This document shows positions 1 through 64,000 of a stretch of 64,000 nucleotides of DNA, piece after piece. This stretch comes from Nannobrachium achirus (lineage: Eukaryota; Chordata; Actinopteri; Myctophiformes; Myctophidae). The number at the start of each line of letters is the position of its first letter. Within the stretch, counting starts at the first letter, position 1. A model generated the notes under the pieces. The model ran no database searches, was not told where the DNA came from, and saw only the letters and a program-made list of their open reading frames with translations. A program made the translations under genes and the position numbers. Location of the stretch: assembly GCA_963921795.1 (NCBI GenBank), contig OY997639.1, positions 52,845,318-52,909,317 of the forward strand. The letters run 5' to 3'.

Positions 1-530
1 GGAAGACAATAAGGCTCTGATCAGGCAGAAACTTTGTCTAAATGAGAAGTCATACTGAATTTGTACTGTAGGCCTACATATATGTCATAGATGACTGAGG
101 TCACAGGTTGGCCATATGAAGCTTGAGATCCATAGGGGAGCCACGTTGTTGATGATCATTCATGTATCCAGAGATCCACATGATTTGATTATTATATTTT
201 TGGGCGTTGCTATCCGCTCCTACGTCTAGCTTTGTGTGTACTGTGTAGGTCCCTATGTCCCTCCCTATGTCCATATGAGCACAAGACTTTAACGTCATAG
301 AAAGTACGCAGAGACCCACATCACCACAGCTGATGTCACGGACAGAAAGGCCCATTCCATACAAGGAGATATGCACGTGTGTCATGTTTGACCATGCACC
401 GGTCACTTCGCACTTGTTGTTTAATACTGTGACTGTGACGTTTTGAAGACAAGATATGTTATATGTATTCTAAAATGGCTAGTTCCATTCCTTGATTCTG
501 ATTGGCTGGTTTCCCATATTTGCCGTGGTA
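1..530. other. No recognised feature
   Basis: No gene, repeat structure or domain could be supported in this stretch. Confidence 0.5.
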
Positions 531-1634
531 TATAGTTTACAGTTTACAGTTTAGGCATTTAGCAGACGCTTTTAATCCAAAGCGACTTACAATAAGCAGA
601 TACAAAACATCACAAGATAATATGTCAGTACATCAACAGCAATATAACAAGTGCAAATGGATATCTATCTAGAAAAAAAACACAATAAAATCAAAGTTCT
701 AAAAAAACCTAAAAACAAATGCTAACTATCTTCATGTATGGTCATTGATTTTCTGTAGTGCTAAGGGTTTAGGTGGAGTCTGAAGAGGTGGGTCTTCAGT
801 CCACGGCGAAAGCTAGCGAGTGAGTCCGTTGTTCTAAGTGCGACAGGGAGTTTATTCCACAACTTGGGGGCCAGGAGGGCAAACTGTCTCGGACGAGTGG
901 ATTTTTGCCCTGGAGTTTTTAGCGAGGGTTCTGTCAGCCTCCCTGTGTTGGCTGATCTAAGTGAACGGGTGGGGGTGTAGGCGTTGATCAGGTCTTGGAG
1001 GTATGGAGGAGCCATACCTTTGGCTGCTTTGAAGGTCAGCATCAGTGTTTTGTATTCAGTGCGGGCCGCAACCGGGAGCCAGTGGAGGCTGCGGAGAAGG
1101 GGAGAGACATGTGAGAACTTAGGCTGGTTGAAGACCAGTCGTGCCGCGGCGTTTTGGATCAGTTGGAGAGGTTTAAGTGCACATGCCGGGAGACCAGTGA
1201 GGAGAGAGTTACAATAGTCAAGTTTTGATATGACAGATGTCTGAATGAGGAGCTGGGCTGCCTCCTGGGTGAGGAAGGGTCTGATTTTACGGATGTTGCA
1301 GAGTGTGAACCTACAGGATCGGGTGACTGATGCAATGTGTGCCTTGAATGATAGCTGGCTGTCCAGGACCACACCAAGGTTTCTAGCAGTAGGAACTGAA
1401 GTCACCAATGCATTATCTATGGAAATAGTGAGATCTTGCATGGGGCAAGACTTAGCTGGGAAGAAGAGTAGCTCCGTCTTGTCCGGGTTCAGCTTGAGGT
1501 GGTGGGCTGACATCCACTGTGAGATGTCGGCCAAACATGCTGCAATGCGTTCTTCCACCTGGGTTGCAGAAGGGGGGAAGGACAAAAACAGTTGAGTGTC
1601 ATCAGCATAGCAGATATGTGTGTATATGAGCGTA
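530..1634 (-). mobile_element. 5'-truncated L2/CR1-type LINE (reverse transcriptase C-terminal part)
   Basis: On the minus strand the reading frame starts at YADDTQLFLSFP, the catalytic RT box. It runs through HHLKLNPDKTE, NLGVVLDSQLSF, KLDYCNSLLTGL, LHWLPVAART and ARQFALLAPKLWNKLP-type motifs to a stop at 761. This is the classic end of fish L2 (Maui-like) ORF2. The 3'UTR continues to about 530 and holds the widespread fish segment GGCATTTAGCAGACGC. The 5' part of the element is missing, and a hAT element sits immediately beyond the truncation. Confidence 0.85.
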
Positions 1635-1642
1635 TATGAGAC

Positions 1643-2058
1643 TAGAGCCCGACAGATATATCGGTCAATTCGATATATCGGTTGTTTTGGAGATATCGGA
1701 AGGGTATCGAACATCGGTGAATTATTCCACCGATATCCGATATATTGTATAATAAATAAATAGATAAAAGACACATATTAATTCATAAACGAGACAAAAC
1801 ACAGCAGAACCCCCAAATTAAAAGAGTATTATTATCCAACAAGCAATAGAAATTGATAACTGCGACCAAACTCAAAGTTTTGACAAAAATGCAATAATCT
1901 GACCATTTATCCGAGGGGCGAGCAGTCAATTAAATGATCTTAAATGAATAAAAAATGATTTTTACAAAACATCGGTATCGATATCGGTATCGGTGCTCTA
2001 GCACTCTCCAACATCGGATATCGGTATCGGTCGAAAAAATGGTATCGGTCGGGCTCTA
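1643..2058. mobile_element. Non-autonomous hAT element with 8-bp TSD
   Basis: Terminal inverted repeats TAGAGCCCGAC/GTCGGGCTCTA, flanked by TATGAGAC at 1635-1642 and 2059-2066. The inside is rich in ATCGGTATCGG repeats near both ends. No transposase ORF is present. Confidence 0.85.
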
Positions 2059-2498
2059 TATGAGACTATAACCCACACCTTGAATCAGTTTATTTCAAAC
2101 CCAGGTGTGTTATTTCTTTTCACAGTGTTCCACAGTGAACCAATTATCTGCACCTGTGTTGTTAACAAAAAATCAAACCTCGGTTCGAAGTGAAGCGGTG
2201 AACTTTTATTCTATGTGTTATAGAGCTATACATTCTACGTGCTTTAGTTCTATATTTTTATGAATTCTGAATGAATGAATGATTTTATCTGGAGGGCCGA
2301 ATTGTACGGGAATTGTACGGGACACACAAAGCCACTCCTTGGAAGCGGCTTTCACCGCTTCAAAAACCTGGGAACTACTTTCTTGTAGCTGGGAACTTTC
2401 TTGCAGACCTTGTAGTGAATTATTAGTGAAATAGAACAGTTTTAATTGGTACAATGTCTATGATTTTTCATGTTGCCATATTGTAACTGTTTTAGAAA

Positions 2499-2628
2499 AG
2501 CAATAAGCCGCGCGAGGCTTGTGGTTACCTGTATTTTACACCGGCTGAGAGGGTTGGAGACACTCGGCTGCGCCTCTCAGCCAGTGTAAAATACCAGGTA
2601 ACCACTCGCCTCTTGTGGCTTATTGCTT
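2499..2628. repeat. Foldback repeat (130 bp, long hairpin)
   Basis: The left arm AAGCAATAAGCC...GGCTGAGAGG is the reverse complement of the right arm CCTCTCAGCC...GGCTTATTGCTT, with a short central loop and a few mismatches. It could be a MITE, but no clear target-site duplication was found. Confidence 0.7.
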
Positions 2629-2883
2629 CATTTTATTTCATTTGATGGTATTATTTTACATGTAGTATCAGTGGGGGCATTAGTACTTTAGTATTATTAG
2701 TACTATAATTAAAGGGGTATTTCACTTTGGGTAATTTTAACATCTTTGGCTTTTATGTGCACGCCAGACAGTTTGTATGTTCCTTGATTAAGTATTTCGA
2801 TAATGGTAGGGCAGAACCCATGGTAACTACATTTAACCATGCTATACTTATTTGAAACACACGTCCCCGGTTCTGGTGACTAG

Positions 2884-2884
<1 letters not shown>

Positions 2885-2965
<81 letters not shown>
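2885..2965. repeat. (TG)n microsatellite
   Basis: About 40 TG units, nearly uninterrupted. Confidence 0.98.
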
Positions 2966-2966
<1 letters not shown>

Positions 2967-2999
2967 TGTGTGTGCGTGCTTGCGTGTGTGCGTGGTGCA

Positions 3000-5260
3000 T
3001 GTGTGTGTGGCCAGCCTTGTACTAATACAATAAAAGTGTTTGATGTTTTGCACCAGCAGATGGCAGGATTTACTTTCTATAATGAGAAATGAGAATAGTA
3101 TATCACAGTGAGCTATTGCAGACTCACTCAATATTCATTGTGTCTCTTCTGATCACAAGAATATGAAAGATTGAATGAAATAGTTCTGTAACTGGAGGAG
3201 ATTACCTGATATATGGTGATAGTCGCTCAGAATTTAAATAATATGCTCAAGAAAATTGCTAAGACAACTTTGAAATGAAACGTGTTACCTGTATTCACTT
3301 GTTCAAACAGTAGGCTATATTAAATAATTTACCAATGAATTGTACTTTGTGAATAGGTTTTCTTGATTAAGTAAGTATAGGCCTAGCTTGTCTACCAACG
3401 GTCCCAAGCCATGTGGCACATAGGACAGGAGCCTACTTATCTCCCGTTTACGTAGTGTGAAGTGGCTTGATGTACAAGTACACCATGGCCATGATGCACA
3501 CGTATACATGACTCCACTTCTCCACCCGGTCTCAGGGTCTAACCACAAGGCCACTGAGCTGGTCATTTCTTTCATAGTTACCAGTTAATTTTGTTAGAGC
3601 TTAGGCTGAACAACAAGCATTATTACATTGTTTGCCTAATATAATGTAGAACCTGATCCAAAACATTGATACAGTGAATTTTGAAAATATATTTATAAAT
3701 ATCTAAAATAAACACAAATATTTGCATTAGTTAGTAATTAACAGTCTTTAAATAGCAAATAACTTTACATAATATAATGATCAGTATTGTTAACATCTAA
3801 TATTGAAAGTTACATTTGTATATTGAACAATCAGTGCTTTCTCATACAGATGCCACAAGCCATGTGTTAAGCCAAACACAAAACAATAAAAAATAAATAA
3901 ATGAATCCTGACGAAACGTCCTACTTCTAGGAAACGTTCTGTTTGCCATCTGCCCACAACCCTGGGGTTAATGAAACCAGTTATACTGCTCTGCAAATCC
4001 CCATTCCATTTTGAAACAGTGTGCTCAAACAAACCTTTTGAAGTAGATTCTATTTTTAGGAATGTGGACAGAGGGTCATCAAATCAAATCAGATGTAGTT
4101 AAATATGGGTGCAAAAGACTCACAACCAGGGAACTGCCATGTCACTGCACTGAGGTTACTGGGTTTTCCGCTAAGGGAGTCTATTATTTAAAAATAGTTT
4201 TGAGAAGACGCTTCCAACAATTCATTCATCTAAAAGCTTTTTATAGAAAGAATCTTGTAGGTGTATGTTTCAGATTTTCTTTGGCATGTGCCACCGTTTT
4301 GACAATTTGGACATTGTGAATTGTTGTCAGTAAGAGGTCTCTGGGTTGTAAAGTTGGCATTAAATGATGCCATTAATTTTAAATGAAGCCTTTCTACTTA
4401 TCCATGCATAGATCAGAGTAACAGCACCAGCTCTTGTCACTCATGCCTCCTCAAGAAGTTTTACTTATTCCTAGTAAGGTAACATGATCACTACGGAGGA
4501 GTAGGGCTTTAAAATAAGTCCTCTCGCTGCTGGCTGTGACATATCTTTACAGGCTGCAGTAGGCAGGACAGATCAGTGATGTTAAACTCAATCCAACACT
4601 TTCTTTCAACACTACTGTACAGCCATTAAGATGCTGGCATGTTGGTGCTGGCATGGTACAGTACACGAACAATGGAGAGTGATGATAAGCCTTTCCTGGC
4701 TGAGAGGCTATTCATTTAGGGAGCAGAGCTATTAGCCCATTATAGAAAACAGCATTTCAGAATGTTCTAATCATAAGCAAACCCAGTCTGGCCCACTAAA
4801 CTGTCAATTAGCAGGCATTCTAGAATGTGTAGTGGAACAATGGGAGAACAGTGACAATATCCCTCTGTCAACACAAGTTTCTGGTCCCCATATGACTACT
4901 TATCATTTACAATTCCAATCAATCATATTCGGTCAGTGTATTATAGAAAAAGTGTACATAAATAACACTGGCCTGCACAGAAACTGGCTACAGTCTGTGT
5001 GTACGTATTAGTCCATTGTCAACAGCATGCCTTTTGTTCTTCTTTTCTCTCCTAGGCGGGGGTCTAGACAGCTGACACTGACTAATCCACAGGGCTGCAT
5101 GAGGCCCCTGCTTACCTTGTTCTGTCCAATGGACTGACCCCTACCCTTTCAGGCCTACGTAGGATAAAGGATGTCAAAATCTGATAATGACTGCTCATGT
5201 AAGGGCCATTAAATTAATTCACCAACAGGACTGCGATGTGATAATTATCTCTTATCTTAT
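3000..5260. other. Intergenic DNA without recognised features
   Basis: AT-rich sequence with no supported exon. Short ORFs here lack family motifs. It is upstream of klf10, so regulatory elements are possible but cannot be called from sequence alone. Confidence 0.5.
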
Positions 5261-5264
5261 TGGA

Positions 5265-5490
5265 CACACTGAAAGACAAGAGTCCCTCACTAGTGGGCCA
5301 ACACCAGCTACTTAGTGGTCTTGCCTGTGTTGAGCAGGAGGTGGTTACTCTCACTCCACCTCACAAAGCTCTCCACCGTGGTCCGTGACATTGTGTTTGT
5401 CGGCATTGTCACCCATGGTGCGGCTATCACCAGAGAACCTCTGTAGGTGACATGTCATAGAGTTGACAGGAAGGGTGACAGCACTGTGCC
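5265..5490 (-). mobile_element. Decayed LINE reverse-transcriptase fragment
   Basis: Minus-strand translation gives VESFVRWSESNHLLLNTGKTTK, resembling the helix after the YADD box of Rex1/Babar-like or L2-like RTs (F..W...N.L.LN..KTK). Frame breaks surround it. Only a short, degenerate piece remains. Confidence 0.5.
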
Positions 5491-6853
5491 TGGGTTGCAC
5501 ATGCAATTTACTTGATAGTGCAACTATTAAGCCAGAATTTCAACTTGCACAGAAGATGGCTAAACATCGTGGAAACTAGATGCACACATTAATCTCCCCA
5601 GAGGAGGAAGGAACCCTACTGATTATGGTCACAATACACACATGATATCTCAAAATCTAATGGGCTGATAGCCAAAAGTGCTGAGTGCAATTGTAGTCTA
5701 CTTCCTGGAGAATTAACGAACCCTATACTGATTTTGCTATTACAAAAACATATAGGCTATGTATATATATTTTTTAATTTTCTTTCACTTCAAACTTCAA
5801 AGCTTTTGCTGCCATTTCTGGCACAAACAAATATTTGACAATTAAACAAATGAACAACACAAAGGTGGAAAAATGCTGGTGCTGATCCAAGACAAAGGCT
5901 CAGTTAATTCACGTGTCTAATCTTTGACTATAAAATAATTAATTGTTAATACTTGTTACAACTAACCACACTAGTCCAAGTAGGTCCAGGTAGGGGGGCT
6001 CTTAGACTGTTAGTATTGTGATGGATGGACATAATGGACATATATTTGTGTCTCCCATAGCTACTCCATTATCTAGGCAATTTACACGTTGTTGTTTTCC
6101 AAAAGGTTAATGTCTGCCCATTGTGTGTCATAATTCATAGCCACTACATATGCATAGGCTACAGCAGTAACTGTCATGTGCAAAGGTCTACATTCAAAAA
6201 CCTGTAGGCTGTTTGGTCAGTGTGAGGATGGTGTGTTGAGTTTAGCATTGGATCGACTCAGTGATTAGGCTACTCATTCGGAAGTGTGCGTCTCTGCGAC
6301 CGACACCGAGTCACCGACTGACCCTCAGAGAAGGATATTTTTTCACATGCTGATGCTGTTGTGTACCATGCTGTCTCCATGATCCCATCAGCTTCTGATC
6401 ACGCACTCATTCTGTCCCCATTGGTCCGCGCTTAACACACACCTTTACCCCCGATTGGACAATCGATGAGACGAGCCCATCGTTTCCAGCTAATTTGAAA
6501 CAAACTGAATGGGTCTTCACTACTAGGATGAAGTCAAGTCAAGTCTCCCATCAAGTTACAAGAGGCAAAGTTGCCAAGACAAGTCTGTTACCTGAACACA
6601 TGGGCTACTCATGTTTGGGTACATTATGTTTACACCATTCAACGCAAGAATGTAAGTAAACTGTTTCCTAAGTATTTATTTATGTATTAATTTAGGAAAA
6701 CCATAGTCTCTATTTTATTATCATTTTCTTCTTTTTTTGGAAGAGACACCTATGTAAACAACCGTGGGTGCTTTTGGCCTAGGCGAGGGCATCAGCTCAG
6801 CTGGTCACACATATATGGTCATGTATTCAGTGCTAGTGGACATAGCACTGATG

Positions 6854-7752
6854 ACCGTCATGTTTCCACCTCAACCTGGCTTCTCGTGAGGTAGACAAAG
6901 AGCAACGGTTTGAGCTACAAACGTGAGATTTCAAAAATAAAGTGCTTACCCAAGTCTCATTTCGGTCAGAAATGATGCCGTTCAACCAGAATTACATGCC
7001 GCTCCCGGATTGTTTAATAAAAAGCATTTTTATCCTGTTTTCCCCCTCTAGTGGAGAGTCGCGTCATCTCCGTTCACTTTACTCTCGTCTCCACTAGAGC
7101 AGGGGTCTTCAACAGGGGGTCCGCGACCCCTAGGGGGTCCGCGCAGGTACTGCAGGGGGTCCGCGAAATTATTGCTTTAAAAAAAAAAAAAAAAAGGATT
7201 TCAAAAAATGTTTTTTACTTTTTTTTTGCCATTTTCCACATTTATATGTTAAAAAATAAATCATGATTCTATCCATTTTGAATAGCTTGAATACATGATT
7301 GCTATTGACATATTATTGACATTTGTTCTCAGTTAATAAGTAGTAGGCCTATGTTTAGAAATGGTAGTGGTACGGCCCACCCTGCTCGCTGTAACTTGTA
7401 GGCTACATGTTTAAAATAAAAAATATGTCGTAGCCCCGACCCCCCCACCTTACGAGGTGGTAGGGGTTCCCTGCTCCATCTCCCCATCAGTTTGGGGGTC
7501 CCCGGCCTGAAAACGTTGAAGACCCCTGCTGACTAGAGGGATATGGGAAAACCAGGAAATAAAATGTAAAGCATAAATCTGTCGGATAAAAATGCTTTTT
7601 ATTAAATGTATGTAATTCTGGTTGAACAGCATCATTTCTGACCGAAATGAGACCTGGGTAAGCACTTTATTTTAGAAATTTGACGTTTGTAGCTCAAACC
7701 GTTGCTCTTTGTCTACCTCACAAGAAGCCAGGTTGAGTTGGAAACATAACGG
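6854..7752. repeat. Large inverted repeat (about 200-bp arms) around a hAT-like insert
   Basis: The left arm (about 6854-7051, ACCGTCATGTTTCC...CCCCCTCTAG) and right arm (about 7534-7752, CTAGAGGG...GGAAACATAACGGT) are imperfect reverse complements sharing GGTAGACAAAGAGCAACGGT and CTCATTTCGGTCAGAAATGA. The roughly 480-bp spacer contains a further element with termini CAGGGGTCTTCAAC and GTTGAAGACCCCTG. It lies upstream of the first recognised klf10 exon. Confidence 0.75.
7100..7530. mobile_element. hAT-like MITE inside the inverted repeat
   Basis: Ends CAGGGGTCTTCAAC (left) and GTTGAAGACCCCTG (right) are perfect inverted repeats. GGGGGTCCGCG-type subterminal repeats follow. ACTAGAG occurs at both flanks, but a clean 8-bp TSD is not certain. 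A related fragment lies at 29608-29680. Confidence 0.65.
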
Positions 7753-8079
7753 TCATGTATAGGGCTACTAGGGCTATAGGGCCGTCATGTATTCAGGGCT
7801 AATAGTCCACATGATCAATTAGTCAATAATATTTGGTGACTAGCAAATCCATTTTTTGCAACATCGTAGGCTACACTTATAAGGCACATTTTTTTCCAAA
7901 TTATTGTGGTTTGAAAGTACAAGACACACAGTACAATAAAACAAATAGATATAGCCTGCCCTATGTTATTGATTGATTGATTCTTCCATATGACTTATCT
8001 TATTTTATAATACAATTACATAAGCATAGAAATTAAACATAATTTCAGTGTCTTATGGTCAACTATCCTGTTTCAACAG

Positions 8080-14016
<5,937 letters not shown>

Positions 14017-14912
14017 ACAAAGACTGTCAGACCCAAGTGATTGCTCTGCTTGAAAACACACCAAAGACAAAATTGTGAAGCTATAAGTCACAATTAGTTG
14101 GCTATGAGGATATGATTGAATCGGGTGCATCTCTCCATTCCGACATGTCTCCTTTCCGACAGACACTAACCCTATCTCTTACCCTAACCTTAACCTCTAT
14201 GGAAGTGTTGCCACTCCGACATTAAGAAGTCACTGTCAGAGTGGCGACATGTTAGGAATGGAGAGAGCCCCCCGATTGAATCCTATCAAACATCTGTATC
14301 TGCGCTATTGTGGTTGTTAATCTGAAACACTGAAGAAAGTGAGAAAGTATTTTCTCACTTACGGAGACTGACAGGTGCATCGGAGTAACGAACTGAATAT
14401 TGGTCCGAGTGACCGAAATGTATCCCTATATTAATACATTTTTTTTAAGCGAAGACATTTTTCACTAATCTGAAACAGATTTTACATTTTATATTCAACC
14501 TGTCAGCAGCAAGGCAAGCTTAGCTCCAGTTTTATACAAAATAATATCTGAACACAATGCAGTCTTTTGAAATTGTAATATTATTACTGTGAATTCGAAT
14601 GCTGAATTATCCTTTTAAAGTATGTTGATTTACCTTTCATCAGTTTTTAGCAGTATGTTTGGTCTGTGGAATAAATGTTCTAGTTGAACAAGGAATAGAA
14701 GCATATATACAGTAATATGTTTGAACTGTTTGCAGCGAGACTAGGGTAAAGATTACATTTGCACTGTCTCCTCAACTACTATATACTTTTGAGCCAAGCA
14801 ATGGAATTTATCAAACCTTTTATTTTACATGACCAAATATGCTGTTCAATCTGAATCATGAATTATGTAAAGAATATTTGACCAAATACTTTAATACAGC
14901 ATTTACAAAAAG

Positions 14913-14917
<5 letters not shown>

Positions 14918-14950
<33 letters not shown>

Positions 14951-14982
14951 CAATTTTGTATATATATATATATATATATATA
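14918..14982. repeat. (AT)n tracts in the klf10 3'UTR
   Basis: Two AT runs separated by AACAATTTTG. Together they can fold into a hairpin shortly before the putative poly(A) signal. Confidence 0.9.
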
Positions 14983-14987
14983 CAACC

Positions 14988-14993
14988 AATAAA
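14988..14993 (+). terminator. Candidate klf10 polyadenylation signal AATAAA
   Basis: An AATAAA lies about 970 bases after the klf10 stop codon, just after an (AT)n tract and just before a LINE fragment begins. It is the first canonical signal on this strand that I noticed after the stop. Confidence 0.45.
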
Positions 14994-15029
14994 GTATTAA
15001 CGAGAGCCTGTGACTAGATATTAACTACA

Positions 15030-15926
15030 TAGGAACTATGTCTTTTTAATGTTTATATGAATGATCTATCACTGATGTTAAATGCATGTAGAACTGGGTG
15101 TAGGATTGGTGACTCACTAATTTAATCACCTGATGTATGCAGATGATTTGGTCATATTTAGTCCGTACAGTGCGGGACTCCAACAGCTTCTGAGTGTTTG
15201 TTCACAGTATGGCCTTGATTTTGATATTAAATACAATGCTAAAAAGAGTAAAATCATGATTATCAGAAGTAGGGAAGACAGACAATCTACCTTCCCTGAC
15301 TTCAATCTAGCTGGCTCTACCCTAAATGTATGTAGCGAGATTACTTATCTGGGTCATATTATCTCCAATGACAGATGACAAGGACATCTATAGACAGCGG
15401 CGGAAGCTGTATGCCCAAGCCAACATGCTGTGTCGCAAATTTAGCATGTGCTCTGTACCTGTGAAGATATCTCTGTTTAGATCCTTTTGTACACCACTGA
15501 CAAGGCAGCATCAGACGTCTCACAGTGGCCTATAATGACTGTATGAGGCTGCTGTTAAGAGCTCCGAGAAGCTCCAGTGCAAGCCAGATGTTTGTCAGTG
15601 TGGGGGTTCCCACCTGCTCTGCTGTACTACGCAACCTTATGTACAGGTTTATGTGTAGGGCATCTGAGTCAGTTAATGACATCATTGCTGTTATAACGGA
15701 CCCTACACGCAGTGCTGTCAGGTTCTCATCAAGACTGTGGAACCATTGGCGCACATGTCTGTATGTCAGAAACTGATTTTTTAGGCTTGGTGCTCTGTGC
15801 TTTTATTTTGAATTTTTTATTACTTGTTTTTTGTATTGTTTTATTACTTGTTCTTGTATTGTTTTATTGTATTGTGACTGATATGGATCTTCCTGGGTCT
15901 GAAATAAAGATTGAATTGATATCATA
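15030..15926 (+). mobile_element. 5'-truncated jockey-type LINE (RT fragment with frame breaks)
   Basis: Translation across two frame changes reads FNVYMNDLS, INHLMYADDLVIFSPYSAGLQQLL, FPDFNLAG, YLGHIISND, DIYRQRRKLYAQANML, SASQMFVSVGVPT and SSRLWNHWRTCLYV. This is a widespread teleost RT family usually labelled mobile element jockey. It ends AATAAAGATTGAATTGAT, a LINE tail. Stops and frameshifts make it inactive. Confidence 0.85.
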
Positions 15927-16038
15927 GGGATCTATATTATACTTTTCTTTCCATTTACTGAAGTCAGTTTTGGACATAGGCCTACATGGTTTCCACCTGA
16001 CAGCGTGAATATATGCTAGAACTTCATTTGTTACCAGA

Positions 16039-16081
16039 AGAGAGAGAGAGAGAATATATATATATATATATATATATATAA
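16039..16081. repeat. (GA)n/(AT)n microsatellite
   Basis: A GA run followed directly by about 14 AT units. Confidence 0.95.
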
Positions 16082-19000
16082 TGAAACAAACTAATTCACA
16101 ATACAATCAATAAGGAGTTTAATACTTCCATAAACAAGCACAGCTACAGATTCATAACAGAATATTGCCTGTCATTTGTCATGCCTTGGACAAAAATTGG
16201 GAGACAAAATCCACAGATAAGGTACACACATTGCATGTACGCTTGTACAGTCAGTAAATAACACTTGTTCAACAATAATGAATACTGAAGATTAAATGTC
16301 TTTCACCACAGTACAATATATAAATTAACAGAGCTGAAGGTAAGTAAGGATAATAGCAGTATAAAAGTCCAAAAGCAGCCCTTCTTCATTCAAGACAGTT
16401 GCTTCCTTGACTTCTTAACACTTCCTCTGTAACCTCTTAAGCACTTTCTGTCTTAAAAAAAAGAAAAATAACGTGTCTCGCTATGAAGAGACAGCAATCT
16501 CACGCCTGTCCTTCACTAGTTTGGGTCCTAGCTAAAGGAGCACTCAGCAATCAGTAACAGTCTAGATAATATCAATATTTTAGAGGAATCGTGCTGCTAA
16601 TCATGATATAAACATGACATTTGGTGTGGTTGTTCTCCAGAGGGTTGTTCTTCAATGGTTTTCAACATCTGAAAATCTAAGATGGTAGCCATTATACGAG
16701 ATGGCCATCCAGTAAGCCTCTTGAAGTTAAACTGTGAGGTCAATGTAAATCCCGGGTTGGCAAGATTGGGCTATTGAAACATTAACCATTAATGTTTTAT
16801 AAAACCTCCCTCCCAAGATTATTATTATTATTATTCACATTATATTATCAACTCACTTTGTTAGGTTTTATAATAAATTATTTACTTATTCTATCCTTGC
16901 TGGAGTGAACTTAGCTGATTTTATATTGGAACCCCACAGATTTATCGGCCAGCCGATATATCTCTCCCCCCCAATATTTTTGAATTTTTCAATATTCAGT
17001 ATTAAATGTTTTTGATCACAGATTGAGTGTTATTCAATAAACGGATTTAATGCCAACAGTCAGACACAGAATCAGTTTTATTTGTCTTACTGTACCGTGC
17101 CGTTTACATTTCTGACGAATTAAGAATTCAACCATGTCACATCACAGGTTAAAGCAATGGGCGCAAAGTTTCATCTCCATTTTATTAGCTTATATTAGCA
17201 TATCAGTATTGGCATATGATGTCAGAATTGCGTATTGGATATTCAAGATAAAATGCTTGGGGTAATTTAGAAAAGGTGTCGTTACAAAGTTTTTCCAGTA
17301 GAGCACGCCGTCTCTCCACGGTTTACAATACTCTGAGCTTGTGTGCAGCACATCAGTCTGAGCAGGACATCATCCACATGGCCATGCACCCCCTGGGGCC
17401 CCTGGAATCGGGGAAACTGTGCACTGACTCACCAAGTGCTCTGATTGTCACAGTGAGAGAATTCAATGAAGGGGATGGTGGGAGTAACTATGACGCACTA
17501 GACCTAGACAAATGCCTTGTCATCTACTTGGTGACAGTACTAGATCCCCACAGCCAACACCCCACCCCCACACTCCCCTCTGCTTGCCTTGGAGGCTCTA
17601 TAGCCCCAACACTCGCTTTCACCTGCCAGTCGCGTTATTTGTGAATACATCCTAAAGCTGGTGGTAAACTCCATCTTAAAATACAGGCATGAGACTGATA
17701 GCGTACAAGTGCCATGAAGGAAAGTTGAAAAGAACTTTGAAGGCATCATAGCCGAGCAGACCAAAGTGAGGGAGGAAGTGGTGAATAGTGTTCACCAGCA
17801 TGCATTAGTTCGGTCATCAGTGAATGCCTGGATACAGAGAGATAGAGAGAGGGGCGCTCTGTGTCAGCATTTCTTCCCCTCTTTGACATACTTCTTCACC
17901 GTTTGATTTTTCCTCCCTCCTCTCTCCTTGTCCCTCCTCCTTTTTCTTCTTCCTTTATGAAAAACTATAAAATGGAGCTAGTGCAAAACTCATTTTTTTC
18001 ATCCACTTCTTTATACCTGTAAACCTGTGATGTGACAATAAAGTTGATTCTTGATTCTAGAATTTGTAAGGGCTCGAGGTGAAGGAGGTTTGCTGCTTCA
18101 GTGTTTGACAGTAAATGATCAAGAACACTGCAGCTATGAACCAGAACCAGGAGGTTGCAGACAAAAGTCCATGTCCACATTATTGTTTAGACATTAAAGG
18201 CCACATTTAATTCTCTTTATAAAAGATATGTTGTATTTCTTAAGATCCTTAAAATGTGTTTCAAAAGCTTAAAACTCACTCTCTGCAGAGCTTTTTTCAA
18301 ATGAACTGTTCTGGCCGCTGGGGAAGCTGTTGAGGGAGTTTGGACAATCAAACCTTCCCATGGTTATGGTTTAGCACACATTCTGAGCGCTACATTATTG
18401 AGACAAGACACTACACTGCAGTGTACGCGATCGTGTTTGTTCTGAGACTCAAGGGATGCAATGGATAACAACACAGAGGATTTTATGTGGGCTAACATGC
18501 GCCAGAAGATCACATAAAGTCGATCTTTCATACAGTATGAAAAAAATTGACATTAATATCATCATCATTCCCCTTGCTGCAGTCATGTTAAGTCTTTATC
18601 AAAAATACATGTAATCGAATTAAAGCAATCTTAAATTTTAAAACAAAAAACCTGATTCTTCTCCTCAGTGAAGTGAATGGAAGTGAGAGGAAGCGAGTGA
18701 GGCATATAGAGTTAATATAATTAACTAGCCCACATCTTCATTCAAATTGAATTGCATCGTAATCTTTAGTTGTGCTTATGTGATGAAGCTTGTTCCAGTA
18801 CAGTGTCAGTAAACAAGTGAAGTGACGGACGGACACGTTTGGGTGAATGAAATTCAACAAATTTGTCTTTGTTATGGATTTGGTGTAGAGGTTAAAAAGG
18901 AAGGGACCAAGTATAGATCCCTACTTAAAGCCAAAGGAAACCATATCCTTCTTTCATTTGATCAATAAGCCCTGGAGAACCCAGCCAATGTTCATGGTTC

Positions 19001-19769
19001 TATCATAATTAGTACAATGTCTTTGCTATGCGCAGAGAAAACACACTGAAACACCAGTTAAGTGGTGAACACTTAACCATGAGCATTCTATCGCCTCCCT
19101 ACCAGATCAGACCAGATAAATAACCCAGGAGGATTAATTTATAGCATGGTCTTGCTACCTGTTAACCACGTTGACTATTTGCTGCAGCAAGTGGATGAAA
19201 TGCACTTTCATCTGTGCAGTAACAGTGCTGCAAGCATCCATTTAAAATACTGAATAGACTGGCTGATTATAAAAGCATTAACAGAACCACTCCTATCGCA
19301 CAACAAATCTATACAACCAATAAAATCATAAATATACATAAATATTTCTTTTTCCCCCAGTGAAGCATTAAAAAAATGTTACAAAAACGGCTATTTGTTT
19401 AAATAACTTGCTCCACTCAGAGATTGACAAGACTGGCAACAGTAATGGAGATATAGCTATAATACATGTTTCAAATGTAATAAACTAAAATCAACTGTGT
19501 GTGTGCACTGTATGCATGTGTAAACTGCCATGGGATACCCAAAGCTAAAGTATGATTCCACCTTTTATGAGTCATCCATTTTGTTGCATTCTATATACTC
19601 GGGCTATTCACCACCAGCCACAGACTAAAATCTACAATTTCTTCAACCTGGTCCCAACAATACAAGCTCAGCCTGCACCATCTAGCAGTTCAATCCAGGA
19701 GAATACAGATAAGAGAAGACTGGCAGCAGCAACCAGAAACAGAGGTTTAAAGCATTGGCTTAACTATCA
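16082..19769. other. Intergenic/azin1 downstream DNA
   Basis: Lies between the convergent klf10 and azin1 genes. The azin1 3'UTR must occupy the right-hand part. Its poly(A) site was not resolved; possible minus-strand AATAAA signals sit near 17078 and 17180. A TE-like fragment with GATTTATCGGCCAGCCGATA occurs near 16940. A plus-strand ORF at 17276-17644, followed by a second in-frame-like stretch to about 17860, has protein-like composition but I do not recognise it. Confidence 0.4.
17276..17860 (+). pseudogene. Unrecognised coding-like stretch with frame breaks
   Basis: The first frame gives SEQDIIHMAMHPLGPLESGK and YDALDLDKCLVIYLVTVLD. After a break another frame gives ILKLVVNSILKYRHETD and then NFEGIIAEQTKVREEVVNSV. 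The helical, charged composition looks like a decayed protein-coding copy. An AATAAAGTTGATTCTTGATTC tail at about 18036 resembles LINE/retrocopy 3' ends. I cannot name a family, and chance remains possible. Confidence 0.25.
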
Positions 19770-22700
19770 CTAAGCAGGGACAGAGAGGGCAGCCTCTGAT
19801 TGGCAGGAATTGAGAAAATAAGGGACCAATGAGAAATTCTTCAGCGTCATCTCCTGGGCGATGCCAGTGTCCTGCATCTCAAACCTAGAAGAAGAAATCA
19901 AACAGCGTGAGAAAAAGGGGATGTTTACTCGCGACACATAAAAATGTGTCTGAGACTCAAACATGGGTCCCGACACACTGTTTGGGTCACCAAAGATCTA
20001 GTCAACAATCATTGACACACAAAAACAATCAACAATCAAACCAATCTCAGTCTCCATACCAGTCTCCAGAAGAAATTATGTAATAGATGGGCGGTGCAGG
20101 TGTGGCCGATGGCAAGGTGGAGATGGGCTGACCCAGATTGTAGGCTCCGGCATTATCAAAGAGAAGCCAGTCCCCAACACTGAGCTCAGGCAACAGACAA
20201 TGCTCGACCACCTGATCCATGTCATCGCCAGTCGGACCCCACAGACTGCTGCTGAACACTGGGCCATTCAGGGCTGTGCCCTAGTAGCGGAAAGCGGAAA
20301 CAGAAATTACGTATGTAAGCTCAATAGAGGAATTACAAACATAAAATACGTAAATATGTAAATATAGGTATACTTTTCACTTTGCGGTGTGTTATATTAA
20401 ATACTGTAAAAAATAAATTTAAACATGCCACGGTTTATGTGTAGTAGCTTTGCATTGCCACCAAATAGGGAACTTGTCCGAAGTGAAACGATACCATTTC
20501 ATAGATGCTGAACAGTCTGTGTAGTACGCAACCTAGCTCTTCTTTAAAAAAGCTTTACACCAACCAACCTTGTGAACAGACGGTGCTGGAATCACAGTAT
20601 CAGTGAGCTTTCTGGCAAAACACCCATACACTCCCTCATTCACGTGGTACTGGAACTCTGGCTCATCGTTTGGAGATGGTTCATCTGGAATACATTTGAG
20701 TAAAGCACGTTCTTCTAGTTGAATAACATAAATACGTTTGAGTAACAGTTTGATTATCCCAGGGACAATATTACTCACTTAATAAGGACTGTTCACTTTT
20801 TAGCACTTTTGAAATATCATTTCATGTCTTCTAGCCACTAACCATGTGCCTGGTCCTGGCGATCTCGTGCCACCACATCTTTGGAGATGACACTGACAGC
20901 CAGAGTGAAAGCAGCAGACACAAAATAGCTGCCAGGCTCAGCAATAATGGACACCCCAGAGGATAGAGGGAAGTACAGGTCGACCATAGACATGACCACA
21001 CTGTTAATCTGGAAGTAAAAAAAAAGGTATACCCAGAACCACATGTTAAAAGAGTTCAACTACTCACTGTGTGCTTGTTACACAATGGTTGAAAAAGTAG
21101 ACTATACAAATGTGATGCATTTCTCACACATTCTATTGCGTGCCTAAACCTCAGAGGAATCCACTGAGTGAGAGCAGGCCTAATACATAACCAAGTTTAA
21201 TCACAGTCAGGCTTTGTTGGAGAGGCTAATCTGTGACGTCCCACATGCTACACACAACTGAGCAAGGCTGGTCTTGACTCAGTGTTATGTAAGGAGCAAA
21301 TTGAAACACACACTGACCTGTTTCAGCTGGTTCTCTGACCCGCTGAAGCCACCTCCAATGTTCAGGATGCTCATATTGAAGCCCATGTCCTCCTGAAAGT
21401 AAAAACCTTTTGTTAATACATCATCTAAGGTGGGCGCGATACTGAGAGTAGTGATAAAGTCTCTGGGGTGACCCTGCTGACTCTGTGTTAACATTATTGC
21501 ATGACGTGTAGAATGAGAAAAGAACATTTTCTGTGAGGTATATTCAAGGATTTCCAGTGTTTGTGCAAACTCTGTATCAGGCTGTAGAATTGCATTGCAC
21601 TAAACTATCACATCAACAAAACCTCACTTACCCCCATGTCAAAGACACAACGGGCATCTGAGACAGCATGGATGTATGCCTGGTCATCCTCACAGGAGCT
21701 GGGGATGTGGAACCTTGAGAGCAGAGCATGGAGAATGTTTTAGATTGTATTCCAAGAAGAAGAGAGTAGCCATATGGGCTTCCAAAGAAATAAAGCATCA
21801 TAAAGAATCAGGACTTCATTTGGCAGCAGATTATTCACAAACATGGAGAGCGTATTCAGGGGGGGGTGTTTGTGTTCCGGCCCAGACACAAACGGCCCTC
21901 TGCACCCGGCGTGCACCGGACTACTTGAGGCCGGCCAAGAGTCCTCGGTGCCCAGATATCGTGCCGTCTAGGCGGGATTCTGACTTAGAGACATTCATAA
22001 GCAATGGTAGTCACCCCAGTGGCTCCTCAGTCAAGCATCAAATGTCTGCATCATAGCTTAAGACTTAGGGGCCTCACAGATGAGAGGCCGATGTTGGGTC
22101 AGATCAGATCTCGTGCCCGGGGTTTATCGGTGTTCATTTCAAACGACAGCGATCATCTGTCTTGCGACCGGGCCCGGTATATCCCGCTGTGCCAAGTGAA
22201 ATATCTCAGACCATTACAAATGAGACCGACGTCTCGCGATTCTAGCCACCCACGATCTCGGGGGGGTGGTGCCATGAGAGACGTGACTAGATGAAGATTC
22301 CGCCCCCTCAAGAGGGATAAAATCAAGAGTGTTTTTCTCTCTCTCTCTTCACGTCAGTTTAATTGCCATTTGTTTAATGTTTTGACAATGAGGGTGTTCC
22401 AGGTGATCCCCAGCTTAATGATGGAGACCAAATATTTACCAAAAGGACTATTATTTATACTAAAGGGAATCTTTCTCCAAAATAATCAATTAGGCCTACC
22501 GCATGCCAGCAAAGTCAACGAGCCAACGACCCAATTAGCGCAGAAGTCCTGCAGCTGCGGTGTTCTGACTCGCTATGCTCCAAAATCCATTTTATTACCT
22601 AATTAAATATTAAAACAGCGAAATTAAACAAATATATTCGCTATAGTCTATAACAAAGAGTCTCTCTCTCTCTCTCTCTCTGTCTGTGCCATATTTGTAG

Positions 22701-25700
22701 CTAATAATGCAGTATTGATACTTTTACTTAAGTAAAGAATGGGAGTAGCCTATACTTTTTCCATCACTGCGCAAATTAGACTACAGAGGCGCACATGGGT
22801 ATGGTATAACGTACCTTGATTACAGGAGAAAATAATAAAATGTACTTCTTAAAATGAATTCATCATGCTTGTGCTTGTTGCTAAAAAGTAGGTATTGGCA
22901 ACATGACTAGTGTATCGCATGCATGCTTTCACACGTGCAAGACAACAGCCATGTTACCATACCTTAGCATTTGCAGAACTGACGCTGCTGGCAGCCGGAG
23001 GAGGAGGACATTATGAGCGAGTGTGCAGGCCTATTCGTGGACTCTTTTTATTCTGACTTTGGTTGGTGTTATTACTGTTATGTTGATATGATTGATCTGA
23101 ACCAAGCTGGACCCAGTGGATTATGTAGTCTACAAGGAAGCACGTTGGCTGTCTCACCCTGTCTGTCTGTCACAGCAATGGATTAATTGGTAGAAGTTGG
23201 TGTTACATTCTTCTTTCGTGTATCATCGTCCTTTGCACACAAGTGATAACTGCGCCATCATGACAAAACATTATAAAAACAAAGGTAGGTTGGTAGTCTT
23301 CTAGGTAGGCTACTGTGCGCACACTGGCCGCTGCTCACTTTATAGATATTATAATTATATATTCAGTTATGTTTTTGGCAAGCGAGACACGAGATGTGAT
23401 GCGCATCCAGCAAGACACGGCTGAGAGTGTCGCATCTCCAATATCATTGATTGACCAGTGTCCACTCCTAAAAAGCATCAACCAGCATTTTAACGGCAAC
23501 CAGCCAGACATTAAACAGACATGAGCTTAATCAGCTAATAGCAATTATGAATGTCCAAACCTCGCCGTTGTGGGCGTGCAGTCGCAGAAAAAAAAAAAGT
23601 TTAACCTCTCGCTTTTTTTTTTTAACTGTCCCACCAACATCCAAGCATATAGAATAGGGACAGGCCTAGGTTCCTCAATATCATTTAGCTGGGGACCCCC
23701 TGGAACTCCCCAAGGACTGGCGGTCCTCTTTGAGGACCAATGAACAAACTGACAGAACGAGAGGCGCAATGATGTGCCTGCAGCCCGCGCGTAAAAGTAA
23801 AAAAAAAAAGGAATGCAATGGAATGTCTCTGACTTTGAGTATTACATTATATGAATAAGATATTATATATAGGGTGTCTGTCTGTCAAGTTGCACAAGGT
23901 CAATTTAGAGCCCTTATAATACACGGATAGAACAGCACTGCCCTAGCCAAATCTGCCAAAAAAAAAGACACTGCCTTGTTGCCAAATGACTGCGCAGAAG
24001 AAGAAAAAAGAAGAAAGAACGCTATAGGCTATAACGTTTTTGAACAAGTGATTACAACAAGGGAGAGAGTAGGCTAAAGTAAAAAGTAAGTAGGCTAATA
24101 ATAATAATAAAAGTGTAGGCTGTGACAGAATAGCCTACACTCTGCGCAGCCTAAAAAAGGGAGGAGCTGGCTTCATATAATCTGATGCAATCCCGTGAGC
24201 TCATTCAGACGACAATAATTGTAAAGGATTCCTACCCGATGACCCGAAAATATCAAGCTTTTTTGATATTATCGTGAGTGCTCCCGACGAGTCCCGAGGT
24301 CATAAAAAAGCTAATTAACATAATCCGATCGTGTCGGGGTACTGTTCAAGCCCAAGACCGATTCCGGGGCCGACCAAACGATTTTCCCGGGGGGTCCTCC
24401 CGAAATCTGGTCGGGGATCCTCGGCCCCGGGATCGGCTCAATGTGAACGGGCCTTTAATGCGGGTTGTCTTCTTCTACCTGAAGGTACAAGCCACTGTCA
24501 AATCTATCACCAATGATGGCAATTCAGCAGGCCTCACCTGACCCCCACCACCTGGACACCCAGCTCCATAGAACTCTCTAGCATGTGTCTGCATTCCTTC
24601 AGGGAACAGCCAAATGTCATGCTTGTTTCCTCTGCATGGTTGGACGCTTCTGTTGAAACCTGTAGCAGCAGTCTAGACAAGAAAGAGGGAAATGCTTTTA
24701 AGTGCTTATTTATTGAAAGATTAAATACAAGTAAATGTCAAAAGATAGAAAAAGAGAAGACAGATACAAAATGTTCAAGTATAACCACCAAAACTAATCA
24801 GAAAATCTCTGCTTGAAATAGCTGACATATAACTTGGCACCTACTTGGCATTTGGATGGCAACGAGAAATCTTGCGTAGTTCTGCTTCGTTGTCACACAC
24901 AAGGAGGTCGAAACCATTTTTAGCAGCATATTTAATCTGAGAGAGCTGTTTGCAAACTCCACTGTAGATAATATCTTCATGTGGAATACCATGGGTCTGC
25001 ACCAACTCCAGTTCAGACTGAGAAAGAAAGAAAAACACGCATAATAAAAGCATAAAGTAAATGCTACTTTAAATACATTTATGTGGAGTACTGGGGAGCT
25101 GGTACAGATAAAATGCTGTACAATACAACTAGGGGTGGGCGATATGGTGATAAACATCGCTGAGAAGATACAATGTCTCCACGATATGCCTTTTCAAAGA
25201 AATCATATATATTGTGATACAAGAGGAGCCTTATAAAAAAAATCCTGTTGAATTGTTAATACAGAGATTCATTGCAGAATCCATCTATACCTGCATTTTG
25301 GTCTAAATCAGTGGTTCTCAAACTTTAAAATGTCAAGGTCTCCCCTTAACTCTGACAGTGTACAAATGAAACCAAATGGACCCGTAAGTGTCCATTTGGT
25401 TTAATTTGTACACTGTCAGAGTTACATACTTGTAAGGATCAATTTAGACCTCCCAAAAGGAACCCAGAGAGTCCTGGACCCAACTTTGAGGACCACTGGT
25501 CTAAATGGTCTCTTACTCCTTTTTCTTTTAGTTTTTGTTACCTTGTACTGTAGATGGTTGTACTGTTAAATAACCATAAAAACCAACATAAAAAAGAATC
25601 GTGATAAGATTTTGTATCGTGATACAGCTTGGGAAAATATTGTGATAGTGTATTTTTCCATATTCCCACTCCTAAATACAACTGCCTGGGATCAGTACCA

Positions 25701-26584
25701 TTTTTTAGTTTCTGATCTGGTCTGGAGCGGAAACAGTCTAGGTCATGGTGTAGTCCTCAGGCGGACTACACTTTGACTGGAAAGATCAAACCAGAAACAG
25801 TTTTAACCCAAAAGAAATCCCCGCACTCAAGGGCATTGTTTTAGGGCCTACCCAATAAAACCCTTGATGCAGTGTGGTTTGCTTATTTTTTGAAAAGTTT
25901 GTTTGGTACGGTATATCCATCTTTTAGTCCAACTCGTAACGACTGGCAAGAATACTCTTCTCGAGCATTTAAATGGGGATAGAGGAAACAAAACGAGTCG
26001 AAGCCGCTTCTTCTGCTTGTTGGCCACGCCTAGAGCGGATCACACAGCCTGTTTTAAACGAATACCAGGCTTTCCTCTGTCTGGTGATATGAGGTTAGAA
26101 TACAACCACCCAAATTATTGATACTGAACACTAGGCGGTGCCGTTTATCAAATTTTCGTGGTTTGTCTTGATTTTGGCTTGACAGTGAGCAACACTTTGG
26201 CTTAACAGTGAGCAACACTACAGTATAGTGGAGCACAGCATACCAAGGATCAGATCACAATGGTAAAAAACGAATTTGAACATATGTAGAGAAGGGTGAT
26301 GCCATGAGAGTGAGAAGCTGGGTACCTTGTTAGTACACACAAATCCAGTGCCAAGGGCCGCAAGAACTTCAATAACAGCTGGGCTGCTGTTGCATCTGAC
26401 AGCATAGAAAGGCCGAATCTGGGCCATGTGAGTTCGCCAGCGAACATGCTGCCTCATTATGACTCCCAGGTCTGCTACGAAGAATGCATTCTTCTCCGCC
26501 TGGGGGAGAAACACAAATGGCATACAATTAATAATCAATTAAGATTAAAATCCATGTAAACTCTAAGGAACATATCCAGTGCAA

Positions 26585-26662
<78 letters not shown>

Positions 26663-26782
26663 AACAGCACTGCTCATTACCAGGGTTTGTTCATCGATGT
26701 GATTGCCAATCACTTCGCTGAGGGCAGTGCCTCCCTCCAGCAGGCCAATGGAATACTGTGGTTCATCAGCAATTCCTTTCAT
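19770..26782 (-). CDS. azin1: Antizyme inhibitor 1, main ORF (452 aa, 10 coding exons)
   Basis: Cytosolic ornithine-decarboxylase homologue without enzyme activity. It binds antizyme more tightly than ODC does, so it frees ODC and raises polyamine levels. Coding exons on the minus strand: 26782-26681 (ATG), 26499-26326, 25017-24845, 24672-24538, 21713-21632, 21392-21318, 21008-20843, 20684-20569, 20280-20060 and 19884-19770 (stop TAG). All splice sites are GT-AG and every phase agrees. Landmarks are the start [15 protein letters not shown], the antizyme-binding stretch [33 protein letters not shown], and [16 protein letters not shown]. The C-terminus is [10 protein letters not shown] rather than an ODC degron. 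ODC catalytic positions are degraded: Arg at 69 (PLP lysine), Glu at 319 (Asp332 of ODC) and Gly at 359 (Cys360). Human AZIN1 has 448 residues. The first coding exon begins at 26797 with 15 bases of 5'UTR. azin2 and odc1 are excluded by the lysine loss and by the upstream uORF. Confidence 0.95.
21925..22050 (-). repeat. 28S rRNA-derived fragment in an azin1 intron
   Basis: The plus strand reads GGCGGGATTCTGACTTAGAG, then ATGGTAG, then TGGCTCCTCAG.CAAGCA and AAATGTCTG. These are the complement of the 3' part of large-subunit rRNA in correct order, with small deletions and substitutions. Sequence on both sides (about 21860-22290) is also GC-rich and may belong to the same insert, but I could not match it to rRNA. 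It is not a functional rRNA gene. Confidence 0.7.
22300..24170. other. azin1 intron without recognised genes
   Basis: A long intron between exons at 21713 and 24538. It holds a (TC)n run near 22660 and a decayed hAT-Charlie fragment near 23690-23745 (GGGGACCCCC, TTGAGGACCA). No other supported structure. Confidence 0.4.
24200..24462. repeat. GC-rich MITE-like segment
   Basis: Ends with AATGTGAACGGGCCTTTAA, a terminus type typical of fish DNA transposons. The interior has CCCCGGGATC, GGTCGGGGATCC and CCCGA repeats. The matching left end was not found. Confidence 0.3.
25130..25674. mobile_element. Non-autonomous hAT element with perfect TSD, itself carrying a nested hAT
   Basis: Ends TAGGGGTGGGCGATATGG and CCATATTCCCACTCCTA. 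AATACAAC at 25122-25129 and 25675-25682. GTGATA-type subterminal repeats on both sides. It sits in an azin1 intron. Confidence 0.85.
25309..25498. mobile_element. hAT-Charlie MITE nested in the 25130-25674 element
   Basis: Ends CAGTGGTTCTCAAACTTT and AACTTTGAGGACCACTG, with GTCTAAAT at 25301-25308 and 25499-25506. An internal palindrome around ACCAAATGGAC/GTCCATTTGGT occupies most of its 190 bp. Confidence 0.85.
25685..26105. repeat. Dispersed repeat, copy A (about 420 bp)
   Basis: Shares long blocks in order with 50331-50765: CTGATCTGGTCTGGAGCGGAAAC-like, GGCGGACTACA, CAGTTTTAACCCAAAA, CCAACTCGTA.CGACTGGCAAGA, GCCGCTTCTTCT and ACCAGGCT. A shorter, more decayed relative of its left end is at 8825-8905. 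Probably a non-autonomous DNA element; the ends are not precisely defined. Confidence 0.7.
26588..26660. repeat. (TG)n microsatellite close to azin1 coding exon 1
   Basis: About 36 TG units, 20 bases downstream (in azin1 orientation) of the donor of the ATG exon. Confidence 0.98.
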
Positions 26783-27036
26783 CTTCTCAACTGTGTTCTG
26801 CTAATCCAACAGGCATAAAGAATATGGCTAGTCCAAAGTCGTCTTTCTTGCTCCGACTCGAGCCCCTGGGGTCCTAGACTTCTGCAACAAACTGTGCAAG
26901 AACAAGAGCCATGTCAGAGGCAAAGCATCTAAAATAAATGGGGGGATGCATATTCACTGGCGTTCAGTTTTCTTTTTCATTAGCAGCCACATCTATACTA
27001 TAATTTTGCGAATGTCTGTCTGAGTGAGTGAGTGAG

Positions 27037-27125
<89 letters not shown>

Positions 27126-27126
27126 G
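27037..27126. repeat. (TGTC)n tetranucleotide microsatellite
   Basis: About 22 uninterrupted units preceded by GAGT repeats. Confidence 0.98.
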
Positions 27127-27339
27127 AAACAGCGTTTCTCCTCAGTGGCTGGAGCAATTGATCTGAAATCGCATCACAATTAGCATATGAACACACCTAA
27201 CATAACTGTGAAGCCCGTTTGTCACTTTCACAAATCGTATGCTGTATATTAGCATTTTTATGGTGTATCTACTATCTATTCTGCATCTAGCTTGAGGCTA
27301 ATCAATTCTGCATCTAGCATGAGGCAACATGTTTAACCA

Positions 27340-27340
27340 G

Positions 27341-27376
<36 letters not shown>

Positions 27377-27424
27377 GCGGGTGGGCGGGCGGGGGGGGGT
27401 GTGGGGGGAGGGGGGGGGGGGGGT
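27340..27424. repeat. (GT)n followed by poly-G tract
   Basis: A GT run merges into GGGCGGGCGGGGG and long G homopolymers, a G-quadruplex-prone stretch in azin1 intron DNA. Confidence 0.95.
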
Positions 27425-28105
27425 GGAACACAGTATCTCTGTAGCCATTAAACGAAACGGGTATTTCTTACATTGATGCGCCTACATATTATCATGCAAA
27501 CACCAGTTAAAGTTACTTTCCATCCCTCATATACTGTGTGCACAGTGCACATCCCATAACCCACACACTGCACATCATTTCGGAGCTCATATCTTTGAAC
27601 GGGTAAGGGCTAGTTTATGTCAAATATTTCTAATCACATTCAGTGATATGTAAATATGTAAAGACGGGCAGGCTGACGAGCGGTGCTTAAGTGTCACAAC
27701 GGCGCTCCCATAGAGTGAAAAGGCAGCGGCTACGGAAGCAAATTTATGTTCATAGGAGATGAGATGTTGGCCACAGCATGTGATTGGCTGAACCAGAGGT
27801 ACGCCAGCGCAACATACTGGCTCTGCTGTGCGGAGAAGGCGAGCAGGGAGGCGGGGGAAGGGGGGAACCACGCAAATCAGCGGCTCGCGGGGAGTAGCTG
27901 AAGTTGAAGTTGATTGACACCGGCACCTGTCAGTCATTCTGACCTTGTACATTATTAAATAGCATTAACGTGCTTTTAAGCATTACATTTTTGTTTAGGG
28001 GCTGTACTTGTCTTGTTGCGACAGTAGGTCACAGTTTAGTATGCGAACCGTCACACTGTGACCTTATAGCCTGACACTGTGGTTCCCCTGACACATCACT
28101 GTGCG

Positions 28106-28166
28106 TATCTGACATCACTGTGATGTCACCTGTGATGTACAGGTGACATCACAGTGATGTCAGATA
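28106..28166. repeat. Perfect 28-bp inverted repeat (hairpin)
   Basis: The left arm TATCTGACATCACTGTGATG... pairs perfectly over 28 bases with the right arm ending ACTGTCAGATA-like CAGATA, with loop GATGT. Next to it, GGATCTCCATATATGGGCAT recurs inverted near 62042. Confidence 0.85.
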
Positions 28167-29009
28167 CTCAGAGCAGGGATCTCCATATATGGGCATGAAA
28201 GGTATTCATGCCCAAGACAGATGGCAAAGACAGATAGATGCTTTTCGCCCTTAGGCGTCTTACTGGTTATAATACTCAAACACAGGATTTTTTTCACCTT
28301 TTTGCCATCTACTGTTAGGTATGGCCATATTATCACAATAGATGCTCTAAAAGTGTAAAAAAACTATTTTTGATTTCACTAGGTCTTTAAGTGAGCAGCC
28401 AATCAGAGCTTCAAATGGATGCCACGTATTAGGGCTGTTTCGTGGAAGAGGCCCATTCATCCGGGCAGCCACTGTGAAAACACAGACTCTGGGGCACAGG
28501 GTTCGTTTATTTTACCATCAATTACTCCCAACAATCAGCAATAATCCAAGAGGTGGTGACCCGTAAAGGTCCGTTTGATGGCATTAACCACAGCACAATA
28601 CTGGCGGCAGGGGAGCCAGATCTCCACTTTGGACAATGTTACACAATGCATGTGGGGCACAGTGGTCTGCTCCAGACCAGATGTGGAATGACTGTTATAT
28701 TGTGAGGCTCACAGGGGATACAACGTGTGTAGATAGATGGATTGCCCAGAGAACCCGGTGAATGGCAGACTACTGTCTGGTGACGAGGGAAGGGATACTG
28801 CTGTGATCAAAAGGGCCGCAGAAGTCACCAACAGCCTTGAGCCTTGTCGCCATTGGTCCAGTCTCTGGGAGCAAAATCACTGGATAATGAAGCCACAGCG
28901 ACAGCGCTGTGACGACAAGTAGAAACAACTCTGAATTTGCACAACAGCTGCACTGATACTAAAATAACATTGCAGAAATCTGCAGGCTTAAATTAAGCAC
29001 ACTCTCAAA

Positions 29010-29343
29010 CAGGGCAGGAATTTCAGGGAGGCCATGAAGGCCATGGCTGTCGTTGCCCCTCAGTTTGGCCTTGCGCCCCTCAAAAAAGGGCATGCCCTGA
29101 GGCCACAGTGGCCTTAATGCCCCAGCTGACTGTACCACTTTCTCCTCTGTCTCTTGTCAATATGTTCATATTCAAATTTAAATCATCCACAACCCTTACA
29201 TTCAATTAATTATTTCAATGGACTAAAATCTTGTTTTATTTGATGGCCTTCCTGCCCCGGCATTTGGCCTTTGTGCCCTCAAAAAATGGACAAAACCAAA
29301 GGCCAAGTGGCCTTGTCCCTAAAATGACCAAATTCCAGGCCTG
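29010..29343. mobile_element. Non-autonomous hAT element with 8-bp TSD
   Basis: Ends CAGGGCAGGAATTTC and CAAATTCCAGGCCTG, flanked by CTCTCAAA at 29002-29009 and 29344-29351. Internal repeats of GGCC, AAGGCC and CTCAAAAAA give a symmetric interior. Lies in azin1 5'UTR intron. Confidence 0.75.
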
Positions 29344-29607
29344 CTCTCAAACCATAGGTTACTCTGAAACCAGGACAAGGTTCAAAGGCAGTCATCCCTT
29401 TTATAACCTACCAAGGTTTTATGCAATTTGGAAAATGTCTACTATGTCTAACTATTCTGCACATAGAACTTGTCTCATAAAATGGGACCTGTGGTTGAAG
29501 GGAATTTAATTCCCTAGTTATTATTATGTGATATATAGGCATAACACTCCACCAGGAACCTTATTTGCAATTTATTTCAAATTACACAAAGTATCTATAT
29601 ATAGGCC

Positions 29608-29690
29608 AGGGGTCTTCATCAAGGGGTCCGGGACCCCTAGGGGGTCCTCAGAGTTACTACAGGTGGTCCTCCAAATTTGCACGTCGGAAA
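29608..29690. mobile_element. Fragment of the CAGGGGTCTTCA hAT-like family
   Basis: Begins CAGGGGTCTTCATCAAGGGG, matching the left end of the element at 7100 with the same GGACCCCTAGGGGGTCC block. The right end is missing. Confidence 0.6.
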
Positions 29691-29801
29691 ACACATCTCA
29701 CCGAACATTTCGGTCGAAGTATAGACAGGCCTTTAGTACAGAGTGAAAGGTCAAGTTTATTAAGTATTGACGGTTCAAGTGTGCGCGCACGCACGCGCAC
29801 A

Positions 29802-29804
<3 letters not shown>

Positions 29805-29876
<72 letters not shown>
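29805..29876. repeat. (AC)n microsatellite
   Basis: About 35 AC units with GCGCACGC at the left edge. Confidence 0.98.
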
Positions 29877-29879
<3 letters not shown>

Positions 29880-30530
29880 GCTAAAATGATATTCCTCTAC
29901 AGCAATGCATATGCAGACATTTGTAATTAAAGACGACCCATTTTCTTCTTCAGCTTAACTCGTCCCCTGCTTATGACGAGCTTGACGAGCTATATTTATG
30001 GGTCCACTCTGCTTATGACGAATATGACGAGTTATCAATTAGCTTTAATAACTATAAAACAAAAAAGTATCTATGGAAGGCCGCTATTCACAAAAAACGG
30101 ATCTGGATGTTCCAGACCGGAAATGGGGGGGCGGGACAACGACGCCTGTATCCTGTCTGCCGAAATCCCATCCGGTTTAATGTTATGCAACACCCACGCT
30201 GGGCTCAATCGGTTTCGCTTTAGGAAATGGCAGGCTGTTTACCGTCGTAGCTTACCGTGACTGGATCGTATTGTGAATGGAATCGGTGAACCATCGCGCA
30301 ATGGATTCGCGCGCGCGCCCACGTTAAAGGTAGGCAAAATCCTGGCGGTGTGGACCCTCAGAAGGGGTCTTAAAATGGGGGTAAATGAGTTAATGTGTAT
30401 ACATTGTACCAAAGTGTTGCTTGCCAAAAAGACCTTGTAGATCAGTTATTTTTGACAAACAACCCCGTTACACGTTACACTAAGGACTATAAATTAGGTC
30501 TTCACCTGCCACCATAACCCAACTACTCAC

Positions 30531-30653
30531 AGGGACGAGTCCTATGATGGAGCTCCCCCAGTATCAGCTAGGATCCCAAGGTGGCTCGGCATTGAAGTCA
30601 AACGGCTCTCGGTAGAGAGCCGCCCCTAGGCCCTCAGGATAGTTGTTGTACAC
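30531..30653 (-). other. azin1: azin1 5'UTR exon 2 (carries the C-terminal part of the uCC)
   Basis: A 123-bp exon with acceptor TTTCTGCAG before 30653 and donor GTGAGT after 30531. It holds 29 uCC codons plus stop (30653-30564) and 33 bases of leader. Confidence 0.85.
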
Positions 30654-33170
30654 CTGCAGAAAGGAACACACAGGGACAGAGCACAGAGATTGTAGTGTGA
30701 CAGATGCTATGTCCAGTGAGAACAGTAGATTTGCACCCCCCCCCCCCTTTCCCTACCATTAGGGACATTCTTCAGTTTACAAAAGGAGATTAAAATAGGT
30801 TTAATAAAAAAAGTATAGCAGGATGGGATGGATACACTCACAAGAAAAAAGAAGAAAAGGAAATGGGCAAAGCTCTGAATGAACACACATGCCAGTATAT
30901 CTTATGACATCAAGCTTCAGCTATACTCCATCCAAAACGGTCACATGATAGGGTTGCCACCTGTCCCGTAAAATACGGAATTGCCTTTAATCATGCAAAC
31001 AGTTTTGAACCGATAGGGGACATGATTTGTTCATAAAAACAGCATCACATACATCACTGAATTTGAACATGAGAAAAGAGCCAGCTAATTTTGTTTGTGC
31101 AAAATGTGAGTGGGAAGAATCAATCACTTTTTGACAGTGTCAGTCAGAGGGTATGAATATAAACCAAACTATAATGAATGTATGATAGTTATGTTTTCTG
31201 TGACACATGCATGGTGGCCTGGTAGTCGGAAATGTCACCTGAAGAGCAAACACTCCTGAGTACCAACTGGTCTTTGAATCTCAAGCACTTGAATCCCAAA
31301 CTACAGTATGGAACAACTTATTCTGATCAATTAGATGTCCTGTCTGGTTGTTTATTTACTAGCAAATAAATGTAAATCTTGACCCCTGTCCACGAGTTAT
31401 AGATACACACAATTAATATGAATCAATAAAAATATAGTGCCCATGTGAAGAACAACTGAGCATATAACAATAAATACACTCTAACAATCTGGAAAACTGC
31501 CTTCTTCAATACCAAAAGTAAAATTGTGCCAAGAGATTGAATATACAGTATTTGTAGAGATATCTGACTGTGTATTGCAGCTAAGGCCAGGCCAGTCAGT
31601 GAGTACAGACAGAGTGGACTCACTCAATTCCTTATAACTGACTTGCTAATATGCCTATTACTAATATACCTATAAGCACACTGTTGACATAATATGTCCA
31701 GTGATGTAAAGTAAGTAACTAAGTACATTTATTTAAGTACTGTACTTAAGTACTAGCTTGAGGTATGTGTACTTTACATGAGTATTTCCAATTTCCACTA
31801 ATTCTACTCCAGTCTCTCCACTACATCTCGGATCCAAATATTCTACTTTTACTCCGCTGCATTTATTTTAAAACTTTAGTTCTAGTTACTTTGCAGATAT
31901 CAATTATATTACAAAACATACATAAACCCCCTGGTACTTTAAGTACATTTTGAGGGGTCCCTATGTTCCCCAAGTTCTATGTTGGCCAGGTTCTATGTTC
32001 CCCACCCACCCTCCCCACAAAAAGGTTCTATGTTCCCCGGTCAACCCAAAAAAAGATCTATTGTATATTCCCCACCAAAAACAAGTAGGCCTATATGTTC
32101 CCAACTCAAATGCAGGAAATGGTGGGACATCTGGGCACTAAGAACATGTGGGCAATCCTAATTTAAGTGCTCAGTTGCCCTGGTGCCCAGATGTCTCCAT
32201 CCCTAAGTGCCCACTCGTCTAGGTGCCCACTCGTCCAAATGCCCACATGTCTCTATTGCCCAGATGTCCAGGTGACAACTCGTCCAGATGCCCAGTCATA
32301 ACAAAAGTATGGTGTCCAGATGTCCCTAGTGCCCCCTGTCCCACTATTATCGTGTCCCCATTTCTCCCCATTATCGTGTCCTCCACTGGCTGTCAGTCAG
32401 TCTCTGTCTGTCTGTCAGTCAGTCAGGTCACATGTCACACTTTTCCCCTACTCATATCTCCGCAACCGCAACCGTTGGCCCTATCCATGCTAAACTTTGC
32501 ACACACCCCTCATTTCTCACATGGCCCTCTTCTAGCGCCACCATGAGGCCGATTCTTGCAAAACACATTTTTGGACACTGCTCCTACAGATTTTGCCCTA
32601 AAATCATGCAAAGCGGTGTAGCCTATACATGTGACCTGACGGTCGCATATCTCCCGATTAAGGAGTCTTTACGGGTAATTAGAAATGAATGTTTCCTGCA
32701 TTTTACATAGAACCTGGGGAACACAGGTACGGTCTCCATTTTGATGGCAACACTTTCATACTTTTACACATGTAAAAACATGTGTATTTCGATTGCAGTA
32801 TCGTTTTACATAAGTAATACATGTGAGTACTATTTCCACCACTGCACTGTTGACATGTCATGCAGTGCTAACTCATTCAGAATCCAATATATTAAGCAAG
32901 CATGTGAAACATAGCTAACGTTAACAAGCGATTTATAATATTGATACTACTAGATAGCTAGCAAAACAACTCAGATGTTGATCGATTGGTCTATTTTGAG
33001 AAGCCATCAGTCAACGTTAAGGTTTGCTAACTTAAAACATGATTTATAAACTGTGTTGTGCATTACCAACACGCTAACTGCCGTTAGCTACAACACGCTA
33101 ACGACGCCGTACTTACGTGTAGTGGAAACCCAAAAGTGGGGGTGGATCGCTTTCTCTTTTTAGGCGGAAT
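30564..33170 (-). CDS. azin1: azin1 upstream conserved coding region (non-AUG uORF, AUU start, PPW stall motif)
   Basis: Two 5' exons join into a 47-codon uORF: 33170-33117 (donor GTAAGT at 33116) and 30653-30564 (acceptor TTTCTGCAG). An in-frame TAG at 33182-33180 lies only four codons upstream of the ATT at 33170-33168, and there is no in-frame ATG. The ATT has A at -3. The peptide begins (I/M)PPKKRKRSTP and ends AEPPWDPS followed by TGA. In vertebrate AZIN1 mRNA the uCC is known to start at AUU and to carry a Pro-Pro-Trp motif at which ribosomes stall when polyamines are high; queuing then raises AUU initiation and shuts off the main ORF. The second uCC exon continues as 5'UTR to its donor at 30531. 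The main ATG lies in the next recognised exon at 26782, so the uORF is wholly upstream. The split by a 2.5-kb intron explains why an ORF scan does not show it. Confidence 0.88.
31698..32850. mobile_element. MITE-like block with TACTT termini containing a minisatellite
   Basis: The left end CCAGTGATGTAAAGTAAGTAAC and right end GAGTACTATTTCCACCACTG resemble inverted ends of a common fish element rich in AAGTACTTAAGTA. CACTGTTGACAT occurs just outside both ends. Inside is a degenerate tandem array (31955-32330). The block lies in the azin1 first intron. Confidence 0.45.
31955..32330. repeat. Degenerate minisatellites (TTCTATGTTCCCC and GTGCCCACTCGTC types)
   Basis: Imperfect repeats of GGTTCTATGTTCCCC (31962-32100) are followed by repeats of AGGTGCCCACTCGTCCA and CCAGATGTC (about 32165-32330) with roughly 20-25-base spacing. 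Confidence 0.6.
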
Positions 33171-33460
33171 TTTTGAAGACTAGTGTGATTTACTAAAGAA
33201 AATAAAGGCTAGCTGCCATGGACGGGACGACGTGTGGATCTTTATTGCCGGACGACGACGTGTTTTCGATGGAAGCTCCGCTGCATTTTCTGTTAGAGGA
33301 GGTTATTATCGTCGAGCTGGTCGCGCGCGCGGAGGTAACGGTCGGTTCGGCAGCAGAGAGAGCAGACACACAGAGAACGATGGGCGGGGCATGGAGCTGT
33401 CAAAGTCAAGAAAATGGTACTCTCGCGTTAATCTTGCCAAAGGTGGAGCCGGTAAATTTG
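33117..33460 (-). promoter_or_regulatory. azin1: azin1 first exon and GC-rich promoter region (5' limit not resolved)
   Basis: The first exon ends at 33117 with a perfect GTAAGT donor. Upstream (33200-33460) the DNA is CpG-rich with GGGCGG and CGCGCG runs, as expected for a housekeeping promoter. The start site cannot be fixed from sequence. A plus-strand ORF at 33218-33538 overlaps this GC-rich stretch and is not recognised. Confidence 0.5.
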
Positions 33461-33833
33461 CTTTGCAGTTTGCAAATCCGGTCTCAAGCGGATACGGAAG
33501 CGGTTTGTCGTGTATATGTGGAAAGTACTAAACAGTAGGCGGACTCTAGTCGGATCTGAGCACTGAACAGTAAAAGGTAACCAGGGTCCAGGGCTTGTCA
33601 TAGCTCTGGTCCATCCATCCATAGCGTCAGGAGTTATCCTTAACGCTATATGTCACCGATGATCCCTTGCGCCGCAGGAAAGGCTGCGGACTTGTCTGTA
33701 GTAAAAAATAAAAAAAAATAAAAACTACCATTTCACTAGATTAGGCACAACAACAAAGACGGCTTTAATAGGGAGCTGAAAGCCTTCTTTCCTTAGTGGG
33801 AACACTCCGCCCCCCCACTTCAGTCTAAAATAC

Positions 33834-33945
33834 TAGCCATAAATTATAACTACCAGGAGATATGTCGCTAATATTCGGACGTTGTGGCTGCACACAACGT
33901 CCGAATATTAGCGACATATCTCCTGGTTGTTATAATTTATGGCTA
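33834..33945. mobile_element. 112-bp almost perfect palindrome with 9-bp TSD (foldback MITE)
   Basis: Arms of 53 bases (TAGCCATAAATTATAAC... / ...GTTATAATTTATGGCTA) with about one mismatch and a 6-base loop. CTAAAATAC abuts both ends (33825-33833 and 33946-33954). A 9-bp duplication is the size made by Mutator-like transposases. Confidence 0.85.
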
Positions 33946-33954
33946 CTAAAATAC

Positions 33955-35720
33955 AATGTTTTTTTTGCCAGAAAAGAGAATATTTCACCTGAAGGCAAAA
34001 TCTGGTCAATGGACTTTTTCTTGACAATATTATAGGCTATATCAGTAGAGGGCGGTGTGGAATAGCTATAACCTCCGGTGAAGAGTTTTATTTTAAAAAG
34101 TGTATTTTAGACGTGATGTGGGGGGCTCAGAGTTTTCCCAATAAGGAAAGTAGGCTTTCAACACGATAGAACAGTCTTTGTTTGGTGAGTTGTGAAAGTG
34201 TATTTTTTATTTTTTACTACACTAGAGGCTGAGCAGCCTGGCTACCGCGGCTGTGAGCGCAAGGGCTCGTCGTCGCGTTAAAGGAGAACCGCTATGGTCC
34301 AGAGCTAGGCATTCCCACAAGTACTGCGGAAAACCTTTAGTGATGTGATGGAATAAGCTTTAGTCCATTTGTACAAAAAGAAAGAACATCCTATGGTTGT
34401 ACATAGGGTTTTATACATTTCCATAGAATTATTATTACTATTTACCCTTATTATTATTATATTATTATATTACTATTATTAGGCTATAGGGTTAGACTAG
34501 GCTCCAGATTTTATTTTCTTCTGGCTCCCAGCACCTGCGTTTAACCTACATTTCATTCCTGAAAAGCTTAAATGGGAATGCCAACAGAAATAGTAGCTAC
34601 TTTCACAACCATTCTTCTGTCAGCATTAAAAATGTTATGTTAAAATGTCCAAGGTTTCTTTTCATGAATGACAATAATATGACATGAATATTGAATAATA
34701 ATAACATAAAATATATAAAATATCTTATCTAGGCTATCTGAATAAACATCAGGCTTTCTCGTAGTTAGTGATGACTCAATTCACCATTATGATATAGTTT
34801 GACAGTTTATTTATCTATGACCCTAGAATACTATTTCTATGCATTTGATGTATTAATACTACCTTGTGTTTTCCTTGCTTCCTTCCTTACTAGTCAATCC
34901 TAAATTATAAATTGTGACGAAAACATTCATTGTTAATTTTCAAATAGCAATTGAAAAAGTTCCAGGTAAGTGAATTCTGTAGGTATACAATACAAATACA
35001 TATAAATAAATTACCTTGGTTATATCCTCATTGTATTTCTCATGCCTCTGCAATAATGTCAGAATTCTGTCCAGAAATGATCATCAAAACAAAGCAAAGC
35101 AATAATCACTCAAGAAGCAAGAACATTGCCAGTATTTATCTTCAAGTTCAAGCTCAAACTGGATTTGACGTCCTTTGCCCTTGTGAGTTTGAGAAGTTTG
35201 CTTGCCACTGAAGAAGCAGGGGGGGAGGGGGGGCATTTCCACAGGTCTCCCTCCTTGCTATTGGAGGAGGAGGGGGCCAAGGAGAGTGGAAAGTACAACA
35301 ATTAGTTTACTCAAATAGGCTATACTGTAAGTACAATTTCAAGGTACTTTCATTGTTTTATATTGTATAGGCCTACTCCTATACCCCACAAGCACATCTC
35401 AGACGCAAATATTGTACTTATTCCACTACGATTATTGGCAAGTTTAAACAATAACATGCACATTTACTGATCAATTGTGATGTATTATTAGTAAAGCAAC
35501 CCAGCAGCACAGAAAGTAGCCTAACAAAATCAGCCCCACCTTTACAAAATAGGACATTCTACATAATAATGACTTCTATGTTTTGGTACTGTCTGTATCT
35601 TCTGTACGTATATGTTATACTCTTGTACTGTTACTCAAGTACATTTTTGAATGGAGGTCGTTTCCTAAATCTATCTATCTATGGGACATACAGTACATAT
35701 GTACCTAAGTACATACGCGC
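33955..35720. other. Intergenic DNA between azin1 and atp6v1c1
   Basis: AT-rich DNA without supported genes. The TTAT/ATTATT repeats near 34440 are simple-sequence. A fragment with AAGTACAATTTCAAGGTACTT near 35330 resembles the TACTT-ended MITE family. Confidence 0.4.
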
Positions 35721-35722
35721 GT

Positions 35723-35833
<111 letters not shown>

Positions 35834-35839
35834 CAGATC

Positions 35840-37820
35840 ATTAGACTCCAGACAGTATTGACTATCTTGTCCACAAAGGCACTTGTCAGCTGCCCCTGCT
35901 TCGTGCATGGGGTTAATGTCCATTTTCTGTACTGGATGTTCCATTTGTTCAGAGAGACTATTGTTGTCAAGGAACAGTATTGGAATGGATAGTTTCTGAC
36001 AAAAATACCATTTGCAGTCAAATGGTATGTGTTTGTGAAGATGTATATAAATCCTTCACCATGTCAGATGAGCTATGGGTACAGCTAAGGGAAGAAATAC
36101 ACAATGGAGCGGTTTGTTTTGCCCATAAAAGTATTGCTTATGGTCCATTGTAAAGACTTGAGAGGGAAAGTTTCTCCCCTGGACCACAACACAAAAGCTG
36201 TTCCGAGTTTTGTGTCTGTGCTCTCCAACTGTAAATGAGAGTGTATATGTGAGCCTATAATCACACATAACATCTAAAGTGACTTCCAGTGAAGCACAAT
36301 GTTTGATTCCCATTGTTTAGATCATAATAGCCACCACAGCCACTGGGTACATGATGCTCAGACGTGTCTGTGTACCGCCCACCGTGAGGGAACACACTCC
36401 AGTGACTGCATTGTGCAGCAGGAATTCTCATTTGCAAACATTGAAAACAGATTACATCAACAGCCTCAGAAAGGCATTGAGATGCTGGGTGAGAGACTCA
36501 GTCTGACCAAAAGTGTTTAGCCAACAATTTAGAAGAAATGGCCAAACTGCTGGTCTGCAACAACTGTCAGTTATTTAAAATCCAAACTGAAAACATTACT
36601 GTTTACCTCTGACTTTTACTGAGGTGCATCTAACTTGGCCAGTCACTCATATTTCAGACAGCTCATTTTAGTTAGCTGTCATGGAGGTGTGTGAATGGGT
36701 TAAGCTCACCATTAATTATTCTCTGTGTTACCCAATGGGTGTTAGTGTTCAGCTTGTTGTTAATGCACAGGGTGGTCATACTCTGGTGTTCCAGCTCTTT
36801 TTTATTTGCCAAAGAATGCTGCTAAGTAAAAAGAAGTCTTTGCTTAGACTGAGCTGAATGTTAATCAGGGTTAAATAAAGACTTTGGCTGAGTGATTCCA
36901 ACAAATGCTTGAAAGTGAAATCCCCCAAAATCCCTCTGTGTTTGATTTGAAGATTATTTTCCACCGACATTATTATTTATAGGCTATCATTTTCAAATAA
37001 TTTGTAATTTAAAAATATAAAATCACAAAACACAAAATCACGAACAGTTAAGCAGAGAAATTGTCTCTACTTTGGCTCAAAAATATGTCTTACTACTGGA
37101 AATAAATGATCTTGTTTTCTAGATATGAAAGGGGTTTCCCAGTACATGTCACTGTCTGGAACAATAGTATTAAAGTTGTTGAGAGATAGAGTACACCTGA
37201 AATGAACTTCAAACAATGACACATATCTTAAAAATGTCCCACCTCTAACCTCTCTGTCCCTTTCTGCAGAAACTGATGACTGAAAAATGAAACATGATAA
37301 GCTCATAACATTTGTCGATGTCAGTTGCCAAGGTCATTGTAGATGGTTTAATATAAGAGCAAATAATTTATGATCTGGAAGATCCCATAATTTAAACAAA
37401 ACATCGACCACATTTTGTACAGTGTTTTCCTATGTTTTCCAAGTAATTAAAACACTGAGTATGCTTGAATGTCCACGTGTGTTTTGGAGCTAATAGGTCA
37501 TACAGACTGAGATTAACTACTGTTGGTGGTTTACATGTGATATGCAAAATGATACAGTAGTAGAGCATTATAAGAGAGCACCATCCTTAGCATGCACATA
37601 GAAACAAACACATTTAACAACAAATTAGTGTTTCATTGTCCTGGTCAGTAATGGAAAGAGTGCAGTTACATTTTTGGAAAAAGAAAGTTGACTGCAAGAT
37701 ACTGTCTAAAATTACGTAATAATAACCTAATAATAATAATTATAATAATATTTTATTTATTACATGCACAGTATCATTCTTCTATTGTCTGTCTTCTGTC
37801 AAATTCTTTGAGGCTTTTAC
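35840..37820. other. Intergenic DNA, nothing recognised
   Basis: No exon, RNA gene or repeat boundary could be supported. Confidence 0.45.
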
Positions 37821-37824
37821 CCGT

Positions 37825-37925
37825 TGATTGATTGATTGATTGAATACTTTTTAGCAGTTTGCATAGGAAAAGCACAGGATAGTACAGTTCAGATACAAGG
37901 TCTACTATATAGGATTTAAACCCAA
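37825..37925 (-). mobile_element. Short LINE 3'-end copy with TTGA tail
   Basis: TTGATTGATTGATTGATTGAATAC followed by TTTTTAGCAGTTTGCATAGGAAAA and CAGTTCAGATACAAGGTCTAC, the same 3'UTR as at 11507 and 53490, here only about 100 bp long. Confidence 0.6.
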
Positions 37926-38954
37926 GAAATGGCTTGTTTACATTGTGGGGTCCTTTGTACTCAATTCATTGAGTAGCTCTTTGTGTAATTATCATTGTTA
38001 TTATATAACAGTCATAGTTGAAAACGGGTACAAATGTCTCTCTTTAAATGCATATTATCAGAGAACTTTTAAGGTGTTTTGTAGTTGGACAGACAGAATG
38101 TTAACTTTTAGGCGGTTGGGTCAGAGCTAGGGGATTGCATCCATCAGGTTTAAACTCCAGTCCCAGGCTGTCATATTTGATACAGAAGAATGAAAACAAC
38201 TTACTTGCCCACTATTCCACTCGTTATAGCTAATTAAACAGATTTACCAGCAGACTGTCTCAATAGGCAGTGTGCTCTGTGTCTGATTGTGGCCTGATAA
38301 CGTCCCAAGCAGCAGACATGGCCCATTTCCAGCCATGGGCAAACTCACCCTGATGTTTGATCTCTAGGGTCGGCTCCAGGCAGACCAAGCATTGTGTCCC
38401 AAACAATGAACCCCAGACCCACTGAACTATAAACATGTCCCTTTGGGGGCGTTTTCCTAGAATTCTGTGTAGGAGACACCCAGAGTCAGGAAACCTGGAC
38501 CTGGCGTTTCCAAATTTAGAAACACAAATGCCTCCTGCTGCTGACTGGGCATTCAAGACTGTCTGTGTCCTTCTGTAATAGGGAAATAATGCTAATGGAA
38601 TGTTGATAAAACAACGGACTGCCACTCAAAATCAGGGTGGAGGTCCATGTCTCTCGAGTTCAGGAAGTGTAAAATCCACTGCAGTTTTATCCGAATTGAT
38701 TGATAGGAGAAAGATTACCCCCTATTCATTATATTCACACAGCTGCTACATACAAATGTTAGTATATTATTCAATGTCTTGTCCATTGAATATAAATATT
38801 TTTCTGTCAAAAGTGCCCCATGGCAGTCAGAGCAGTGCTGAGCAGACTGCAGACCAGGCAACTGTGCTTATGTGTGCTGCAATCCCCACCCCCACCAGAG
38901 ATTGTCGCTATGTGAGATTTTTCCAGTGAGCAAAGCTACAGGCCTTCCTGTCAG

Positions 38955-39419
<465 letters not shown>

Positions 39420-39420
<1 letters not shown>

Positions 39421-39576
39421 TGCTTCCTGTTACTGGCAGATCAGCTGACTGATGATGCTGCTGTCAGTCAGGAGACCTCACTGTACTGAATGGCAACTAT
39501 GAAAACGATCACACCATAACAAACGGCATAATAATATAATTCCGTGCAGAATTGTCGCAGCAGTGTTTATATCCTG
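39420..39576 (+). other. atp6v1c1: Candidate non-coding first exon of atp6v1c1
   Basis: A strong donor (CTG|GTAAGTAC) at 39577 sits about 460 bases upstream of the acceptor at 40034 that opens the ATG exon. No coding potential is needed here. The 5' limit and start site are guesses. Confidence 0.35.
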
Positions 39577-40052
39577 GTAAGTACAAGGTTGTTAAACAAC
39601 AGTAACCACCCCATGTTAATATTTCTAGCGAAGCTAACAAGCTAACGTCAGCTAATCCTTGATGGCTGTTGTGTTACAATACTGTTTTGCCAGTTCTAGT
39701 TGTATTGAGCGCATAAGTGCCGCGTATATCTACCTATGATAGCCTATATAATATCATAACATTACACACGGAGGTATTAGCCAAACCTCATAATGATTTA
39801 ATGTTACACAGAATGGGTATTGTTATCGATACTGTTGCCAGAAGCATCATGACATATTGTCTCGGGTTCATGCATGATTAACACTATATGAATATTAATC
39901 TGCGACCACCACAAGATGGTTAATGGCTTCGCTGATTTTATGGTTACTTCATTTGAACTTTTGAGAGCTCAGCAGTTAGTTAGTTGTACTTGTTTCAAAT
40001 CCTGCTTTTCTTGTGCCAGTATTTCAATTCGTAGTTGAGAGCTACTGTAACC

Positions 40053-41865
40053 ATGACAGAGTTCTGGTTGATCTCAGCGCCTGGAGAGAAGACCTGCCAG
40101 CAGACATGGGACAACATGATGGTGGCCACCACGCGCACCAACAACTTGTCCACCAACAACAAGTTCAACATCCCAGACCTCAAGGTTAACACAAATTTAT
40201 GTAGCTTATTAGAAAATAGTTTTTTTTCTCACCTAAGATATAGATACTTTCTACTGCTATTACTATGTAATATGAATGATGTAAATGTAATAAACCAAAT
40301 AGTCCTCATAAAGGTTTTTGAATTAGGGTCCAAATGCTTTATCCAGTTAACCACTCACCTTCACGATTCCACCGTCAAGAGTAGGCTGACTGTGTGAATG
40401 GGAAGTCGTTTTTAAAGAAATGTGACGCTTGCATCCTGATATGGTGGTTATGGCGATGCTTTCATCTGTTTAGTTGCTCAGCTAGGCTGTATTGGCCTTT
40501 CCCCCTGTGCTGCAAGGTGAAGCAACCCCACTGACCTGTCTGCCACATGGGGCTGTAATGTTCCCCTGGAACTGTTAGCAACGCATGAGGGGCTCCCAAC
40601 AAAAGAGGCGCCATCCTAAGCACATATGGCCCCTGGATGTCACTGCGGGAGGATTTAAACCCCAGATGTCACTGTTTAAACACCGCCTGAATGAATTCAA
40701 AAAGAGCCCAATCTCTGGATTTGTGATCCAAAAGTGCTGATGTGTATGAATTTTGTGCTCAAAACAGGTGGGGACACTAGATGTCTTGGTGGGACTGTCA
40801 GATGAGCTGGCCAAGCTAGACTCCTTTGTTGAAAGGTATGCCACAGTTTTAACTAGTTTTATAGTTACCAACGAATGCTAGATTTTAGGGTCTAATGTTG
40901 TCCTTGTCCTAGAGACATTCAATATTTTATATTAAAAAGCCCCTCGAAATCAATTGGAAAAACTTAGATTTGATTTAAGTTTCTATTTGAGAACATACAT
41001 TTTTAATAGATATATAAAAAAATGTATTGGTCTAACAAAAAGATGCCTACTATAATCTGTGTAGCCGTACTGTTCCCTAATCGTTTCCCCTCTACCTTAT
41101 TACAATGAGGAATTTCACACAGGACTGGGCCTCTTGGCCTTTCTGCAATTTTAGCAATTTACAGTTGGGTGAGACACTAGCATCTCTTTCTTTAGTCATA
41201 AGTAAGCCTGATGACTTACGTGCCGCTGGTGTGTTTGAAGAAGTTATTTATAATCTTTTGGAAAAAGCTAACGTCCAAAACTCACACATAGTCACTGACT
41301 GGCTATACCCGGCTTTGCTTCCTCTGTGGGCATTTCAGAGACTGTGAGAAAGGCCAATATTACAACATGGTTTCACTTCACAGTTAGCCAAGTTGTTTTT
41401 GAAAGTGCCTTGTTCAGAATCTGTGGATGGGCTACAGTAAGTGTCCTAAATTAGATCCACACTTTTTTATTGCCCTTCGTTTGTACACTATTCTGGACTT
41501 ATTTAATTCCTTCTCGTAAATTAAACACAATCATGTTTAAACTGTGCCAGACTCATGCCTAATATTCACCTAGTCATACTGTTTGCATAAATTGTGGCAT
41601 GCGGAAAACATCAAATACATATTTCCCTTGCTTTGTCAGTGTAGGTACAGTTCTGCTTTGCTGCGCTGAACAGTGTGCTGTCCTGAAAATGTGGAACTAT
41701 GAAAGTATGATATATAAATGAATTCCCTCGGCAGCAATGTGCGAGTCCTTTTGATGAGTGCGTGTGAGGGTTCATGTGAGTTGTGCATGTTTGCGAGCCT
41801 TTGAGTGTGTGTTTGCTTTGTACTGAGAACGACTGTGTGGCTGCTCAGTGTATGTGTTTGTATTC

Positions 41866-41934
<69 letters not shown>

Positions 41935-43856
41935 CGTGTGCGTGTGCGTGTGCGTGTGCGGGGGGGGGGGGGGGTCTTGCAATGATTGGCTACCTTCCTG
42001 GCTGTTCAGTGTGTGTGCGTGTGCGTGTGTGTGAGTGCTCGTTTGTGTACTCTTGTATGGTTTGTGCTATGTTGGAGTGTTTTGATGTGCCCTGGCTGTT
42101 CACAGTGTGGTGAAGAAGGTTGCTCAGTACATGGCCGACGTGTTGGAGGACAGCCGAGACAAAGTACAGGAGAACCTGCTGGCCAATGGAGGTAGAATGA
42201 TAGTTAAAAATGTCTTTCCCTTATTCAGTAAAAAAAAAACTATTCAAGATTATCATCAAATATCTTTAAATTAAGTATTGTACTTAAGCAATTTCAACCT
42301 GGTGTTCCTATTTTTGGAATGACAGGTGAAAAAAAAAATTAAATCTAAAAACTCAAACTTGTGAGCTTGTGGATCGGCTATTTTCATCATACAACACCTT
42401 CATATGGCAATGTTTCATTCTAGTGGATATGACTTTGTCTTTGGTTGTGTATGAATTATAATATGTAATACATGCTTACTATTACAATTATAATATTCAA
42501 ACACAATATGCAGATTAAAGTGATGTTATTTTGAGGGGGCCAGATAGCAATGTGATATTTTAGTTGTAGATGCAAGCATTGTAGTATGGTATACAGTTTT
42601 AACAGTTTGCATGTTTTGTTGTCTTTTCCAGTTGATCTTGTAACCTATATCACAAGGTTCCAGTGGGACATGGCAAAATATCCCATCAAACAGTCACTCA
42701 AAAACATCTCTGAAATCATCTCAAAGGTATGCGTGTCATTTAATTGGACCAATATTTAGTACTTTGAAATCTGGGGCCCATCTCAAAATGCAGAATTAAG
42801 ACATCCAGGACTTAAGTCAGTGCATCCTGCCTTATATGGTTGTACACTTAGGCCAAACCAGGTAGAGGAGGTAGAACGAGGATTCTGAAAAGGAGATGTG
42901 CTAAAGGAACTAAAGAAAATATATAACAATAACAAATAATTAGAGTTAGACTGAATGTGTAAAGATAGACTGAATGTTAGATAGCCCAAAACTATACCTT
43001 TGGTTGTGTATGGTGAATTATACGCTGGGGCGGCAGTGGCTCCACCCTGGGTTAGTGTATTGCTCCTAGGTGACCAGGTTGGTTTCCTCTGCCATCTGTG
43101 TGTGAATGGGTAAATGTACTTCACATTGTAAAGTTGTTTGGAGCTCTTATAGTTTCATAAAAATCTATTTCAATAGATCACACGATGCAGCTACACAGAC
43201 TATTGGTATCTCCGCACAATCAATTTTGCACCAACAAAATGTAATTCCTCAGGATAGATTTATGGCCTAAAGAATCAACATTGTCTAGTCAATAATTCAA
43301 CAAAAATATATAGCCACAGTTTAAATAATAACAGTAACCACATTAACATGATAACTGGCTAAGTTAAGCTGGCTGCTAGATCACTTTGATTTCATGAAAT
43401 CGAGTAATGTATAAACGTAGCCAGGATAAGTGGTAAATCACAGCTTAATCTGCTATCTAGGTTTTGTGAAATGGGGCCCCAGGCCTTGGATAGTTTTGTA
43501 AAAGGTTTTAAGTTATGTCAATGTGTTCCTTTAATCAAGTCACCTTATTTTTGGCAGCAAGTAACCCAGATTGACAATGACCTGAAGGCCAGAGCATCAG
43601 CTTATAACAACCTTAAAGGAAACCTTCAAAACCTGGAAAGGAAGAATGCGTGAGTACTTTGTATTTTGTCCTGCATCTGTCTGTAGTATGACAAATTAAT
43701 ACAAGCTTGGGACTAGACTAGAGGGCCATGGTCATTTAAAATCTATGGACCAATTGGTAAAATCTATTTGGGAAAGTGAACAGGGGCTTGAATAATTACT
43801 GTCTTTTATGCATGGTATGAATTATGAAACCTTGAAAGGCTGGATGTTTCAGGACA

Positions 43857-43900
<44 letters not shown>

Positions 43901-43904
43901 GCGT

Positions 43905-43975
<71 letters not shown>

Positions 43976-46900
43976 TGCGGCTTGTGTAAAACTAACTACA
44001 AAGGATTACAGACAAAACTGGTGTTTCTTAATTTTGATTCAATTTGCCACTCATCTTGAGGCACAGTGACATTTCCTAATCATATTACACTACAGCTTCA
44101 TGTGCAACATTTGTGATGGAGGACAAACTTTTATTATTTTCCTCAGTCCCTGCTGCAGCTGTTCCATCTATCTGTTGCTCTGAGTGAAACTATAAGGTTG
44201 ATAAATCTGAACTATTTCTCCCCTTAAAGTGCTAAAGCTTTCGCTCCCTTGCTTTGTTGATGACTAATAAGCGCTACAATAAGAGCATTGATTGATTGTT
44301 GGTTGTTAGAATAACAAACTAGTTTAGTAATGAACAACATACTCCAAAATGTTAAGCTGGCCAGTGATGCTGACATGTATTCTTACAATATTGTTTTCTA
44401 CCGCTAGGGGGAGCCTGTTAACAAGGAGTCTGGCTGACATTGTCAAGAAGGAAGACTTTATACTTGACTCTGAGTACCTCATCACCATGCTGGTTGTTGT
44501 TCCAAAGTGAGTGTTGTTGTCAGTGGTGCATGCAAAGGACCGCCAATTGCAACACCTCGAAGCATGTAAATGCTGAGTAGTAAAATCTTCTGCAATCTTC
44601 CTTTGTGTTTTTAAGGCCAGGATATGGGGACTGGCAGAAAACATATGAAACACTTGCAGAGATGGTGGTGCCCAGATCCACAAAGTAAGTTCCACAAGGG
44701 ATTCAATGAATAAACAATCTGGAAAATGGTTTTGGCAAATATTTCACATCAGTCTATTCATTCAGTGATGCCTCGTTCATACTGTACAGGTTGATACTTA
44801 CTTTTATTTGCGTTGTGTAAGTTGTGTAAGGCAGTGGTTCTCAACCTGTGGGTCGGTCCCCAAATTATTTTGGGGGGTCCCCAGGTGTTTAGCTAAATGT
44901 TAACATTGTTTTCTCACTCAACAGTAAACAGACCAACATACAGTATAAGTGTATACAGGGTATCTAAAGTGACCTTTTTGGTACCTCTGGTCAAACATGA
45001 GTCAAATTGTCAAATATTAGAGGCAGAAATTGTGAAAATAGCAGATCTACATGCTCACAACGCCTCGCAACGCGAGGCGTTGTGAGCATGTAGATCGGCT
45101 ATTTTCACAATGGTATAGATCGAGTCAAACTAAATGTAATTCCAACTCCTACAATTCCAAGTGCTTGTGCAGGGTGGGGGTCCCCAGTTCAAATATGATT
45201 ATTTTGGGGGTCACAGCCAGAAAAGGTTGAGAACCTCTGGTGTAAGGAGTCACCTGTGACCTTTATTGAGAAAATGAAATACACAATTGTCTTTCAAAAT
45301 GAAAAGCTAATCAAATCTATCAGTTAAATCTCTACCAAATGTTATCATTTGCACCAAATTATATTAATTTGATTTACTTTTTAGTCGTTTATTTATCTGG
45401 AATGTTTTTTTTTCTACCCTATAGTATACTATACTCACAATTATTTTAATTCTCAAAACATTTTTTAAGTTCTATTACTGTGTACTAGGGTTCCAGTTAA
45501 TATATTCCTGGTACTAATGGTACAATTAAGACCCACTACTTGAGACCCCAGAAAGAGTAGCTGCTGTGACTGTACAGTAAGCTAATGGGGATCTAATAAA
45601 TACATCAAAAAAACATATTAAAAAAACGTTTATAGATGTTTTATTTTCAATATTTTCTTTGTCATCTAACCTCATCTCTGTTGGCCTGGCTGCAACTAAT
45701 CATTTGAGAGAGATTACCCTTCATTTGTTTGGATCTGTTAGGAGGATACTGAAATATAGGCAACTTTTTGAATGACTAATCAAAGGTGAATGTTACCAGT
45801 AACTACTGGTTATTATCTAGTAATTACCTGGTAATTACTGTACTGTAAAGTAAAGCGTTACCCATAAGGGTAATTGGCTATGCCTATGAATTTGACTGTT
45901 ATGTTTTATCAATAATGCAACTATATTTATGACTATTTTCATCCAGTCTCCTATTTGAGGACAATGATAGTGGACTGTTCAGTGTGACACTCTTCAGAAA
46001 GGCCATTGATGACTTCAGACACAAGGCCAGAGAAAACAAGTAAGAGACACCATGCTCCTTGTTGACCTAATGGAAAACTTAACAACACAACATTGTAGAA
46101 TGTCAATACAATATATCAGAGTTTACATGCATATATAGTATAGTATACTTTACATTATTTTAAAATAATCTATAATAATCCAGCTCCATGGATTTCAGTT
46201 TTATATTGCACATTAGATTATTGTAATATGCACTGGGGCCAAAAAACTAATCAGTGTCTAGTAATGGTGTTTAAAACAGAGGGTGCGTTTGGAAATGTTA
46301 GTTTACACGTTGATGCGTGTGTAACAATAAACCCCAAAAGATCTATCAAGCCGCAAATGGTTTTGCGATCATTTCCTCCATTGTTCTGAAGCTGAGAAGC
46401 GCTCGAGACATGGCCATGAAAACCAACCAATAAAAACACTGCACTGACACACCACACCGCCAAAACCCATCATCTGAGTAGGGTCGTTGAGTGTATGCAC
46501 TCAGCACACCCGGTGCGCAGTGCACTGGATTTCCAAACGACACCGCACTGAGTGCACCGAATAAACGAACGACAACATGGTACACCAGTGCGTTGAGTGC
46601 GCATTTCCGAACGCACCCAGAATAGATGTATTTTCAGATTCTAATAGAAGCTGAACTTTGCTATCTCCATATTATTCCCATTCTCATTTACAGATTCACG
46701 GTGAGAGACTTTCAGTACAATGAAGAGGAGATGAAGGCAGACAAGGAGGAGATGACACGGCTTTCTACAGACAAAAAGAAACAGTTTGTAAGTGTGACAG
46801 GGTTACATTGTGTGAGGGGTATTTAGTTAATCTTTTTATACAGTTTTAGAGGACAGTTAAAGGATTTTTGGCCAGGCATGTTAAGGCTAAGCTAATTGAC

Positions 46901-49900
46901 TATGACTCATCATGGTATAGTACTTGACATTGTATTAAAATCAGCTTGTAGAGACTTGGGTATTGCTACGTTATGGTTGCATTTTAAAGTGAGGATTGGT
47001 TTGAAAAGTCTACCTGAAAATATGCACTGGAGATAATGGCTATGTCTTAACCCTGTAAAGATGTTTAGCCGACTTATTTATTCAGGGATGTTCTGCAACA
47101 TTTGACTGAAGAAAATGTAAATTAGTAGAATCTTAAAATAAATTAATGAAAAATAACAGATCTATGAAGATACAGTAGGCCTATATGGCAAAAGCTGTGA
47201 ATAGATAGTGACATGGCCGTAGTTTGGAATGTTGGAATAAAGAGAGGTTCTTTCTAAATAAATCCTAAATGCATTTCCCATCTTTAGGGACCACTTGTCC
47301 GATGGCTTAAAGTGAACTTCAGTGAGGCCTTCATCGCATGGATCCACATCAAGGCACTAAGGGTCTTTGTGGAGTCTGTTTTAAGGTAATAACATCTTAC
47401 TTTACTTTTCATTGCCCATTCATAGCCTTTATATGATTAATGATGAATCATTTACAGTTAAGGCATTTAGCAGACGCTCTTATCCAGTGACTTAGAAATG
47501 CAAGATCAGATTATACATAAACCCTAGTCAACAACAAGGTAAAAGGTAAAAGAACAACATAGTGCCCCGAGACACTGGGATACCAGGTAAGCATCAAACC
47601 TAGCATCTGTTTAGATGACATGCTAGCTAACAATATTCCTAACATTTGTGGTCATGAAGAAAATACTCAAAACATATCTGCATAGAAAAGGCTAGCATTG
47701 GTGGAAAAAAAAGGCTGACAATATATAATTATACATTTGGCATCTAATGAAGAAATGTGATAAGAAGAGATACAAGGATAGAGGAGTACTAAGGGGTGAG
47801 GTGGAGTCTTCGACGGTTTAAAGGCAGTTCTCCACTGCACCGACTTCAGCCCGACGCAGCGGTGGAAGAAGTCGGAAAGCGTCTGCTGCCGACTGCTGCC
47901 AAAAGACCAAAAGAAGCGACCAGTTTAACCATTTGAGCCTTATTACGGTACATCAGTTATTTTCAATCAATAATCTTGAAAGCAAGCCTAAAAAAGCAAC
48001 TACACTTCAGAAACAAGCCCAAACAAAAGCAACCCACAACTATAAATATTTACAAGCGACTATACAGGAAAACAAGCCCAAAGTCGCTTATAATTATAAG
48101 TAGACCTGGCAACACACTGGCACACAGAGATCAGCGCACACAACAATGTTCTTTTGGCCAACTAGTTTGTGCTTAGTCTGTGCCAACTAAATGCCACAGA
48201 CTGCCAGACTATTTTCTCAGACGACAAGGCGCGGCGTGCGTGCGTGTGGATTGTGCACAATCGTTTTGGATTTACTTACGATGGATATGCTGTGACGAAA
48301 AACAACAAAGCAAGGCAGGGAATGACCAAAGTCAAAAAACAATGTTAGTAGTCATTGAGTTAAACACATACTTAGTTGCCTCTAATAAGAGCAATTGAAA
48401 TGATTGTGTTGGTAGGGATGCATCAGTGCTTTGTGTAGGTTGTTCCTGTAGATAAGGCTGTGACAAGTGGATTGATGTTTTATGCTGTTCCATCAGGTAT
48501 GGTTTACCAGTGAACTTCCAGGCCATGCTCCTGCAACCCACAAAGAAGACCATGAAGAAGCTAAGGGAGGTCTTGAATGACCTGTACAAGCATCTGGACA
48601 GCAGTGCGGCAGCCATCATTGATGTGAGTGTAGCCTAAATACTACAGTATGTGCAATTTGGAAACCGGTGATAACCTATTCCATCCACCACGGCTTGTCA
48701 ACTCAGACGATGTACAGCGGCTGCTCTGTGCAAGCCCTTGTTCACAGGACCTCTACGCTCCTCACGAGCATCAACACATCGTTGTTGGCACACCTGCCTT
48801 GTCACAGCAATGAGGGCGTTGTTTGCATAGTTTGTTATAGGAATTGTAGTCTTGTGTAGCCGGATGATCAGAGCTGTCCGCTTACTGATACGTCTGGCGA
48901 CATCTACATTATTGATTGGGCTAAAACTAATGTTTAGGCCCATACATTGAATTTAGAATTCCCCAGATTCCCCATCAGCAGGATGTCTCTGATCATCTGG
49001 CTTCACAAGACTAAATGCCCGGATTGTAGAATTTAAATTAGATTCAGAGGAGTATTGTAGAGCTGCAATAAGTGATTTCTGACCAGCAGATAGCAGCAAG
49101 ATTGAAACATAGTCAAATTGAACTTCTCCAAACAAGACTTAAAGAGGTGGTGCCTTAGTTATGTACTTTTTTGCATGTGTCTATGGAGTTAACATTACTC
49201 TAATAGACCACCGGGTGGGGTTATAATGTCATATTTGCCTTCCCTGTGTATCTTTGGTTTCTTCCTGAAAGCTGAAAGCCTCGTCTCGAGTCAAAAGGCC
49301 AGATCGAAAAACATTGATTTAACGACATCACAAAATCATCCCCTCCCCTTTTACCATACACCCAACACTGTGGGTGTGGCTAACTTCAGCTGGGTCACCC
49401 ACAGATATAAAAAGCTAGATGCCGCTGCAGTTGATTGGAGCGACCCGTCCAACTTGATAAGCAGAAAAGCGGAAGTGTCGAGGGCAGGCTGCCACCAGCT
49501 GCCACTCAAAAAAAACTACTGGTCAATCACAACGCGTCTTTTCCGGGACTTTTCCATTCAAACCTGCCTCTGATTTGCCTTCCGACCTTCCGTGTCTGTT
49601 ACGCACACAGAAGAAGTGTGAGGCCTAAATAGATGTGTGGTCACTGGTCAACATAGAAGCAACTTAAATCAAAGAACATATACAAAACACCACAACATTA
49701 TGAGTTACAGTACAACACTACAATATCAACAGGACTTTCACAATCTTCATGAGTTCCACTTGAGCATTAGCCTGCTTCCAGACCATAGACCCCGCCCACT
49801 CTCAGAGTGGACTCTTTCTCTGGTCTGGAGCTGAGTACATGAATCGGGATTATTTTCGGCCCGTCCAACTGGGGGGTGGGGGTGGGTCTAACGAATATCC

Positions 49901-51017
49901 AATCCGCGCAGCAGTTGAAACGATTCAAACGAAGTTCACACACAGGCAGGCTGAGAAAGGCACACACACACATGCGTGCGCTCACCAAGCTGTTAATGTT
50001 GATTACATGTTTCTGGTCGCAGTTCTGTGTGGAAGCAGTCACTGGCACAGACAGAGACACACACACAATCACACACACACTCCGCGACCATGCATCGTGT
50101 CCACCATGCGTCTCAATCACCGTGCATCGCGATCACTCGCGCGCGGACGTGCGGCTGCAGCTGCACGCTCGCAAAAAAGTCCCTCCTCCGTAAATCGCTC
50201 AGAATAGGGCACAGTTTCAGACTACTGCGTGAGCTGAGTCTGAGATCAGGCTACTTGAGCATTTCTTGGTTATAAACTAGGAGACTCCAAAGTGGCACAG
50301 AGGGGTGGCAGTCTTTGATATACAGCAAAACTAGTCTGGGATCACTTCACTTTACGGGGTTTGATCCGGTCGGGAGCGGAAACCACTTTACGTCATGTTG
50401 TAGTCTTAGACGGACTACATTTTGGCCGGAACTATCAACCGGATTCAGTTTTAACCCAAAATATTCCCCTGCACCCAAGGATATACTTTTAGGGCCGACC
50501 TAATAAACACCTTGATGAGGCGTAGTTTTGCTTTCGAAAAATTCGTTTGGTATGTGCATCTTTTAATCCAACTCGTAGCGACTGGCAAGACTACGTAGGC
50601 TACTCCAGCATTTTAAAAGGGATTGGGGAAACAAACGGGGGGAACTAAATCAAAGCGACGCCGCTTCTTCTAGTGGTTTCCGCGCTTTAGGCGGAAACCA
50701 AACGGTCTGTTGTGAACGAACACCAGGCTCTCTCCTGGGAGAAAGCCTGGTAGGCGAGGTTACAGCAAAACAATGAGCAGGTGGGTGTACTGTACCTGTA
50801 TACTGCTGTCACCTGTGTTGCTGATCCTCACTAGAATGGAATAACTTTTCAATACATTATAATGAAATTAATTATTATTAATAAATGTCTTTTCTTTTCT
50901 GTTTTCTTTCTTTTCTAGTCGGCGATGGACATCCCAGGCTTAAACCTGAGCCAGCAGGAGTATTATCCTTACGTCTACTACAAGATTGATTGCAACCTGT
51001 TGGATTTCAAAGTTTAA
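40053..51017 (+). CDS. atp6v1c1: V-type proton ATPase subunit C1 (383 aa, 12 coding exons)
   Basis: Subunit C of the V1 sector, the elongated stator subunit that links the peripheral stalks to V0 and governs reversible V1-V0 assembly on endosomes, lysosomes and the vacuolar system. Exons: 40053-40184, 40768-40835, 42106-42191, 42632-42726, 43558-43649, 44408-44506, 44616-44684, 45947-46039, 46694-46787, 47288-47385, 48497-48623 and 50919-51017. Together they make 1152 bases with every intron phase consistent. Motifs of the family are [70 protein letters not shown] and [20 protein letters not shown]. Length is 383 against 382 in human; the extra residue is a final valine (DFKV-stop). Exon 2 of the transcript begins at 40035 with 18 bases of leader before the ATG. 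The gene is divergent from azin1. C1 rather than C2 is indicated by near-identity to the ubiquitous isoform and by the linkage group. Confidence 0.97.
41869..41974. repeat. (TG)n, (CGTGTG)n and poly-G in an atp6v1c1 intron
   Basis: A TG run passes into CGTGTG units and a 16-base G run, about 130 bases before the exon at 42106. Confidence 0.97.
42361..42389. repeat. Half copy of the GATCGGCTATTTTC hairpin repeat
   Basis: GTGAGCTTGTGGATCGGCTATTTTC is the right arm of the hairpin family seen complete at 45029-45110 and degenerate at 39280-39331. Confidence 0.6.
43862..43973. repeat. (TG)n microsatellite with CGTGTG interruption
   Basis: TG units with four GTGCGT variants in the middle; atp6v1c1 intron. 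Confidence 0.98.
44832..45239. mobile_element. hAT-Charlie element with perfect 8-bp TSD in an atp6v1c1 intron
   Basis: Ends CAGTGGTTCTCAACCT and AGGTTGAGAACCTCTG. GTGTAAGG at 44824-44831 and 45240-45247. Subterminal GGGGGTCCCCA / TGGGGGTCCCC blocks. Contains the hairpin at 45029-45110. Confidence 0.9.
45029..45110. repeat. 82-bp hairpin inside the hAT element
   Basis: The left arm ATTGTGAAAATAGCAGATCT... and the right arm ...GGCTATTTTCACAAT pair over about 39 bases with one mismatch (GATCT versus GATCG) and a 3-base loop flanked by GCCTCGC/GCGAGGC. Confidence 0.85.
46279..46618. mobile_element. hAT-like MITE with GGGTGCGTT termini
   Basis: GGGTGCGTTTGGAAATG at the left and CATTTCCGAACGCACCC at the right are inverted repeats. 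Internal GAGTGCAC repeats follow. The flanks do not show a clean TSD. Atp6v1c1 intron. Confidence 0.6.
47455..47815 (-). mobile_element. L2-type LINE 3'UTR fragment
   Basis: TTAAGGCATTTAGCAGACGC at the left and GGTGAGGTGGAGTCTTCGACGG at the right correspond to the 3'UTR of the L2 fragment at 530-800 (GTTTAGGCATTTAGCAGACGC, GGTTTAGGTGGAGTCTGAAG). No ORF part is left. Confidence 0.55.
48640..50310. other. Last atp6v1c1 intron, left part
   Basis: No exon supported. A small palindrome lies around TCCAGACCATAGACC and GGTCTGGAG (49777-49830). GC-rich and CA-rich sequence follows at 49900-50200. Confidence 0.4.
50331..50765. repeat. Dispersed repeat, copy B (about 430 bp)
   Basis: Colinear with 25685-26105: CCGGTCGGGAGCGGAAAC, GACGGACTACA, CAGTTTTAACCCAAAA, GCGACTGGCAAGA and GCCGCTTCTTCT. 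A short hairpin (GGTTTCCGCGC...GGCGGAAACC) is present near its right end. Confidence 0.7.
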
Positions 51018-51635
51018 TACCTTCACAATTTTGTGATTATGTTGAGTGTCGATTAACTTGTGTTTTCCCTGTGAAATGTTCTCTCTCCTCATTTGTGGTG
51101 TTCCCCCCCACTCCACTTGTCAGGTCTGGCTCCTCAGATCTGCATGCTCATTCCTTCTGGTGCACATAAACAATAATCTGCCACTTTGACAAACAGGACA
51201 CAGGACAAGGCACAGCAATTACATTCATGATGTTAATTACTTTGATGTTATTTTTTGTTTACAGTTATTGAAAAATAATAACATCTCCAAAAAGTATTAA
51301 CTTTTACTATGACCTGAATTGAATTCTGAAACCTTATCAATTTGGATTTACTTTGTTTTGAAAATTGTATTTATAGTCATTCTGCGTATGTGATTGTGCA
51401 CATTGATAGCTACATCTTCCATAATGGTTTAACGGTACATCTGGTTGTTTTGCCCACACCAACCACATCTGGTATGTGTTTTCTGGGGTAGTGTTTTGCC
51501 ATGGGAGACATTGTGTAACAAAGATACAAAATGTTTGTGTGAATGTGTTGTTACTTGTTTCATGTTGTGAATATTTTATGTCAAAAAGAGAGATCTATCT
51601 GTATGAGTATTGTATAAATGTCATTGATTGACCAA

Positions 51636-51641
51636 AATAAA
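51636..51641 (+). terminator. atp6v1c1: Candidate atp6v1c1 polyadenylation signal AATAAA
   Basis: AATAAA about 620 bases after the stop codon. The sequence between is AT-rich and unique-looking, as expected for a 3'UTR, and T/GT-rich sequence follows. Confidence 0.5.
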
Positions 51642-51649
51642 TAGATGAT

Positions 51650-52490
51650 TATCATGTTTCCCTCTCCAATTCCATGTAAATGTCATCTTTATTTTCATGT
51701 CATTAAGTGTTATCTTCTGTGTTGCCTAATTTTGTGTTTGTATACATGACACACTACTACATGTGATATTCTCGTGATAGCGGGAAATGGAGAAAAAATA
51801 GGGCAGGGGGCTGTGTTTGTAACAGAGAAAATGATCCACAATCAGGCCTCATGATGAGTCATGGCCACTTGAAAAGCCGGGGGGGTTTCAAAGAAAGTTC
51901 CTTTGCATGGAATCCACATTGCTCCAAGGAAAATACTTCCATTTCAACACCCTGTTGACTACATCACAACAGCAGAGGGCATAACACAACCAGAGTTCAA
52001 ATCGTACAACTCTGGGCTTCAGCCAATAGGTTCAAATGGGTAGTAAATGAATGCTGCAAATGGTTCAGCGCACCTCAGCACAAACTATTTGTCATTAGGT
52101 GAATAATGTAATGACCAATAGTTTGTCCAATTTGAAATCCATGACCAATTCAATACCAATCTATTTTAGATTGGTCATGGATTCCCAGGGATAATAATGT
52201 ACTTGCCTTAATTGGCACTTAATTAAAACGCCACTGAAACTTGGTAACCCTTCTTTACTGCCCCTGTCCATTGTCCGAATATATATTCTCTCAATCTGGG
52301 GGCGTTCCTTTGAATTTGCTCTGAATGTGTCTTGAGAGATTAGCATTTTTCTTTAATTATTATTATTATTATTATTATATATCCCGTATTACCAATTTAA
52401 CAATCATTGACAACATCTGCTAGGGCCATTATCTTTAATCTATGCCTTAACACCTGTGACCGTCATACAATGGTAAAAATCAAGACTGTA
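51650..52490. other. Intergenic DNA between atp6v1c1 and spire1
   Basis: No gene or clear repeat. ATTATT simple repeats near 52360. A short palindrome-like pair (ATTTGAAATCCATGACCAAT / ATTGGTCATGGAT) lies at about 52128-52182. Confidence 0.4.
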
Positions 52491-52499
52491 AAATATTAT

Positions 52500-52832
52500 T
52501 GGAATGCTAAAGAGAGAGAAGGGGCGGGGGGGGGGTCATGTGATGACGAGTGTGGTTGCTCGGCTGGAAGCTGACAGGCTTTCAGACCATGAAAATAGAG
52601 TCATATGACGGGGGTACCAAAGGAAAACACTGCAAGGCATCGGACGGGGGAAATGAAATAATCATTGGTCGTTGTGTGGTGGTGCTGTGGCAGCTGCTTG
52701 CTGCTGCTGCTGAGCGAGAGCGAGAGAGAGGGAAGAGGAGAGGAGGACAGAGCATCAATGTGCCCAGGTTGCCATAACGGCCTGGAGTTCCTCTCGTCGT
52801 CGCCGGGCCTCCTCTGTTGATATAATGAAAGG
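52500..52832 (+). promoter_or_regulatory. spire1: Probable spire1 promoter/5'UTR region
   Basis: A GC-rich stretch between the AT-rich atp6v1c1 downstream region and the spire1 ATG, with GGGGCGGGG at about 52522, CTG repeats near 52700 and a GA-rich leader. The start site is not determinable. Confidence 0.4.
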
Positions 52833-54520
52833 ATGGCGAAACAGCGAGACGCGGCCGACGGAGAGCTGATAGAGGCTGCGGTCCATGAAGACGACGAGGA
52901 GCAGCATCATAGCGGGTTGGCAAAAATGGGTGGAACGGAGGCGGAGGACCTCTCGTTGGAGGAGATACTGAAGCTTTACAGCCAGCCGATCAACGAGGAG
53001 CAGGCTTGGGCTGTGTGCTACCAGTGCTGCAGGGCGCTCGCAAAGGAGCACCGGAGAAGGAATTCCAGCGCCGCAGCATCAGCGGCGGATCATGCGAGGA
53101 GGATAGAAGGACCAGGGGACGTGCGGATCCACAAAGACGGTTCTGTTAGTGTACAATATCAGGGCTTTGCAGGTAAAAACTATTATGTAATACATTTCTA
53201 CACACATCTAGGTCAGATGTGTGCTGGATTTCAAAGTGATTGTAGGCTATTTGATATTGATCAAGTGTTTGTCTATTTGGGACATTTGATGTTAAACGAC
53301 AGCACACGTGGAGGCTTGCTGTATTATTAGGCAGTCAATTGCCATTGTCTATTATCTTAATTAACACCTCATATTTTGCAACATGAATAGCCTATGATGA
53401 TTGTCAGTGGTAGGCTACTGTAAATGCGTTTATAATGTATAGGGGCAGGCTACTCCAAGTCATATTTATAGCCTCGCCATGTGTGGATAATTAATTGCTT
53501 GATTGATTGATTGATTGATTGATTGAAGGCTTTATTAGAAGTTTGCATAGGAAAAGGTACAGTTTCATGACGGTACAGTTCACTGGTACAAGGTCTACTA
53601 AAAGGAGATCCTGAAAAGACTAAGCTTATTTCAACAGGAAACCATTAAAGTATCTCATATAACATTGAATGACAGACGAATAGAACACAGTACTATGCAG
53701 TAGATATGTAAATAAAAGAAAATGAGAGAGGAAAAAAAAAGAGAAAACAGTAAGTCTAAACAAACAGTAAGTAGGCCTATATACAAAGAAGGGGCAGGGG
53801 AAATTTAGTCACCCAGAGGCGGCACAGCAGTTAAGGTTACAGGACAGTAAGAAAAAAGAAAAAGGACTGTTGTGTACAGCCGAGCGACAAAAACAAACAA
53901 GAAAGAAGAAACAACAATACAGGAGAATCAACCATACAGAGCAATTAACAATTAGTTAATTATATATATATATATATATATAGTGTCGAGAACAGTTTGA
54001 AAAAGAAAAAGACACAACACAACAAAAGAATAGTAGTGCTTAACGTTTCTATAATGGATTGCAATTTTAAGTGACTTTTCTAAGCATATTGCAAACTCAA
54101 AGAACTTACAATGGTCCATTCATCCAAACATTAGGAACTACTTATCAACACGGTGCCAAAAATATATATACACACAAATATACAGTAGGTCTATACATAG
54201 GCGTCTGCACCAAGACATTTGACATTTAGCTGACCAGCCCACTTCCACTGGCCAAGGCTTTGCTACCTAAACAAAGGAATGATTTATCTTCTACCCAGAC
54301 CCCCATGAAACTCTCACCATGCACGGCCTGAGAGGCATCAACTACTAGCCTAATTTATATCCCAGTGACTGTTAGCTGTTACCTACAGTAGGCCTGGCCT
54401 ATAGCTATATCTCACATTATTTCAGATTAGAGCATTCATTACATTATTTTTATTTGTTTTAATTCAAGACTTGAAGTCTGATTCAAGCCTGAATTTCAAG
54501 CTCTGGTGATCAGACTATCA

Positions 54521-54618
<98 letters not shown>

Positions 54619-54630
54619 TGAGAGAGAGAG

Positions 54631-54720
<90 letters not shown>

Positions 54721-57315
54721 ACAAATAGAGGCACATGGTATCTCAAGACTGACACTGAGGCCCACAGGGCCTAAATGGTATTATCAAGCTCTGGTGCATC
54801 ACAGTGCATGGTGTAAAAGGAAACAATTGATAACTTGAGCCACACTCTTCTTCAGTTGTAAATGAGCCAGCTAGGTTTTAAACCTATGTAGAGTAGACTA
54901 CTTCCATAAACAAAGTAGGCTACACTACTAATCATTGTTGTTATCAAGGTATCGGAGCTCACCCTTGCTGCCCAATTGTTCACATCATCTGTGTCAGTGA
55001 ATGAAAACAAAAACTTAAGTGACTGGTCAAACAGACTATACCTGTTCCTCTCACACAGTGCTACATACTGATAAATAGCCCATTCCATTCTGTAATAGAC
55101 TATCTAAGAGCTCAAGGGATCCTCTCTTACCTCCTACTACATGATGCACTCATTAAGGAGCACTGCTGAGTCAATATTATGGCTTTTGAATCAATAATGT
55201 ACTGAACTTGGTGGGTCACAGAGTAAGAGCAAGTGCATAGTCTACCACATAAATATGGCAATAGTCCTCGCAGCTGTGACCAGCTCAAATCCAATCCAAA
55301 CCAAGCCTCTTTACTGCATGTCATGCCCTCTCTCCCGCCTTTCCTCTCCTTCACTGTCCTAGCAAAAATAAAGGAGAAATGCAACAAAAAAGGGGGAAAA
55401 AATAAATAGCTCTATGCTCAGTCACCTTTTGGGAGAAGATATGACAATGTGACAGTAGGGCGTTATCAGTATATGGTTTGAATGAATGGCATATTTTTAG
55501 AGGCAAAGAAAGTCAGTGGGGGAGGGGAAGACGTGCAGTGTTGTCCGGAGCTTGGTATAACCTTCTGTGTGATGTTATAGCCATATATAGCACATACTTA
55601 TACTGTCAGACACAAAATTTTGCAAAGTGACATAAAGAGAAGGAGCATTCTAATCTGACCATTTGTGTAGTTTATTCCAAGTGCCCATCACTCATTTTGT
55701 ATTTTGACAGGGAGAGACATCACTCTCCATCACATGTTGGCAAGGCCCAAATATTTCAGTGCAAAGATTAAACAGTGTGCAAAGGCAATAATAAATTAAT
55801 AATAATAATACATCAGAATGATTGTTTAGCAGATTCACCAATATTACAGTGCTATAATGTAAACAAATTAATAAGATATAGATTATCCTCAACTGATTGT
55901 GTTTTACTCCTTATATTGTAGCATCACGTTATGATTTGTTCTTGCAAATTAATATGAAGATATTGCACAAGGCTGTTTTGATACCCCATGAGGGTTTGTT
56001 GAGAAGATCATCTGTTAAGAGTTTGATTGGTCATATTATTGAAGTAAAAGTTGTTTGTGAAGTTGAAGGAAAGACTGCAGTGAGTCTGGTTTTGAATGAA
56101 ACGTATTGATACACCACGGCTCCTCTCTGCTTATACCCAAGAGGAGTATAATCACATGTTACATCTTACAATTTTTATACATGTTTTAATTAAACCGTTA
56201 TTAGCCAGGGAGGCCTCGTTATAGAATCTCTTTTACGAGAGGGACCTGGCCAAGAGGGCAGCACAATAAAAAACAAATGGTCATAGGCCGACAGAATAAT
56301 TTAATAAATTATACAAACTATATTTACCTGACACTTTCCAACAATTTCATGCTCTAGCCCTTAAAAGAGGAGACAAAAGCATCATAAGTGATAGGTTCTT
56401 TCAACTTCTTTCAAAGTCTTTCTGCAAGGTATTCCATGCAGAAGGGGAAGCCTATATTTGAAAGCCTTTTACCCAGCTCAGTATTATGAGCATAATCTGG
56501 GCTGGCAGAAAATAGAGTGGTCATTAACACTGACCTAGGTTTTATGATGGAGATCAGTCTCTGGAGGGCAATACAGTTTCTTTAAAGGTTATTTAAGATT
56601 GAAGGTCTTAAAGAAAACAGAGTAAGGAACTGATATATGATTAAAACATATAAACCATTCCTAATGGCCAATAAGTGTTGTTGTGTTCCCTTTACAAATG
56701 AATTTGAGATGATAACTTTAGGGGGGGGGTCTGTGTTTGTAAATGCATTTGTTGCCATGGAGATGATTATGGTAACATCTCATTCACTGAGAAAGTAATG
56801 ATTAATTGAACCAAGAGACACAGTTGGCAATCAAAGGAAATCATCGCCCCTATAGCTACAGTAGGTTTATGATATAGTCAGATCAGTTGGTAGAGCACTC
56901 GCCTTTGAACCTGGGCACCACCAACTCAGCATATGAGTAGCTTGGCATATACAGTAAGTCTTGAAGTAGGTACTGGGAGCTGGTGGTAGGTCTTGCATTC
57001 CACCACAGAAATCCATCGCCCAGGGGTCTAGCGCATTGAAAGGGGATAGACACCCTCATTTGCGGCCGATACCAACAATTAGCCACTCCGACCTACTTAT
57101 TTGCTTACGTATAACAACATCAGTGACACAGAATGTGATGATACAGTATTATGCTAAAGCTCTAGTCACAGATATCTGTGCTTCCACAACTGAAATGATG
57201 GAACTGTATGTTTGTAAGCGGCTTCATATTCAGACATACTGTAGCCTTACTGTTATTCATAACATTGCTCTCTTGTTTCTTTGCAGATAAATACAGTCCA
57301 TGCACATCAACAGAG
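52833..57315 (+). CDS. spire1: Spire-family actin nucleator, N-terminal exons (KIND domain); continues past the window
   Basis: Spire proteins nucleate actin through WH2 repeats and recruit formin-2 through an N-terminal KIND domain, acting on vesicles and in oocytes. Exon 1 (52833-53172) encodes 113 residues. After an acidic, low-complexity leader, [26 protein letters not shown] is the diagnostic first helix of the KIND domain, followed by VRIHKDGSVSV. It ends in phase 1 at a GTAAAA donor. A 29-base exon at 57287-57315 (acceptor TTTCTTTGCAG, donor GTGAGT) continues in frame as DKYSPCTSTE, matching the GKLGYSQCMETE segment of SPIRE1. The remaining KIND helices, WH2, Spire box and FYVE exons were not found before 64000 and must lie beyond it. 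[13 protein letters not shown] and CYQCC favour spire1 over spire2; fish carry spire1 duplicates, so a/b is not assigned. The start ATG follows GC-rich DNA and an in-frame, CAG-rich leader is absent. Confidence 0.88.
53490..53800 (-). mobile_element. LINE 3'-end copy with TTGA tail in spire1 intron 1
   Basis: Six TTGA units, then GGCTTTATTAGAAGTTTGCAT and the same 3'UTR blocks as at 11507, including AAAGGAGATCCTGAAAAGAC and AAGTATCTCATATAACATTG. Confidence 0.7.
53960..53981. repeat. (TA)n microsatellite
   Basis: About eleven TA units in spire1 intron 1. Confidence 0.9.
54521..54719. repeat. Compound (GT)n(GA)n(GT)n microsatellite
   Basis: Two long GT runs separated by GAGTGAGAGAGAGAGACT; almost 200 bases. 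Confidence 0.98.
54850..56860. other. spire1 intron 1, nothing recognised
   Basis: AT-rich DNA with short ORFs lacking family motifs. Confidence 0.4.
56870..56935 (+). repeat. tRNA-like A-box fragment, possible SINE remnant
   Basis: CAGATCAGTTGGTAGAGCACTCGCC resembles the D-arm/A-box of tRNAs and tRNA-derived SINEs. A B box and acceptor stem are absent, so it is not a tRNA gene. Confidence 0.35.
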
Positions 57316-57910
57316 GTGAGTGAAGCTACTGTAAAGCCTGAGTTATATTTAGTTCCACACCAGTTTTGTTCATATTAAATAACCAATTTATGCTTTGTAG
57401 ATAGATAGGGGATTTGGGTGCTGGGTGCTGCTAGGTATAAAAAAAATCAGGCTTAACACTACTACGTTTCATCATCCCTTGCATACTAGTTCTGTACAGT
57501 ATTTACTATTTACAGCTTACACTGTGACACATGGCTAGGAAATGCATTGTGGTGTGTATGTAGGGGATATTATTGCCTTTTACCTTTTTGCTGAATTTGC
57601 TATGGACACCATGCTTTTAGCCTATATGAGGTTCAAGTGGACACAGAGGGTTGTGTCACAAGAACCTGTGCTAGAGTGTAATATATTGTACAATATACAC
57701 AGTAAAATTAACTGAGTTAAACACGCAAATAGTAATGTGTACCACCCCACCAATGATGCTGTGTAAGTGTGTATAAACTGTAGTATGTATGCACCTAAGC
57801 TATTTAACCAAAAAGTATTGCATTTATCCGCAAGAATAACGTTATCCAACTAGAAATACTGTTCCTTCGAAACAGTGTGGGCTCGATTCCAACCCAACAA
57901 ATAGGATACT

Positions 57911-58475
57911 TTAAGGTACTGTAAGGTACAGTACCTTACAGTATTGTACTGTACCTTACTATACTGTACTGCACCTTACTGTACTGTACTGTACTGTACT
58001 GTACTGTACTGTACTGTACTGTAACTTACTGTACTTTACTGTACTCTACTGTACTGTACTTTACTGTATTCTACTGTAACTTACTGTACTTTACTGTACT
58101 CTACTGTACCTTACTGTACTGTACTCTACTGTACCTTACTGTACTGTACTGTACCTTACTGTACTATACTATACTGTACTCTACTGTACCGTACTGTACC
58201 TTACTGTACTGTACTCTACTGTACCTTACTGTACTCTACTGTACTTTACTGTACTCCACTGTACCTTACTGTACTTTATTCTACTTTACTGTACTTTATT
58301 GTACTTTACTGTACTCTACTGTACCTTACTGTACTGTATTGTACTTTACTGTACCTTACTGTACTGTACTCTACTGTACCTTTCTGTACTGTACCTTTCT
58401 GTACCTTACTGTACTTTACTGTACTCTACTGAACCTTACTGTACTTTTACTGTACTCTACTGAACCTTACTGTAC
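57911..58475. repeat. GTACT/CTTACT satellite array, copy 1
   Basis: Five-base periodic DNA made of TACTG, TACCT, TACTT and TACTC units, about 560 bases. Confidence 0.95.
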
Positions 58476-59325
58476 TGTACATATTCTATGTGTTCTAGAT
58501 CTACATTTTTGATTATGTGTTTGGGAACCAGCAACTGTCAAATGGACTCCAACTGTAGTGGAGTATATTGAGTGCATATACTGTAGGCTAACAATCCCAG
58601 ATCACATATGTCCTCCACTATGTCTATAACCAAGGCGTTCTTCTATGTGGCCACTCCAGACTGAAGAGTGGAGCATGGCTTTTATTGTGTTTGTGGATCT
58701 GACTTGGAAATGCATTGGTTTTGATATCTCCCTGACAACCAACAACAACCACTAATATGGCTGACTGTCCCTGCGGGCTCTAGGATATATGGCTATGGGA
58801 TTTACATCCCATCGCCCGGACTTGATTCTTGATCACAGCTGTGTAATCAGTAGAGTGGAGAGGGACATTTATTTATAGTTTTAACTATAACTATAGTTTT
58901 ATACATCACACAGCTTAGACATTTGGATCAAATCAGAGAGCAGACCTGTGTGAACGCAATGATATAGATAGCATATCTGAAGTGTGAACACTGCAGCCAC
59001 AGCGCCTTAACATAAACATGGGTCTATTATCCTTCTCTCCACTCTGTCCCCACTCACTAAACCCATTGGAAATGCATTGGGTGCTTAAAGTTAAACATTT
59101 TTATTTTTTTATATTTATACTACAAAACATTTCAAAACCAAAAATACAAGCACACTTGTCCTCAGTAAGCTGAACACATAAAAATTTGAATGGTGTTGAA
59201 AGGTGTAAGCGTTTAAGAGATGAAGCGCGCCAAAATATTGAGGAGATACTGACTAGTATATAAACTAGAAATACTGTTCCTTCGAAACAGTGTGGGCTCG
59301 ATTCCAACCCAACAAATAGGATACT

Positions 59326-60370
59326 TTAAGGTACTGTAAGGTACAGTACCCTACAGTATTGTACTGTACCTTACTATACTGTACTGCACCTTACTGTACT
59401 GTACTGTACTGTACTGTACTGTACTGTACTGTACTGTAACTTACTGTACTTTACTGTACTCTACTGTACTTTACCTTACTGTACTTTACTGTACTCTACT
59501 GTAACTTACTGTACTTTACTGTACTCTACTGTACCTTACTGTACTGTACTTTACTGTACTCTACTGTACCTTACTGTACTGTACTGTACCTTACTGTACT
59601 GTACCTTACTGTACTGTACTTAACTGTACTCTACTGTACCTTACTGTACTATACTGTACTGTACTCTACTATGCCGTACTGTAACTTACTGTACTGTACT
59701 CTACTGTACCTTACTATACTGTACTTTACTGTACTCTACTGTACCTTACTGTACTCTACTGTACTTTACTGTACTCTACTGTACCTTACTGTACTGTATT
59801 GTACTTTACTGTACTGTACTTTACTGTACACTACTGTATCTTGCTGTACCTTACTGTGCTGTACGTTACTGTACTTTACTGTACTTTACTGTACACTACT
59901 GTACTGTACTGTACCTTACAGTACTGTACTTTACTGTACTCTGCTGTACCTTACTGTACTTTACTGTACTCTACTGTAACTTACTGTACCTTACTGTACT
60001 GTACTTTACTCTACTCTACTGTACTGTACCTTACTGTACTTTACTGTACTCTACTGTACCTTACTGTACTGTACCTTACTGTACTGTACTTTACTGTACT
60101 CTACTGTGCCGTACTGTACCTTACTGTACTGTACTCTACTGTACCTTACTATACTGTACTTTACTGTACTCTACTGTACCTTACTGTACTCTACTGTACT
60201 TTACTGTACTCTACTGTACCTTACTGTACTGTATTGTACTTTACTGTACCTTACTGTACTGTACTCTACTGTACCTTTCTGTACTGTACCTTTCTGTACC
60301 TTACTGTACTTTACTGTACTCTACTGAACCTTACTGTACTTTTACTGTACTCTACTGAACCTTACTGTAC
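59326..60370. repeat. GTACT/CTTACT satellite array, copy 2 (expanded)
   Basis: The same five-base units over about 1045 bases. A block near 59701-59815 recurs near 60141-60250, so the array grew partly by internal block duplication. Confidence 0.95.
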
Positions 60371-61142
60371 TGTACATATTCTATGTGTTCTAGATCTACA
60401 TTTTTGATTCTGTGTTTGGGAACCAGCAACTGTCAAATGGACTCCAACTGTAGTGGAGTATATTGAGTGCATATACTGTAGGCTAACAATCCCAGATCAC
60501 ATCTGTCCTCCACTATGTCTATAACCAAGGCGTTCTTCTATGTGGCCACTCCAGACTGAGGAGTGGAGCATGGCTTTTATTGTGTTTGTGGATCTGACTT
60601 GGAAATGCATTGGTTTTGATATCTCCCTGACAACCAACAACAACCACTAATATGGCTGACTGTCCCTGCGGGCTCTAGGATATATGGCTATGGGATTTAC
60701 ATCCCATCGCCCGGACTTGATTCTTGATCACAGCTGTGTAATCAGTAGAGTGGAGAGGGACATTTATTTATAGTTTTAACTATAACTATAGTTTTATACA
60801 TCACACAGCTTAGATATTTGGATCAAATCAGAGAGCAGACCTGTGTGAACGCATTGATATAAATAGCATATCTGAAGTGTGAATATTGCAGCCACAGCGC
60901 CTTAATATAAACATGGGTCCCTTTCCTCACTAAACCCATTGGAAATGCATTGGGTGCTTAAAGTTAAACATTTTTATTTTTTTATAATTATACTACAAAA
61001 CATTTCAAAAAGAAAAATACACGCACACTTGTCCTCAGTAAGCTGAACACATAAAAATTTGAATGGTGTTGAAAGGTGTAAGCGTTTAAGAGATGAAGCG
61101 CGCCAAAGTTTTGAGGATACTGACTAGTATAGTATAGAAATA

Positions 61143-61234
61143 AATAATGAAGATAACATACGTGTGCTCGCCTTCCAGGCGAGCCCACAATAATGAAGAT
61201 AACATACGTGTGCTCGCCTTCCAGGCGAGCCCAC
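61143..61234. repeat. Perfect tandem pair of a 46-bp unit with an internal hairpin
   Basis: Unit AATAATGAAGATAACATACG...CCCAC repeated twice without change (61143-61188, 61189-61234). Each unit contains GCTCGCCT-TCC-AGGCGAGC, an 8-bp stem with a 3-base loop. Confidence 0.95.
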
Positions 61235-61290
61235 AACTAGTCCATCACAGTTAACGGAACACAATAAGCTTGAAAAAAATAAAGCATAAT

Positions 61291-61291
61291 A

Positions 61292-61352
<61 letters not shown>

Positions 61353-61420
61353 TGTGTGAGTGTGAGTGTGTGTGCGTACGTACGCGTGTGTGCGTGTGTG
61401 CGTGTGTGTGTGTGTGTGTG
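61291..61420. repeat. (GT)n microsatellite with GA and GC interruptions
   Basis: GT units with CGTACGTACGCG in the middle. Confidence 0.97.
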
Positions 61421-62244
61421 ATCTCCAATGTCATAGGGTGGGGTACAATTAGTTGACGCCTAAACCCTAGGTGGTATGAAAACAACAAATAAGCAAAGCT
61501 TTAATGCTGTGGTGTGATTAAAAGATTCACAATCAAAGCTCAGGCAAGAGCTGCTTTTCATGTTTCCCTAGCAACTAAAAACATGGCTACTATGTTTTTA
61601 CTGTGTCTCGCCTCACTCACAGAAGTTGGATCAAACTGTCAAATGACATGTAGGCATTGCGGCAACAAATATGAATCAAATTCATCTGTGTTGCATTTGC
61701 ATATTCCATCTGGGTGGGGGCCAACAGTCTCAGTACCACTATCTACCTACAGTACAATGCCTTATAGTGACTGCATAGGAAGGAAAATAACAGCTGATTT
61801 AAAAGGAGGAGACTGAGGACATAGAGGGATTATGCTACTGTAGGTGTGACCAGTATCGTATTTAGCAACAATGTTTTTGATGATTACTATAACTGTGTAT
61901 ACCTCATAAACATTATCCACTGTAAACAAACACCATGTTGCTGGTTGGCAACCAGTCGGATCAGTATAATAACCAGTAAGACGCTGAGGTCGCGCAGAGG
62001 GTGAGGTTGTGCGTCTGACATCATACATACGATCCCTTTTATGCCCATATATGGAGATCCCTGTCTGTAGAACCAACCGTATGCTGTGAGACCCCAGACA
62101 TGCGTCCGTGCGTGTCAGTGTCTGTCTCTCAGTCCTTGTCCCCTTTTATGGGCATAAAAGGGATTCTATTTGTGTGGTTTCCCTGGGTATCATCTGGGAA
62201 TCAGATGTAGAGGTCAGCTCCATATATGGAGATCTAGGTGATTA

Positions 62245-62561
62245 GCCCTATTCACGGCCCGCCCACCTACTTCCGTTTCTCAGCATCCCCCAGGTGCTGA
62301 CTTCAATTTAGAAGGGGAAACTATACTGGACTTAAAGCCAACAAATCGTTATTTCTAACGGTAAAGTAAATTATAATGCTTTGTGCCGTTTACTATCTTG
62401 TGTTCTTGATCATGCTAGCCGTATTTTATACTTTACTATTCAGAAATTGCATAACATTTGTGATTTCTGTGCTAACTCTATAGGCTTATAGTAGGATTTT
62501 CCCCTTCAAAACGGGACTTCAGCACCCGGGGGATGCTGAGTGGGCGGGTCGTGAATAGGGC
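62245..62561. mobile_element. Palindromic MITE with long TIRs, TA-type flanks
   Basis: The left end GCCCTATTCACGGCCCGCCC...CTCAGCATCCCCC and the right end GGGGGATGCTGAG...GGGCGGGTCGTGAATAGGGC are inverted over about 60 bases with indels, including GGTGCTGACTTCAA / GGACTTCAGCACC. TA lies on both sides, compatible with a Tc1/mariner-like target. Confidence 0.7.
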
Positions 62562-62719
62562 TAATTATCCAGTCGTCTCCACCATGTATGGATATCCAGG
62601 GTTTGATCTTTGATGAGGTGATATATCACAACAACGTGATGTCACAATGTCAACAATGTGACAACAGCTATAGACTACCTACCACCATCTTGTTAACACC
62701 ATGGAACCAGACATAACAA

Positions 62720-62775
62720 AGATAACTAGAAAAATATTGTTCCTTCGAAACAATTGTGGGCTCGCTTCAAGCCAG
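62720..62775. repeat. Diverged copy of the unit head found at 57848 and 59263
   Basis: AACTAGAAAAATATTGTTCC, then TTCGAAACAATTGTGGGCTC, matches the first 50 bases of the tandem units with few changes but is followed by other sequence. Confidence 0.7.
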
Positions 62776-63124
62776 AAAACAATGGCTATAAAAGCACAAA
62801 ATGTCAAGATCGCAGGCATTGCTCTCTTTGACGTTACTGACGTCAAAGATTGGTCCATTTTGTTCCAAAAATGTGTTGTGCAAAGGTTGACCCGCTGGTG
62901 GCGCTATAACAGGCCAATGTGAGAAGGTTGGTATCTGTTCCTTGACCTATTGGGAATGTGCTTGCAAGATTTCACGCACATCCCAGGCTGTGTTCATGAT
63001 TTGAGGTGTTTTTGGCTTTGGACACTTTATCGCTGCTTGCAGCTATATTTATTATTATTATTTTATAATTTTTTTGTGTGCACTTCATAGGCATGTTAGA
63101 TAAAGGTCCTTAGATTGCGTGTAG

Positions 63125-63960
63125 AATGTTTCATGCAAATTGCAAAAAAAATCCTAGAATAAAAACGGGTTTAAGCGTTTTACAAACTGCTCAAAATTAT
63201 ATAGCGCCCCCCTTTGGCCATTTGGGGTAAGATTGGTTTCAGTGATATTTGAACTAACCCTCTACACTATTTTGTCATGAAAATGTGACTTTGCATGTAT
63301 GTTTTAGAGGCAGAAGAATAATTTGCATAAAAATGCAATATTGTTTGAATTATTTAAAAAAGCATGTTTCAATGTTAAAGAAATCCGATCTGACAGATCT
63401 TTAGATATCGGTCCAAAGTTCACGTAAAAAAAGTTTTGTGCACGTGACGCGAAAATTCCAGAATAAAAGCGGGTTTACGCGTTTTACAAACTGCTCAAAA
63501 TGGCGGAAAATTAAAGGGCGGAGCTTACTTAACAACAACACAGATGTCTTCCGCTTGAGTCAAAGCACGCGTGTAACAAGTTGCATGTCTTCAAACGAAA
63601 CGAGTCAAGACTTATGTCCGTTTGAAGTTTGAATTTTCAAACGCTTCGTATAGCGCCCCCCTTTGGCCAATTGGAATATTTGGACTAACCCTCTACATGT
63701 TTGCCAAATGCCATGAAAGTAACACTTTGCATGTTTGATTTAGAGGCAGAATAATAATTTGCATAAAACCGCAATATGAATTGAATTATTAAAAATTAAT
63801 GGTTTAACGTACAAACTTCTCACCACATAGACTGTATAGGTATTGGTCCAAAGTCCATGTGAAAAAAGTTTTGTGCGCTTAACTCAAAAATCCCAGGAGG
63901 AGATAGATTTTTACTGTATTTCATATAATTCAAAATTGTGGGAGACCTAAAGGTCAGAGG
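63125..63960. repeat. Tandemly arranged dispersed repeat (TATAGCGCCCCCCTTTGGCC)
   Basis: TATAGCGCCCCCCTTTGGCCA occurs at 63200 and 63649, each followed by ACTAACCCTCTACA, TTTGCATGT, TTTAGAGGCAGAA and ATTTGCATAAAA in the same order. GGGTTTA.GCGTTTTACAAACTG precedes the first (63168) and lies between them (63470). A third partial unit runs to the window end. Confidence 0.75.
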
Positions 63961-64000
63961 TCAAAAGTCAGAGGGTAAAAGTTGTTCGGCATGAGGAGAC

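What the first reader, a model, noticed from the sequence alone, without database searches (positions are those of the whole stretch)
30564..33170. azin1 carries an intact, intron-split, AUU-initiated uORF ending in Pro-Pro-Trp
Joining 33170-33117 to 30653-30564 gives 47 codons without AUG, with an in-frame stop four codons upstream of the ATT and with PPWDPS before the TGA. This is the layout of the AZIN1 uCC, a polyamine-sensing peptide that arrests ribosomes and drives AUU start choice by queuing. The regulation is described for vertebrate AZIN1; the reconstruction here is from sequence, and an ordinary annotation would miss it because it has no AUG and spans two exons. The basic N-terminal stretch (KKRKR) is an extra visible feature.
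Basis: partly seen in the sequence, partly recalled or inferred. Interest (0 to 1): 0.85.

Follow-up and report, generated by a model that had tools for sequence, protein, structure and literature searches.

The report
AUU-started upstream peptide of fish azin1
In front of an antizyme-inhibitor gene, probably of a fish, lies the same hidden, AUU-started stalling peptide reported for the human gene, kept in a second copy of the gene too; it very probably lets polyamines turn the gene down, so it is a good new example of a known switch rather than a new one.

Summary
In detail: minus strand 33170-33117 joined to 30653-30564 gives 47 codons from ATT to TGA, ending PPWDPS, with an in-frame TAG four codons upstream and good splice signals. 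Behind it lies a complete azin1 frame, 10 coding exons, 452 aa, closest to human and mouse AZIN1. The human AZIN1 uORF peptide printed in PMC9648851 aligns from end to end, 36 of 45 aligned residues identical, including IPPKKR and FDFNAEPPW. KKRKR is therefore no extra feature. A second azin1 locus in the same genome has its own split uCC with the same donor and nearly the same ATT context. Between the copies the last 25 codons keep 24 residues, with 8 of 9 base changes at third positions; no 25-codon window of the compared main ORF keeps more than 20. The reading is supported by orthology; junction, AUU use and polyamine response were not measured. The exon-1 half is weaker except at its start; ORF length alone is unremarkable; other AUGs complicate the leader. 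New member of a known kind.

The parts
33168..33170 (-). AUU start codon of the uCC, context ucuucaaaaAUUcc (A at -3, C at +4)
   Evidence: context tctttaaaaATTcc in the C10 paralogue; human peptide starts at the same I-P-P-K-K-R
33117..33170 (-). exon-1 part of the uCC, codons 1-18 (IPPKKRKRSTPTFGFPLH)
   Evidence: local alignment score to human 52, none of 10,000 shuffles reaches it
30654..33116 (-). leader intron, GTAAGT...CTGCAG, phase 0
   Evidence: donor CAC|GTAAGT also in the paralogue; no transcript data
30564..30653 (-). exon-2 part of the uCC, codons 19-47 plus TGA (VYNNYPEGLGAALYREPFDFNAEPPWDPS)
   Evidence: 22 of the last 26 residues identical to human; 24 of the last 25 identical to the paralogue
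30576..30584 (-). CCA CCT TGG, Pro-Pro-Trp, the presumed polyamine-sensitive pause site
   Evidence: position; PPW as pause site from passages of PMC9082881, PMC11550727 and PMC11058473
30531..30653 (-). second leader exon, donor CCCT|GTGAGT
   Evidence: splice signals only
30542..30592 (-). short AUG uORF in another frame inside the uCC (MPSHLGILADTGGAPS), context acttcaAUGcc; not in the paralogue
   Evidence: the paralogue reads AACGCA at the place
33193..33219 (-). upstream AUG uORF MAASLYFL, ending 22 nt before the AUU, relevant only if transcription starts upstream of it
   Evidence: transcription start unknown
19770..26782 (-). azin1 main coding sequence, 10 coding exons, 452 aa, ATG at 26782-26780, stop TAG ending at 19770
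   Evidence: exon coordinates, no internal stop, GT and AG at the 9 introns; AZIN1 555.5 bits, ODC at most 410.1 bits. The acceptor between leader exon 2 and the ATG was not determined

Best explanation
This is the orthologue, probably in a fish, of the AZIN1 uCC, a stalling leader peptide. Shown by sequence: an open azin1 gene with a two-exon leader frame that starts at AUU in a weak context and ends in Pro-Pro-Trp-Asp-Pro-Ser-stop. Inferred from the mammalian system: with few polyamines most scanning ribosomes pass the AUU and make Azin1; with many polyamines eIF5A is hindered, a ribosome that reads the uCC pauses at Pro-Pro-Trp about 42 codons in, ribosomes queue behind it back to the AUU, AUU initiation rises and Azin1 synthesis falls, which frees antizyme to act on ornithine decarboxylase. 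In this genome both azin1 loci carry the element.
For: Full-length homology with the printed human AZIN1 uORF, 36 of 45 aligned residues identical (optimal alignment; 35 of 46 in the hand alignment). Both exon halves score above all of 10,000 shuffles each. The main ORF is nearer AZIN1 than ODC. Paralogue on C10 with ATT, IPPKKRRR, CAC|GTAAGT and FDFNAEPPWDPS-stop, its main ORF also nearer AZIN1 (315.5 bits) than ODC (at most 242). Between paralogues: uCC exon 2 pN 0.10, pS 0.43; from YPEG on, 7.5 synonymous and 1.5 non-synonymous changes over 25 codons, by codon position 0, 1, 8. 31 of 53 alignment columns are the same in human and both copies (hand alignment). Codon usage of the azin1 main ORF favours the uCC frame in exon 2 (10.8 against -1.7 and -6.0; 2 of 1316 overlapping open intronic stretches reach it). 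A search of the whole genome with the human peptide gives 4 matches at E up to 10: the two exon-2 copies (2.6e-9, 5.9e-9), C10 exon 1 (0.36), and one on C9 (1.7) that I did not follow.
Against: No transcript or ribosome data: the junction, the transcription start and AUU use are inferred. The exon-1 half taken alone does not look coding by codon usage (about -4.2, the difference of two values), is less constrained between paralogues (pN 0.29, pS 0.62), and at 34 of 54 identical bases is no more alike than the 33 bases after the stop, 23 of 33. C at +4 is reported as unfavourable for non-AUG starts (PMC9082881 passage), though Pro as second residue forces C there in human too. AUGs at 33392, 33286 and 33219 could interfere if transcribed. 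The window copy lacks a 6-residue segment that human has, so the first Pro of PPW is codon 42 and not 47. Window exon 1 was not among the 4 matches of the genome search with the human peptide, although local tblastn finds it (E 0.006).
Confidence: 0.93

Rival explanations
1. A chance open frame: the leader happens to be open between a stop and TGA, and PPW is coincidence.
For: ATT frames of 47 codons or more without ATG arise in 4608 of 20,000 shuffled leaders. An AEPPW in frame with exon 1 inside intron 1 of the paralogue shows how such a match can arise by chance, since GAGCCACCATGG reads E-P-P-W.
Against: End-to-end match with the human peptide, and a paralogue whose changes in the C-terminal part are mostly at third positions.
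Confidence: 0.01
2. The conserved stretch is kept as an RNA or DNA element (structure, splicing or protein binding) and the peptide matters little.
For: Synonymous change in uCC exon 2 (pS 0.43) is lower than in the main ORF (0.73), Fisher p 0.004 on rounded counts, 8 of 20 against 152 of 209, so some nucleotide-level constraint may exist on top.
Against: Change in exon 2 is concentrated at third codon positions, 2, 3, 10. Folding of the ATT-to-exon-2-end RNA is not clearly better than shuffles: z -0.23 (78 of 200 shuffles as good) for the window copy and -1.41 (20 of 200) for C10 with the lower acceptor, and the two predicted folds differ. No Rfam family at gathering score in 14000-40000.
Confidence: 0.04
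3. The uCC is intact as sequence but acts here mainly as a constitutive repressor or buffer, without polyamine-dependent queuing, because spacing and extra AUGs differ from human.
For: First Pro of PPW at codon 42 against 47; out-of-frame AUG 30592 and upstream AUGs.
Against: The end FDFNAEPPW.PS and the AUU, the parts the known mechanism needs, are conserved.
Confidence: 0.05

Closest known systems
Mammalian AZIN1 uCC (AUU-initiated uORF; Ivanov 2008 and 2018, not held and not read; described in passages of PMC9082881, PMC11550727, PMC11058473, PMC7530721, PMC4383229; human peptide printed in the S5 legend of PMC9648851, passage seen)
   Same: Same gene, Ile (AUU) start, IPPKKR start, YPEGLG..LYRE.FDFNAEPPW.PS end with PPW followed by three residues and the stop
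   Different: 47 codons instead of 52 (no GELSDQ segment in the window copy); first Pro of PPW at codon 42 instead of 47; two loci in this genome; whether the human frame is split by an intron at the same place was not checked
HOL1 uORF (PS-stop motif, polyamine-dependent; PMC11550727 passage; that it is a yeast gene is recalled)
   Same: Also ends in Pro-Ser-stop and is described as polyamine-dependent through the same factor
   Different: No sequence relation tested; the arrest described there is at release on PS-stop, whereas here PPW precedes PS-stop

Membership tests
AZIN1 uCC | Lies in the leader of an antizyme inhibitor 1 gene | tested here: met
   452-aa main ORF; 4zgz and 3btn (AZIN1) 555.5 and 548.8 bits against at most 410.1 for ODC
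AZIN1 uCC | AUU (non-AUG) start, no in-frame AUG | tested here: met
   ATT at 33170, stop four codons upstream; other in-frame near-cognates only AAG 5, AAG 7, GTG 19; use of the codon not measured
AZIN1 uCC | Conserved C-terminus with PPW near the stop | tested here: met
   FDFNAEPPWDPS-stop against human FDFNAEPPWEPS
AZIN1 uCC | Peptide-level conservation (synonymous excess) | tested here: met
   within-genome paralogues only: exon 2 dN 0.10, dS 0.64; exon 1 dN 0.37, dS 1.29, looser; other fish not available
AZIN1 uCC | Both parts spliced into one transcript | not testable with these tools
   splice signals only; same donor in paralogue
AZIN1 uCC | Polyamine-dependent pause at PPW and queuing-driven AUU initiation | not testable with these tools
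   needs reporters or ribosome profiling

The most novel reading that the evidence does not exclude
The end of the uCC is better preserved than any stretch of the duplicated azin1 proteins that I compared (24 of 25 residues against at most 20 of 25), and it stays intact even at the C10 copy whose main frame appears broken in exon 11; together with natural spacing variants (first Pro of PPW at codon 42 here, 42 or 49 by tandem in-frame acceptors at C10, 47 in human) this would mean that the peptide is selected beyond control of its own main ORF, and that queuing does not need a fixed AUU to PPW register.
Probability: 0.12. Interest if true: 0.6.

Novelty: new member of a known kind. Interest (0 to 1): 0.32.

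Why it matters
It shows that an AUG-less, intron-split regulatory peptide, which gene annotation based on AUG frames would miss, can be read straight from a genome, and it gives three natural versions (human, two copies here) that differ in spacing and in the middle of the peptide but not at the AUU or the PPW end. Those are ready-made test cases for the ribosome-queuing model. The mechanism itself is known.

Tried and rejected
Chance frame: rejected by homology. RNA structure as the conserved object: folds not clearly better than shuffles, no Rfam hit in 14000-40000. KKRKR as an extra feature: rejected, human has KKRRR. Alternative first exons: two other GTRAGT donors between 30700 and 37000, neither with a human-like start; weaker donors were not examined. 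Intronic AEPPW at C10: judged chance from a Kozak-like CCACCATGG. The bacterial sigma-70 promoter scan of the first exon means nothing for a eukaryote. Phage collection, tblastn of the 47 aa: 4 records, E 2 to 9, no real match. A scan for eight ODC/AZIN motifs written from memory found one; the exons were then found by open frames and splice signals.

Paper searches (8). For versions outside mammals: azin1a / azin1b / azin1 paralog, 2 papers, listing only; antizyme inhibitor + uORF + teleost + polyamine, 0; antizyme inhibitor + zebrafish + upstream open reading frame, 13 papers, of which I saw passages of 4 and only the listing of 9; strings such as AEPPW, 2 papers, one of them relevant. Of six papers I saw passages found by keyword; no paper was read whole. 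The library lacks the two founding papers, so I cannot say that fish uCCs are unpublished; I recall that vertebrate alignments were shown in 2008.

Rows and limits: the main-ORF comparison used 297 gap-free codons of exons 3-10; exons 11-12 and gapped parts were left out. Its E6 tail includes one codon at the splice junction. Binomial p values (0.009 for exon 2, 0.003 for all) used rounded counts, 8 of 15 and 16 of 35. The uCC comparison with C10 used the lower of its two acceptors. My first exon-7 end was one base off and was corrected within the same call.

Full report
Observation. The described frame is present at the stated coordinates. Minus strand 33170-33117 (54 nt) and 30653-30564 (90 nt) join to 47 codons and a TGA: IPPKKRKRSTPTFGFPLHVYNNYPEGLGAALYREPFDFNAEPPWDPS. 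A TAG stands in frame four codons upstream of the ATT. The first exon ends CAC|GTAAGT, the second begins after TTTCTGCAG and ends CCCT|GTGAGT. The only in-frame near-cognate codons besides ATT 1 are AAG 5, AAG 7 and GTG 19.

Chance. Length and openness are not remarkable: 4608 of 20,000 shuffled leaders hold an ATT frame of 47 codons or more without ATG. With PPW within five codons of the stop (frame of 30 codons or more) it is 6 of 20,000, and PPW near a stop in any frame 140 of 20,000.

The gene. Ten coding exons between 26782 and 19770 give a 452-residue protein without internal stop and with GT and AG at the nine introns; the acceptor between leader exon 2 and the ATG was not determined. 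The best solved structures are human and mouse antizyme inhibitor 1, 555.5 and 548.8 bits; ornithine decarboxylases reach at most 410.1. In that alignment the lysine of PFYxVKCN is arginine here and the cysteine of WGPxCD is glycine; that these are the cofactor lysine and a catalytic cysteine of ODC is recalled. This fits an inhibitor and not an enzyme.

Homology of the leader peptide. PMC9648851 (passages seen) prints the human AZIN1 uORF in the legend of its S5 figure. Optimal global alignment with the window peptide: 36 of 45 aligned residues identical, score 166 against a best of 29 in 10,000 shuffles; exon-1 half 52 against a best of 46, exon-2 half 131 against a best of 49. Tblastn of the human peptide on the window ranks the two exons first and second, E 2.5e-14 and 0.006, the third hit 1.0. 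The start I-P-P-K-K-R and the end F-D-F-N-A-E-P-P-W-x-P-S agree. The window copy lacks the human GELSDQ segment at the exon junction.

A second copy in the same genome. The genome search placed the window at G000:C2:52845318-52909317 of a 1.66-Gb assembly and found exon 2 again at C10:33256111-33256025, 2 matches in all. Upstream, at C10:33259086-33259033, lies ATT-IPPKKRRRFSKTFWPLSH followed by GTAAGT, in a stretch with CpG o/e 1.23 to 1.38. The sequence at the start is tcttcaaaaATTccgcc in the window and tctttaaaaATTccgcc at C10. The C10 exon 2 has two possible in-frame acceptors 21 nt apart; the upper one adds GSPVSAQ where human has GELSDQ. The C10 main ORF, 297 gap-free residues, also matches AZIN1 (315.5 bits) better than ODC (at most 242). 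A search of the genome with the human peptide gave 4 matches at E up to 10: both exon-2 copies, C10 exon 1 (E 0.36), and one on C9 at E 1.7 that was not followed; window exon 1 was not among them.

Selection. Between the paralogues uCC exon 2 has pN 0.10 and pS 0.43; from YPEG on, 25 codons have 7.5 synonymous and 1.5 non-synonymous changes, by codon position 0, 1 and 8. The exon-1 half is looser, pN 0.29 and pS 0.62, with codons 1-8 tighter (2 synonymous, 1 not); its 34 of 54 identical bases are no more than the 23 of 33 after the stop, while exon 2 has 72 of 87. Its codon usage alone does not look coding. So the exon-1 half is secured by its first eight codons and by the match to human, not by overall conservation. 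The compared main ORF has pN 0.24 and pS 0.73; the best of its 273 windows of 25 codons keeps 20 residues, mean 15.2, while the uCC end keeps 24 of 25.

Mechanism. Shown: gene, frame, splice signals, homology and constraint. Inferred from the known system (passages in PMC9082881, PMC11550727, PMC11058473): leaky scanning past a weak AUU when polyamines are low; when high, hindered eIF5A, pause at PPW, queue back to the AUU, more uCC translation and less Azin1. The weak start is itself conserved: C at +4, called unfavourable for non-AUG starts, is present in both copies here and is forced by the second residue proline in human. PMC9082881 says about 30 codons between AUU and PPW; the printed human peptide gives the first Pro of PPW as codon 47, the window 42, C10 42 or 49. 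If queuing works in all of them, the register cannot be strict.

Complications. The window leader has an AUG (30592) out of frame inside the uCC, in a poor context and absent at C10, which would make a 16-residue peptide ending at 30542; and AUGs at 33392, 33286 and 33219 upstream of the AUU, which matter only if transcription starts above them. No transcription start could be assigned.

Verdict. Observation confirmed, interpretation supported by orthology, function unmeasured. It is a new member of a known kind. The two founding papers could not be read, so priority for fish uCCs is open.

Noticed in passing
G000:C10:33241060-33240830 (L005): The paralogue's exon 11 shows its AZIN1-like pieces in three different frames, and its last exon looks short; either assembly indels or decay of the main ORF, while its uCC is intact.
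   Followed up: partly
G000:C10:33256132-33256112: Two in-frame acceptors 21 nt apart before uCC exon 2 could give a 47- or 54-codon uCC, a natural spacing variant.
   Followed up: partly
G000:C10:33258980-33258960: Inside intron 1 of the paralogue, in frame with exon 1, GAGCCACCATGG reads E-P-P-W; probably chance from a Kozak-like AUG.
   Followed up: partly
window 30567-30653: Synonymous divergence of uCC exon 2 (pS 0.43) is lower than in the main ORF (0.73), Fisher p 0.004 on rounded counts; a hint of extra nucleotide-level constraint.
   Followed up: partly
G000:C9:18571608-18571727: Weak match (E 1.7, 43% identity over residues 12-48) to the human uCC peptide inside a 708-residue open frame; probably chance.
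   Followed up: no
window 33831-33948: Near-perfect inverted repeat, 56-nt arms 96% complementary with 6 nt between, upstream of exon 1; looks like a small mobile-element palindrome.
   Followed up: no
window 26326-26499 and 20060-20280: The window Azin1 has R in place of the lysine of PFYxVKCN and G in place of the cysteine of WGPxCD, whereas human AZIN1 keeps both letters.
   Followed up: no
window 52821-53327: Plus-strand ORF with a KIND domain (PF16474, E 3e-25), likely a spire-type gene (name recalled).
   Followed up: no
window 764-1777: Minus-strand ORF with a weak reverse-transcriptase match (PF00078, E 6.8e-6, below the curated cut-off), probably a transposon remnant.
   Followed up: no
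window 57925-60404: Several long plus-strand open frames made of a repeat such as LTVLYCTLLY, a simple-repeat array.
   Followed up: no
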